From Candolleomyces eurysporus (lineage: Eukaryota > Basidiomycota > Agaricomycetes > Agaricales > Psathyrellaceae), in assembly GCA_027579435.1 (NCBI GenBank), contig JANBPK010001472.1:123398-187397 (forward strand): a stretch of DNA of 64,000 nt. The letters run 5' to 3'. Both the position numbers and the translations under genes were made by a program. The stretch's first letter is position 1. Every line of letters begins with the position of its first letter. The notes under the pieces are model-generated. The model saw nothing but the letters and a program-made list of their open reading frames with translations. It did not search any database and was not told where the DNA came from. Shown here piece by piece: positions 1 through 64,000 of the stretch.

Positions 1-519
1 CCAGACTTCAACTGGAAAGAACTCTTCAATGACGTGAATATATGCCTTCCGTCTCAATGGTACTACCCTCTCCGTTCACCACTCATCTTCAATGTCATCC
101 CCACACTACGCGGTATAGATGCGCCCAAAGTCACTTCTAATTTCCAATTCGCCCAATATTCGTTGGAGCTAACGACGCAGGATCATCGGAATACCACTCT
201 TACGGTTCTTTTTACCGGCCACAGCCAAGGAACCCGAAATTTCCCTTCATACTATCGCAACTCGGCAATATGTTCTGGCTTGCTGGTTTGTCCAGCAACG
301 GGTAGCTCATCAAGCTCCAGAGTGATTGTTTCATCCTTGTCCCCGAAGGCCGCAACCGAATGGAGTGTAATTCCGATTCGTTTCCAGCGCGGAAAGCGAT
401 TTTCCCATTTTCGTTTGTGTCCATCCACAGGCCGTATCGTGTGTTGGAATGACGGAGATGGACAGGATGGCCGAGCAAATACCGGCTCTATGACTATCCA
501 TGTGCACGACTTTTGGTAA
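1..519 (+). CDS. C-terminal part of an F-box-family (WD/propeller-like) protein, 5' truncated by window edge
   Basis: The frame is open from base 1 to a TAA at 517-519 (172 codons). No F-box is in view because the N-terminus lies outside the window. Assignment rests on the C-terminal signature shared with the three complete F-box paralogues at 3.8-12.1 kb: a C-P-[FS]-[ST]-G block, an Asp-Gly-Asp stretch, then a final I-H-V-[VH]-D-[IF]-[FW]. Function is unknown; F-box proteins normally recruit substrates to SCF ubiquitin ligases, but the target of this family cannot be read from sequence. It is more diverged from A, B and C than B and C are from each other. It could be one long last exon; no intron signal is needed inside the part seen. 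Confidence 0.6.
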   Translation, partial: PDFNWKELFNDVNICLPSQWYYPLRSPLIFNVIPTLRGIDAPKVTSNFQFAQYSLELTTQDHRNTTLTVLFTGHSQGTRNFPSYYRNSAICSGLLVCPATGSSSSSRVIVSSLSPKAATEWSVIPIRFQRGKRFSHFRLCPSTGRIVCWNDGDGQDGRANTGSMTIHVHDFW

Positions 520-1450
520 TTCGTGGACCGAACAATACTCCATCCTCCATACCGAGTACTTACACCACAATGCAATCAACCTATCTATGTCTGAATCCTA
601 AAGGCCTAAACTTTCACAATCGATTTTGATGCCTGGCATTGACGCGAGGTACGCCACTGGGCAAGAACCTTTTCATGCCGTGGCAATCGAAATTGCGCTA
701 ACGAGTTGTCCAGGTTCTTGCCCACTTTGGAAGGCTCGGCATTCTGTTTTCTTTTGTTTGTTCCAGTTATCAACGAAGGCTGACACAGGCGCGGTGACCG
801 TTCCCGGGACCCGATGTTCCTCAATATCAACCATTCCCCGATTCACTACCCAAAGATGAAAGGAACGAGAACGATTTTCTTGGCGGAACACCCGACGAGG
901 ACGCTGATTGAAACGAGTTCCACTTCGACAAGGCTAATCGTCCGCAGCTCTTGCGGTCGGTACCTGCCCACTTACCCATACCGACCTCCGGAGGAAGCTC
1001 AAGCTCAAGCTAGACGCACCCTACTGACCGGAATAAGGCGTCTCGCTCTCCCTGCTTTTGAATTGGAGCTAGAATACGACTCTACCGTGTCCCTCTCCGC
1101 GCAGTTGCTGCGAGATGAGTGAGCAATCTTCTTCCGCTCAAGATTAGACGGCACTTGCAGATCTTCCTTCGCCGGTTTCGAACCTCTTTGACGTTTCAAA
1201 TTAAATGGGGGTGATCTCGAGTTTTTGGTAGCCACCAGCGGCCTCACTTCGCCGGAACGATCCTAGGCTTAACGAACTTGCCTCGGCGCAGTCGCTGCGC
1301 AGTGCGGAGTGGTGGGCGCTTTCCTCTTTGTTGAAGCGAAGTGGTACGACGTTGGCTTTCGCGGTCGTCAGCCTCTAATCATCTTCAAGGCCTGCATTCG
1401 CCTTGTACTAACTCTGCGCGGTCGCTACTGCGCCGCAATGGGGCGGCGAG
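520..1450. other. Intergenic region upstream of actin
   Basis: No convincing gene. A 102-codon ATG-started frame at 814-1122 has no recognisable domain and no intron or promoter support. The last part (about 1270-1550) is probably the actin promoter. Confidence 0.5.
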
Positions 1451-1458
1451 ATATAAGA
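1451..1458 (+). promoter_or_regulatory. TATA box of actin gene
   Basis: The sequence atataaga lies about 100 nt before the actin ATG at 1558, a usual spacing for a highly expressed fungal gene. Confidence 0.5.
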
Positions 1459-1557
1459 GGCCTTCCAACCAAGCCAATACTCCACCACCTAACAACTTTG
1501 AATTCCTTTCAAGCATCTCCTCATTAGCACTCAACAGTAGTTCAGCTATCCGAAACA

Positions 1558-3017
1558 ATGGATGAAGAAATGGCAGCGTTGGTATGTGGTTAATAGCTTC
1601 AAATGATCAAAATCTCAAATTCTCTCAGGTTATCGACAACGGGTCTGGAATGTGTAAAGCAGGCTGTGAGTACTATGTCTTTATCTGTACCACCATTCTT
1701 TTTCTAACACCTTATTTCACAGTTGCCGGTCTGTAGCCATCCTAATTGTTCGACACATGGAATACTCACATATGCCACGGTCCCTTCAGGTGATGACGCC
1801 CCTCGAGCTGTATTCCCTTGCATCGTGGGTCGCCCTCGCCACGAAAGCATCATGGTTGGGATGGGTCAGAAAGAGTCTTATGTTGGGTGAGTCACCCTAT
1901 ATTTTCAACACTACTAATTCTAACGGTCCCCAGCGACGAAGCCCAGTCCAAGCGAGGCATCCTCCAACTCAAGTACCCCATCGAGCATGGAATTGTCACT
2001 AACTGGGACGACATGGAGAAGATATGGCACCACACCTTCTACAACGAGCTTCGTGTTGCCCCGGAGGAGCACCCTGTCCTTCTCACTGAAGCGCCGCAGA
2101 ACCCCAAGGCGAATCGCGAGAAGATGACTCAACTCATGTTCGAGACTTTCAACGTCCCCGCGTTCTATGTCTCTATCCAGGCCGTCCTTTCTCTCTACGC
2201 CTCTGGTCGCACCACCGGTATCGTCGTGGACTCTGGGGATGGTGTCACCCATACCGTTCCTATTTACGAAGGGTTCTCATTGCCGCATGCCATCCAGCGT
2301 ATCGATATCGCTGGTAGGGACATCACAAGGTACCTTGTCAAGTGCTTAACTGAGCGCGGTTATCCGTTCACGACTTCCGCCGAGCTTGAGATTGTTCGCG
2401 ACATCAAGGAAAAGTTGTGCTATGTTGCACTCGACTTTGAGAACGAATTGCAGGTCGCTGCGACTTCGTCCTCGTTGGAGAAGCAGTACGAGCTTCCCGA
2501 TGGGCAGGTTATTAATATCAGCAATGAGAGGTCAGTTGCCAAACTTTCCTGTGCATATTGCATCTGTGCTTACTGGCGTTTGCCTTTGAATAGGTTCCGC
2601 GCTCCAGAGGCCCTGTTCAACCCAGCCTTCCTTGGTAAAGAAGACCCCGGAATTCACGAAGCCGCCTACAATTCCATTCTCAAGTGCGATATCGACGTCC
2701 GTCGTGAACTGTTCACCAACGTCGTGCTTTCGGGTGGTACCACCATGTTCCCCGGTATCACGGATCGCATGCACAAGGAACTCGTCTCCCTCGCTCCGAG
2801 CAACATCAAGGTCAAGATTACGGCTCCCCCCGAACGCAAGTATTCGGTTTGGATTGGAGGTAGTATCCTCGGTTCTCTCAGTACCTTCCAGAACATGTGG
2901 ATCTCCAAGGAGGAATACGACGAGTCTGGCCCGGGAATCGTTCATCGCAGTATGTTTCTCAGCTCAATTTCTGTGCGCGTGGGTCTGACCATGACGGATG
3001 TTTTAGAATGCTTCTAG
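1558..3017 (+). CDS. act: Actin
   Basis: Encodes a full-length 375-residue actin. Exons are about 1558-1581, 1629-1665, 1723-1728, 1790-1886, 1934-2530, 2594-2949 and 3007-3017; all introns are GT..AG. Visible hallmarks are the phosphate-binding loop [18 protein letters not shown], the hinge [27 protein letters not shown], and the terminal HRKCF. Exon 3 is only 6 nt, and the last exon holds the final three codons. The protein differs from the conserved actin core at several places, for example DITRYLVK where most actins read DLTDYL(M/L)K, so this may be a second, diverged actin rather than the major one. TATA box at 1451. Confidence 0.97.
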
Positions 3018-3798
3018 GGATATCTTGGTGCTCATATTGTTACGTTCAAGTTTCCTGCTTTTCGCGGACTGTTGATCAGACCGTTTTTATCTCTTGTCAC
3101 GAACCCTTGGTGGTTTCGCTGGTCTGTCTGAAGTTGGACTGACCTTGTTCTGACGCGTAGATCGCATCGTTGTACTTATATCAGTTATACATTCGTTGTG
3201 AGCCTTATATTTTCCGTGGCGTGTTTGTCTCTTGTGCGCCATTTTGGACCAAGTGGGCTTCCTTTGAAACGGAGTTTGCAAACTTTCCTTTCAACGACCA
3301 GGAGCGTCATGTCGCCTTTCAAAATGACACCCCTCACCTCTCACTATGTATCCGTCCCTCCGCACCGATGAAGCCGAACAAACTATTGGATTTGTCTTTG
3401 GAGTTTCATTCCCTCATCAACTTTGAGTTGGAANCCCCCCGTGCTTCTCTCACTGGGCCAAGTAAGCCATTCTGCAGTCAACAGTCGAAAGACCTCTAAC
3501 TGAATGCAATTCTTGGCTAGACACGCAGGGTGTTTCGCTCTATCATGAAAAGCAAATACCTTTCTATTGGGCGATGCCTTCGTCCCAAGCTCAAGTAGCT
3601 GCGACCTCAACTTCCCTCATCGGCATACTAAAGAGGGTGTTAAGTAGTCTCGTGAACCAGACTCTCGTGAGAGAAGAAAATCGTTCTCTCTGTAAGTGTC
3701 AAGTCATACTCCAAGGCCCAATCGGCTGCTGCCGAATCGGAGTTTTCCCTATCGATCGTCAGGTTCACGCTCTCTTCAATCCCACCACATCCGAGTCA
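3018..3798. other. Actin 3' region and promoter of F-box gene A
   Basis: T-rich 3' flank of actin, then promoter and 5' leader of the F-box gene starting at 3799. Contains an N at 3434 before a C run. No other gene seen. Confidence 0.5.
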
Positions 3799-5524
3799 AT
3801 GGAATCGACCACGCTTACGAGTTTGGCCCTCGAACTTCATCTCAACATCTTCGCTGAGCTAGAGCCATCCGCGCTTCTCTCCTTGAGTCAGGTAAGCGCT
3901 TACCTGACTCTACTGGCACGGGTTCGCCAACTGAAGTTGTATTGCGACGTAGACATGCAGGGGATTTCACAAGATCATAGCCTGCAAAGACGTTTGGCGG
4001 GAAGCTCTTCGTTCTGTGTGCAGGGCAAACAAAATTTTCGAGCCGTCCTACTCAATGGAAACAATGGAGTTGGATGAACTACAGCGAGCAGCGTTTGGTC
4101 CAACTCTTTGGCACCGAAAGATGCTCCACTACTCGACGTCGCCAACCGATTGTGACGACCTCCCCCACTTAGAGAGACCCATCGGACATGTCCCGCTTCC
4201 TATTCAGGACGAGCCGTTCGAAGACGCCTTCCTCATCCCTGGAGGTCGTTATCTGATCAGCAACACAAGATTCTCCATTCAGCTGTGGGACTTGGGAGGG
4301 CAGGTGTCATCCACTCGACCCACGGAAATTGTCGCAACAGTCGCGATGGACCGGGAGCTTGAAATCAGCTATCTCTCTGAACCCCTCTGCTATTCTTCTA
4401 GATATTTGAGGTTCTCTGTTTTGGCAACGCCCAACGAGGATGTTCAAAGCTCGGAGGATATAGCCTTGTCGGTATCTCTTCCGCTCGGTAATTTGATTTT
4501 CCAGTTACTGACTATCCCGTTATACGAACAGCTGCAGAGTGTATGAAATTGGCCCATTGCCAGAAAGTACTGCGATTCGACAAACCGCACAATTGAAGGT
4601 GATAGGAGATACTTATGCAGGACGCCCATCAATGTCAGAACACCATGTGATCTTTCACTACGACAAAGTCATATTGATCTGGAATTTTTCACGCCGAAAA
4701 TACACCCTCTTGGAGTTCGATGATCTAGGGCTCTCGGGCGAGGTATGCGAAAGATACCAGCATTTTCCTGTGTGCTCACCATCCGCTTTTCGTGCCAGGT
4801 CTTTATCGTCAGCGACCACACCCTGTGTTTTGCCGGGCTGAAGTATTTGATTGGGTGGACTATTTCCAGCCTTCCGGGTACGGTTGGGGACTGTGTCACA
4901 GATCAACCGACAAAGATTCCGCCCATATTTCGTATTTTGTATGAGGACGCGCCCCAGACTACTCGAGCTCAGCCCGGCGCTCGCACCGTGGCCCGGGTGC
5001 TTAGCCCAACCCGATGCTACTGGACAAGCCCTTCAGGTGGACCCTTCGAGGTTTTCCTTGATGTGATTGAGACGACCTTCAGAGTAGGAATTCGTCCTGA
5101 TTGTACCTACATTCGGAGAGGTCGACTCAGCATAGACGCCACTCAAATCGTTCCCCAGGGCACATACACGGTTCTCTCTGAATTTTTACTTGACCGGGAC
5201 CCTCAATTGACCGTACCGCCGAGGTACATGTCGGCTTCGATGTCTTCGGGACACCTTTCAATGCTGCTATGCGCCAGAAGTCCAGCCAGGCTTTACAAGA
5301 TCATCTATGGTCCGACAACTGCCGCTTCCAGTGTTGAAGACTCGTCAAACTCGTCGGAGGAATGGGGGGTAGTTTCGTTGCAACGTACGGCTCATCCCCT
5401 GGACAACGTCTCGATTCTGTGTCCTTCCACCGGTAGGATGGTGTATATATGTGGGACGCACTGTGGGATCCATGACGATGGCAAGAACAGGATTCATTTG
5501 ATCGATTATTTGTTCACAGACTGA
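3799..5524 (+). CDS. F-box protein A
   Basis: Four exons: 3799-3891, 3953-4467, 4532-4742 and 4799-5524. The N-terminus carries an F-box-like motif (LALELHLNIFAELEPSALLSLSQ, split here by the first intron at the final Q), followed by W-x-E-A-L and a beta-rich body with PGGRYLI and I-x-L-W-D-L elements that suggest a propeller-like substrate domain. The second donor (gtcggt) was chosen because it gives FCRVYEIGP, matching FCFRSYEVGP in paralogues B and C. The protein ends in LIDYLFTD. Expected role is a substrate adaptor of an SCF ubiquitin ligase; the substrate is unknown. It is the most diverged of the three complete copies, and its last 60 bp recur downstream at 9188 as a duplication scar. 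Confidence 0.75.
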
Positions 5525-5689
5525 ACTTGAACTGGTAGCTGATATTGTGCATACCTATTATTCCTAATACTGTTCTAGAGATAGGTAAAGTAGACCTCTC
5601 GAGGACGTCTTTCGTAGTCTCATTCAATCGCCGATTAATTGGAGTTCTGACTTTTGTTTTGACTCCACCCATCACGTTTATCGCGCATC

Positions 5690-6000
5690 GACCCTCCACA
5701 TCGACGGAATTGAACGGTTGTTTGGATCTGTCTCCCGAGCTAAATATTTCTATTGAGCTGGGGCTTCTCGCACTTCTCTTATTACGCCGGGTAGAAGTTT
5801 CTAGTAGTCCTAGGAGCCACGTACTATACTAGACATGCTGGAGGGTTCGCGCAATCCTGGCAAACGGGCAGGTTCCACTCCTACGCATGAGATCCAGGTC
5901 ATGAAACACCACTAATAATAGTCGCCACATCCGCCGGAATCTCTCCCCTGGCCTAGCTGCTCTTGAGCCAGGTGGAAATATCAAACGACCACTAAAACCT
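5690..6000 (+). pseudogene. Fossil F-box gene start (relic 1)
   Basis: Around 5715-5790 the translation (LSPELNISIELGLLALLLL) resembles the F-box of gene A, and near 5831 tag|ACATGC.GG matches the conserved start of exon 2 in A, B and C. Stops and frame changes prevent expression. The same relic recurs at 9470-9790. Confidence 0.45.
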
Positions 6001-6996
6001 TAAGGGAGGCTAGACAAGCTTCAGGTCTACCTACGTCTTGTATTACAGGTCTTGTATTACAGACCTGGAAAATTCCAGAGCTAAATCCGCTTTGCAAGTC
6101 ACAAAGGCCATAAGGTCCGGAGGGCAGCCAGGTCTTAAGTGGACGGGGGATATCTACTGAGCGACCTTTTGCAGATGACTAGCGCTTCTAGTTAGACGCC
6201 ATCCCCTCGCTCACCTTTCGCCTTCGTGGTTTCCCGGTTAATTATTACACCGAAAGCTGTCCGGATCATGCAAGTGCTCCCTCTGTATAACAACTCTTGC
6301 CTCGCTTCGCCACGGCTTCAGGATCCGAGACTACGACTCAAGTGCACTCGTGAGATGTTAGCTTGTGAAGTATATGGTCAATTTATCAAGTTCTGTTTGA
6401 AATTTGCAAGCTTGTGGGCATGCAGATCTTTGCCCTTTGGCGGTTGTGATGATCTCCCAGCCACATGTGGCACGGTCCCAATGTACCTCCGATGGTTGAC
6501 ATGAACTATGCAAAATACCCATGGCTATTTCTTTAGGTGTAGTCACGGATGCGCGGCGCGCTCCAAAGCTCGAGCTTCTGTGTGCATCCCAAAGTATATG
6601 TGCATCGTAGTTTATCTCTTGGAGACAATGCCACAAATGGTACAATAAAAAATGGGATAAGTGATATACCTCCATGACTGTGTAGTGAGGGCAAGTAGGA
6701 TTCGTTACTCCGAGCCGGTAGTCAACTGTACAGAATGCAGAAAGGACATACATGCAAAAGGCTGGTAAAAGAGAGAGCCGCCAAGGAATAAACAGTTGTA
6801 AACTGATCGAGGACATATCTTTATAGATACTAAGGGACTAGGGGATGGGACGCGCCGTCGATCACGGAGAAGTGACAGAACATATTCATATAAACGGCAC
6901 GAGGTCCCTTTAAGGAACGGCAGATTTCCACTCCGGCACCGAGCTGTAGAACATGCGCAAGCAGACACCATTGCTGTGGTGAAGATAGGCGCCAGG
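6001..6996. other. Intergenic, partly duplicated
   Basis: Parts of this stretch recur before gene C (for example the GGGGGATATCTACTGAGCGA block near 6145, again near 9910). About 550-600 bp present here are missing in the copy before C. No gene recognised. Confidence 0.45.
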
Positions 6997-7003
6997 ATAT
7001 ATA
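6997..7003 (+). promoter_or_regulatory. TATA box of F-box gene B
   Basis: atatata in the context aggatatatagtctgtgg, about 90 nt before the ATG at 7090. The equivalent sequence precedes gene C. Confidence 0.45.
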
Positions 7004-7089
7004 GTCTGTGGTGCGTGTACAGCATGTGCACGTCTATTCCTCTGGTTGCTTTACACCGCGACCCATTGAACGCTTCAGCCAGCTTTTCC

Positions 7090-8977
7090 ATGTCACTCAC
7101 CCTTCCTTTCGAGCTCAATCTACGCATCTTCACAGAACTCGATCCGCGAAGTGTCCTTTCGCTGAGTCAGGTGAGCTGCAACTTAGCCATTTGTGGATGA
7201 AAACGTTGTTTTTTGACTATTCACTCACGGTCATCTCATTTCTGAATCTAGACATGCCAGGGATTATACGAGCTCATATCGCAGAAATATGTTTGGAAGG
7301 CTATTCTTCAAATGATGTGCCGCCAAAATGCAGTGTTTGAGCCTTCGTTTCCGCTCGAATCAATGGAGGTCCGTGATCTGCGGAAGGCATCGTTCGGACC
7401 TACGTTTTTCAAATCTTTCGCTCGCAAGAACCATGGGACTTCTGATCCTCGATTCGCATTCGACGCTCAGCTGATGTTTGATATGGATGAACAGCAACTG
7501 ATGGAGATCGAAGTACGGTCGTGGACAAGATGCGCGCGGTACATGTCGAGGCAAAGCCTGAGACTCGAGCGGTCCATGTCGATACGAGAAGGTGACGAAG
7601 ATGACAGCGACTCGGAGGATGAAGACTACGAACAAGATGACCACTTCCTTGAATTCCACCTGATTCCAGGAGGGCGCTATCTCATTGGCATAAAGTCTGG
7701 ATCGATCGCGGTCTGTGATTTGGACCCGGTGGATGGAACCCCAACTTCGGGCTACATGCGCAGTGCACAAACACTCTGTGCCATGGAGGTAGAGGATGGC
7801 TGGCAGTTCACGCATTTGTCGCGGGCACAATGCTCCAGCCACAGCCAAAATGTCACATTTTTGGCAGGGCTGCGCAAATATGAAGATACCAAGGCTGTGG
7901 ATTCTTTCTGGTCAGTAAACCGCCCTTAATATGTGTACTTCTGACTAACCAATTCGAATTCTAGCTTTCGATCGTACGAAGTGGGACCGTTTCCCATCTG
8001 TAGCTCTGGAATCCGTCAACTCAGGGAGGTACATGTTGAAAAATATATTCCCTGGATTTGGCTTCATGGCAGGTTTGTCATTGCCATGATACAACACGGG
8101 AGTAGACAAGTCGCCATGATTTGGGACGGCCTTCGAGGTTGGTCCAAAGTCTGGTGTGCCCCCAACATAGGCTATGAGCAGGTATGGATATTTACTCCCT
8201 CAGTGTTTCTGATAGCATTGACCACCTTCAATTTCCAGTGGGCCATCGTCGCCGGAGGCCTGATGGTTGGGTTTACAGTGTCCCGTCTCTGTGCATGGGA
8301 CCTGGAAAGCGTGCCATCAGACACACGAAGTCATATCACTATCCACGAGCTTGAAGACGCTCAAGTCATCGAGCCTTATCTGAGTCTCGAATACGACGAC
8401 GTAGATAACGGACTTGGGGATGTTGGATGGGAGAGTGAGTTTACNGTCCGTGGGGGTTTTACCAGAATCAAATCATTCTGTCTTACAACAGGACTCAGTC
8501 GTGTCTGTCATTTTTAACTGCATCCGAGTCAGTATCTCAATTCGGGACCTGGAGCACTGGATCTTTAAACTCGACATATCCAAAGATCTTTCGAGCTGTA
8601 GCCTCACGGTACTCAATACCATGATTCTTCCGAATCCGTACTGGCCGGGATATGATTGGCCTCGCTTCATACCCCAACAGCTCTCATTGGTGTCCACCGG
8701 CCACCTCGCAATAGTAACTCGCTCTGGAGAAGAATTTACCATCGGCTATCTGTCAATGGAGGCACCAGAGCAAGTCTTTTGTTTTGACGTTGGCAGCGAG
8801 CATAACCCTCATGGCGCTTTCGACACTGAATTTGAACATTCCAATTTCTTTTCTTTTTGCCCATTTTCAGGACTTCTTGTGTATCTCTGTGATGGCGACA
8901 ACCATTGTGAGGGCGGGAAGAGCAGCGGGCGGAACAGCGGGATTATGGATAGTATCCATGTTGTAGACATTTTTTAG
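7090..8977 (+). CDS. F-box protein B
   Basis: Five exons: about 7090-7170, 7252-7910, 7965-8181, 8239-8434 and 8466-8977. Start MSLTLPFELNLRIF was chosen because gene C shares this ATG while the sequence upstream changes frame in C. F-box LPFELNLRIFTELDPRSVLSLSQ is followed after intron 1 by TCQGLYELI...VWKAIL. An acidic insert (DEDDSDSEDEDYEQDD-type) lies near residue 165. The C-terminal half repeats PGGRYLIG and WDGLRGW-type blades. The fourth intron would be only 31 nt and contains an N at 8445, so its true length is uncertain. Nearly identical to gene C. Likely an SCF substrate adaptor; target unknown. Confidence 0.75.
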
Positions 8978-9187
8978 ATATATCGATCCAGCTGGTCTAT
9001 TTAACGGCTCTGACTATTCTACATCTATCAGATACCTGATCTTCATTCCATCCTCTTTTCTGCTTTTTCGTCCCTTTTACACACGCTATTATACTTGACG
9101 TGTCCTCCTATTTCTATTTGAAGTGTATTTCCGTTTCGTCAACGTTGATCCGTTCCCACCAGCGAATGGCGATGCTGGACATTATTT

Positions 9188-9250
9188 TGTGGGATCCATC
9201 ACGATGGCTAGAACAGGATTCATCTGTTCGATTATTTGTTCACAGACTCG
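9188..9250 (+). pseudogene. Orphan 3' end of F-box gene A (duplication scar)
   Basis: From TGTGGGATCCAT at 9188 the sequence abruptly matches the last coding bases and 3' flank of gene A (5462 onward), whereas before 9188 it matches the 3' flank of gene C (ending near 12300). It marks the joint of a tandem duplication. Confidence 0.7.
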
Positions 9251-9469
9251 ACCTGAATCGGCAGCAGATCATTTTGTGCATACCCAGTTCTGCTACTGTT
9301 CGAGAGATAATTGAAGTACATCTCTCGAGGACGTTTTTTAAATTCTTATGGTCTTATTCAATCGCCAAATAACTGGAGTTTGCATCATGAATTTGAGTCT
9401 GTGGTCATGACTTTTGTCTTGACTCTACCCATCACGTTTATCGCGCATCGGTCTTCCATATCGACGGAA

Positions 9470-9790
9470 TTGAACAGTTGGTTGTATTCTGCCTCCAGAG
9501 CTTTGCCTACATATCTCCACTGAGTTAGGCTCTCTCGCACTTCTCTCGCTGGAATGTAAGGCTATCTAGTAGGACCAGGAGCCACGTACTGGACATGAAG
9601 GTTGACCTAGACATGATGCGGGAGGCTTCACGCAATCTTGGAAAACGGCCGCATTCCGCTCCTACATAAGAAATCGGGTCGTGGAGCACCTCTGGTGATA
9701 ATCGCCACATATTCCAGCCTCTCTTTCCTGTGTAGTTGTTCTTGAGCCCGATGAAAATATCAAACTGCCAGTAAGACCTCAAGGGAGGGT
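9470..9790 (+). pseudogene. Fossil F-box gene start (relic 2)
   Basis: Second copy of the relic at 5690-6000, carried along in the tandem duplication. It has an F-box-like start near 9495 interrupted by TGA, then the ctag|ACATG exon-2 signature near 9618. Confidence 0.4.
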
Positions 9791-10128
9791 AGGCGAGCCT
9801 CAGGTCTACTGACGCCTTTTATTACACACCTGTAAACATTCCAGAGCTGAATCCGCTTGACAGATATCAAAGATCATAAAATCCAGAGGGTAGCCAGGTC
9901 TAAGGTAGACGGGGGATATCTACTGAGCGACCTTTCGCAGATGACTAGCGCTTGTAGTTAGACGCCATCCACCCTTCGCCTGCGTCAGTTCTTGGTTCAT
10001 CAATACAGNAAAAAACTGTCCGGATCATGTAAACGCTACCTATTTGTAATAGAAAAATGCCGTCAATCACGGAAAAGTGACAGAGCATGGAAGCAGGTAC
10101 CATTGCTGTGGTGAAGATAGACGCTAGG

Positions 10129-10137
10129 ATATATATA
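10129..10137 (+). promoter_or_regulatory. TATA box of F-box gene C
   Basis: atatatata about 90 nt before the ATG at 10225, in the same context as the box before gene B. Confidence 0.45.
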
Positions 10138-10224
10138 GTCTGTGGTGGGTGTACAGCATGACAACGTCGATTCCTCTGGTTGCTTCACACCGCAACCCAT
10201 TGAAAGGCTTCACCCAGCTTTCCT

Positions 10225-12073
10225 ATGTCACTTATCCTTCCTTTCGAGCTCAATCTACGCATCTTCACAGAACTCGATCCGCGAAGTGTCCTTTCGCTGA
10301 GTCAGGTGAGTCACAACTTATGCGATTCGTGGACGNAAAAAAGTTGTTTCTGACTATTCATTCACGTCTATTGCATTTCTGAATATAGACATGCAAGGGG
10401 TTACACGAGCTCATACTGCAGAAACATGTCTGGAAGGCTATTCTTCGGATGATATGCCGCCAAAATGCAGTGTTTGAGCCTTCGTTTCCGTTCGAATCAA
10501 TGGAGGTCCGTGATCTGCGGAAGGCATCGTTCGGGCCCACTTTTTTCAAATCTTTCGCTCGCAAGAACCATGGGACTTCTTATTCTCGATTCTCATTCGA
10601 CACTCAGCTGATGTTCGATGCGGATGAACAGCAGCTTATAAAGATGGAAGAACGGTCGTGGCGAATACTCGTGCGGTACATGTCGAGGCGAGAAGGTTGT
10701 AAGGATGACAGCGACTCGGAGGACGAAGACTACGAACAAGACGACCACTTCCTTGAATTCCACATAATTCCAGGAGGTCGCTATCTCATTGGCATAAAGT
10801 CTGGATCAATCTCAGTTTGTGATTTGGAGGTGGATGGAGCCCCAAGTTTGGGCTACATGCGCAGTGCACGAACACTCTCTGCCATGGAGGTAGAGGATGG
10901 GTGGCAGTTCACGCATTTGTCGCGGGCAAATCACACTGCCCACAACCGAAACGCTACGTTTTTAGCAGGGCTGCGCAGATTCGAAGACACCAAGCCTGTG
11001 GATTCTTTCTGGTCAGTAAATGGCGTTTTGATATGTGTACCTCGGACTAATTAATTCTGATTCTAGCTTTCGATCGTACGAAGTGGGACCGTTCCCCATC
11101 TGTAGCTCTGGAATTCATCAGCTCAGAGAGATACATGTTGAAGGATATGTTTCCCGTGTTTGGCTTCATGACAGATTTGTTATTGCCATGATACAGCACG
11201 GGAGTAGACAAGTCGTCATGATTTGGGACGGCCTTCGAGGTTGGTCCAAAGTCTGGTGTGCTCCTAGCATGTACGGAGACTATCAGCAGGTATGGATTTA
11301 GATGTCACCCCCTCAGCGTTTCTGATAGCATCAATGACCTTCGTTTCCCAGTGGACCGTCGTCTCCGGAGGCCTGGTGGTTGGCTTTACAGAATCCAGTC
11401 TCTGTGCATGGGACCTGGAAAAGGTGCCATCAGAAACGCGAAGCCATATCACTACTCACGAACTTGAAGACGCTCAAGTCATCGAGCCTTGTCTGAGTCT
11501 CGAATACGACGACGCAGATAACAGACATAGGGATGCTGGATNGGGGGCGTAAGTTTGCGTCCGTCGGGGTTTTACCAGAATCAAATCATTCCGTCTTACA
11601 ACAGGACTCGGCCGTGTCTGTCATTTTTAACTGCGTCCGAGTCAGTTTCTCAGTTAGGGACCTGGAGCACTGGATCTTCAAACTCGACATATCCAAAGAT
11701 CTTTCGACCTGTAGCCTCACGGTACTCAATACGATGATTCTTCCGAATCCGTACTGGCCGATGTATCATTGGCCTCGCTGCATACCTCAGCAGCTCTCAT
11801 TGGTGTCCTCCGATCACCTGGCGATAGTTACCCGCTCCGCGTCAAATTTCATCATTGGGTATCTGTCAATCGAGGCACCGGAGCACGTCTTTTGGTTTGA
11901 CGTTGGCAAGATGCATAGCCCTCACTGCGCTTTTGGCGGTCAACATTCCAATTTCTTTTCTTTTTGCCCATTTTCAGGACGTTTTGTGTATCTCTGTGAT
12001 GGAAGCGACCATTATGAGGGGGGGGAAGAACAACGGGACCATGGAGACTATCCATGTTGTAGACATCTTTTAG
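10225..12073 (+). CDS. F-box protein C (frame breaks at two homopolymer sites)
   Basis: Close duplicate of gene B with the same intron positions: exons about 10225-10305, 10389-11011, 11067-11289, 11352-11548 and 11579-12073. F-box MSLILPFELNLRIFTELDPRSVLSLSQ is intact, as are the acidic insert and the PGGRYLIG blades. Two breaks are seen. At 11542 an N before a G run leaves exon 4 out of phase with exon 5. At about 12018-12025 a run of eight G shifts the frame so that the family C-terminus (TIHVVDIF) is read only in the next frame, ending at the TAG at 12071-12073. Either these are homopolymer length errors or the gene has an altered C-terminus. Same presumed SCF adaptor role as B. Confidence 0.65.
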
Positions 12074-12305
12074 ATATACTGATCCGACTGCTCTATTTAA
12101 CGGTGCTGACTATGTTACACCTATCATATACCATTTTTCTTGATCACTTCATCCTTTTGTATCTTTTACAGCTGCTATTATACTGTACGCGTCCCGTTAT
12201 TCTCTATACGAAGTTCTCCAGACGTCAACAGCGCCCGTCTTTCCGTTCCGTCGATGTTGATCCGTTCCCACGGGTAATGCCAGCGAATGGCGATGCTGGA
12301 AAATA

Positions 12306-12539
12306 TTGGGCTCTCCCAAATTGGATCTTATCGATATATTCAAAGTGGCTTTTCTTCTTCCCTCCCTCCATCAGCGCTGCTTCCAGGCGTCCAAGCGCCT
12401 CTTATTCTCCAGGAGCCTTGCACAAAGTTTCCATCAGGCGGCCAAAACCCCCACCCGGCAGCCAGGGACCACCAGTTTTCACCGAGAACCCTATCTCAAA
12501 CGACGGGCATCGTCGACGACAGCGACGACCACATATAAA
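12306..12539 (+). other. ATG-less in-frame 5' extension of ArgRS with presequence-like composition
   Basis: The ArgRS frame stays open upstream of its ATG at 12540 back to a TGA at 12258-12260. The translated stretch is rich in Arg, Lys, His, Ser and Ala and nearly lacks acidic residues after its first few codons (for example QRCFQASKRLLFSRSLAQSF). That is the make-up of a mitochondrial presequence. No ATG occurs in this frame; near-cognate codons in good context (A at -3, G at +4) are TTG 12306, TTG 12321 and GTG 12345. An upstream exon is the alternative. Confidence 0.4.
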
Positions 12540-14566
12540 ATGGCGTCTGAAGGCCCTTTGACGACGTACCAGTCGTCTTTTACCCTCCCGGCGCTCCCCA
12601 GCGTCCCAGGCACGGACCCGAGCTCCTGCGTGCTTGACGGGTTCCGCATCGCTATCGCCCAGCTCTTGTCCGAGTCATTGGGACTCACCATCGAGCAGGC
12701 ATACTCAGGCGTTGACTATGGAAAGAAAGGAGAAGATTTTACCGTTGCCTTGCCCCGATTCAGGCTTCCCGGAAAGGTAGACGAGTTGGCGAAGAAGGTC
12801 ATCGACAAGGTGCGTTGCGTTGAACGCCTATCATCGCATTGGGTTTACTGATAGCTTCTCAGTTCGCGCCGAATGAATACATCGAGTCTGTCGTCGCAGA
12901 CAAGGCTTTCTTGCATTTCCGACTCAACACCACCAACATGATTCGAGCCGTGCTCACCCAGGTCTACGAGCTCACCCACGTCGTCCCCGCCACCCAGCAG
13001 GCTTCGTCGTCGTCATCACCATCACCATCAAAAGATTCTGACTCGTCCTCGAAACCCGAAGGTATTTACGGCAAGAACAAAGTGGGTGCGGGCAAACGCG
13101 TTATTGTCGAGTATTCGTCCCCCAATATCGCCAAAAACTTCCACGTCGGACACCTCCGAAGTACTATCATCGGTGCTTTCCTCGTCAACCTGTACAAGGC
13201 ATGCGGATGGGAGGTGATTTCTATGAACTATCTGGGTGACTGGGGTACCCAGGTACGTATATTCATCCCTCCTTTTATTTTCTCGTCAACCTGACGTCCA
13301 ACCGATTTGCTATGTTAGTTCGGTTTGATCGCGAGCGGGTACGAGCAGTACGGAAACCAAGAAGCCTTGGAGGCCGACGCTATCAAGCACCTCTTCGAAA
13401 TCTACGTCCAAGTGAACAAGGACGCCGAAGCCGACCCTAGCGTCAAGGAAAAAGCCGCTGCATGGTTCAAACGCATGGAAGACGGCGACGAAGAAGCGCT
13501 CGCCAACTGGCGCACCTGGCGAGAACTCTCCATCCGCAAGTACACTGAAGAGTACGACAGGCTGAACGTCGCCTTTGACGTCTACACCGGCGAGAGCGAG
13601 GTCGGCAAGGCGAGTATGGACACTGCGCTCGAGAAGTTGGAAGAGATGAACTTGATTGAAGACAGTAATGGCGCCAAGCTAATCAACTTGACGAAATACA
13701 AGCTCGAGAAAGCCGTGGTCAGGAAGAAGGACGGCACGAGTATCTATTTGACGAGGGATATTGGTGGGGCGATCGAGAGGTACGAAAAGTACAAGTTCGA
13801 CAAGCTCATCTATGTGGTTTCGTCCCAGCAAGACCTGCACCTCGCCCAATTCTTCAAGATCCTCGAGTTGATGGGGTACGAATGGGCTCAACCGAAGAAT
13901 CAGGCGCTCGTCCACGTCAATTACGGGTTAGTGCAGGGTATGTCGACGAGGAAGGGTACCGTCGTCTTCCTCAACCAGATCATCAACGAGGCGGCGAGTG
14001 TCATGCACGACCAGATGAAGTCGAACGAGGAGAAGTATAACGCTGTCGAGGACCCCGAGATGACTTCGAGGGAGATCGGGATTACGGGCGTCAAGATCCA
14101 GGATATGGCGGCGAAGAGGATCAACAACTATACCTTCAACTGGGACAGGATGCTCTCCTTCGAAGGCGATACCGGTCCTTATCTGCAATACGCACACGTC
14201 CGCTTGGCCTCACTCGACCGGAAGAACCCGCACCTCCTCCCACTCCCTGCCCCATCCGACTTGAAGCTCGACCTCCTGGTGGCGCCGCATACGAGTCAGC
14301 AAGCGAGGGATATCGCGTTCCTGTTAGGGTCGTATCCGGATGTCGTGAAGACGGCCTTGAAGACCCACGAGCCGAGTGGGGTGGTGACATTTGCGTTCAG
14401 GCTGTCGCATGCGATTAGTAGCGCGTGGGATGCGGTGGAGGTGAAGAGTCTCGGGGAGGAGGAGAGGGACAAGGCCCAGGCGAGGTTGTTCCTGTATCAG
14501 AGTGCGAGGGACGTTTTGGGGAGTGCGTTGAGGCTTTTGACGATAAGGCCGTTGGAGAGGATGTAA
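12540..14566 (+). CDS. Arginyl-tRNA synthetase
   Basis: Class I aminoacyl-tRNA synthetase that charges tRNA-Arg. Three exons: 12540-12809, 12863-13252 and 13319-14566, giving 635 residues from the ATG in context aaaATGg. Order of parts: the ArgRS-specific N-terminal additional domain (to about residue 150, with a Ser-rich loop), the catalytic core with the HIGH-type motif in [20 protein letters not shown], the KMSKS-equivalent loop VQGMSTRKG, and an anticodon-binding C-terminal domain. Length fits the eukaryotic family. The open extension upstream suggests that one gene may supply both cytosolic and mitochondrial enzyme, as single ArgRS genes do in many eukaryotes. No breaks seen. Confidence 0.95.
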
Positions 14567-15121
14567 GGAGCAGAGCTTGCCCCTATTCGATGTTTGGATG
14601 GTGTACGACGATGGTGTTAAAAATGTAGCGTGTTGAATTACTTTTGTCGATGTAATACTACTCTTTTTCTTTCTTGGTGTGTCTTTACCTTTCAGCTGTG
14701 GCCGTATATCGTCTTGTGCTTTCATACCTCACTTATGCGGTGGAATATGTCCTCGAAGACGTTTACGGCGACAGGTACCATAGGAGGGACGGGTATGGGA
14801 CCTAGAAGAGATTTCCCCAAGACCTTCGTACTGTAGGTTGATTTCAAACAGATCAGCTGTGGACATGATTGCGGGGATTGCGTGGTACTCTTGAACCGCG
14901 GAGTCATATAACCGGTTTTCTGGCTGTCTTCGTGGATTCGTTGTGATATCGCCGAACCTTCTCTATGTATTTTTCCGTCAGAACTTCAGATCAGGCAGAA
15001 TCCTATTCAATTTTCGTTCGAGTAGGCCCTCAGAGCATTCCCGCTCTAATAGAGTAGCTGTATAAAGACGATATTAATGTGCGATGTAGAAATAGCAACC
15101 TAGGCTCCGCTCACTGGTACC
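14567..15121. other. ArgRS 3' flank and duplicated 5' flank of gene D
   Basis: From about 14600 the sequence matches 17310-17870 (5' flank of gene E), for example the gtgttgaattacttt block. It is therefore the upstream part of a tandem duplication that contains the promoter of the cysteine-rich gene. No other gene seen. Confidence 0.5.
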
Positions 15122-15848
15122 ATGGGTTTCGGAGGAATTTTTCTCCTGTTGGCGTCCATATACCTTCCCGTCGCACCTGTAGACACCCTCACTGCAGGAC
15201 CGGATGGCACTCTCACCGTTCCGCCGTTTGAACGAAGACGTAAGTGCTATGAATCCTTCCATGCACCGACCTAAACAAAATCTGCCAACAGAAACGACAA
15301 CGTCATGTTGGCCTCCAGAGGTCCCACCGCATTCTTGTACTGGGATATGTAACAGTTACAACGGAGTCTACAGCTACAGCACACGTCTAGACGGCTGTCG
15401 TGTCTGCGTCTGCGCCAAGCGACCCCTCCCTGACACTTGCACCCTACCGGACCACTGCATATCTAGTACTAAATGCACGTATCCCCGGGGATCGTGCTCG
15501 ATGACTGGATGGTATACCACGAAATACGAGTCTCAGGAGCAAGACTGTCCCACCTGTGGCTGCCATCTGCCACAGTCACCGTGTACTCTCCCGGCAACCA
15601 TATGCGGGGGATCGTGTGGGACTGGAACCTTCACTTACTCCACCCCTCCATGCTCGATTTGTCCGACTTGTATATGCTTGGCGACGGTGACGTGGGGACC
15701 CAAAACGGCCACAGTTGACGTGTTGGCCACGGCTGCAGCTACGCCTACGCCCAGGGTGGCTCGACGGGAGCCGGAAGATGTGCGGGGATCTAACAAGAAT
15801 TTCGGAAACAACTTCGTGCCAAAGGAGACTGCAGCTTCTCTTGCTTAA
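15122..15848 (+). CDS. Secreted cysteine-rich protein D (antistasin-like Cys spacing)
   Basis: Two exons, 15122-15239 and 15292-15848, encode 224 residues. A hydrophobic N-terminus (MGFGGIFLLLASIYLPVAP) is a signal peptide. The mature part has 20 cysteines in three modules, each ending C-x2-C-x-C, with Y-x-YST or Y-x-TKYES between cysteines. This spacing resembles antistasin-like domains (leech-type protease inhibitors), but that is an inference from spacing only. After the last module comes a Thr/Ala/Pro-rich linker and a cysteine-free tail, EPEDVRGSNKNFGNNF onward, nearly identical in gene E. All 20 cysteines are conserved in E. Likely extracellular; function unknown. Confidence 0.8.
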
Positions 15849-17871
15849 TATCTTCCGGCGGAATGTATTGAATGATAGGTGTCCCATACGGTACTGTTGA
15901 AATGTGACATGGAATGGAAAAAAAGATGGTGGAGAGAGATGATCAGCCAACCTGGAGCTTCGATCCATCACGAGCTCCAGCAGTAGCAGAGACGGCGAAA
16001 CGACCGGATCCTGTGAACAGGTAAGTACTGGGACGAAGACAGGTGCAGGCGGCTCTGGATCGAAGTCAATTGCGTAGTTGCTGAGGCATAGATATGGGAC
16101 GCATACCCATATCCCAGAAGTCTGGACTTCTCGCGTCCTGTAGCGTCTTTGACTTTGTGGATCGGTGCCGCGAACCTGAATATCGTTACCCCGGGTACTT
16201 GAAAGCCAAACTCGCAGTCACAATGAGTCTTTAAATTCTACATGAGCCTAAGACAACGAGCAACACAAAACACGAAAGAAAGATATGAGCTAGGGGATGT
16301 GGTAAGGGCAGAGCAAACAAAAAAGACTCACGAATCCATGTGGGAGAGGACAAGGACAGATAAACAGAAGGGACCATGTGGAATTAACTACAAGATTATA
16401 ACTGGGCAGGAAAGCGACGTCCAGGGGTGGAGCAGACCAACTTGATGCCGTTGAACTGCAACCTACAGATGAAGTACCCTATTTTCTTAATCCTACAGGA
16501 AATCGACTACGTACCTCCGATTCGATGCATTGTCTTCCAAACGGCGTTTACAACACCCCACGCCACAAGAGTAAGGAACCCTGCCAGTGGAAGGACAGAG
16601 TGCCGAGACATGAACCACCAGATTCAGATGTCCTGAAGGCGGAAATGAAGTGACCTTCCGATTCCCTTGTTCTACACCAGCCACGGGCTAGTGAATAATC
16701 CGGCTGAGGTCCCGAAAGTGGCGTCTCATATAGCGTTGGATCATTGAGAGGTGGCCGGAAGATATTGGATGGGGGTCTTTTGAGGGGTGCCACTGAACCT
16801 GGAAAAACCGGAGTGTCGGAGAGGAATGCGGGGGCAGTCCTTGAAGCGTCCTCCGCGTCAATCGTGAGTTGGAACCTCTGCAGATGAGAATGCTGCTCCC
16901 AGCGGGGGCTAATGACTATGCCAAAGAATATGGATAATGGGGGATGCTCTTGGCAAGTACTATTAGGAGGGAGTAAAGACGCAGTCAATTGTGGCGGCTG
17001 CAGGGAGGCCGTATGCAAGTCGAAAAGAAGGGTCGGTCTCCATTGGCTCACTTTGCGACGCCGTATACTCTTGTGTCACACGCTGAAGCCCAGGAATATG
17101 CCACCCGACGATCCCTTGCTTTGTGAAGCCGACAAACAGGTTATTGACGATGAAAGACTGTCGCATGATGAGTGAATGGAAAATGGAGTGACAAACAGAA
17201 AATGTAAATTACCTTGATTACTTTGGATCCAGAAATCCAAGAGGCATATTTTTGACCACAGAAGTCCCATATCAATATGTTCTTGGGCCTGGTGCCTTAG
17301 TTGTTTGGATTGCGTGCACGACGACGATGTTAAAATATATCGTGTTGAATTACTTTTATCGATGCAATATTACTTCTTTTATTTCATAATGTTACCCTAA
17401 TTTTCAGCTGTGATCGTATATCGTCGTCTTGGAGTGTCGTACCTCACTTCCAGGGCGGAATATGCAATATGTTTAAGGACGTACATGCCAACAGGTGTTA
17501 CAGGACTCGAAAGAGACTCGACACCTTCGCAATGTACATTGATTTGAGACACATCAATTGCGGGTATGATTGCGGGGTATTCTCGAGGTGTGGGTTAGCT
17601 GTGGAGTCATATGCCTGCGTGAATGGGGTTTCTATTCGATGTCTTCGTGGATTCGTTGTGATCTCGCTGACTTCGACAATTTCACTTCTGACACAGGACA
17701 ATCCCTTTCTATGCATTTCTCCGCCAGAACTCCATCTCAAGAACCTTATTCAATCTTGTTCGAGGACTACGGGCAGACCTCAGGGCATTCTCACCCTAGA
17801 GTACTTCTATAAAGGCGTAATTAGAGTACGATGATGTGAAAATAGCGACCTAAGTGTTGCTAACCGGCACT
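15849..17871. other. Spacer between D and E, with a unit-specific segment of about 965 bp
   Basis: 15890-16245 matches the 3' flank of gene E (18610-18990). About 16246-17210 has no counterpart after E. 17211-17290 again matches sequence after E (about 18990-19060). 17310-17871 is the duplicated 5' flank of E. On the minus strand a 167-codon GTG-started frame (16548-17051) and a short piece at 17207-17270 look weakly coding but show no known domain, so a decayed gene is possible. Confidence 0.4.
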
Positions 17872-18562
17872 ATGGGTTTCGAAATAGTTTTACGTCTGTT
17901 GGCGTCTTTTTACCTTGCCTTCGCACTGGTAGACGCCCTCGCTCCAGGACCGGATGAAATTCTCACTACTCCGCCGCTTGAACGTAAGTGTCATTAATCC
18001 CCTCGTACATGGGCCTAAGAGAAAACTGCCAATAGAAACGACTACAGCGTCATGCCCACCTCATTGGACTCTGCCTTACCCTTGCACTGGGATTTGCAAC
18101 GGTTATGACGGAGCCTACAGCTACAGCACAGTCGCAAATGGGTGTCTCTTCTGCTCCTGCGGCAAGCGACCCCTCTCCGACACCTGTACCTTACCGGAAC
18201 CCTGCATATCTAGCGCGAGCTGCACATACCTCAGTGGATCGTGCACGATGACCGGACGACATAGCACAAGATACGAGTCTCAGGAGCAGGAGTGTCCCAC
18301 CTGCGGTTGCGAACATCTAGTGTGTCCTATTCAGCTAGCAACCGTATGTGGAGGACCATGCAGCACCGGAACCTTCGCTTACTCGACCGCTCCATGCGCA
18401 CCTTGTCCGACTTGTATATGCTCGGCGACGGTGACGTCGGTAGCCAAAACGGCTACGCCTACGCTCAGGGGGGCTCGACAGGAGCCGGAAGATGTGCGGG
18501 GATCCAACAAGAATTTCGGAAACAACTTCATGCCAAAGGAGACTGCAGCTTCTCTTGTTTGA
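17872..18562 (+). CDS. Secreted cysteine-rich protein E (tandem duplicate of D)
   Basis: Two exons, 17872-17983 and 18036-18562, encode 212 residues with the intron at the same site and phase as in D. The signal peptide (MGFEIVLRLLASFYLAFALVDA) is followed by 20 cysteines in the same order and spacing as D, three modules ending C-x2-C-x-C. The linker is shorter than in D, and the cysteine-free tail (EPEDVRGSNKNFGNNF, then PKETAASL) is almost unchanged. No frame break. Probably secreted, possibly antistasin-like; no catalytic residues are evident. Confidence 0.8.
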
Positions 18563-19727
18563 TATCTTCCCGCGGAATGTATATAATGATAGTCCTCCCA
18601 TAGTACAGTAATTTTGAATCTTGAATGTGACGTGGAATAGAATAAAGATGGCCGAGTGAGATAATCACGACTCGGCACCTGGAGCTTCAATCCGTCCCGA
18701 GCTTTAACTGCAGCATAGACGGCAAAAAGACCAGATCCCGTGAATAGAGAAGTATCGGGAGGAAGACGTGTACAGGCGGTTCTAGATCGGGGCCAATTAC
18801 ATAGTTGCTGATCATGAGGCATAGAGATGGGACGCATACCCCTATCCCAGAAGCCTGGAATGACGGAGGAGATGCAGGACTTCTCACATCCTTTAGCTTT
18901 TCGACTTTTTTGGATCTGATGCCGAGAGCCTGGATATTATCATCCTACCAGACTCGCAGCCGCCATGAATCTTCGAATTTTACACCTCCATTACTTCGAA
19001 TCGAAAACTCCAAAGGGTGTATTTTGGACCACAGAAGTCCTATATCCGTCTGTTTCTACTGTGAAGTACCACGTACCGATCCATCCAAGGATCAACGCCT
19101 AGCCTACCGAGACGACAACGGATACTTTAATTGTGCTATCCCTCGTATCGCGGTACTCTCGGGCAACGGGCCCACTTCGTATCGACGGCTACGCATGATA
19201 TGCATATCTCAGCCTTTGTTGGTTGACAGTCAGAAATACTTATCTCACAGATACATATCCACTGACTCCTGGGTGAGCGGAAGCACAACCGCGGAGAACC
19301 TTAAGCATCTCTGATGGCCCATAGGTTCACTCAGACATATAAAATTGGATTGAGGCTCTATCAAAAGTATTTAGATCATTTCAGATGTCCTATTTGATTA
19401 CCTCCCTGGCCCATTGAGATCCCAAAGGTGAGGAGTATGCAACGCAGCTGATCAGATAACTCCGTGGCAATCCGTCAGTGAAGTTCTGTGGCTAGATCCA
19501 AAAGGTTTCCCACTTCCATAGACGTAGTATGGATAGATTGTGATCAGCGTAGTGAAGGGATGAAGACAAAGACGGACGAATTTAGATTCCGTCCTGTGGA
19601 CCTCTGTCTTCAAAGAGCTGGAGGAACTATGGCACTCGAAGAGCTGCTTCAAGTGAAATGCTTAATTTTACAACAGCTTTATGGCTGATTTATGCACTCT
19701 GTACCGGTAGTGTCAACCAATATTGTC
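18563..19727. other. Downstream flank of E
   Basis: First part is the duplicated 3' flank shared with D. Beyond about 19070 nothing recognisable is seen on either strand. Confidence 0.4.
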
Positions 19728-19945
19728 ATTCAATGACCGCTTGAACATCATTCAAAGGTCATTCGACTGATCTCGTCGCTCGAACAAAGCAGAGGTGCAT
19801 TTCTCAGATCATTTAAATGACCATTCAAGCGATATTTAGAGGTCATTTAAAGGTCACGATGCGAATCACTCATTTTTATGCATACAAGGGCATTTAAAGG
19901 GCATTTAAACGGCGTTCAGGGGTGCCGGCCTCGACCATTTAAAGA
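19728..19945. repeat. Degenerate array of CATTTAAA/CATTCAA motifs
   Basis: At least nine copies of a short motif near [GT]CATT[TC]AA[AT][GT]G occur in about 220 bp, some as palindromes (TCATTTAAATGA near 19808; GTCATTCAATGAC near 19727). Spacing is irregular. Nature unknown. Confidence 0.45.
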
Positions 19946-20110
19946 TTTTCCGTGAGGTATTTGATTTGAGAGGGTTTGAAGCCCATGCAAGTTGACGTGG
20001 GAACCTGATCTGTCAATTGGCCCATGCCGAGCACGGCTCATGATGATCGTCACCGATGAGTACTGCAATCGAGCGTTAGCTTGCACCACGACGACGACAA
20101 CAGATCCAAC

Positions 20111-20655
20111 ATGTTTCGAGCAATTGTGAGTCTGGAGTCTATAACTGGCCCAGGCTATTTACTCACTTCAAGGCTGTTTATCGTATCTTGCTGTCGAAGG
20201 CACTACCCTACGACGCTGCCGGGACGCCTCCTCAGTCGCCCGGTTGGCATTCCACCTGACAGCGGTCTTTACAAACGAACTCAGGAGAGCAGCCGTCTTA
20301 ATGGCACTCCGTACCAGCGACACTATGGATATCCGCTTTCCTTGCTTGTACCAGGTGCGTCAAAGCCTCGTGTGCCAAAAAATGCCGGCGACTGACATCA
20401 ATGAAAGGACCTGTTATAATAACCGTTGGAATCTCTTTCACCTTTGGCTTTCTCCTCATTTCCAGCCCTGGGGTTGAGTCCTCTGCTGATACGGAGGGAA
20501 ACCCTTTATTGTTTTGCTGCTGACCTGTCTGGACGGTATGCTCTCTTTCGCAATTTCGTATCTTTGAAAGGAGCTTTAATTCTGTTATTTAGGCCTCCAG
20601 AGTATTCAGCATTCATTTTCTATCAATATCTGGCCACGTTTGAGTGGCTCAAGTG
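20111..20655 (+). CDS. Possible small membrane protein gene (weak)
   Basis: No single long frame. Plausible pieces joined by GT..AG signals give ARLAFHLTAVFTNELRRAA, a hydrophobic segment PVIITVGISFTFGFLLIS (20407-20460) and a last exon PPEYSAFIFYQYLATFEWLK* (20595-20655). The joints between them are uncertain and one requires a frame change. It may be a decayed gene. No family recognised. Confidence 0.18.
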
Positions 20656-20904
20656 ACGCCGTTTTTTGGATAGTAGCACTAGGTATCTGGAAAGCTCGCC
20701 ACGATGTAAGTTTCCTTTGTGTACTCACCCCTCGAAAGCGACTCATGAACGCCCTTTGTCCAGACGCGTCCTCAAATACCTATAGCCTGGGTCCTTTGAT
20801 CCCCTGTCCCCTCCCCTGCCAATACGCCCGCTTGCAGTATATTCTAGCGACCTTCTGACCAGCCCATCTTCATCCTACCGCGTCTATCTGGAAGTCGCCA
20901 CACG

Positions 20905-23137
20905 ATGGACCTCGTGAAATGGCTCTTCGGCTTTCAACCGTCCGAAAATGCTATCACCCAACGCCACTCGACAAAGCTTGACCACGCAGTCAAAGCCATT
21001 GCTCAGCATATCCCGGATGCCGATCTCGCGTACCTCGAAGATTTCGTTGAGAAGATTCTGCCTGTCTACGGGTTCGACCGAACCATCAAGTTGACTATCG
21101 ATTACTTGGAGGCTACCTCTGACTACCCAAAGGCTGTTCATCGTCAAGGGAGGGTTGCTGTACAGCGAGATGGAGACACCACTGAAGAAAGTGAAGACGA
21201 AGGCTCGGACGAGGAAGACGATGGGGAGTCTGCCACTGACCAGGATGACGGGGAGGGCCGTGCCGGAGGGAGCGATGAGAGCGACTGGGAGGATGACGAG
21301 GATGGTGAGAGTGACGCTGAGGATGGTGAAAGTGATGAGGAAGAAGATGAGTTCATTGGCTATGCGGCGGACGACGACGAAGATGAGGACGAGTGGGATG
21401 AAGAAGTGGTTGTAGAAAATGGGGATGAGAGGGAGAGGGAACACCGTCAGCAGGCGCCTGAGTGTGGATGCTGTTTCTCCGACATCCTCAATGGGGACGT
21501 CGTGCATTGCCCCGTCGGCCATGTTTTCTGCAAAGGCTGCCTCGGCCATCACGCGTCCGTTCAGCTTACTGAACAGAAGTCGATCCTGAAATGCATGGAC
21601 ACATCGGGATGCAACCACATCTTCAACGACTCCGAGCTCCGCGGTAACCTACCTCGCGATCTATTCAAGTTGTACGAACGACTCAAGTTACGCCGAGAAC
21701 TGAAGGAAGCGAACATCAAGGGATTGGAAGAATGCCCTTCTTGCGACTGGGCCTGTGTAATGGAGGTTAGCATTGAAGAAGAGCCAGTCTTCAGATGCGA
21801 GAACGAAGACGGAGGCTGCGGGGTCACCAGTTGTCGGTCGTGTAAAAAGAAGGATCATAGACCGTATCGGTGCGAGCAGGACAGGCGATTGGCGATCGAG
21901 GAGTCCATGACCAAAGCGTTGTTGAGGAATTGCCCTAGCTGCCCCAATGGTGAGCTTTCCAGTATTCCGCCGAGTCGTATTGAGAGGACTAATTTCTCCT
22001 ACCTTTTCTCCTCCCCAACACAGCCTTCATTAAAGAAGACGGTGTACGTCCCATTCCCCTTTGCATCGCATCTAGCACCGTTAACACAGCTATCAGTGCA
22101 ACAAAATGACGTGCCCCGGTTGCCGAACTACATCCTGCTACATCTGCAGGAAACCTATCGATAATGGGTACAACCATTTCTACAACAACGTAAGCATCTA
22201 ACTCGGTTCCCCGCCAAATANTTTTTTTGCTTACCTTGTTCAGCACCGGAGGGGCTTCGCTGCCAATGGGAGATGCCCTCTTTGGGACATCAAGCCGCTC
22301 CAAGAGCTCCATACCCAAGAAGTACAGGCCGCATACGAACGAATCGTCGCTGAGCAGGGTCAGGGTCCTGTTGCTGGTCCCTCCGTCCAACGACGGAACT
22401 CTCATGAAGCACGCGCACGCGCATCCATCCCAGGCGCGTGGGGAGGTTTGGAAGACGAAGATGAGGCAAATGTAGAGCGAGAACCTGTTGCTCCCGCCGC
22501 CGTTGAGGACCAGCACCAGCCGTACGCCGAAGAACCAGTTTACTATGCGCAGGACTATAGGCCGATGATACGGGAAGACGAAATTCAAAGAGCGATCAAT
22601 ATTAGGGCTCAGCGTGTACCCGACCCGGGAGAACGAGAACGAGACCACGACGGCGTTCGGGACTACAGACACCGACCATTGGCAGCAGAAGAGGCAGCGG
22701 ACCACCACCAGTATGACGCTTATGCAAATCGTGAACAACGACCTCGAGCGCTTGGTCCCGCTCACGCACGTCGTCCAATCAACATTGAGCAACTGGGATG
22801 GGAGATGGATCAGGCTAAACACCAAGCCTCTCTTGCTCGCAGGAGGGCAAGGGCGGCTCAAGAGCGAGTAGACGAGGTCAGGCGGCGCGAAATGCAATAT
22901 TACCGAATGCTCGATGCCGGCATGGAGGTTAGAGCGGAAAACGTCGACTGCTTCAGTTATCGGCCTGGTCAGAAATGTATCAGGAGGACACTCGATGGAT
23001 GGAATCCTGCCCCTGAACGCAGGGCACGTGAAGCGCATCTCGGGTTCGCATTGGAGGAGGAGCAACGATATATTGAGGCGAGTGAGGCCGCCTGTAGGCG
23101 ATTGAGGGAAGCTCAGGCCGCATTGAGGTGGGGGTGA
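20905..23137 (+). CDS. RBR-type E3 ubiquitin ligase, RNF216/TRIAD3-like
   Basis: Four exons, 20905-21949, 22024-22043 (only 20 nt), 22097-22189 and 22244-23137, give 683 residues. Residues 30-80 look CUE-like (LxYLEDFVEKILPVYG...DYPK). A long Asp/Glu/Ser-rich stretch follows (about 90-180). RING1 begins at ECGCCFSD (about 187) with CPVGHVFCKGC, then an IBR (CPSCDWACVME...CGVTSCRSC). RING2 spans CPSCPNAFIKEDGCNKMTC, whose GCNKMTC holds the expected catalytic Cys, then CPGCRTTSCYIC. The C-terminal 230 residues are charged and coiled-coil-like with a conserved YYRMLDAGMEV block. RBR ligases pass ubiquitin through a RING2 thioester. A paralogue lies at 52295-54112 on the minus strand. Confidence 0.88.
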
Positions 23138-24185
23138 GAGGAATCGGAACTTGAACGCTCCAAGTGAGCCTTCTGGAGGACGACTCCTCTATTACGAATC
23201 TTCCATGTGTATCGCTAGTTCAGTTCAAATACATGTGCTTTCAGTTCCAAGCTCCAATTTCATCTTAACGCACGGGCCCTGAACCGCAAATGGTATTCTG
23301 AGTGGTCTGGAACCGAGTCAGGCTTCTTTTCTCGTCTAAAGTAGCTCTTCCTAGAAGGAGTTCTTAACAAGAGGCTTAAATGCTACCCGTACTTCACATC
23401 TGCACATCGGGCGCCACAACGAAACGCTTGACTCTCCCAGAACATTGGCTCCTTCATGATCACTTCAAACCTTAGATCTCGCTTCCGAGATGTTCCGTCT
23501 GAGTGCTTTGATTCGTCGACTGGACGCCAGATTTGCCTGAAGTGGTCACCTGCTGTGCAGGACTATTAATAGGGAGTATTAGGATCACAGGCCGTCCCAA
23601 TTGAGGTGCATTCAAAGCAACGGATTGAACACTAGTACTCACGTACATTCGTACTGAATAGGATAGAATAAAGTTCAGGGGTATAATCGAAGCCATTTGG
23701 CGATTGTCATTGCTACCGTACTGTCATAATCGCGAACATTCATCGGATTCGTGAAAGGGGCTCGTAAACCAACTACTATGGCTTCGTTGGGTGAATATGG
23801 CTATCGTAAAAGGTCGTCAGAGATAAGGAAAGATAAAATAGGTCGTGTCTCGAACAAAGGAAAGATATAGCTCGAAAGGATAACACGAGAATTTCTCGTG
23901 GAGGGAGGACGCGTCGATACCACAAAAATGAGTATAAAGGTAGGGAAGCAGTCCATGGGTATATGAAGTTCCGATGTCGTCATCGGAACAAGAACCTTGA
24001 GAGAATCGTAGCGAAACGAAAACCCAAGAAAAAGCCGGCCTATGTCGCCATTGAGCGAGCACAGGCCGGGGGTGCAGCGAATATTGCTGCTCCAGCATAG
24101 AGCTCCAGTCGCAAACCAAGTCGGAGGTGAACCGTTCGGACGGGAAACCAAGGAGACGCATAAGAATGGGGTATCGGGGCCATGA
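23138..24185. other. Spacer between RBR gene and DUF6699 gene 1
   Basis: The two genes converge here. Contains 3' flanks only; no gene recognised on either strand. Confidence 0.5.
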
Positions 24186-25028
24186 TCAACCAGCGTTCAT
24201 AGCCCACACGTCTCCACGCTTGGAAACCCTGGAAAGACCGAGGAACCTCGTCTTCCCAAGCAAGAAATCAACTCTCTTCATACCACCCGCCTTCTCCTGC
24301 AGGTACATGGACCGGCTCCTGTACCTCCTGTACCTGTTCTCGTATGCCTCCCTCGTCTTCGCTTGCTCTGAGCTCCTCATACGCTCCCATTCCCGTTGAG
24401 AAATGTTCTGGCGCAGGTCGCCGTGGATCCTGTCGAGGACGTCACCGAGAGTCACGTATCCCATGGGGCTGGAGCCTGTGATTCGGAGCTCCCAAGACTC
24501 AGGGAGATGAGGGAACTGGATTGTGAGCATCTGGGTTGGAGGTTTGGTGGCTGGTTCGGCGAGTACGGAGGAGGAGAGCGCGAAGTGGTGTCGAGAAGCT
24601 TGGGAAGGTGGGTCCAACAAGTCGTAGACGATGACTGGGTTGCGAGAAGATGAGGATTCGAGATATGGATGAATCTTCAGCTTTGTGCTATGTGCGGGAA
24701 CCGAGGGCTGAGGAGGTAGAGTCTTCGACCTCAGAACCTGAGGGAAAGGCTGAGGAGACGGATACATCCCCCCATGATGGGAAGGGTGGGGAGGATAATG
24801 ATACTGGGCTTGGAATTGAGGATATCCGTGCCCGTGGTCCGAATGAGAGCCAGGAGCGACGTTGATGCTGTACGGAGTAGGTCCGGGGAGGCCGACATAT
24901 CGATCCGGGGGAGTAATCAAACTAGCAGAGGACGCGGGGGTGAGCGACCCATCCGTCAATAGTGGTGTATCCATATGATGGAGCGTAGTCGTCCTCGAGA
25001 ACCTGACCTTCTTCAGAATTCCTGGCAT
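24186..25028 (-). CDS. DUF6699-like protein 1 with K-x-V-x-F motif
   Basis: Single exon, 280 residues. The start at 25028 (MPGILKKVRFS) was preferred over an open extension because a TATA box lies at 25198-25205. The N-terminal half is Pro/Ser/His-rich and probably disordered. The C-terminal half carries the family pattern: KIHPYLE, VIVYDL, EPATKPPTQMLTIQF, W-E-L-R-I, YVTLGDVLDRIHGDLR, then GMKRVDFLLGKTRFLGL and a closing DVWAMN. The family is widespread in Agaricomycetes and has no known function. K-K-V-R-F at residues 6-10 fits the RVxF consensus for docking to protein phosphatase 1. No signal peptide or membrane segment. Confidence 0.8.
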   Translation of the reverse strand: MPGILKKVRFSRTTTLHHMDTPLLTDGSLTPASSASLITPPDRYVGLPGPTPYSINVAPGSHSDHGHGYPQFQAQYHYPPHPSHHGGMYPSPQPFPQVLRSKTLPPQPSVPAHSTKLKIHPYLESSSSRNPVIVYDLLDPPSQASRHHFALSSSVLAEPATKPPTQMLTIQFPHLPESWELRITGSSPMGYVTLGDVLDRIHGDLRQNISQREWERMRSSEQAKTREAYENRYRRYRSRSMYLQEKAGGMKRVDFLLGKTRFLGLSRVSKRGDVWAMNAG

Positions 25029-25197
25029 CTTCTTCGCTGTTGTAGTGGTCGGGTTAGATAGATAGGCTGGATAATTGCCGTGGATAATGATAGTCGTTGG
25101 TGTTTGTTGGTACACGGGAGCGATTGGGATTAGGATATAAGTTAGGTCGCGTTTGTGGGAGTGGAAAGGTGAGGCACAACTGACTAGATGAGTGCTG

Positions 25198-25205
25198 TAT
25201 TTATA
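25198..25205 (-). promoter_or_regulatory. TATA box of DUF6699-like gene 1
   Basis: TATAAATA on the minus strand, 170 nt before the chosen ATG. Confidence 0.5.
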
Positions 25206-27262
25206 CCCCGAAGTTGATAAGCGCCTTCCTGCGCTTCGCATAGCCTCCGCGGATGATGCTCCCCTATCCCTTTGTCGGGATTACTCACAATTGCGAACAC
25301 GGGGCTATTTCAGGAAATTATGACGTTGACAACCGTCACCGCCAATGAATCGCTTTTCCCGAGCGCTAAGGATGCTACGGAATTCCTCAACAGCGTTTTT
25401 GATCTCGAAGGCTGAAAAGGGTTGGTGGAGTTGGCAACGCACTGCTCCGTTCCAAGCTGCACCTAGATCAGCCTCCCGAGAGAATCCTAGATCTTTATCA
25501 CAAAGAGTCCAGATTAAGCGTCTGTAACCGCTACGTGTCCAAGCAAGCGCTCACTAACAGAGCCTTTTCTGAGCTGGTGACGATGGGTGACTCTCGTCTG
25601 GACTTTCAGGCCTATGAAACGGCTGCGCACCTTATTATCCACTGCAAATCTAGCATGGAGAATGTTAGGCGTTGCATGCCCGTTTGCATCGCCTGTCTGA
25701 TCCAACCGTGCTTGATATCCCGAGTTGCACTGCACTGGCTTCGGGATAGCTTGCGCATTTTCCGGATGAACCTGGCATGGACGACAGAGGCTGACAAGGT
25801 GCGGCATCTCGACCGAATCGAGCTTGGGAGCCTCGTGCTCTCAGAACGGCGAACGAGCGCCAAAGAAAGCTTACAAACACCGAAGAAGAAGACGGGATAA
25901 TTTCACTGGTTGGGCAAAAAGGTGTAAGATTTGTGATAGGAGGCAGCCGGAGAATCGCATGACTTGCCTTCGCCACCATAAGACTTATCTATCAGAGTCT
26001 CTTCTTTGGAGTCGACGCATCTATGAACATGTGAATCCGAGTATGCAAGAAAGGCTACATTGCCAAGTTTCGACTGCATGTTGCTTTGTGTCGTGACTAG
26101 TATGATTTGCGGTAAGAGGTTTCCGGGTGCACCCTCACCGCATCAGACTGGAATCGACGAAGGGCACACAAACATAGTCTGATTTGAGTGCTGTGGGGAT
26201 TAAAGAGAGTCTCGGCAGCGGTCCATCTTTTTGGGTTCGGAAAGATTGTGGCAGAAGAACAGAGCAAAGCTGAACAAGGCAAGGGTCTCCTGCGGGCTAG
26301 TAGACCGTGTGAATGAAGAACATGCCGGTTGATGCCGCAGCACAAGTCAACAGGCAGCCACTTTGGGCTTTGACCTGAACCTTGATGTAGCATTCGTAAC
26401 TACAATCTAGATGGCTGGTGGGTCCTTTCTTTCGCTCATAGATTATCGAACTGGATCCTAAAGACTTACTCAGGCTTCGTGAATATCTACTCTTTTGGCT
26501 ATTTATCCGACTGAACCTTCACAATCTTTGTCCCTATCCAGCGTCTTCCCATACTCTTGATTTGTCCCTTTCCCTTCCTTCTCCACCCACTAGAAAGAAA
26601 GCTGTAGGAGAGAGATGGAACTCGGATTGAAGGATTTCGTAAAACACATTTTCCTCATTCTTTGATCATCAACTCCTGCCGAGCGTCCGACACGTACTTT
26701 CGATACCCTCTGACAAGCCCCCAGGGAGCAGTGCGTTGGTCTGTGCTAGTCGGTCGCCGTTGCACTATCACTTTACCCACTATATTCTTCATTGGTAAGA
26801 TTTGTCTTCTCACTGAAATGGCAACTTCTAACTGGTACTCTGCACTAGACCCTTTCAGGGGTTTCCCGACACCCTCCTTGATTTCCAATACGGTCACCGC
26901 CGGACCGTCCATCAACTAATTCACCTACAATCATCCGACTAGAGACTTCCTACTTTCTACGTTCTATCAGCGCCAGCTTCGCATTCGTTGGAAGACAGCA
27001 GCCGCTACGTAAACGATAAACCACGTTTTCATTCACGTTTTACGCCGGAAGGTGCTTACCTGTTCACCCATCCCCATCTTGGAACGACCCCCCCCCATCA
27101 TCGCACCCAAATTACCGACGAGTCGAGCCAACATGTGACCTATCATCGTGATAAGTACGCCTTCCAGCTCGCTTGCGTTTGCGTTGTGTTGATGTGTGCA
27201 CGTCCGACAGCACCCCAACTATAACATGCGGATTCGTGTGGCACGATCGCTTGGTGCCACTC
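25206..27262. other. Spacer between DUF6699 genes 1 and 2
   Basis: A 121-codon frame from a GTG at 25535 to 25900 overlaps another frame (25824-26096) reading a C-x2-C-x10-C-x3-H-like cluster (CKICDRRQPENRMTCLRHH). Neither has an ATG start or a known domain. A C run near 27090 and pyrimidine-rich DNA precede the gene at 27263. Nothing else seen. Confidence 0.35.
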
Positions 27263-28454
27263 ATGCCTTCTCTACTCAGTAGTCTCCCTTGCTTCCAGGC
27301 TCGTAGGAAGAGGAAAAGGCTGAGGAAACGGGATACAAGTACGAGGGAGCTGGATTTGATAGGGGATGGGTATCTCAACGGAGTCGTTGCTGGTCAGCAC
27401 CCCATACTGGGTAGTTTGGGATACTACGCTGGTGAGTGGCATTTCAAGTTCTGGAGCTCCGTGTATTTATATCCTTCTAGGAGCCTCAGGTCCAAGCGGC
27501 TTTGTGCCAAACTATATCTCCGCGAGCGACCCGAAACGACTCCAGAAATCTCGAGCTCCCGTTACCGATCATACGCCGTGGATGGGAAACAACACCTTGC
27601 CTGGTGGTACGTGGCCGGGTGCCTACGACGCAGCTGGAATGCCTAGTAATCACGGTGCCGCCACTCCTTATGGATACTTCACCAATCCCCCACTCCCACA
27701 TCCGAATCTGCCACCGTGGCCCGATGCAACGTACCATCTAGGCTCGAGTACACCTCACTGGCCCGCCCCGGGCTATCACCCACATCCCCAGGCTCACGCA
27801 CCCCCGGTCCTTGCGAACCAATCTCATCAAATCATTCCTGGCAGTCGCTCTCAAACTTCGCTGCACCGAACCGCTCTCCCTATTAGACCCGACCACGCTA
27901 TCCGCGGCGTAAGCTCAAACCTACGCAACCCTCCGACTCAATACCCCCATCTCGTTTGGAACATCGCTCAAATGCCTTCCATATCCAGGCGGTGTCGTGC
28001 TCCTGGTGAATACGGAACCACGAAATTCGAGAGCCAAGCCGTAAAACCTGCTCTATCCGAGATCGTTATCCACTCGGATCAACAAGGTTTACAGCAGTAT
28101 ATGGAGCTTTGGGGGCCTATCAGGGCTTTTCGATTAGACAAAGCGCCTATTACTGTCGAAGATGTGATGAATTCCGTCTTTGACTATTTCCAGATGACAT
28201 TGGGGTCGTACCACGAGGGTTTGAGCTACTACAACAGCAACTATCACCCTTTCTCTCCAACGGACTGGGAGAAAGTCTTGCTGGAAGCTCAGAAGAGGAT
28301 ATGCCATTCGCCGAATTCGTATACGCCGCAGCATGAGAGGAGGAGGGGGATGTTGCGGATCGACGTCATTTCTGCGTTCTGCGGGACAACGTTTGCGGGT
28401 TTGAAAGTTGACGAGACCAGATTCGATGGGTTATTGTTAGAGGTTAAATTCTGA
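27263..28454 (+). CDS. DUF6699-like protein 2 (diverged)
   Basis: Two exons, 27263-27431 and 27481-28454, encode 380 residues. The ATG at 27263 with splicing of a 49-nt intron was preferred over the ATG at 27366 because it gives a continuous frame and a normal donor. The N-terminus is short and very basic (ARRKRKRLRKR). The middle is Pro/His-rich. The C-terminal domain follows the family order: YPHLVWNIAQMP, FESQAVKPALSEIVIHS, PITVEDVMNSVFDYFQ, and a terminal LRIDVISAF...FAGLKVDE. It lacks the K-x-V-x-F motif seen in four neighbours, although the basic stretch could be a nuclear localisation signal. Function unknown. Confidence 0.7.
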
Positions 28455-29963
28455 TTCTCGAACGGGCACTTGTCTGTGGTGTACGGCTTGTTTTAAAAAT
28501 TGTAGTTCAGGTTAGATGGTTCAAATTATAGCTGTCTCCATGTATATCTCTCGGAGCTCGAGGCATGCTGCGCGTTCGCTGAGCTTTATCCGTGCATCGG
28601 TCATCGGGAGGTGATTAGTAGGACAAAAATGCTCGGATCGGGGATAGTGCACCTCGGAGCGCTCGAGTTCCACTGCAGATCGATCCGGTGGCAAATGAGA
28701 CTCCCAACATTCACCAGTTCGGATTTTGAGCTGGATGGGGTGGAGATACCTTGGTCACGGCCACCTCGGACTGAGCGGTGTGTTTGGATGGTCTGGTCGC
28801 AGCTCCATGAACTCCAAGTGCCTTCTTCAGCTATACTTACGAATGGAGAGTTGGACGGATTCCATGATTGCTTTCATGATTGCTTTCGGGCTGATTCAGA
28901 GTTCCGACATCCGTGGACTTTGGCCAATTGATTTGGACTGGTTCGTGTTGGAACAAAGATCGATGTGTATACACGTCGTTGTAAACGAAGGCATATCATC
29001 CCAACCGCACACGTAGTCGCAGTCGTGGAGAACAAAAGGTCGGCGTAACGTAGGAGTGGCGCAGCCATCAAATCCAAGTACAATCAGCCCATATTCGTTA
29101 TCCTACTGGGTCGTGGCATCGACACGGTCGCTTTTCTTCCCTTTTTGAATGAGAAAGAGGCTCTATTGCCAGCCAGAATAGGGGCCTCCAGGTTCATCGT
29201 GGAAAATCAATCGTTCAGCTCAGAATGAGTCAGAGAGCGTCAATCAAACTCTGACTCGAATTGACCTTCCGGCAGTTAGCGGCCGGTACGGTTAGAATGG
29301 GTGTTCTCTTGTTTCGCTAGAGAGTGGATTCTGTGGAAAGTTCGATGGTATGGAGGTTTATATTTGTGCAATGAAAGATTTCACAGCTCACCAGCGCAGC
29401 TGCAGTTCAGGTCGTTGTATTTTGGAACAAGGCAGGATAAGGAGGAAAATAAATAATTTGATTTGATAACTTTGACACTATGTAGAGATAAGATAAGATA
29501 ATCTTAACCCTAAGTTATTACCGCCAGCACATCGCTGACGGTGGACGACACGACGTTGACCACAAACCACTACCTACAGCTCGACAACAACGTTCTGGCT
29601 ACTGATACATAAAATTACATTGCTAGAGTTTGGAGCGTTCCATGTGGTACGTACGCGAATACAGTGGTCCGTCGTGAAACAAAAATTGATTGATTTGTGG
29701 TTGATATTCCAGGAGCATTGCAGTTACCCGGTGTCGACCTGGTAATCCACGGTGGATCCTACACCAGATTGGGTATCGTTGCGGTATCCTGGAAGGTTGA
29801 AGCCAAGGAACTGGCGATAAATACGAGGCGTTGCCTGTAGCCGTTCTTGGCGATAAATAAGAGGACTGGCCTCGAGTGGTCCTGTTGGATCCAATGGATG
29901 TTGGACTGAGGAGTGTGGGGATTGGGGGAATAAGGGTGAGTGGGGTTGGTCAGCGTCTGTATC
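28455..29963. other. Spacer between DUF6699 genes 2 and 3
   Basis: Holds a 14-bp perfect tandem duplication (catgattgctttca-type, near 28863-28890) and short GATAA runs near 29480. No gene recognised. Confidence 0.4.
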
Positions 29964-30695
29964 TCATCTGACATGGAGAATCCAGACATCTCGCTCAGTG
30001 GTGCTGGGGGAAAGACCAGCCCAACGCAACTTGTTACCCAGAAGCCTGACCATTCCTTGTTGGACGTAGGCTTCCGACCCGATGTCGTGCTGCCGGTAGG
30101 GATCCAGCAAGCCGGCAGTGGGCCTGGGGTGCATCTGCTCGTAAGCGCATGCCTGGAGATGCTCGTACACCTTGGTGAGTACGTCCCGGACCGTAATTGC
30201 GGCACCGAAACGCTCAACGACGACAGGTGCAGTGGAGAAAGAGGTGCGAATGATCAAGGACGTTGTGGCCGGAGACGTCGCGGGTTGGTCGAAGGAGCAA
30301 GCCATCGCGATTCGTCGCCTGGTATCCAACGCCGCCGACGCTGGGGCTTGCGTCAAAATGTAGTAAATCAATGGAGCCGGGGTATATTCCAGCATCGGAT
30401 TGATTTCCATACGACCACTGGCCATGGATGGAAGGGGGACCGTGGCGTATGGGGATCGTGCATAATCGAGAGGTGGGGGGCCTTGATTTCCCCAGTCAAG
30501 GGAATCGGAAGGCAAGAACGGCATCTCGGGCAGAGGTGTGTTCTGGAACCCCATCATGTGCGGGCTCCCTAAGGGGCTGAGAGTGGTAGTTGAGGACTGT
30601 GAATACGGACCGCGTGCTGTAATCTGCAGACTGTATTGGTTCTCTCGAGAGCCAGCGTTGGTGGTGGTGGTAGTAGATATAGCCGAGAAAGACAT
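29964..30695 (-). CDS. DUF6699-like protein 3 (diverged)
   Basis: Single exon, 243 residues, ATG at 30695 (MSFSAISTTTTTN). It has a Ser/Thr/Pro-rich N-terminal half. The C-terminal domain keeps INPMLEYTPAPLIYYIL, QPATSPATTSLIIRTSF, AAITVRDVLTKVYEHLQ, MVRLLG...WAGLSP and a closing DVWILHVR, which match the family blocks in order. No K-x-V-x-F motif is present at the N-terminus. The promoter carries ATATAAGGCGC (30841-30851), also found before gene 4. No signal peptide. Confidence 0.7.
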   Translation of the reverse strand: MSFSAISTTTTTNAGSRENQYSLQITARGPYSQSSTTTLSPLGSPHMMGFQNTPLPEMPFLPSDSLDWGNQGPPPLDYARSPYATVPLPSMASGRMEINPMLEYTPAPLIYYILTQAPASAALDTRRRIAMACSFDQPATSPATTSLIIRTSFSTAPVVVERFGAAITVRDVLTKVYEHLQACAYEQMHPRPTAGLLDPYRQHDIGSEAYVQQGMVRLLGNKLRWAGLSPSTTERDVWILHVR

Positions 30696-30840
30696 GGTCC
30701 TGAACTAATGTCAGCTTCGTTCAGGACGACGACCTTGAGTCGGTCCTCACCTATGCTGGGGTGATGATAAGAGATAGTAGGCCACGGTTGTGTGGGGGAA
30801 ACAAGTGGGGGGGTGGATAGCGCTCGTCCATGAAATCTCA

Positions 30841-30852
30841 GCGCCTTATATG
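30841..30852 (-). promoter_or_regulatory. TATA element CATATAAGGCGC of DUF6699-like gene 3
   Basis: Minus-strand CATATAAGGCGC, about 145 nt before the ATG at 30695. The ATATAAGGCGC core recurs before gene 4. Confidence 0.4.
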
Positions 30853-31932
30853 ATGTACGGCATCTCTGGCAAGATGGCACCGCCTGCGGTTCCGAAATTG
30901 GGATCAGAAATCTATGATCTAGCTGGGTTGGGATCTCTTCATCCCCAATGGGTCGATTCACTCACTCGCTTCCCCTTGGAGTGCACACAAGCTTCATCCA
31001 CAGCAGCCTGCCGGATATAAGATTGTGCTTCATCTATGTCATAGAGCATCACCAGCGCCTGGATGCTCATACCCCACGAGGCTGGTGTTGGACGCCACAA
31101 GCAGGCAACGGTTGCATCGAGAATCGGGATCCTAAAAAGGGACGAAGGGTTGGTATCGAAAGGTTGGTATGTCAAGTATGCGCAGCACGAGGGCGATCCC
31201 GTTATGCCCACTGTTCCCAATGCTGCGCGAGGAAGTCCGTTCAGCGTCTCAGAAGATATGAATTGAAGTCGTGCGAGATCTGCCCCACTATCATCGAGCT
31301 GCGGGTAGAGTCGTAAGGTTTTTGTTTTAATCCTCTTATGACGCCTTCAGACGCAGCAGCAGGCTTGGGGCCAGGAGTAAGCCCTTCTCGATCAGCCGCG
31401 AGACGGCCCAGTGCGAATCGATATGTTTTGTACACCAAACCGGTCTGTGTTGCTTACGTACGACCGCACCATGGAGGGACTCCTCCGCAACGGTATGGGA
31501 TCGTCGTACATGTCAGCCTCGTGCTACTGGCAACGTATTTACACCGGCAAGCTTGTTTCTGTGCATCATCAGGCAACAATAGCGCTCATTGAAGCTTATG
31601 TCCGGAGCATGCTCAAGAATGGCGCCCAACGCGTGTCCGCGAGGCATGTCATCATACACCTCTCCACACTGCCGCACAACACAGCAGTTTCACTGCAGAG
31701 TTCGAAATTGCTGTTAATATCAGAGATCTTGTTCAGGCACGACTTTTTTATGCTAAATTTCAATAACAATGCTAATGATACAGTGGGGGTCGTAAATTAT
31801 TGCTACAGTGTCTGTTTCATGTTTCAATGAGGGGGGTATAACAAAATGCGAAGACGGGTATAAGGCATGACTGGCAGTAGTCCGGGGGTATAACAAATCG
31901 TGATACAATACACATCGTTCAGGATAAATCCT
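30853..31932. other. Spacer between DUF6699 genes 3 and 4
   Basis: Contains two copies of GGGGGTATAACAAA (about 31834 and 31884) just beyond the 3' end of gene 4. Several short frames, none supported. Confidence 0.4.
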
Positions 31933-32571
31933 TTATGATGTATGCAATTGCCAGACATGCCCGCCCTCCTTCGTTGCTGAGAGGCCCGAGAAGATATTCG
32001 AACCCTCCAAGAAATCGACGCGTTTCAGCCCCTTCTTCAGATCTCTCGCGATATCTTCAGCTGTGGGAAGGCGTTTGCAACGTCTCCGATATGCATCGGA
32101 GATTCGCGTCCGCTGGCCCTCTGACTGAACCAGCGAGAACTCGGCTGGCGATACGGGGAGTCGAAGGTTCCTATATATGCCGGCGATGACATCCCCGACG
32201 GTGACGATTGGGACTTCTCGGTTGGAAGGTTGGATGATAATCTTCCAAGGGATGCGAGATGAGACCAATTCCATGTAGGGGACTGGTGGTTCGGTTGCCG
32301 GTTCCGAAAGAACGTAGTCCGGAACCTTCGGATCCCGGGGTACGACCGTGGAGGGAAGTAATGATACATCGTAGATAACTTGGGGCGTCATAGACGCAGC
32401 AAGGATTGTATTGATTCTGCAAACGGCGAATGGCCCTTGCATGGGTGGTAGTGCGTAGCCGACTGGTAGAGGGGTGATGGGCCCTGTGGATGAGGGCAGA
32501 GATGAGATGGTCCATGTTGGCGAAGGAGTCTCAGGAATAGAGTCGGCAAATCGAACGTGCTTCCCTGGCAT
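31933..32571 (-). CDS. DUF6699-like protein 4 with K-x-V-x-F motif
   Basis: Single exon, 212 residues, ATG at 32571 (MPGKHVRFAD). The long open frame upstream is ignored because the TATA element at 32671-32682 lies between. Family blocks in order: VCRINTILAASM, VIYDVSLLPS, LSEPATEPPVPYMELVS, IPWKIIIQPS, IVTVGDVIAGIYRNLRLPVS, GLKRVDFLEGSNIFSGLS, and DVW replaced by HVWQLHTS at the end. K-H-V-R-F at residues 4-8 is followed by ETPSP, a proline-directed phosphosite pattern. Function unknown; a PP1-docking role is inferred only from the motif. Confidence 0.8.
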   Translation of the reverse strand: MPGKHVRFADSIPETPSPTWTISSLPSSTGPITPLPVGYALPPMQGPFAVCRINTILAASMTPQVIYDVSLLPSTVVPRDPKVPDYVLSEPATEPPVPYMELVSSRIPWKIIIQPSNREVPIVTVGDVIAGIYRNLRLPVSPAEFSLVQSEGQRTRISDAYRRRCKRLPTAEDIARDLKKGLKRVDFLEGSNIFSGLSATKEGGHVWQLHTS

Positions 32572-32670
32572 TGTGATTGAAGTTGCGAGGATGATAGACT
32601 GCGCTTGGTAGTGGGTGACGATGATGTGGGGTACCCGATCGTGAGGGAAAGGATTCTGGCGCGAATACAC

Positions 32671-32682
32671 GCGCCTTATATC
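32671..32682 (-). promoter_or_regulatory. TATA element GATATAAGGCGC of DUF6699-like gene 4
   Basis: Minus-strand GATATAAGGCGC about 100 nt before the ATG, sharing ATATAAGGCGC with gene 3. Confidence 0.45.
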
Positions 32683-34515
32683 TTTGGCCCATGACGTGAA
32701 TTTGTACTGCAAGTGGTGAGAGCTCAACTCAATTGGAAATGCGAAAGCGCACCGCAATTCTCTGTCGACGAGTCCTGTCGACGAGTCCTGACTCACAGCC
32801 TTTTCGGCACCTTCACAGCAAACGTCACCGGCGCTCTGTTGCCATGTTGTTCGCAGTTTATTGATCAGGGCTCCGTCAAACACGACAAAGACAAACAGCC
32901 GCACATTGCGTCCGATGCCCACCAATCGAAACTTGACGAGGCCATGAAGCGAACGGATTTGCATAAAATTTGCGACATACAAAGGTCTAGCTGACTGTGG
33001 AATTTTTTCGAGCCCCATGGAGTGGTACGACTTTACAGGTCTCTTGGTTTTGCATTTCAGCCTCTGCATTTCCTGTTGCGCAGTGCAAGAAGAGGTGCCG
33101 CTGTTGCAACTTCTGGCATCAGAACCACGCCTTCGCCGCAACCATGTTGGGCGCTCACCTGAGTACGCAGCAGGTCTGCTCGACATAAGCATGCCCAATT
33201 GTCTCACAATAGCAGGCGCACGCACAGTCAGGGTACTTGGAGTGTGAATGTCATCAGCTACCAATCAATTAATCGACAGGTGTACTACCGTGAGCTACCC
33301 ATTGAGCCAGTCACTTGTTGTCGTGGCCATTCAAGTGAGCATCTAGATTTGATTAAAATTCTCTCAGTCTGTGCTCCTGATACGGCGGCCATAAATGCCC
33401 GATGAACAGCTCTTCAGCGTCTGTCGGCTTATCCAACCATGAGCGCTTAATTTGTACGCGTAATGGCTAGGCAGAGCCTTTTGCCTCACACGCTTGACAG
33501 AAAAGCGTGCTTCTCGGAGGATTGAACGTCTAGACTCCTGTGCCCTTCTGGTAACCACTCTCACTCCATTTCACTAGCGCCCCCGACGAGAACCCTCTTA
33601 GACGCCCGGTCATGCAGCGCGTGCGCCCCTCCATATGCTTTTTGACAGCGGACGGTCAACCCGGACTCCGGCTTATGTTTCAGGGCTATCCAAGACATAT
33701 AGCGGTTTTGACGGCTTCTGAATTGGATTTTCTTCTGGTAGACCTACTCTGGACTTCCATGCGCTTTACCCTAGCCCACATCACCCTGTGCCGAGCACGG
33801 ATCCACATTCAATCGCGGGGGATTACCAGGGAACCCGAATCATGGAGACGATCTTTGCTCTGCATGGTGTATCATATGTAACAAATACTACACTTAATAC
33901 TGCGATATGCTGAGTGGAGACCTTCATCAGACAATACTCCTGATAGTGTCGTTATGAATCACCTTGCGTCGAGTCGGGTGGATGGCATCAAAGTATTCAA
34001 TAGTACGGCGCCCCGCCCTTCCCATAACGAGATACCCGACGATCGATCGAGCCTCGGCTGTGCATTTCCCGCCCGATGTCTACCACATTGGGAATGCTGT
34101 GGCTCGTGGGCGCTGGGGCTCTGCCTCGTTTCATGACGACAACGTCCCTTTGTCTGGCATCGAAGAGCTGTGAGGGTGCATGCTCAGCGCTAAACGTGGC
34201 AGAATCTTAATTTTAGGGGGCCATTACTCGGGGGTTCCAAACTTGTGACCTTCGTCACAGCTTTTTCGCCGTAGATTCTGTCACGGTCAGCGTGAGTCAA
34301 GCTGTTACATTGGAAGTCCTGCCGCCGCCCGATTGCGCTGTATCGCTCGATTTGAGATGTGGGTACGGGGGAAGATAAAACAGGGTCACTGCCGCTTTGA
34401 CATGTTCGAAATCTACGTTATTCTTCCACTCTCCATTTCATCTTTGTCCTTCATGTCATCTTAACTGCAAGTTTCTAAGCAAGCACCAACAGCTCTAACT
34501 GCATCTTTTGTGGCA
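32683..34515. other. Spacer between DUF6699 genes 4 and 5
   Basis: The two genes diverge from this spacer, so both promoters lie in it. A 13-bp tandem duplication (gtcgacgagtcct) is at about 32762-32787. No gene recognised in the middle. Confidence 0.4.
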
Positions 34516-34523
34516 TATATAAA
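34516..34523 (+). promoter_or_regulatory. TATA box of DUF6699-like gene 5
   Basis: tatataaa, 100 nt before the ATG at 34616. Confidence 0.5.
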
Positions 34524-34615
34524 CTCGTTTCATCTTGCAGACAGGTCCTCTTCATTGAACGACCCTCCTCTTGAAATTTCCGTGTCTTCGGCTGTTTGTA
34601 CCTCGTCACTTCACA

Positions 34616-35386
34616 ATGTCTGGGCAGCCGCGACGTCACTCCAAGTCGGTGCACTTTGCACAAAACGACACCCACATTCATGAAGGCACGCCTTCACCCA
34701 CGCTCACCTCTTCCACGCTCTCCTCTCCTGAGCTCTGCAGTCCCCTCCCTCTCCCCCATCTCACCCTCCCCAACTCACCCGTATCACCCGTCGGTCAATC
34801 ATGGTCTCCCGCTTCACCTTCCACCGCATTATTTCTACATCCCTCACCAACCCGGCCCAATGCTAAATTGATGTCCTTGGACCTTGACCCGTATCTTAAA
34901 GTCCCACCCACCAATCAACTACCGCACTTCACGTTCGACCTCACGCGTGATCCGCAGGGCATGGGAATCAGACCCGCACTCCCCAAAGCCGTGCTCGACC
35001 AGCCCGCGGTTCAGCCTCCGGTCGCGAAGATGTCGATTACCATCACCTCGGAGGCGTTTCAATGGGTCGTCGAGATCAAGCCAGGACTTCCGGATGACAA
35101 CGAGAGGCCGAAGGAGTATGTGACGGTCAAGGACGTCTTGTATGGGATCTACAAGGACCTCCAAAGCAAGCTGAATGAAGTTGATCAAGAGAAGATGTCT
35201 CGTTCGGTTCTCGAGAAAGCTGGGTTGGCGTGTCAGCTTAGGAGGGAAAGGATAAAGCTGTTGGAGAAAAGGAATGAGTCGGCTGGATTGAAGAGGGTGG
35301 ATTTGTTGTATAAGAGCCATCGTTTCAAGGGTCTGGCAGTTGACCGGAGAAATGGGAATTGGGTTCTGGACGTCGAGGACATGTGA
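34616..35386 (+). CDS. DUF6699-like protein 5 with K-x-V-x-F motif
   Basis: Single exon, 256 residues. N-terminus MSGQPRRHSKSVHFAQ holds K-S-V-H-F (residues 10-14), followed by a Ser/Thr/Pro-rich segment with TPSPT. Family blocks: LMSLDLDPYLKVP, FTFDLTRDP, LDQPAVQPPVAKMSITI, W-V-V-E-I, YVTVKDVLYGIYKDLQ, GLKRVDLLYKSHRFKGL, and WVLDVEDM at the end. The central helix region is Lys/Glu-rich (LRRERIKLLEKRNES). No signal peptide. Function unknown. A TATA box and a CT-rich leader suggest ordinary expression. Confidence 0.8.
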   Translation: MSGQPRRHSKSVHFAQNDTHIHEGTPSPTLTSSTLSSPELCSPLPLPHLTLPNSPVSPVGQSWSPASPSTALFLHPSPTRPNAKLMSLDLDPYLKVPPTNQLPHFTFDLTRDPQGMGIRPALPKAVLDQPAVQPPVAKMSITITSEAFQWVVEIKPGLPDDNERPKEYVTVKDVLYGIYKDLQSKLNEVDQEKMSRSVLEKAGLACQLRRERIKLLEKRNESAGLKRVDLLYKSHRFKGLAVDRRNGNWVLDVEDM

Positions 35387-38300
35387 AGTCNTTTTTTTCA
35401 TTTTTTATTTAGCTGGGGTAAGTGGGTCACCGTTTGTCATGGAGAGTCGGGTCATTAACGAATGTCTCACTCAACAGGTCTCTTATTCGTCTTCTCTTTG
35501 TTACTGCTGTCTTCTTTCTTCCCCTTTGTCGCTCATCATTTTTCACTTTCTTGCTACTTTATTCCTGTTTTTCTTTCGGTCCCCGAACGGACGATAGCGC
35601 ATCCACGATAGTCTTCATCTACCTGTCCTTTATCCATCCATGACGGCTACGCGCTCTCGTACATTGTTGTTCTCGCCTGTGGTATTCTTATTCCTATATA
35701 CATCGACGACCTACTACGCCTCTCTGTGTTCCACACCCCCTCTCTGTATTTCTAGCACTTTTTATCATTCCTTTACGCATGAACAACTCATCTTCTACTC
35801 CCCCACCGCACCACTTTGTAATTCTAGATGAGTAGAACTGCCACCTCCAAGTTTTACTTATTTTGTGTTGTACTCCTAGATACATTACTACCTCCTCTCC
35901 TATCTGTATACTTACATACATCCTCCTTGGTAGAGGACGCTGACAACCCCCCAAATCAATCATGTTCGAATGTTGCACACCCCTGTTTCTCCTTTCGTTT
36001 CTTTCTCGCTGACTGATGCGCTCATTGTCAAGCGCTCGTGGGCGGTAAAGTTATAATTACTCGCCGGTACATCGGTGAAGCGATTAGAGCGGACGCTCAG
36101 GCGATACACACCCCTATCACATCCATCCACGCTCTGCGATGAGGCACACACCTCTCGTTCTCTGTCAGCGACTCTGGCTATCTCCTTGTTTGTGGTGAGA
36201 AACATGAGGCGCTACGTCGATCCTTACTACTGCTGTAGACAGACATTTAATTTGCCAAGACGAGCGTTCTAGTTACCTTTTAAGCTTGAACACGAGGTCA
36301 TTGGTGGTGTGCCGCCAGGAGGGTATGCTATCCGTATATGTCAGTCTGTCAACGGTAAGGTGGAGATAAGCATGTGCACTTCACGAATCAGGCAGTCGCC
36401 CTGGGCCTGACCTCACAGGCGCCGCGAGATCTCATTTCCCATCTCGAACTGAAAGCTTCACAGGGGTCGACTGGTACTGGCGTCTATGTGAAGGGAATAA
36501 GCTAGGGTCGTTGTGATAACTTGTTCCTGTCACTCTCTTCAGTGGCGTCCGCTTAGAGTACTATGGCGTACACCCACAGCTGCGGAAAATTACATCCCAA
36601 GTCCACTCCCCTTTACGATTTCCACTTTGAGGTGCGAATTACCCGCCGCTGAGCTCCGACCTCACTTCGACCATTTCCAGCCTTGGGCTTTCGGCTGGGC
36701 AGAGGGTGTCCGGCGTGACTCTGACAAAAAGATTTTTTCCTCTACCATTGCCGGTACCCCGACGTTCACCCCATTATAATGTAATCTCGTGCTGAACACG
36801 ACCCACATGGCTATGGAATAGGGTATGCATCCAAGCAAGTACTAATGAATAATTACCCATTCTCTTGGGCTGAGGGGCGCGGCATAGTTACATTTTTAGC
36901 GGGGAATGGACAGGGAACGTGGCCGAGGTGCAGCTCCTCTATTTCTCGTTAGAGTTCACCGCTGTGACGAGCTATGCACCAAAACGGTCGGTCAATGGAA
37001 AGTTGGAAGGGGCGAGAACTTTTCGTCCGGTACTTAGCATTAGCGCGCAGGAAAAATTCATTCTCCGGATTAGACACATTACGACTCCAATCCAGTGCAG
37101 GACGACCCAGGTACTCAAAGCACGGCACAGAGATTACGTCGCCGCAACTGCCTCTCGCTGTATCTTCTGCTGTAGCGACGATGACGAACAAGAAGACGGA
37201 AGAGGAAGAGGTTGCTAGAGAAGAAGCTCGGTCGTGTTGGGATATAGTGCTGTGGAGGGTGAATCCACGCCACCCACGACGCGAGCGGGAAAAATCGAGA
37301 GCAAATATAAACATAGTTGTAGCTCTGGCTTTCTTTGTCGCATAGCTTTCGGGAGAATCTTTCGCAATTCTTCTGAAGCAATCAATTTGTGGGACCATCC
37401 ATTGAGTTTAGTATACAGCATAGATGGATGTGTGGGTAGAAAAGATGCCTCCGAACTTCGGCCGAATTCGTGTGGGGGTTCCTATACTGGTTGTATCTGT
37501 GGGGTATCAGGGGCCCGCTTTGACTCCACGCTATGTGCACAGCAAGGGACAGGAAAGGCCCGCGGCCGATAGATAACGAGCGCTTCCCCAAGCTCTTATC
37601 GCTGTAGAGATCAACAGTTGATCTATCTACTGATCTATCTGTCCATCTAAGCGGGAAGATGAGTACACGTAGACGTGTGTAATCTTACCATTCATTCATT
37701 GTTTCGTGGTCNTGGCCAAGTATCGATTCACACAAGGAACGCACCAGACGCGTCGTCGCGTTCACGAACCCCTATCAACTCCACCGTGTACACGTGACTC
37801 ATTAATCACTACACGTGACCACCTGGTCTCCCATCAATTGAACTTCATCCGAATCCGTTTGAGACCGCCTCATGTTGTTGAACTGAAGGTGCGTCTGCCT
37901 CGAGGCGGTTTCGTTGTCAGATCCATCCATCTGTCCGTCGTTCTTTCACTCCATCCATCCATCGATCGCCCGTCTCACAAATCTTTTGTTCTTTCCCCTC
38001 CGTCTGTGCACACAAATCTGAGTCCACGGCTCCTATCGAACTGAGAAGATGAGAAGAATAACGGCGGCGGCGAGAAGTGATATGAAATGTTTCCTTTTAT
38101 AGGATGAGGTTGGCCGGGCGAGAGAACAACAGGGACAACAAGAGAAAGGTGGATGTTACATTGTAGATGGATCGAGAGGCAGACGGATTTGTTTCGTTCG
38201 GACGAAGCGGGGAAGCAGGGGTTGGTGAGAGTCCGAATTTGCTATCTCGGTCTGGTGCGTTGCGTTCGACATTTCTTGTGTGATGGAACGAGATGGACGG

Positions 38301-39198
38301 ATTTGTTGGCTTTGATACGTTCGGACAGCCGCTGACCCCTTCCCTCCAAAATAGATTTTACAGCTAACTAACTAAATAACTACTTGGGCCCCGCCAATTC
38401 TCTGGGATTTACTGTTGAACCCAGGTACGTATTGATCAAGATTTCTGTCTGTCATGAAACAGATGTTGATTGGGCCGTCGCCCTCAGTTGACTGAAGATC
38501 CTCCCCACTACATCCACTCGTTCAACCCGTCAGTCAGTCAGTCAGTCAAACGGCCGGGGTTGGAGCATTTACTCGTGCCGCGAGCGAGCAAGATAGCTAT
38601 CCATCTATCTATCCAACCCGGGCTGCGAAGACCGACCGTTGGTTTCGGGCTTGGTTCAAGTCTGTCAACTTGGCNTTTTTCAATTCGAATTTATTTATTT
38701 ACTCGTTCCGTTGGTAAGTACGTACGTTTATCTTGTCAAGGAAACCGGCCTCAGCCAGTGCCGTAGTCAAAGCTATCGGTATCAGGCCTATCTATCGAGA
38801 TTCGGCCTCCGCAGCGCCCAGATTCGTCAGTTGTATTATGCTGGCATGGGGGCGTGCAAGAGAATGGCGCTAAACTCAACTGCAATCGTGTGTACGTGGC
38901 CAGGCCAGGGTGCAGCGAATCTGGAGATGTGTTTGCGTCAACAAGCGTCATAGCAGTGAGTGTTTTTTGTTGGGTTTGAATAATGCTCTGCTCATCTCCC
39001 GCACAGCCGAACACTATGACGCTGCTTCACCCATTGTCTCGCTTGCTCTAGCTTGCACGGCATTGCCTGCAACATGCAGAAGGCAATGAGACTGGGAGAC
39101 GAAAAAGGCATGTGGGATCAATGGGCGGAGGGCTCTGAATCGGTAGCTCCGTTTGATGGTTGCCCGCGTGGGTAAAGTCCGACGTTTTAAGAGTTGCC
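35387..39198. other. Long spacer between DUF6699 genes 5 and 6
   Basis: 3' flank of gene 5 is pyrimidine-rich with N at 35391. Further on are microsatellite-like tracts (catc/gatc repeats near 37950, agtc repeats near 38530, atct repeats near 38600) and Ns at 37712 and 38675. Apart from the weak 123-codon frame at 36974 nothing looks coding. Confidence 0.4.
36974..37345 (+). CDS. Weak 123-residue open frame with hydrophobic C-terminus
   Basis: ATG-started frame ending TAG at 37345. The C-terminal part is charged (TNKKTEEEEVAREEARS...PRREREKSR) and finishes in a short hydrophobic run, NINIVVALAFFVA, somewhat like a tail anchor. No family recognised, no TATA box, no paralogue in the window. 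Could be chance. Confidence 0.15.
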   Translation: MHQNGRSMESWKGRELFVRYLALARRKNSFSGLDTLRLQSSAGRPRYSKHGTEITSPQLPLAVSSAVATMTNKKTEEEEVAREEARSCWDIVLWRVNPRHPRREREKSRANINIVVALAFFVA

Positions 39199-39206
39199 AT
39201 ATAAGC
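39199..39206 (+). promoter_or_regulatory. TATA box of DUF6699-like gene 6
   Basis: catataag, only 47 nt before the ATG at 39246, implying a very short leader. Confidence 0.45.
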
Positions 39207-39245
39207 CCGTCCCCTGCTCTTACTCCCACCCTCATCTATTCCAAA

Positions 39246-39953
39246 ATGTCGACGTTAAAGCGCGTCCACTTCGCCTCCACCAACAGAGTCTACTCGCCAA
39301 TCCCCACAACGCCCTCGCCATGCGCCTCCAACTCATCCTTGCCCTCGACACCCGATCTCCCGACCACCCCGCCCGAGGTCGACCTCAGCTTCGACGCGGG
39401 GAACCACTACCCACGCTCTCCATACCCCCTCAACTCTGAGCTCTTCCTCGATGTGGAGCCCAAGGACATGCACATCCACTCGTTCCTGGCGTACTCGCCA
39501 TACCAGGAGCTCCAGACGGCGTACGACCTCTCGCGGTCCATCCAGGACGTCAAGCAACAGCATCCAGCGCAGACGCTCATGGAAGCAGCCACTCAACCCC
39601 CGCTGCAGTATTTCACGATCGTGTGCCCAGAGCACCTGCTCTGGGACATTCAAGTGAAGGCGTCGAATCCGTATCCTGGCTCGTACGTCACCGTGGACGA
39701 CGTCCTTACCGCCATTTATACCCACCTCCGGCTCCCCGTCAACCCCTTGGAATACCAGAGGTTGGATCCCCAGGCGAAGCAGGCCGTGGACCAGGCCTAT
39801 TTCGCGAGAGTTGGGAGGGCCGATCCTGCCCTCAGGGAGCAGGAGGCCAAGAAGGGGGTGAAGCGCGTCGATTTTTTGCAGGGGCTCAATATGTTCATGG
39901 GCCTCTCGGGTACGCACGGGGGGTCGGACGTCTGGGAGCTCAACGTTTCGTGA
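39246..39953 (+). CDS. DUF6699-like protein 6 with K-x-V-x-F motif
   Basis: Single exon, 235 residues. N-terminus MSTLKRVHFAS holds K-R-V-H-F (residues 5-9), then a Ser/Thr/Pro segment with TTPSP. Family blocks in order: MHIHSFLAYSP, TAYDLSRS, LMEAATQPPLQYFTIVCP, LLWDIQVKAS, YVTVDDVLTAIYTHLRLPVN, GVKRVDFLQGLNMFMGLSG and DVWELNVS. This is the cleanest match to the family and to gene 4. Not secreted, no membrane segment, function unknown. Third positions are strongly GC-rich compared with gene 2, hinting at higher expression or different age. Confidence 0.82.
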   Translation: MSTLKRVHFASTNRVYSPIPTTPSPCASNSSLPSTPDLPTTPPEVDLSFDAGNHYPRSPYPLNSELFLDVEPKDMHIHSFLAYSPYQELQTAYDLSRSIQDVKQQHPAQTLMEAATQPPLQYFTIVCPEHLLWDIQVKASNPYPGSYVTVDDVLTAIYTHLRLPVNPLEYQRLDPQAKQAVDQAYFARVGRADPALREQEAKKGVKRVDFLQGLNMFMGLSGTHGGSDVWELNVS

Positions 39954-42067
39954 GCTCTCTCTCCTCTTCCCCAAACGGCCTCGCCCTCCTTCACCCTCCG
40001 CCATTTCGGCCCTCGCCCAAATGTATGCGCCTACCCAGACGACACTCGGTTTCGGTTTCGGCTCCCTTCCGGTTGATTACTGGTTCGACACTCTATTATC
40101 CTACCCTACCATCGCAGAAGAGAAAAACCCGTCGAAGACTCGAAGAACGATTGATTGATTGGTCGACCCGCCCTTGACAACCCCACACATATACACTCGA
40201 TCCTCGCGGCTTCGACTCGCATACGTCAGCGAATTCCCGCTCGAAGAAGAGAACGGGGATTCGTCGTGTGCTCAGGTACAGCGACCCGCCTTCGGGTCAT
40301 TGTATGCTATTTAATTCCCCTGGCTGGTATCCTAGCTAGTTTTCTTGCTATGCCGTCCTCCTCTTTCGTTCGTTCGCTCGAGGACTGGCCACGGGCTCCC
40401 TACGATCTACCTTTGGTCATTGAACTATTCTTATCCTTCCTCTTTATTGTTCCCTTATTGCGGTTTGATTATATTGGTCTGTTTGTTTGTTGCGTCACTG
40501 TTCATTCTCCCTCCCGCCCTCCTCCTTTAGCATATACCCCGTCACTCTACCGTCATCCTCCCCTCGTATACGCTAACCCTTATTTCGCCTTCGTCTTCTC
40601 TTCCCTCCTTCGTTCGTTCCTTCTTGACCCGTATATAGAGCTTCATCATCACCCCTTCCATCCATCATTTCGCCAGTTATCATTATCACTATCCTCGACA
40701 CGCGACCCAGTCATCGTGACTCCTCTTGCCCTATTCTATCGTACTACCTACCCCTTTAGATCCTTCCATGCCCTCCCACAACTTCCTGTTCGAGTTCGCC
40801 GAACCCATAACCCTGGCATTCCACCTGTGGTCAGTCATTCCGGAGCGGAGCCGGTGCCGGATACAGAGGGTTTGGCGGAACTAGTTCGGGAGTGGCTGCT
40901 TAATATCGACCTTCCCCTCCCCCTTCTGCCCCTACGCGCGAAAAGTATTCCTCGTACCCCTCGTAGTTGTAGTTACTTACCCTCCCTACCCCTCGTCCTC
41001 CTCATATGCTCCTCATCGTCATTGTGATCGTCGACCGGGCGACGTGGTCGACGATCGACGTTCCCTTGCTCGTTGCTCGTCGCCCAATTCTTGGTATCCT
41101 ACCCATGTGTACGTCGTAGCTATGTTTCGTGGGCCGCCTATGGTATACAACGCATATAGTATATAGCATACTTACACACGAATTGCCACAACTTCTTGAT
41201 GCATGCATGATCTCAGTGTGAAGGAAGAACGGGACGGTGAGAAGGAAGAACGTCGTCGTCGGTCGGTACTTGAGCTGGAATAGGAATGAGAGGTACGTAT
41301 GAACAGTAACTTCGGCGCGTCGGGGATTCGTCGAGACAGGTTCCTTAGTTCCTTCTTCGCGGCCGGAGAAAGTCTGGAGGTATGCCCGTGCTAGGAAAGC
41401 CTGTTCCTTGCCGTATAGCTATAGTTTATGCAGAAAGAGAGCGGGGAACGGGGAACCGTCCGTCCGTCCGTTTTTCCTCCCATGCCCAAGTATCATATGA
41501 CGGGGTGCCTAGTCATCTGTTCATTCATTTTCGTTATGTGTTCGTAATAGGATCGTGTAAGGTTCGAAGTGATCATTAACGAGTTAAGGTTCTGGGAGGG
41601 TCGAGGTTGGTAAGTGGCGGTGGATGGCTTGAACTGTGTCTCATAACCTCATAGTCTGTCGTGACAGGAACGAAGGCGCCATTTGCTTGTAGATAAGATA
41701 AGAACTAGCGCCGCCGGTGAAGTTGTAGAGATCACAATTTTAATATCACTGACATTCGGACACCCGTGTAAATGTAAGTGAAGGATTCGACTAATGTGGG
41801 TTCTCTCGTGGTTTTTGCGGCGTCGAACTTTGTGCTGATGGATGAAGAATTCGGAGTGAATGGCTTCAAGGGCGACAGAGAAAGAAGAGGCCGAGTATAT
41901 AGGGAGGCCTCTTTAAAAGGCCTCAAGTTCGAGAAGTACTATGGCTTAACGGCTGAAGGCCTCAACGCATTGTATGACTACCACGAAAGGCAGTCACTTG
42001 ATGCAGTCTACAAAAAAATCTAATAATAGCGCCCCCGCGGACTCCCCTCTATCAAAGTACGAAAATT
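39954..42067. other. CT-rich 3' region of gene 6 and spacer to TPR-CHAT gene
   Basis: About 40300-41000 is strongly pyrimidine-rich on the plus strand and contains a 290-codon stop-free frame, judged non-coding. A short coding-like frame lies at 41838-42023. Confidence 0.4.
41838..42023 (+). CDS. Small hypothetical open frame (61 residues)
   Basis: ATG-started frame MDEEFGVNGFKGDRERRG... to TAA at 42023, converging on the end of the TPR-CHAT gene. Hydrophilic, with EKYYGLTAEGLNALYDYHER near the C-terminus. Frame is open further upstream without ATG. No family recognised; it could be the last exon of a larger gene or chance. Confidence 0.25.
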   Translation: MDEEFGVNGFKGDRERRGRVYREASLKGLKFEKYYGLTAEGLNALYDYHERQSLDAVYKKI

Positions 42068-43401
42068 CTACAAGCCAAAATGAACATAAGGAGCCCATGC
42101 GAGTAGCAAAGCCTCGGTGTCTCCGTGTCTAGCTCGCAGCCTACGCACTGCTCGGTGGAGGGAATATGCGGCTTTGGAGCTATCGATTGTACCCCCTCCC
42201 GAGTCAGACGAGCCAGAAAGTAAAAGGTCGGCGTAAAAGTCCTCTGCTATCTCGGGTGCGTATCTATCCTGAATTGACCACATCGTGCCTACGACTCCTC
42301 GATACCCCGCAGCGAGCATTCCGGCCGCTAGATGCACCGCTTCCTCGCTGAGTTTGTGGCTTCCGGTACTTGTCTGACATGCAGACAAGAAGGCGAAATC
42401 CGCAGATTTGATGTGTAATTTGATAATGGACGACAGCTCGAGTCGACCATCCTGTAGGCAGAACCCGCTATTGAGAGGCTCTTGTGCGTCTTGTTTGGCG
42501 TGACATGCTAGATGAACGCAGCTATAATTCTCCATGCCTTCTCTTCCAGCTTTGATTGTTGTTTCTTTGCCTTCGAGCTTGAGGGTCCGAATGGTAGGAT
42601 GAGAGTTTTTGATCGCCTGGCTGATTCGTTCAACCTCGGCCGTCGTACCAGGAATGGGAGGGCTGCCAGGTGCGTTGGGCTGGCTAAGGAGGAAGATGCC
42701 TGATTTTTCTTCAGAAACAGTCTGGCTGGCCTTCACACGTTCCGTAAGAACCGCGACTGTTGGGATGTAGGAGGAAACGGCGTAGTCGGACAGTGCTTCG
42801 GGGGCTTCGCCTCTGTAAATGCCTGCGGCGTGCAGCGGTAGGAAGCTCAGAGGGCCTGTTGGACACCACCATATTCTAGTCGTTGGATTTTCGGAACGCT
42901 GGTATAATTCTCAGTTTTACGATTTTTCTGCGGCCAATGGATCAAATCTGACTTACCGACATAGCCAAACCATTCACAATCGGCTTCACAACCGCAGCCC
43001 AAAGTCGCATCAGTATGCCCTCCATGACTGGGATGGTTTCCTTGGTGTCCTTATTTCCAAACGTCTTCACGGATCTCATAGCCCGATCTTCTGAGATGTT
43101 CAATTCGGAGGAAGATCCACGCACAGACAAGCCAAAGTCCTCGAGTGTGGCCTCCAAAAGCTGGGAGAGGTGCACAGCGTCGGAGTGGGAGAAGTCTGGT
43201 AGTGGAATGTGCATTGCCTCCTCGAGGCCCGCCATCAGTACGATAGCGTCACATCTGGTAGCATGCACGTTGATGACTACAACAGGACCGGCGTCGGGGA
43301 GGTGCTGCGTCCAGGAAGACGATGGCAGCGGTCGGAGGAAATTTTCGAAGCCGGGAATTGTCGTTCTGATGACATTGACTAATGTCTCCCGTTCCTTGGC
43401 T

Positions 43402-43409
43402 AACTTGAC
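43402..43409. repeat. Left 8-bp target site duplication of hAT element
   Basis: AACTTGAC, identical to 47711-47718 on the other side of the element. Confidence 0.85.
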
Positions 43410-46400
43410 TAAGGGTCCAACCATATACTATAGGTATAAGCCCAACGTCGTAGTTATATATAAGCTGTTTCTTATAGCGTAGTATACAGTATATATAGCA
43501 TTATACAGTAATAATAAACAGATTCAAAAATCACTGTGAAAATGGGTGACTACCATGCTTGACACGGGGCTTCGGTTTCTCGACAAGGTCAAAAAGGTTG
43601 GTCTTGATCCAAACCTTTGTTAACAAGGCCTCCCGGACGGTCTTTGCGTGCAACGAGCTACGAAGATCCGTGCAGATTCGGCGAGATTTTGAGAATGTCC
43701 GCTCAACAGACACACTCGTCGCCGGAATAGCAAGATAATCTCGTGCCATCGACGAAAGAACCGGGAACCGAGCCATGTTTTCCTGTGGNAAAAAATGAGC
43801 TAAGCCAGGGAAATAGAGATATTTGATGCATACCTTCCACCACCGTAGCGGATCCCACAGATCACCTTTGNCCCCCCTCAAACCCAAAGTACCGATTGAG
43901 CTCGTCATCAAGCCTCTGAGCTGCAGTGAGCGACGGCGCGGCAGTGGGAACGTTGGCTGGCACGTCGCATATGCTTGCAAGTCGGCTGATGGAGTCGGTG
44001 TGCTGGGGTGGTTGACTCGAAGCTGGGGAGGTCGGGATTGGCGAGGGCATGTTTGCGTCAATCTCGGCTTGGTATTGCTCAGCGACCGTCTTCACCAGAA
44101 GTTTGACGCGATCCACTGCCTCGTTTTGAGCTGCTTGAAGCTTGAAGGGATCAGAGTTGGCAGGAACGGTTTTGCGGAACCATTCGGCACGCAACGAAGG
44201 GTGGAGAACTAGGTAGAATGTCAGTACATCAACCCTAGGAGAGAGAAAAGCAACGTACCGGTGCTGATGATGAGATAATGGTTTCGCTCTGCCCCTTCCT
44301 TGTACTTGTTTAGCTTTGACAGCCCGGCAGCGGCTGCAGTGCGGATGTGGATCGGTGCCGTCCCTATCTGGGATGTTAGAGTCGAGAGATGGGCATGGAG
44401 ATCAAAGTAAATAGGAAGGGAGAAGGGGAGGGTGGGCCAAGAGGATGACGAAATGAGCTTGGTCACTTCGGCAAAGGGTTGGAGAGCATCTTCGAGAGTC
44501 TTTAGCATCTCCCAGTCCCTGGGTGTCAGCATAAGCCCTTGATATTCTTCTTGCCTGAACACCCATTCATTGATAGCCTGCCAATATTTATATGAGTGCT
44601 CATGTGGGTGAGTGCAAGAGTCACTTACCTCTCGCAGAAGACGAGACCTGGTGAGCATTGCATGTGATGAATTCCATCGCGTACGGACGTCACGGACAGG
44701 CATAAGCGACGCCAACAAGGCACTGTTCTTGTTGGAATCATCAACCCGCCTTGTACCATACTTCTCTGCTGAAATCTTCCAGAAAAGCTTGCGCCTCTGG
44801 GGCGAGCTTGTAATCTTGTTGTTGATAAAGCGAAGCTACAGGCGACGGCAGGTGAGCTGGCAATGTGGCTGTGCCATAAAACGGAAATGTTCTCACCCGC
44901 TTGAGAGCGCTCAATCCAATAGCCTGCACCTCTTCCTCTACTCCTTCACGAAAGAGCGCAGAGAGTGCGGCATCAACCTCTTCATCACCTTCGTCCTCTT
45001 CCACTTCCATGTCGGCATCCCGGCTTCCTTCGAGCTCGTTCTGTGCTTCATCCTCAGCAACATTGTAGTAGATTGGAGCATCCTTGTGCAAGAGGAAGTA
45101 GTCGTTGTCGTCGCTGAAGTCATCGCACGGGTCAGCCTCGTCAAGGGATGCCATCATTGCCTGAACGACAAGATTTATGACATGCGCCAGGCACCGAATA
45201 TGGCGATCTGTGTTCTCTGGGATGTTGTAGAGAGAAAGAAGGTACCGCGCTGCTGTTTGAAAAATGACATCATTGACAGTTGCGTTATCTGTAGCAAGGG
45301 CTATGAAGTAGTTTGGCGGAATACAGTAAGTTTCTGAATCAATTTATGCCAAATCTTGAAAACTCATCTTGTTCAAGCTCCCGATTTTACGTGCACCTTG
45401 AACGAATGCCCGGGCCGCGTGGTATCCTTCATGCTCCCTGCTCTCAAGAGGCTTAAAGTCGATGACCCGTTCGATTAGGTTCCAGTCGTCGTCGATAAAA
45501 GAAGCAATTGTGCATGCGAAGGTATAGATCATTTGACGGTTTGTCCAGGTGTCGGTAGCATACGCAATCTTGGATTTAATAGTCTAGATAGCCATAATTA
45601 ATCAGTATCATGTTGAGGTCAGCGAGGAGCGGGAAAGTCATACTGCAAACTCCTTCACAACCTTCCCATGAAGGTCGGCAAATATATGTGCAAGCTCATT
45701 CCGAACAGAGGTGTCGCTTGGGAGAGTATGCGTGATTTTCAAATATGCAAAGAGATGTCGGAGAAGCGGAGCCTCGCCAGTGGTCCATGGAAGGTCCTCA
45801 TCGAGAATCCAAGCTGCAAAGATGCGCCGGAACCCTTTGTTGGTAGGTGTAATCATAGGGTTGAGCTCACCTTCTTTGAGATACCGCTCCATAAGCTCAG
45901 CACTCTGTTTGAGGTGGTAGCCTTCCGATTTTGGCGCGGAGCTGCTGGCAGAGGCGGCAGAGTTGGCGGTCAACAGGCCCTTGCAGTCCTTGCTGTGCGT
46001 AGCGAGGTTACTGAGCTTTGGGAGAACCGGTTCCATATCGAAGGTGATATCTTGGCCATTGATCGTACGCTTAACACGACGGATGCTGGATTGCAATCAA
46101 TATGAGTCAGTTGACAAGTTTCGATTAAGTCGATCGGAACGCACCAGGTGCAGTGCTTGCATCGAAACTCCCACTGCTTCATGCCTGACTTAGACTCGAT
46201 GACGGGTTCTGGATCATGGAAATGCTGCATGCTCTTGTTGAGAGGACCTCGGCGAGCCCCCTCGTTCCGAGACGCATCCACAGCCTGAGCAGCATTTAAT
46301 GCTGTCTGACCATCAGACTCGTCACCAGAATCAAGGTCAATGACCTCCCCATTCACCGGCACCGGCTGTTGTGCGGCTGTGTTGGTACGAGACTTCTTCT

Positions 46401-47710
46401 TTGCACGCTTTGTCTTCTAACCATCCACATTCGGTATAGCACCAGTAGTCAAGATAAGATGATCACATACCAAATTCTTCAATACATCACTCTCCTCGAC
46501 AACCTCATTTCCGTCAGTGTCAAAAATCACGTCCGGAAGGTCGTCCTTGTCTTCATGAGGGCGTTGAGGAGGGGTGTACTCATCATCTTCGTCACTCAAA
46601 TGAGGGTTTGCAGCTCGTTTGCGCTTTGCTGGTAAGGTCGCGCTGTAAGATTGAAGAGTCCTCAGTAACCAAATGACGAAGACTCGGAATAGAAACTCAC
46701 CCTAAAGCCTTGAGCTCGTCAACCAAGCGCATAACCCTGGGCATCGCAGCTTCCCATTGAAGGGAGTTTGCTGTAATAGAGCTGTCAAGGTAGTTGAGGA
46801 CGAGATCAAGGCCATGTTTTCCCCGCTGGATGTTGGGTAAGCGTCCGGTAACCTTGTCACGGCTGTCTTCACTGAACAGCGCGTCCATCCGTCGGTTAAA
46901 GACTTCCCAGTGCTCGAGTGGGTCATCAGGTACAGGAATATTTGCAAAGACAGTCGAGATACGGCTGTCCTTTGGAGCGATGGGCACGGCAGTGGGCAGT
47001 TTCTTGCTCAACTGGTGTAGAGTGGTGACGTGCTTGGAGAAGACAGCGAAGACATTTGGCGCCATTTCGGGGGGTGAGAAGTGAATTAATGGATAGTGAG
47101 ACGCACCTCCTTGTGAATATATGAGCAGGCCATGGTCTCCTGGTCCGATGTGACCCAAAAATACGCATGAACCCGTGATTTTCCAAACCTCAACACCAAC
47201 TGCAAATTGCAGGCGAAATCCTTGGCTCAGGAACATCATGTGGTTGCTCTGAATGGTTTTTTAAAGAATAGATATTCACTTCATAGATAAAGCGTGCTTC
47301 TCTGTGATAAAAGTCCTTGGACACGATTATCCCGAGTATCACTCCACCTCGAGGCCAAACAAGGGAATTCCCAGCTTTAATTTCTCTTCTGACAGTATCT
47401 GTCATGTACGGCAAGAGTCAACGCTTCATTCAACTTTGAGCTTGACGCTTGCCGATGCCTGGTGTCTTGGCCATCGAAACCATCTCTCCCGAAGAGATCT
47501 GGCCATGTGGATGGCCTCTAATCAAAGATGCAGAGGTTGGTATGGTTCCCAGTCGGCCGATTCTCCGTTTGAGCTCAACTGTATACCATATCTGTATACA
47601 CTCTAATTACTGTCCGGTCAACTTGGCCAACATTCAAGTATACCTATATGTAATCTTATAGAGTATAGACAGTATATATACGGTAGGTAGATAATACAGT
47701 TGGAGCCTTA
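43410..47710 (-). mobile_element. hAT DNA transposon inside the TPR-CHAT gene
   Basis: 4301 bp, flanked by the 8-bp direct repeat AACTTGAC, the duplication length typical of hAT. Ends are imperfect inverted repeats: left TAAGGGTCCAACC, right (complement) TAAGGCTCCAACT. Just inside both ends the DNA is AT-rich with ATAGGTATA motifs. Joining host sequence across one copy of the duplication restores a continuous reading frame from the TPR part (SSHVK) to the CHAT part (LAKERETLV), so the boundaries are exact. The element carries one transposase gene in the same orientation as the host gene. Confidence 0.9.
43531..47065 (-). CDS. hAT-family transposase (multi-exon)
   Basis: Pieces of one spliced gene on the minus strand. 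First is a conserved N-terminal region starting MAPNVFAVFSK at 47065, then an acidic segment, then a BED-type zinc finger (KQWEFRCKHC near 46165, with a TH downstream). The central RNase H-like region includes KIAYATDTWTNRQ (near 45560), RHIRCLAHVINLVVQAM (near 45160) and DVRTRWNSSHAML (near 44690). The C-terminal hAT dimerisation domain reads ARFPVLSSMARDYLAIPATS then VSVERTFSKSRR (43780-43660), with stop at 43531-43533. About eight introns are needed; their exact borders were not all resolved. An N at 43871 before a C run breaks one frame. Otherwise conserved, so the element may be recently active. Confidence 0.8.
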
Positions 47711-47718
47711 AACTTGAC
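47711..47718. repeat. Right 8-bp target site duplication of hAT element
   Basis: AACTTGAC, matching 43402-43409. Confidence 0.85.
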
Positions 47719-49897
47719 GTGTGAACTTGCCTGCTCTTGAAGGGCTATCTTTTGATCCGCCGTTGCTTCGAATCTTCCCCTTGGGTCCTGTACGCGGGCC
47801 CCAGCAGCGTCGAGCGCTTTTGAGACAGTTTCGAAGCGGTCTGCCATCGTAGCGTCGACCGCACGAAGGTCATCCAATGGGGTACGCAGGCTGCTGATTT
47901 GATTCCATACTAATCCCCGGCCTTGTTCAAGCCATTCCAGAGCTTTATCAATACGCCCTGAGGAGATAGCGACAGAAGCGCCGTGCAAAATGTAGCTTGA
48001 AAGATCCATGAGGAGCTCGTGACGGTGCTGCACAGTTTGTTCAACGCCTGCAAATAACGGAACAACGTCGACAAGCGCATCAAATGCGCTGATTGCTTGA
48101 GTGGGATTGTCGTATTCCAGGGCGCATAACGCCCAGGTTCTTGCTACGCGGAAGCGATCATATGGAGAGGATGTTTGTGCAAGGGTGCCCGAGCGAAAAT
48201 GTGTAAGTCCGGACTCTAAGTCACTGGGATCCCGCGAGACCCCATAGCGACTGATCAAGCTGTTTGCAAGATTGTTTAGCGACCTCGCTCGATAGCTGTG
48301 ATTCTCTGGGATCATCCTGAGAGCGCGCTCCTTAAGCTCGATCGCTTCACAAATATCGGCCATATCTTGAGTGAGAAGGAAGCGATCACTCAGTGTCCTG
48401 CCGAGACTGTCAAGAATGATTTTGAAGTGAACATTGTCGGGCGAGCTTGTCTCCAATGCTTTTCGGCGCGAATCTACGGCTTGCTGAATATGCTTGAGCT
48501 CCCCGGTAGTCTCGAAGAGGGCTTGGTAGCAGCAACCTAAATTGTCAAGGATACTGGGAAGCGAGCTGTGCCCCTCTGGCAAGGTCTCCACCGCTTCACG
48601 TTGCGCACTGATGGCACGATAGATATATGTCACGTTGTGGGTGCGGTCATACATCTGTTCGTAGCACCAGGCGAGATTGTTGGGGGTGGAGGGACGAGTA
48701 GGGTTGTCCTTCGGGGTCTCGTCAACAGCCAATTCGATGGTCTTCGTGGCTTCCTCCAAGGACTCGAGGTCTTGGGAATGATTATAGCGATGCCAGAATG
48801 AAAGGGCAAGGTTATTGAGAAGGGTATACTTTGAAGCAATTTGGCTCGAATCGGCGTTTTGCAAGGCTTGATGTTGAGTCGAAATGGCCTCGTTAATGTC
48901 GGCGAGATCTCCAAACTTCTTGAATTTTCTCATGAGGCCGGCGCCAAGGTTAGTTAAAATGGAGGGGTTCCCGGGTTGTTTTCGCGTTGCTTCTCTGAAG
49001 CAGATTATAGCTTGTTCAAGGTCTTCGTCAACTCCATTTGATCTGAACCGTGCCAAAAGTGCGGTGCCAANGGGGGGCTGTCGTCCTCAGGCCATCGGGA
49101 TCTTCAGCGGAAGAGTACACTCGGGAAGAGGTGACATGGGCTTCGATTGATTTGTTTATGTCCTCTGGGTTGCCCAGGCGTTCGAATCGGAGAAATAGCA
49201 ATACCCCCAGGTAATCCCACAACACCGACCTCATATTCCTCCCGCCACCAAAACAGTCACAATCAATGACCTGGCGTTGGACATCGATTGCCCGGTCCAG
49301 GTCGATGATATTCCCAAAAATTTCATATCGGGTCCGCAGCGCTAGGTGGATGCTAAATCTAGCCCTAGCAAGCGGTTCATCGTCCTTGGACCGATCCTGA
49401 TCGGCTGCTCGTAGAGCTATTTCTTCCTCCAGGACGTTGATAAGTTCATCGAGGTGGTCACGTTGATTAGATGTCGTGTGGCGAACACGTAAGGATTGTG
49501 CAAGGCCATAGAGGGCATCAATGCGGTCAGGATCTTGTCGTGGGATCGACGCCAGAGCCTCTCTGAAGGCGGCCTGGTCCAGATCCTCTGGATTTTGGAA
49601 CAGTGCTTGATTTTCGAATTGAGTGGCTACACAGAGATTTCTTAAGTTGGGCGCAATCAGGAAGGTCGGATGGCTTACCTGACACGACCTTGTATTCCCT
49701 CGTAATCATTTTTCGCACAATGAAAGAAATTCCGAGATTGCAACTTTGTTCTGCACCATCGGTAAGGTAGCTCCCAATGACACTGACAGTCCCATCGACT
49801 TTCATCCAACGTCACGTGATGGAGCGTGACGCTTCCAAATCGGGGAAAAAGTCGTCCTTATCTTCGTCGACTATCTGTTTTGTCACAATTTTGAGAG

Positions 49898-49906
49898 CTG
49901 CGGAAA
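49898..49906. repeat. Left 9-bp target site duplication of MITE 1
   Basis: CTGCGGAAA. On the minus strand it reads TTTCCGCAG and is the splice acceptor directly before exon 3 of the TPR-CHAT gene. Confidence 0.9.
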
Positions 49907-50664
49907 GGATAATTCTATTTGGAAACCCGGTCTGCGCCCACAGACCCCGGGGTTCTACGTTTCGTTATTTGGAAACCCTGTTCACAGCCGGATCATAACT
50001 TGTGTGACCGATGTGACACGGATTTTGGGTGAGGCGCAGGAAGCGGGAAGGCGGGAGTGAGGCTGCGGTCGGTGCAGAGATTGCTAGCCAACTCACTTCC
50101 AACGCGTTGCCGCCGCAAGATTACCGATTGGTTGTCCACGCCCCAACAAGTCGAGGTCAACAATCGACCATGGTGAAGACCGACATTCAGTGTGATGAGC
50201 TATTCCGGAACTGTGGTTGCGTGCAGAATTCTGAATTTCACGCTAGTGGGCCATCAGGCGGTGCACGGAACTATTGCACGGAACTAAGGGGCGGCGGTGA
50301 CCTCATTCGGAAGGTGGGACTGTGGTGGAGAGTAATTATGGGAGTTCGTTGACCGGCCAGGTAGTCCCTCGCTGGTCTATCTAACAATCCACTGGTTGGA
50401 AGACCAATGTTGCCCTTGAGCTGGCTGCATTAGGCATTGCTTAGAGTGTGCTTTGAATCGAGGTCCCCTCTGTTGCGCCACCTGCCGTACCTGAGCCACC
50501 ATGACCGAAGATCCCGAGTTCCCGACTCGCCTCCATAACTGGTGCTCGGAGCGTGACAGTGCGTTACATAGGCAGAAATAGACCTCTTAGGACTTTATTC
50601 NGGGGGGTCTGCGTGGAAACCCGGGGTCTGTGGGCGCAGACCGGGTTTCCAAATAGAATTATCC
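49907..50664. mobile_element. MITE 1, Mutator-like (758 bp, 45-bp perfect terminal inverted repeats, TIRs)
   Basis: Terminal inverted repeats 49907-49951 and 50620-50664 are identical over 45 bp, starting GGATAATTCTATTTGGAAAC. The flanking 9-bp direct repeat CTGCGGAAA is the duplication size of Mutator-like elements. No transposase frame inside, so it is non-autonomous. A TIR-like TATTTGGAAACCC recurs just inside the left end. An N at 50601 precedes a G run. It sits in intron 2 of the TPR-CHAT gene, exactly at the 3' splice site. Confidence 0.92.
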
Positions 50665-50673
50665 CTGCGGAAA
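50665..50673. repeat. Right 9-bp target site duplication of MITE 1
   Basis: CTGCGGAAA, identical to 49898-49906; gives a second, upstream copy of the acceptor TTTCCGCAG on the minus strand. Confidence 0.9.
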
Positions 50674-51123
50674 TACGAATGGGAATTGGTTATGAAATTA
50701 AATATTGATGGTGGCGGAGAAGTTGAGGATTCACTTACGACCTGAGGCAGATGGTCCAGATATGTTGCTTTCCAACTCCACTTCATTGAAAGTGACGTGT
50801 CCAAGGTCACCTGCATTGGGGGAGACGATAACCATTGTGAGATAGGGCGGAAACTTGTCGCCGGTCATGCTGTAGGAATGGCAGGGTTACGATTCAAAAT
50901 GGCTTTCATCCGCTTACAGTTCAATCAATGTCTCGCATTCCCATCTTGTATCCGAGATGCGTTCCAAGGGAAAGTGGCTGGCCTGACAGGGCTCCAAGTC
51001 ATCGGCATCGTCAGATGGAATACCAAACACCACCAAGGTGAGGGTGTCCAGACATGAAGCTGGTGACCCCGCAAACCTGGCTCCTGGCTCGATATCAATA
51101 AATATTTCTAGAGCAGTAGCCAT

Positions 51124-51584
51124 TTCACATTCAGCAGAGCTTCCCTATTCGAAGGCCTCACATACCTTCTATGCCCCATCCCCTAATACAAATGAGATCT
51201 TTCTGCTCAGTTTCATCAAAATTTCGAGCACATACCAGAATAGCACCCACGCCCCAGATCCAGTACCACCAGCTGTGTAATAGTTGTATAAAGCAGCTGT
51301 GCCAATGGCGCCCGCCAACTTCTCTGAGGGACTCCACTGCCTATGGGGTCCATCTTCGGCGTCACCTTCAGTATCAGCCGCTTTTAAAATCTTTGGGAGT
51401 GAGGAGAGGAGGGGGGCCAGAGAGTCCGGACATTTGTTTTGACAAAGAAACTTCGGACTAGAAAGAAACCCCAACTAAATAGTTTCCCGGTGTCCTTAAA
51501 CAAAGACCCCAGTTGACAGCTGTAGGAGAGGATGCTTCAAGTTTTTCGATGCAAACAGAAACTGCAGCTTGTATCAATTAAACC
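51124..51584. other. Upstream flank of TPR-CHAT gene
   Basis: Presumed promoter of the minus-strand TPR-CHAT gene. No other gene seen. Confidence 0.4.
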
Positions 51585-51588
51585 TTTA

Positions 51589-51879
51589 CAGCTGTCGGCA
51601 AAATATCGTAGACGTTTTTCATTTTTCTGGCTGTGCACCCTCCCTGAGTAAGCAAAAACGGCGGCTATGTGACGCCATGATCCCACTGCGGTGGTTGAGT
51701 TTCGAGGTTGACGTCTCCTCCACCCATGAGCGATGGCTAATTTGTGTATATAACACCCTACCCTGCATGCTCTAGCAGTTCACAGTTCTTCCACCAACAT
51801 CACCTCAATGTCTCAGTACCCTAACATTCACTCTCAGCCAGTGCAAAATGGAAAACATCTAAGATTTTGCCGACAGCTG
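51589..51879. mobile_element. MITE 2, Tc1/mariner-like (about 291 bp, TA target sites)
   Basis: Ends CAGCTGTCGGCAAAAT (left) and its exact complement (right) are flanked by TA on both sides. The perfect inverted arms including flanks are 20 bp (51585-51604 and 51864-51883) and extend imperfectly to about 45 bp (AGA[CT]GTTTT[TC]CATTTT...CTGGCTG). No transposase. The inside carries a TATA-like gtatataacacc (51747) followed by a 24-codon ATG frame (from 51809). Confidence 0.7.
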
Positions 51880-51883
51880 TAAA

Positions 51884-52294
51884 ACAGAAATTTTTCAGCG
51901 GGATCGGCCTCGGAACAACAGGGTGTGTGTCTCCGATTAGCGCCTCGGCAGCCTGAGGGCCAATTACTATTAAATGCTAAGCTGTGGGAAGTGGCCGTTG
52001 CTTCGCACGGCGGTGGTCTGACGCATTAAGCTCCACCAGAATGCCATTTGCATGTCCAGCCAGTATCTCCAGCCAATGCAAGTATGTAAACAGCAAGGAC
52101 ATTGCAACATGGTTCCTGCGCGTCTGAACCCCAGTCAAAATGCCTCCGAGTCGGAACCATTGCATTCAGTCAAAAAGTCAGTGCATTGAGACGGTAGACT
52201 ATCTGAACCGAGCTAGAGATAATTGTTGAAATTTCGTGGCAAGGGAAGCCGTTCTCCAGGTAGTTCACGCAGAGTGCGAACATTCCGACTCCTC
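51884..52294. other. Spacer before RBR paralogue
   Basis: Nothing recognised beyond the 3' flank of the minus-strand RBR gene. Confidence 0.4.
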
Positions 52295-54112
52295 TCAACC
52301 CTTTCGAAGTGCAGCTCGAGCCTCCCTCAATCGTTTATAGGCGGCGTCGCTTATCTTCATGTACTGTTGCTCCTCGTCGAGCGCAAATTGAAGATGCGCT
52401 TCTCGGGCTTTACGTTCGCGTTTGGGGTTGAAGCCATCGGGCGTCTTCCTGATCCGTTTAATACCAGGTGGATAATAGAAGCAAAAATCATGCTTGGGAT
52501 GAACATCCATGCCGGCGTTGAGCATCTGATAATATAACTTTTCCCTCCCTCTGACCTCGTCGACTCGCTTCTGAGCCTCCGTTGCCCTCCTCCGGGCCAG
52601 AGATGCTTCGTGTTTGGCCTGAGCCATCTCCTGCTGCAGTTGCTCAAGATTATCTGGGACTTGAACCTGATCGCGTGCGTGGGCATGAACGAGAGCTGGA
52701 GGTTGTCGTATCACCCGTCCCACATCCCTCGCCGCCCCGTCTCCGGGATCTACACGCAATCGGGCATGCTCGGCTACACGCCTATTGCCTTCCGCCAGCC
52801 GTCTCCCATTCAAATCGTCGTATTCTCGTTGTTCCAAGGGTGCCACGACGGGGGCCGCAACTTCAGGACCGGCCCCATGAGCTAACACAGCTCTTTCGAA
52901 TGCTTCTTCTTTCACTACCCATCTATGGCCCCGGGCGTCGTGAACCAGTTCTGGTTCGGCGTACCGTTGGTGCTGGTGTTGAACGACACGGGTAGCGGCG
53001 GCGCGAGCAATTGGTTTCTGCTCATTGAGAGCTCTTTTCGCCGCAGCCTGAACTTCCTCCAGATGGAGCTCTTTGAGGGGCTTGGTATCCCACAGAAGGC
53101 ATCTACCATCGGGCTCAAACGATCGTTCCTGTTGAAGCCAGGGTGAGTAGATTCAACGCACTAAGTCAAATGTTAGCTTTACGTTGTTGCAGAAATGGCC
53201 GTAGCCATCGACAATCTGCCTACACAGGTAGCAGGACGAGGTACGGCAGGTGGAAATGGGACAGGTCATATTGTTGCACTGATAAATCGGTTAAGGGTGT
53301 TGAAAGCATACAAGGATGGCCCAAAACGTACACCGTCTTCTTTGATAAAAGCTACATGAGGGACGCAAAGATATTCAGCGCTCGGACACAAACCAGGGAA
53401 ATTAAATGAGCGACTAACCTGTTTGACAACGAGGACAGTTCCTCATTAACGCTTTCGTCATAGCCTCCTCGACTGCCTGTCGTCCATCTGCACTAATCAT
53501 CTGGTCGCATGTGAACGGTCGATGATCAGCCTTCCTACACTTCCTACAACTAGTCTTCCCGCAACCCCTCTCTCGGTTTCCGCACTGCAAGACCGCCTGC
53601 TCTTCAATGCTAATTTCCATCACGCACGCCCAAGGGCAAAATGGACAGTCCTCTAATCCTTCGATGTTCGCTTCTCGCAGTTCGCGGTGTTGCGTGAGCT
53701 GGTCGTATAATTGAATCAGGCGGTCGGGGAGGTGAAGGCGAAGCTCCCTGTCGCTGAAGATTTGGTCGCACTCGGACGTGTCCATGCACTTCAAGATCGA
53801 TTTTTGCCCTCCAAGCTCGACAGAAGCGTAACCGACTATGCAGTCGGTGCAAAAAGCGTGGTCGCCGGGACAGCGGGTGACATGACCGTTGGCAATCTCG
53901 TCGAAGCAGCATCCACACTTGCGAGCTTCCACAACATGTTCCCTCTTCCTCTCCTGCTCGTCTTCCTCGTCTACCGCATATTCACCGTGCTCTTCATCCC
54001 CCGAGTGTTCATTGTCACGCTCTTGAATGGCTGCCACCTGTGCATCGGCCAGGTCTCGGCGATGAACGAGCTTCGGGTAGTCAGGATTATCCTTCAACTG
54101 GCCGACTATCAT
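52295..54112 (-). CDS. RBR-type E3 ubiquitin ligase paralogue, N-terminally short
   Basis: Four exons, 54112-53419, 53351-53332 (20 nt), 53278-53183 and 53128-52295, give 547 residues with the same intron pattern as the copy at 20905. The start at 54112 (MIVGQLKDNPDYPK) is the first ATG. The homologous frame continues 5' through LPVYDLKRTFK before similarity stops, so the CUE-like N-terminus was cut off. RING1 (KCGCCFDE...CPGDHAFCTDC), IBR (CPFCPWACVME...CGKTSCRKC) and RING2 (AFIKEDGCNNMTC) are kept. The next zinc ligands read CPISTC instead of CPGC, two residues longer. The acidic stretch is much shorter than in the other copy. The C-terminal coiled-coil-like part with YYQMLNAGMDV is conserved. 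No stops inside, so it may still be expressed. Confidence 0.78.
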
Positions 54113-54421
54113 CTTGAAGGTCCGCTTGAGGTCGTAGACTGGTAAGGTAGACTGTGGTGTTGCTGAGAAGTGAAGTGAAGTTCCACTTCACCAAAACGGA
54201 CGTCCACTTCACTGACGACGCCATCAAGGTTTAAGGGTCCTCACCCAATCGGAACGTTGGACCCACCAGAGGTGGCGCTGTTGTACTTGAAGCCTTGTCC
54301 CTGATGCAGAAGTTGCATCTGACAAGAAATATATCTTCGCGCCCTCCATAAATATTTTTGGACTCATACACATACACACACAACGCGTCTGGTGATTGCT
54401 GATAATTGCTTCCGCTACGGG
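54113..54421. other. Divergent spacer with GTGAAGT inverted repeat
   Basis: Near 54170 GTGAAGT-TCC-ACTTCAC forms a perfect 7-bp hairpin, with further ACTTCAC copies to 54212, at the point where similarity to the other RBR copy ends. Confidence 0.4.
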
Positions 54422-54428
54422 TATAAAA
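54422..54428 (+). promoter_or_regulatory. TATA box of SDR gene
   Basis: TATAAAA, 47 nt before the ATG at 54469. Confidence 0.55.
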
Positions 54429-54468
54429 GGGCCCAGAAGGTTTGACATCATCTCTCGTACCCACCATC

Positions 54469-55471
54469 ATGCCATCTTTGCAGGTTGTTCGAGACTCCAA
54501 CAGCGCCTATTCCCCATCCTACATCCCAACTATCGTCGTATTTGGTGGAACGTCAGGGATAGGCGAAGCCATCTCAAAGGGATTCGCTCAACACACGAAA
54601 GGACGTGTTCATCTTATTATCGTTGGAAGAAACAAGGCTGCTGCCGAAGCCACCATCGCGTCGCTACCAAAGGCGAGCTCAGATGCTGATCCTACTGCCA
54701 AAGGGAGCCAGTACGAATTTGTCAGCTGCGACGTAACAGTTATGAAAAACATCCACCAACTGGCCGAGGACCTGAAAGCTCGACTGGAGAAAATCAATTA
54801 CCTCATTCTTTCAGCTGGCGTATTTGGGTTCNGGGGGGCGGAAAGATACTGTGGATGGGTTGGACACAAAGCTCGCTGCGCGATACTATTCTCGCTTCGC
54901 TATCTTGCAAGACTTCCTACCCTTACTCAAGGCAGCCAAAGCCAAAGACGAGGCCGCGAGCGTTTTGTCGGTCCTCGGCGCCGGCCAAACCAGCGCCATC
55001 AATTTCGATGATCTGGGGTTAAACAAGAAGTACAGTGGGATAGATGCTATGATCCATAGCACCACGTACAACGACCTCATTGTGGTGCAGGTGCGAGCTC
55101 GAATTTACCGTTCTTTCCTACTGGGTATTGATCAGATCGCTTCGACATTCTAGGGCTTCGCAGAGCGCGAGCCCGACATCGCCTTCACTCACATCTACCC
55201 CGGATTCGTCGACACAGGCATGATGCGACCGAAAGGCCCAATTGCAAGATTCTTCATGCTCCTCGCGCGCCCTTTCATCCGGGCTTTCGCGACGACACCC
55301 AAGAACTGCGCGGAGTACATGATCTATGCGTTTTTGGACGCGGACAAGGGCATGTACCGGCGCGGGCAAAAGGGTGATGATATTGGGCTTCGCAGTTTCC
55401 CCGCTGCCACGGAAGAGCAGAAGAAGGCATTTTGGGAGCATTCGGTGGAGGCGGTGAAAGGAAAGGCATGA
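54469..55471 (+). CDS. Short-chain dehydrogenase/reductase-like protein
   Basis: Two exons, about 54469-55090 and 55154-55471, roughly 313 residues. The Rossmann start VVFGGTSGIGEAI carries the nucleotide-binding Gly motif, followed by LIIVGRN and the NAG-equivalent ILSAGVFG. The C-terminal block FAEREPDIAFTHIYPGFVDT is typical of a fungal SDR subgroup. The classical Y-x3-K active site is not visible: the expected place reads TTYNDLIVVQ with no Lys. Reaction unknown. An N at 54832 before a G run shifts the frame between ILSAGVFGF and GGRKDTVDG, most likely a homopolymer error. Confidence 0.8.
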
Positions 55472-55899
55472 AGAGTGCGTGATCGTCATAGCCATATCGT
55501 ATTTGACAGACGACCAGTCTGCATGAGACCCAGTTATCGTAATGAGCACATTGCCGGTGACTACATGTTGAGGCTCTTTGTATTATCCAGGATGGGCTCA
55601 ATTGCAAAATGACCCTTTTCCAACACCTTTTCGTAATCAATACAATACATGAACCTGATAAAAACCGCTAGTAGGGTCGGTTTGGCGAATGACTGGCTGA
55701 GAACCTCTTGGCCATGACGAAAAACGGCGCGTGAGCTCCGACTCGAGGTAGCCAGGGGCCAAACGTTTCGAGTATGGTCAACGAGGCATAATCGAGGTCC
55801 AGACCCATATTTGTTCATGTTATCAATCAGCGCCGCAGGCATGGGACGGCATTCCGAAGCCAGGGTCGGCGCTTATCTCTTTCGAACACGACGACCATC
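55472..55899. other. Spacer between SDR and guanine deaminase
   Basis: 3' flank and promoter; no feature recognised. Confidence 0.4.
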
Positions 55900-57501
55900 A
55901 TGATCTTGCTATCGGGAGCTTTTATCGATACCCCGGCCCTTGGTAATTTGAGAATATACCATGATCATCTATTAGGTCAATTTATTTTCATTTTTCCATG
56001 CGTAAATGCTGACTTTTATCATAATCTTGCAGTTATCGATGAAGCTGGGATTATCGTTCATTTCGAAGACAAAAGCACCTCTGAATCTATTCAACAAATC
56101 TCTGCTGCTACAGAGCGTGGAGGATTGATAACTGAAGTACCTGTTGGAAGCTTCATCCTTCCAACTTTCTGCGATCTACACCTCCACGCTCCTCAGTTCT
56201 TGTATCAAGGAAACGGCCTTGATTTACCTCTTCTCGAATGGCTCGATAAGTACACCTACAAGGCAGAAGAGCGCCTGGACTCTGATTCAGCCCTTGCTAA
56301 GCGTGTCTACGAGCGTCTTGCCGAACGCTTGCTCGAGAACGGTACTGGAGCTGTCTCTTTATTCGGAACGATCAGAGAGGAGACCAAGTACGCGTCTTTC
56401 GCCTTGCTATTTCATCCATAAACCGTGTTTATCTTCGTACTGATAACTTTGGATCTAGCTTAATTCTGGCAAAGAGCATGCTGGACCGGGGAGTTCGTGC
56501 CAGAGTTGGGAAGCTATCTATGGATATATCGACCAGGCCTACTTACGTCGAGCCTTCGACAGAGGCGTCTCTAGAAGCCGCGGAACGCTTCGTAGCCGAT
56601 TGCTGCGCCATCTCCCACTCCAAGTCTTCGAGCCCGCCTTTTATCGAACCCGTATTGACACCTCGTTTCGTCCCGACCTGTTCTGACGAATTACTGCGTG
56701 GCCTCGCTTCGTTCTCGGGCCAATCCATCCACATCCAGAGTCATCTTGCCGAAGCACACGACCAAGTTGAATGGGTGAAATCGACGAGAGGCAAAGACGA
56801 TATCGACGTATTCGGCGATGCTGGTTTGCTGACCCAACGAACGCTCCAAGCCCATTGCACGTACCTCACGCCTCCAGATTTGAAACGGCTTGTGGATACT
56901 GGGACCTCTGTCGCTCATTGCCCGCTGTCTAACATATACTTCTCATCCAAACCGTTCCCTCTGCGAGAGGCACTTGATATGGGAGTGAAAGTTGGGCTTG
57001 GGACAGATGTTGCGGGTGGGTACAGCTTGGATATCATGAATGCAATGCGAAATGCGGTGGCTATCTCGCGTACGAGGGAGGGACACAGGGTGAGCGAGGA
57101 GGGTGGCAGCCGTGACTCGGCCGGGAAGAGTCTCGCGATAACGTGGATTGAAGCTGTGTACTTGGCTACACGAGGAGGTGCCATCGCGCTCGGAGGCAGC
57201 TGGGCGAACCTGGGGCTCTTCCGCATTGGTAGTCCTTTCGATGCTCAGCAGAGTGAGTTCTAGGTACAGCCTTTCATTGTGATTGCTCTGATTCTACGTC
57301 TCTCTAGTACGACTCTTTGACGAACAAGGGCAAGGAGTTGGGCCTCTCGATTTCTTCGACCTCGATTCTGGAGTGAATGCTCAAGGTCCCCATTGGCTCA
57401 CCCAGGATATAATCGAGAAATGGTGGTGTATCGGGGATAGAAAGAACAGAGTCAGGGTTTGGGTCCAGGGGCAGCAGCAGAGAGCCCCGGATAACAGCTA
57501 A
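55900..57501 (+). CDS. Guanine deaminase
   Basis: Amidohydrolase-family enzyme that converts guanine to xanthine in purine catabolism. Four exons: 55900-55975, 56033-56387, 56459-57252 and 57308-57501 (472 residues). Metal and active-site motifs are in order: DLHLHAP(Q) (HxH), the guanine deaminase signature GNGLDLPLLEWLDKYTY, SHLAE (His and Glu), QAHCTYL (His), the substrate loop VAHCPLSN and GTDVAGGYS (Asp). The C-terminus ends with IEKWWCIGDRKN, as in fungal members where the last exon closes the barrel. Length fits the family. No breaks. Neighbours are unrelated. Confidence 0.93.
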
Positions 57502-57984
57502 GTAATTGCGGATTTGTCGGGATGTCTCATGTACTGCGCAGTGAACAGCCCTATGCATGCTCCGTTTTCGCAATGACACGATTCCTCTAGGCGATATATC
57601 TCGGGCACTGCCTCGGCATTGAAATTCATGGATATTTTCCAGTTATGAATACACTGTCGTTCAACGTTCAGAGATGCTGAACCGTTCCATTCTAGATCCG
57701 AGTCTCTCTTACCAACTGCACATTAGAGAAATCGTTCACAGTTCTCAAGGACAAAGTTGACTGTTCGACAGAAATTGCTGTGTCCTTCTCAATCACCTTG
57801 AAACGCGATTAAATAGGCAGCGTCCAGCAACAAGATCAGGGTACTATGTCAAGACAGATGGGCGCCCGCCGCCCGTGGCTCGGCGTCTTGAACGTTGCCC
57901 GTCTGTTGATCGCGTGGCGGTGCCATGGATATCGACGAGAAGCCCTATGGCAGCAACCGGCAGAGCCGAACGGTGAAATCAGCT
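57502..57984. other. Spacer upstream of S28 peptidase
   Basis: An in-frame ATG at 57925 lies upstream of the TATA box and is probably untranscribed. Nothing else seen. Confidence 0.4.
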
Positions 57985-57993
57985 CATATAAAG
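57985..57993 (+). promoter_or_regulatory. TATA box of S28 peptidase gene
   Basis: catataaag, 75 nt before the chosen ATG at 58060. Confidence 0.45.
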
Positions 57994-58059
57994 CGGCCAT
58001 TATTAGACGGTGAGCAACAACATTCTTTTCCTCGCGTTCTACGCCGACACCCATTTGAA

Positions 58060-60356
58060 ATGGGTAACAGCAGCCCCTCCTTCACGGCTCGCAATGTGTT
58101 CCGTCATTTTGTGGTCTTGCTCGGCTTGGTTTCCATAGTTTCCGCTGCGACGAATGGTCTCCTCAAGGGTAGAAGACAAAGAATGCATAATGTTTTGAGG
58201 AATGTTGGCAGTGGTGGAGGGTCGAACTCGAAGGCGAAGCCCGATGCTGCTACTAGACGGCCGGTGACAGATGTGAACGGAAATCTCATCCCCGACTACG
58301 ATGTGATCTACACCTTCGACCAGCTCATCGACCATTCGAATCCCCGGCTCGGAACCTTCAAACAGCGGTACTACCACACATGGGAATACTACAGGCCGGG
58401 CGGACCTATTGTTATCATGACTCCTGGAGAGCAGGCTGCAGATGGTGAGCAAACGCCTATCTACCTTTTACCAGTCCGAATCTCGCCCATGACAGTGACT
58501 AACGATCGATATAGGGTCAGAGGTGCATCTGACAAACAGGACTATGGTCGGTACCATCGCGCAAGCTACGAACGGGGCAGCCATCGTCTTGGAGCATCGC
58601 TTCTACGGACAGTCCAACCCCTACCCTGACATGACTGTAGAAAGCCTGCAGGTGCACACAATCGAGCAAGCCATGGATGATCTGGTCTATTTTGCGCAAA
58701 ATGCCAAACTCGCGATGCCTGGTGGGGATACTGAATCAGTCCGTCCTCACAAGGCTCCGTGGATTCTACTCGGTGGCAGCTACGCCGGTGCTTTGACGTC
58801 GTGGACCCTGAACCAGTGCGTTTACTGTCCCCTTTCGTGTTACCCAGCCGCTGATCCATTGCTATTAACAGGAGACCTGGTGTCTTTTGGGCAGGCTACT
58901 CTTCCTCGGGTGTCATCCAACCCCTTCTGTGCGTATCCACTCTAGATTCGATATCCGCGACGACTCATTGATTCCTCGATACAGGAATTTCTGGCAGTAC
59001 TTCACCCCTATCCAAACCCACATGCCAGCCAACTGTTCCGCCGATGTTCAAGCAGCCATTGAGCTCGTTGACTCCGTGCTTGATTCTGGGGATGCGACCA
59101 CTATTGAAGAGCTGCAGACCCTGTTCGGTTTCTCTGGACTTTCACCCTCGGATTTCGCCAACGCTCGTATGTTGTGTTCAGCATCTGACCCCAGTCGTAC
59201 CAGGCTGACTGAATGATTCTCAGTGACATATGTTATTTCCGATTGGCAAACGCTCGACATCGATTCCCCGCGAGGTTCAGGGTTCTATGAATTCTGCGAT
59301 GCATTGGAAGTTCAANGGGGGGGAGGTTGCGCCGGCCAGCGGGTTTGGTGCAAGGAATGCCATTGAGGCCTGGGGACGGTTTTATCGAACGTCCTATATC
59401 CCCACCCGTATGTCAACATGTTCGCCTTCCACCTGCGATGTCTAATCCCTCTCCGTCATTTCCAGTATGCGAAGGCTTCGATGCAAAGTAAGGCAATTCG
59501 AACATCTCGCTGCAGAAGCAGCTATTGACCCCTTCTTCCCTTCGCTAGTGCTTGCGTCACCTTTGACGGTATAACTTCGAGCGATACCAGACCTACTGAT
59601 GATCGATCATGGTGGTGGACAGTGTAAGCTTGTCCCATTCAACCAGGGTGGGCTCACATTGATGTTTCTATTTCCGAATAGGTGCAGCGAAGTCGGTTGG
59701 GCCCAAGTTGGCCCTCCTGCCGGGGTCAATGGCATAGTATCTAAGCACTTTACACCGGATAGCTACACTGTGCGTTCGTCAGTTCTTCTACCCTCTACCT
59801 ATACTCAGAGTGTCTCTTTCAGGCATACTGCAGGGACGCCTTCCAGGGTGCATTCTCAAACTCGACAGCAGAGTACCAAGCAAGAATCGACGCTACGTCA
59901 CAAAAGTTCCTTGGCTGGAACACCACCGCAGAGCGACTGTTCGTCGTCAACGGCAATCGTGCGTCTGCTTTTCCTAATTCCTCCATTTTGGGATCACCGC
60001 TGAAATATGCTTGACCGCTCTCAGGTGACCCCTGGGTTGAAGTTACCCATTCCGCTGCTGCAGCCCGCATCGCGAGCACGGCTACCCAACCCATTTTCCT
60101 CACGGATGGATTCCACTGTTCCGATATGTTGATCTCCAACGCTGTCGACCAGTCGATTAACCAGGTGTTCCAGAGTGCGATCACGACTTTCCCTCAATGG
60201 GTGGCCGAGTTCAAGCCCAGTGACAAACCCGCCACTACCACCACCACTACAGGACCGAATTCGAACAGGAACAGCTCGCTTGGCCGACGCGACGCCATAG
60301 CGTCCTCCCTTGGTCTAGCTCTGGCTGGTGTGGTCTTCGCCTTCATCGGGCTATAA
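58060..60356 (+). CDS. Secreted serine peptidase, family S28 (prolyl-type carboxy/dipeptidyl peptidase)
   Basis: Multi-exon gene; resolved exons include 58060-58444, 58515 to about 58817, then several of 30-300 nt to 60356. Signal peptide near FRHFVVLLGLVSIVSAA. Family marks in order: FDQLIDHSNPRLGTFKQRYY, GGPIVIMTPGE, LEHRFYGQS, the nucleophile in GGSYAGAL, VFWAGYSSSGVIQ, MPANCS, CSEVGWAQVG, the Asp in NRDPWVEVT and the His in DGFHCSDM. S28 enzymes cleave next to proline. The C-terminus is Thr/Asn-rich and ends in a hydrophobic segment (ASSLGLALAGVVFAFIGL), suggesting a GPI-type or membrane anchor. N at 59316 before a G run shifts one frame. Start at 58060 is chosen for the TATA at 57985 and the signal peptide; an upstream ATG at 57925 would add 45 residues. 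Confidence 0.85.
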
Positions 60357-63300
60357 GGCGGAACAACGTCGTGCGGTATATTTATGGACACTGAGACGAA
60401 CATTTTGGGTATCATGCATGGACGNTTTTTGACGGTATACCCCAGTGGAAGAACCAAGTCACCCAGACATACACATTCGCTTCGCTGTATCATTACTTGA
60501 CAATTAATGCTAATAGCTATATTTAATTTGGTCAGCTGGCTATAGCAGATAAGAAGAGAAGCCTCTAGACTCGATGGGCCTTTCCGAGGCTTATTCTAGT
60601 CTGAGGAGGGTTACTTGGTTGCTCCTCATCATCGGATCAATTTTCTCCTCGAGGAAGATGAGACAGCCAAATCCCATTGCCCACAAGTTGTGAGAAGGTT
60701 ACTGAACGAGTGCCCCTCCACGTCGACGATTGTCATTCAGACAATATTCATTTCTGCTTCCATCTTTGCTTTCGAAACCCATGCTCAGCGTTGTCGTTGC
60801 GTTGCTACAGGTCATCTCTGGTGCGGCTTATGCCCGCATGCTTGAAGAGTTCCTTCAGAAGAAGGATACGGTCGGGAGCATCTGAGTCACCAGCTTCTTG
60901 GGACCGCTTCTCGAGCCCTTTTCTTCTTCCATGTGCCTTAACGAAGCACTCGATAGCCTGCACTGGCTTGTGTCCGGGCGTCACCCGAGAGACAGACAGA
61001 AAAGGCCTCACAGCTGACGTTTGCATCCCAGGCAGACCCATGGACCCAAGGCTACGTTTATCTCGGACATAAGCAATCCTTTCAGCTTACCTGCCGTGTA
61101 TAAGTGCGCTCGACGCGGACCCCAGTATCCGTTCCATGGCTGGCTGGTCCGAATGCCTCCAGGATAGAGCCGGATATAGTACGTGGCTTATATACAAGTT
61201 ACAGTCTTATCCCCACCTAAATATATCTAGGCCTTCTGCACATGGATCATAAAGCCTACCGCTAGTCACGCGCAAGGGGTATCGGTACCTTCCATTCTCA
61301 TCCCGCCCTTTCACTGGGAAGAACCTAGGTGATATATTCCGGTGGTGGAATGAATGAGGAGATAAGATTTCTGCAACTCGTTTTGTAACAGTTACCTGAG
61401 CCTTGGTTACGAACTTCTCACCAAGACTTGAAATCTTTCTTTGATGAGATTTCGAAGCTTAGAGATTGACCGTGGACAGCACTTAATATGTCTTACAGCC
61501 GGAAGATCAAAACCTGCGTCTGGCTGACTCTGGCATTGCCCTCTATTGGGGGTAGCACAAATTTTTCAGGGCCGTCATCAGGACTGGTGTTGCTCCTTGA
61601 GGGACTCTGCTCACAACTGTTCTTCACCGCTCAATCGACGGATCTTCGCAGCTTGGGGTGAGTACTGCTCGGGACTATGTCTTCCTGATACCGGTTCTAG
61701 AGATACCATGCGCCCTCCTTGTGCTCACGACAAGCAACAGGCTTACGTTGCTACATTGAAAGAACGTCCCCTATAAATGAAGTGCAGATCGAGGGTTGCT
61801 ATGCCGCTGGGACATTTTTCTGCTCATTCATAGTCAGTCGTGTAGGAGCATGATCATCATGTCGCGACCTCCTCCATTTGAGATGAGACCTTACCCTTCA
61901 CGGATATCGTTTGAGTTAGCGAAATAGCCAACTCGAGATCTCGTCGTCAGCTCCTTGGAATTTTGCTTCTCCAGGGACAATGATTAAGAGGTCTCTACCT
62001 TGTATTTTGGGCTCATTTCTCAGAATCCGAGGCGTAACAATAAGGAGAAACTCAGAAGCCTGAACTGTCAACGCAAGAAGCTTTTGGAGAAGAGACATAG
62101 AGAAATCAGGTAATCTCAACGCCAAAGGCTTGACTTTCTTGACCTAATTAAAGGACGCCTGGGACCTTTGAAGCCTTATTCTCGTCAAGCCTCGGTCGAT
62201 TGCCACTATTCCTTAAAAACACTCGAAGGAAGGACGATGCCGATACCGCGGTCCCTCGGCACTGGACGGCAATCGCTCGAAAATGCCACGGTTCAGTTGA
62301 GCAAAACCACCACCTGGCTTGCACTCGCAATCATCTGCAGGCTGCTACGTCGCAACTAAAGGCTCTTACCCTCGTAATTTATCGACGAAAGGCACTCTAA
62401 CGGCCTCCTATCGAGGCCATGGCTCCCAAAAATTGATGGTTGATATTCTCTTCTGGGCCCTGGCTCCACCATGGATGAAGCCTATTCAACGTCAAGGGCA
62501 GTGACTATCGAAAGGTTATCACAGGCCCGGGAGCGTATTCGGATCTCCTTCTACCGTACGAAGCTATCGGAGCTATGGCGTGCGGTGTGCTGCGGTACGT
62601 CTGACATCATGGGGTCTTCAGTTGCATTGCCTCAGATTGCCTCCCTGTAACTGATTGGCCAAGAAATAGGAACTGTATTCGGTGGGTTATCTTGTGCTAT
62701 CCCACTAGGATATCCGGTAGTTCAATGCTGAGATCCCGGCAATCTCCCGAGATAAAACCCACACGCTTGGGATATTTCTGCGACAAGTTCTCGGTTTCTG
62801 GGGTGCTCGTGAGAGTATCGCAAGAAGAGCCAGGTTACATGAAGGAACGCCGAATGGGTCACCACGCGCTGAAAGAATGGCGTATGTTATCCGATGGTTT
62901 GGGACGTACGTATCGATAATAAGAGCGTCATCGCACACCACGAGCTAGTGAGTGTAGTCGACGTAGGATGAACGATGAAGGGCCGGTAAGTCCAGACTAA
63001 AGCTAAGAGCTCGCTATCACAATATCAATCGAAGGATTGACGTATCTTCGCCACTAGGTTGCTCGGCGAGGCGGTCATGCGAGTGGAGGCCTATATGATC
63101 CATCCACTGATCTGACGCAACGGCCAAATTCCCTTTCTCGAAATGACTGCATGCGCGACTTTGCCTTTGCAGTCTTCCTCCGTCATGTCTCGCACAGTCG
63201 AGCGTAGTGCACATTCCGAAGCTTTGGAAATGTCGCGCATTCATGGTGTCCTCGTTGTAGACACTATCTGTAGCCCTTTGTTGGGCTCAGTCGTGGTCGC

Positions 63301-63590
63301 GGCGAACGTACGACTCGGAGGATATTTGTGCAACTGACCTCTGCCCGAACGCAAGAAGCAATCACCGAGCGGGAGCGCCCCAAAATCATCCTTAGCCCAT
63401 TACCACATCCAAGGAAAGCTGGTGATTCTCATCACAGGACGACTAAAAGCTGAAATTGGATCTCGACTTCTTTGCTTGATGGAGCTAATGCACCACAATG
63501 CACGCTTTCCGCAATTACTTACCCAGGTCACATAAGCTTCTTCCCTTCAGGTACAAGAAAGTCCGGACATTCAACATGGAGTCCCGGAGG
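60357..63590. other. 3.2-kb spacer without recognised gene
   Basis: N at 60425. Scattered short frames (for example 62200-62400, 63143-63337) lack domains, introns with consistent phase or promoter signals. No repeats or RNA genes recognised. Confidence 0.4.
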
Positions 63591-63598
63591 TATATAAA
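63591..63598 (+). promoter_or_regulatory. TATA box of repeat-peptide precursor gene
   Basis: tatataaa, 77 nt before the ATG at 63668, followed by a CT-rich leader ending cttcaaaATG. Confidence 0.6.
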
Positions 63599-63667
63599 CG
63601 CCTCCACCCCGGCATTCAAGTCAATACTCAGCTCCATTTTCATCTTACCGTCTTCCCTTCCTTCAAA

Positions 63668-64000
63668 ATGAGGTTCTGCAACTTCATCTCAGTACTGGCA
63701 CTCACATTCCTTACCGTCACTTCCGCTTCGCCAGTACGTCAACACCGGCCAGGTTGTTCTCGGCGCCTTGCTAACTGCTCAGCAGATACCCTCAGAACAA
63801 ATTCGTGATGTTGGAGCTCGTAACGCAGAGGTAACGCTATTCAATCGTTACAGACGGTGCTAGTGTGCTCAACTGTCATCGCGATAGGCGGGGCCCCCTC
63901 AACCAAACTGGAAGAGAGACGCGGAGGCAGGGACCCCTCAGCCGAACTGGAAGAGAGACGCTGAGGCGGGGACCCCTCAGCCGAACTGGAAGAGAGACGC
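63668..64000 (+). CDS. Kex2-processed repeat peptide precursor (alpha-pheromone-like layout), 3' truncated
   Basis: Three exons so far: 63668-63733, 63783-63830 and 63888 to the window edge, all GT..AG and in phase 0. Exon 1 encodes a signal peptide (MRFCNFISVLALTFLTVTSA). Exon 2 is a short pro-region (QIPSEQIRDVGARNAE). Exon 3 is a tandem array: AGPPQPNWKR, then two full copies of DAEAGTPQPNWKR, with the next copy cut at base 64000. Each unit ends in Lys-Arg, a Kex2 site, and begins Asp-Ala-Glu-Ala, a substrate pattern for Ste13-type dipeptidyl aminopeptidase. Trimming would leave GTPQPNW. This is how ascomycete alpha-factor precursors are built. The role here is unknown: signalling peptide, RiPP core or surface peptide. 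Confidence 0.85.
63888..64000 (+). repeat. 39-bp coding tandem repeat
   Basis: Units 63918-63956 and 63957-63995 differ at two third-codon positions (gcg/gct, gca/gcg). A diverged 30-nt first unit lies at 63888-63917, and a further unit starts at 63996 and leaves the window. Confidence 0.9.

Follow-up and report, generated by a model that had tools for sequence, protein, structure and literature searches.

The window analysed here is a 64,000-nucleotide stretch of the Candolleomyces eurysporus genome (G000:C460:123398-187397), and genome-wide searches covered the 65.85 Mb assembly of 1296 contigs. At its right-hand end (63668-64000) the sequence gives a model of a three-exon gene on the plus strand, with an ATG at 63668. 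Exon 3 begins at 63888 and runs to the end of the contig (C460), which falls exactly at window base 64000, inside a tandem array; exon 3 and the array are known up to that base. The features considered below are the following:

58345..60356, plus strand, S28 serine peptidase gene, a neighbour outside the proposed system (PF05577 and A. niger prolyl endoprotease matches)
63591..63600, plus strand, TATA-like stretch TATATAAACG, ~70 bp 5' of the ATG (read by eye)
63668..63733, plus strand, exon 1, predicted signal peptide MRFCNFISVLALTFLTVTSASP (gene model and hydropathy)
63734..63782, plus strand, intron 1, 49 bp, GT..AG, phase 0 (gene model)
63783..63830, plus strand, exon 2, spacer QIPSEQIRDVGAR, then NAE, with which the first STE13-type spacer opens (gene model)
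63831..63887, plus strand, intron 2, 57 bp, GT..AG, phase 0 (gene model)
63888..63926, plus strand, unit 1, (A) GPPQPNW KR DAE (gene model and Tandem Repeats Finder)
63927..63965, plus strand, unit 2, (A) GTPQPNW KR DAE (gene model and Tandem Repeats Finder)
63966..64000, plus strand, unit 3, (A) GTPQPNW KR D(A), ended by the contig end (gene model and Tandem Repeats Finder)

The spliced precursor reads MRFCNFISVLALTFLTVTSASP (exon 1), QIPSEQIRDVGARNAE (exon 2) and AGPPQPNWKRDAEAGTPQPNWKRDAEAGTPQPNWKRD(A) (exon 3), or MRFCNFISVLALTFLTVTSASPQIPSEQIRDVGARNAEAGPPQPNWKRDAEAGTPQPNWKRDAEAGTPQPNWKRD(A) in continuous form. Hydropathy in exon 1 peaks at 2.6 over ten residues, and signal peptidase is likely to cut after TSA or nearby. 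Intron 1 contains a TGCTAAC branch-like site, and intron 2 splits the first NAEA spacer. The TATA-like stretch upstream may possibly be the core promoter.

The defining features of KEX2-processed repeat proteins (KEPs), an N-terminal signal peptide and repeated cores lying between KR, RR or KK, are both present: exon 1 supplies the former, and three 13-residue units with KR after each core supply the latter. The X-Ala/X-Pro dipeptides that follow the Kex2 site in STE13-type members are also found, as DAEA 5' of units 2 and 3, NAEA 5' of unit 1, and DA at the cut end. The preliminary description of this DNA had predicted a signal peptide, a short pro-region and tandem units, with Kex2 sites, STE13-type dipeptides and a repeated core; the gene model and the repeat array agree with that layout, and the processing motifs can be read in the precursor itself. 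In a Pfam scan the only match of the precursor was a sub-threshold one to Moricin, with MF_alpha not matched. Comparison with a protein collection that includes agaricomycete proteins gave no homologue at E<=1 among 10 candidates, short precursors being hard to find in this way. The precursor has all the KEP and STE13-type features open to test here and differs in its core sequence, and we regard it as highly probable that the gene encodes a KEP with STE13-type spacers.

Tandem Repeats Finder reported a single array, at 63886-64000, with a score of 195; it comprises 2.9 copies of a 39-bp period, with 92% matches between them and without indels. The tandem GTPQPNW cores described previously are found in units 2 and 3, whereas unit 1 carries GPPQPNW. 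The calculated [M+H]+ is 799.373 for GTPQPNW and 795.378 for GPPQPNW; less or further trimmed forms would have 1185.517 (DAEAGTPQPNW), 999.453 (EAGTPQPNW) and 641.304 (PQPNW). Two DAEAGTPQPNWKR units do differ at silent positions only, as had been noted: there are two such differences (GCG/GCT and GCA/GCG), both in codons of the DAEA spacer, and the 21 core bases are identical. With a silent frequency of ~0.237 for random change in these codons, two silent changes out of two have a chance probability of ~0.056; over all three units, one of the five changed codons alters the residue (P/T at core position 2) and four are silent (p ~0.013). These changes, few in number, hint at selection on the peptide. 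The two silent differences had earlier been taken as proof of selection, a reading that is not supported at p ~0.056 and with so few changes, and the identity of the cores is equally explained by recent tandem duplication.

The assembly was searched at the protein, pattern and DNA levels, and no further contig with the C460 core or the region preceding it was found; the only partial second copy of 62900-64000 detected was a 91-bp piece of the array, on C1146. Related loci were sought in the same genome with the junction pattern W-[KR]-[KR]-[DE]-A-E-A, with the reversed pattern as control, which gave eight matches in six places versus two for the control. Four of these places are KEP-like on reading (C460, C1275, C41 and C1146). 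The matches on C978 and C1217 are not KEP-like and were dropped as chance; the place on C1217 resembles, by eye, part of a P450. A wider pattern gave 10 matches versus 6 for its reversed control, and its extra places, on C210 and C1092, are not KEP-like.

The gene on C1275 is a complete KEP, with a signal-peptide exon MRISSAILVVFSVLSAASAAPL, one 135-bp intron and then REAVAVANPPYLKRTAEAGAPDLRRDPEAEAAPPPAWRREAEAAPPPAWRRKAETS and a stop; its cores are NPPYL, GAPDL, APPPAW and APPPAW, and no homologue at E<=1 was found among 115 candidates in the protein collection. The locus C41:1-115 is a 3' KEP fragment cut by the contig start, which reads REPEAAGGPAWKREAEAARSPGWRREPEIVARGGPSW and a stop, with cores AGGPAW, ARSPGW and ...GGPSW, the last Trp being followed directly by the stop. 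At C1146:86400-86507 there is a short fragment with two cores, GPPSPHW and GPPVPHW, which shares 80% DNA identity with the C460 array over 91 bp and has, following the two cores, TAG codons where AAG and GAG would be expected. This locus looks like a decayed or dispersed KEP copy; alternatively, its coding sequence may simply stop at the first TAG, since C41 too has a stop directly after Trp. A Met-led hydrophobic stretch lies 366 bp upstream of the C1146 units, in their frame and with stops between, in a scan that also gave a spurious match at C1275, so that we do not count this stretch, although the units might still be joined to a signal exon through an intron.

Two of the four KEP-like loci (C460 and C41) are located at contig ends. 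The C41 array, which the pattern matches at 31-50, starts with the first base of its contig, in an orientation compatible with its being the other half of the C460 gene; the two have no core in common, mainly other spacers and other Arg codons, and we did not adopt C41 as the missing half. Trp-ending cores of all four loci end in P-x-W (PNW, PHW, PAW, PGW and PSW), an ending not shared by NPPYL and GAPDL of C1275. C41 and C1275, whose ends are clear, terminate in GGPSW and AETS, not in a CAAX sequence.

Maturation of the C460 precursor would begin with entry into the ER, directed by the signal peptide. A kexin would then cut after KR and, ahead of unit 1, after the single Arg of GAR; KR would be taken off by a KEX1-type carboxypeptidase, and DA-EA (NA-EA in unit 1) by a DPP-IV-type (STE13-like) dipeptidyl peptidase. 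The secreted products would be linear peptides, one copy of GPPQPNW and two or more of GTPQPNW. The genome shows the gene architecture, the repeats, the sites and the kexin and DPP-IV genes; expression, cutting and secretion we infer, and a linear secreted heptapeptide is our best reading of the product. DPP-IV-type enzymes are not known to cut X-Pro ahead of Pro. Trimming would thus stop at GPPQPNW because of the Pro at position 3, and at GTPQPNW because the Thr at position 2 makes GT neither an X-Ala nor an X-Pro start. Protection by Pro at position 3 would apply equally to GPPSPHW, GPPVPHW, APPPAW, GAPDL and NPPYL. Since the end of the spacer was placed by this stop rule, the agreement between cores and rule is partly built in, and its independent part is that units 1, 2 and 3 give products of an equal seven residues. 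We did not find the rule stated in the accessible portions of the KEP papers of 2019, 2020 and 2022.

The genome encodes candidate enzymes for this route, with the numbers for the P domain, DPP-IV, STE3, UstYa and S28 families all being lower bounds. The kexin frame on C1241 matches the solved yeast kexin with an E-value of 3e-118, and the frame following it has, by eye, a transmembrane-like stretch. Among the best 120 of 2884 relatives of this kexin, the eight best organism-named ones are from Candolleomyces, Termitomyces, Ephemerocybe, Somion, Grifola, Phlebia, Fistulina and Agrocybe, all agaricomycete genera, and are 65-72% identical; the ninth is from Entrophospora and the tenth from Infundibulicybe. 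On this basis the host is very likely an agaricomycete. DPP-IV is represented by at least one gene match in the genome, with a best E-value of 3.5e-25 against solved DPP-IV chains. Matches to the P domain (PF01483) were found at at least three loci, the kexin gene and two more, which agrees with the figure of three kex2 genes given for C. cinerea and other agaricomycetes (Vogt 2022, PMC9769878).

The S28 peptidase gene was identified by PF05577 matches in two frames within 58345-58807, and by matches of frames 58869-59213 (E 1e-7) and 60015-60353 (E 0.0013) to the Aspergillus niger prolyl endoprotease; the nearby frame 59575-60000 had no match in the family and protein comparisons. The gene may start further left than 58345, and its hydrophobic C-terminal tail reads, by eye, like a GPI signal. 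Its frame closes at 60356, so that the gene ends 3.3 kb before the ATG of the KEP gene. Presence and distance are therefore as previously described, whereas the suggestion of a meaningful partner is not supported, with at least nine S28 matches at at least eight loci in the genome, one of them on C460 and none listed on C1275, C41 or C1146. The S28 family includes dipeptidyl peptidase II-type enzymes, which leaves a slim chance that the neighbour takes part in trimming.

The preliminary description also implied that an alpha-factor layout is new for basidiomycetes. In this respect it overstated the case, the anatomy being right and the novelty not: such precursors were surveyed in 2019-2020 and their products were seen by mass spectrometry in 2022, according to the parts of those reports at hand. 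KEPs with STE13 signatures and a canonical alpha-pheromone-like architecture are reported from basidiomycetes (Le Marquer 2019, PMC6339444), an architecture with which the C460 precursor agrees; GTPQPNW was not met in the running text of that paper, as distinct from its figures and supplementary tables. A later survey, as far as its text was available, counted 1680 KEPs in Basidiomycota, 103 (6.1%) of which had neighbours with a UstYa domain (Umemura 2020). Coprinopsis cores QYKAPSW and QMRPPSW were freed of the STE13 motif on expression in Pichia, STE13-type peptides were detected in Pleurotus fruit bodies, and BLAST revealed many more basidiomycete KEPs with STE13 motifs and a C-terminal Trp (Vogt 2022, PMC9769878). 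Compared by its cores and published description, C. cinerea KEP 490115 resembles the C460 precursor in its short P-x-W cores, its signal peptide and its dibasic sites, and in XA/XP spacers that are trimmed off once the precursor is cut, but has another core, and RR where C460 has KR. The Pleurotus KEPs 1091723 and 1439342 likewise have the STE13 motif and give a linear Trp-ending peptide in fruit bodies, but their cores are of the SGVAADW type (Vogt 2022, PMC9769878). A text search of the literature for PQPNW, figures and supplements lying outside its scope, returned only an unrelated paper. What sets the gene apart is its heptapeptide sequence, the class having already been reported in mushrooms.

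Three other explanations of the gene were weighed against an STE13-type KEP with a linear product. The preliminary description had offered a RiPP precursor as an option, that is, a dikaritin-type gene whose cores would be modified or cyclized by oxidases of the UstYa type, either ahead of Kex2 cleavage or following it. Dikaritin precursors (ustiloxin type) share the signal peptide and Kex2-cut repeats with C460, the core Trp might serve as a site of modification, and UstYa has at least 17 matched pieces in the genome, on seven contigs; moreover, of 76 KEPs with homology to the basidiomycete set of STE13 type, 17 have DUF3328 (UstYa) neighbours according to the available text of Umemura 2020. 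However, dikaritin cores are modified by UstYa-type enzymes, and none of the 17 pieces listed (a lower bound) lies on C460, where only the upstream side is readable, or on C1146, C1275 or C41. The C460 core also lacks Tyr, and Vogt et al. (PMC9769878) describe their agaricomycete peptides as linear, with minimal modification. The RiPP option is therefore unsupported by the UstYa locations, and we judge it improbable. It is slightly less probable still that the gene is a relic without a product, or an assembly artefact at the contig end. The nearest copy, on C1146, looks decayed by its in-frame TAG codons, and the C460 array does lie at a contig end; against this, both C460 introns are GT..AG with the phase kept, the three units are in frame, and four of five changed codons are silent. 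The units also differ among themselves, so that plain duplication by the assembler is no explanation, and short-read assembly tends to break inside tandem arrays.

The last alternative, a functional alpha-type mating pheromone, we consider very improbable. The layout agrees with ascomycete alpha-factor precursors (MF-alpha type) in its signal peptide, KR sites, EA/DA dipeptides and tandem cores, but those precursors differ from C460 in the MF_alpha domain and the host, here a basidiomycete. The P-x-W core ends recall the C-terminal PCW conserved in alpha pheromones of Fusarium and other Sordariomycetes (Le Marquer 2019, PMC6339444). No STE2 match was found in the genome, in a search that was also silent in all its control genomes and so had no positive control, whereas the same tool gave at least 42 matched pieces of STE3; none of the STE3 matches listed is on any of the four KEP contigs. 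There is one ACAAAGGG, which we take to be the core of the pheromone-response element of smuts, at window 63274-63281 (minus strand), 387 bp upstream of the ATG. The window, however, holds six copies versus 1.98 expected, a number reached in 3 of 100 shuffles, and a single copy within 400 bp is weak evidence.

Listed matches to STE3 and UstYa occur elsewhere in the genome. Those to STE3, a lower bound, are on six contigs (C63, C215, C372, C912, C1141 and C1217), several of them in tandem groups; a link to KEPs through C1217 is not claimed, as the pattern place there is no KEP. Five UstYa-family matches lie within 39 kb at C1151:54739-93576, possibly a dikaritin-type cluster in an agaricomycete.

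Within the reading of C460 as a KEP, the peptide would most likely, at roughly even confidence, act as an external signal, perceived by the fungus itself or by other organisms, with a receptor distinct from STE2. Cognate GPCRs have been speculated for basidiomycete KEPs (Le Marquer 2019, PMC6339444). Weighed against a signalling role, knockouts of six KEP genes in C. cinerea had no phenotype as reported in the text (Vogt 2022, PMC9769878). Among the literature titles listed, none indicated a functional study of these peptides beyond that paper. We also put forward, as a speculative and on balance unlikely proposal, that GTPQPNW, GPPQPNW and the P-x-W cores of the other KEP loci form a secreted agaricomycete signal family that keeps alpha-factor maturation and is read by a non-STE2 receptor, for example a non-mating receptor of the STE3 type, with each core carrying its own stop for dipeptidyl peptidase (residue 2 other than Ala or Pro, or residue 3 Pro).

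By itself, the C460 gene adds one further sequence to a known class. The role of alpha-factor-like KEPs in mushrooms is, however, a question posed in the 2019 and 2022 papers, and the C460 gene offers a simple case in which to address it: the heptapeptide is defined and its mass exact, the genome has a few related loci, and the enzyme route is clear.

Elsewhere in the window, at 42071-49086 on the minus strand, a CHAT-domain frame (42071-42910) and a TPR-repeat frame (47659-49086) flank a hAT transposase dimerisation domain (43534-44091), and the region may represent a CHAT-TPR gene with an insertion.
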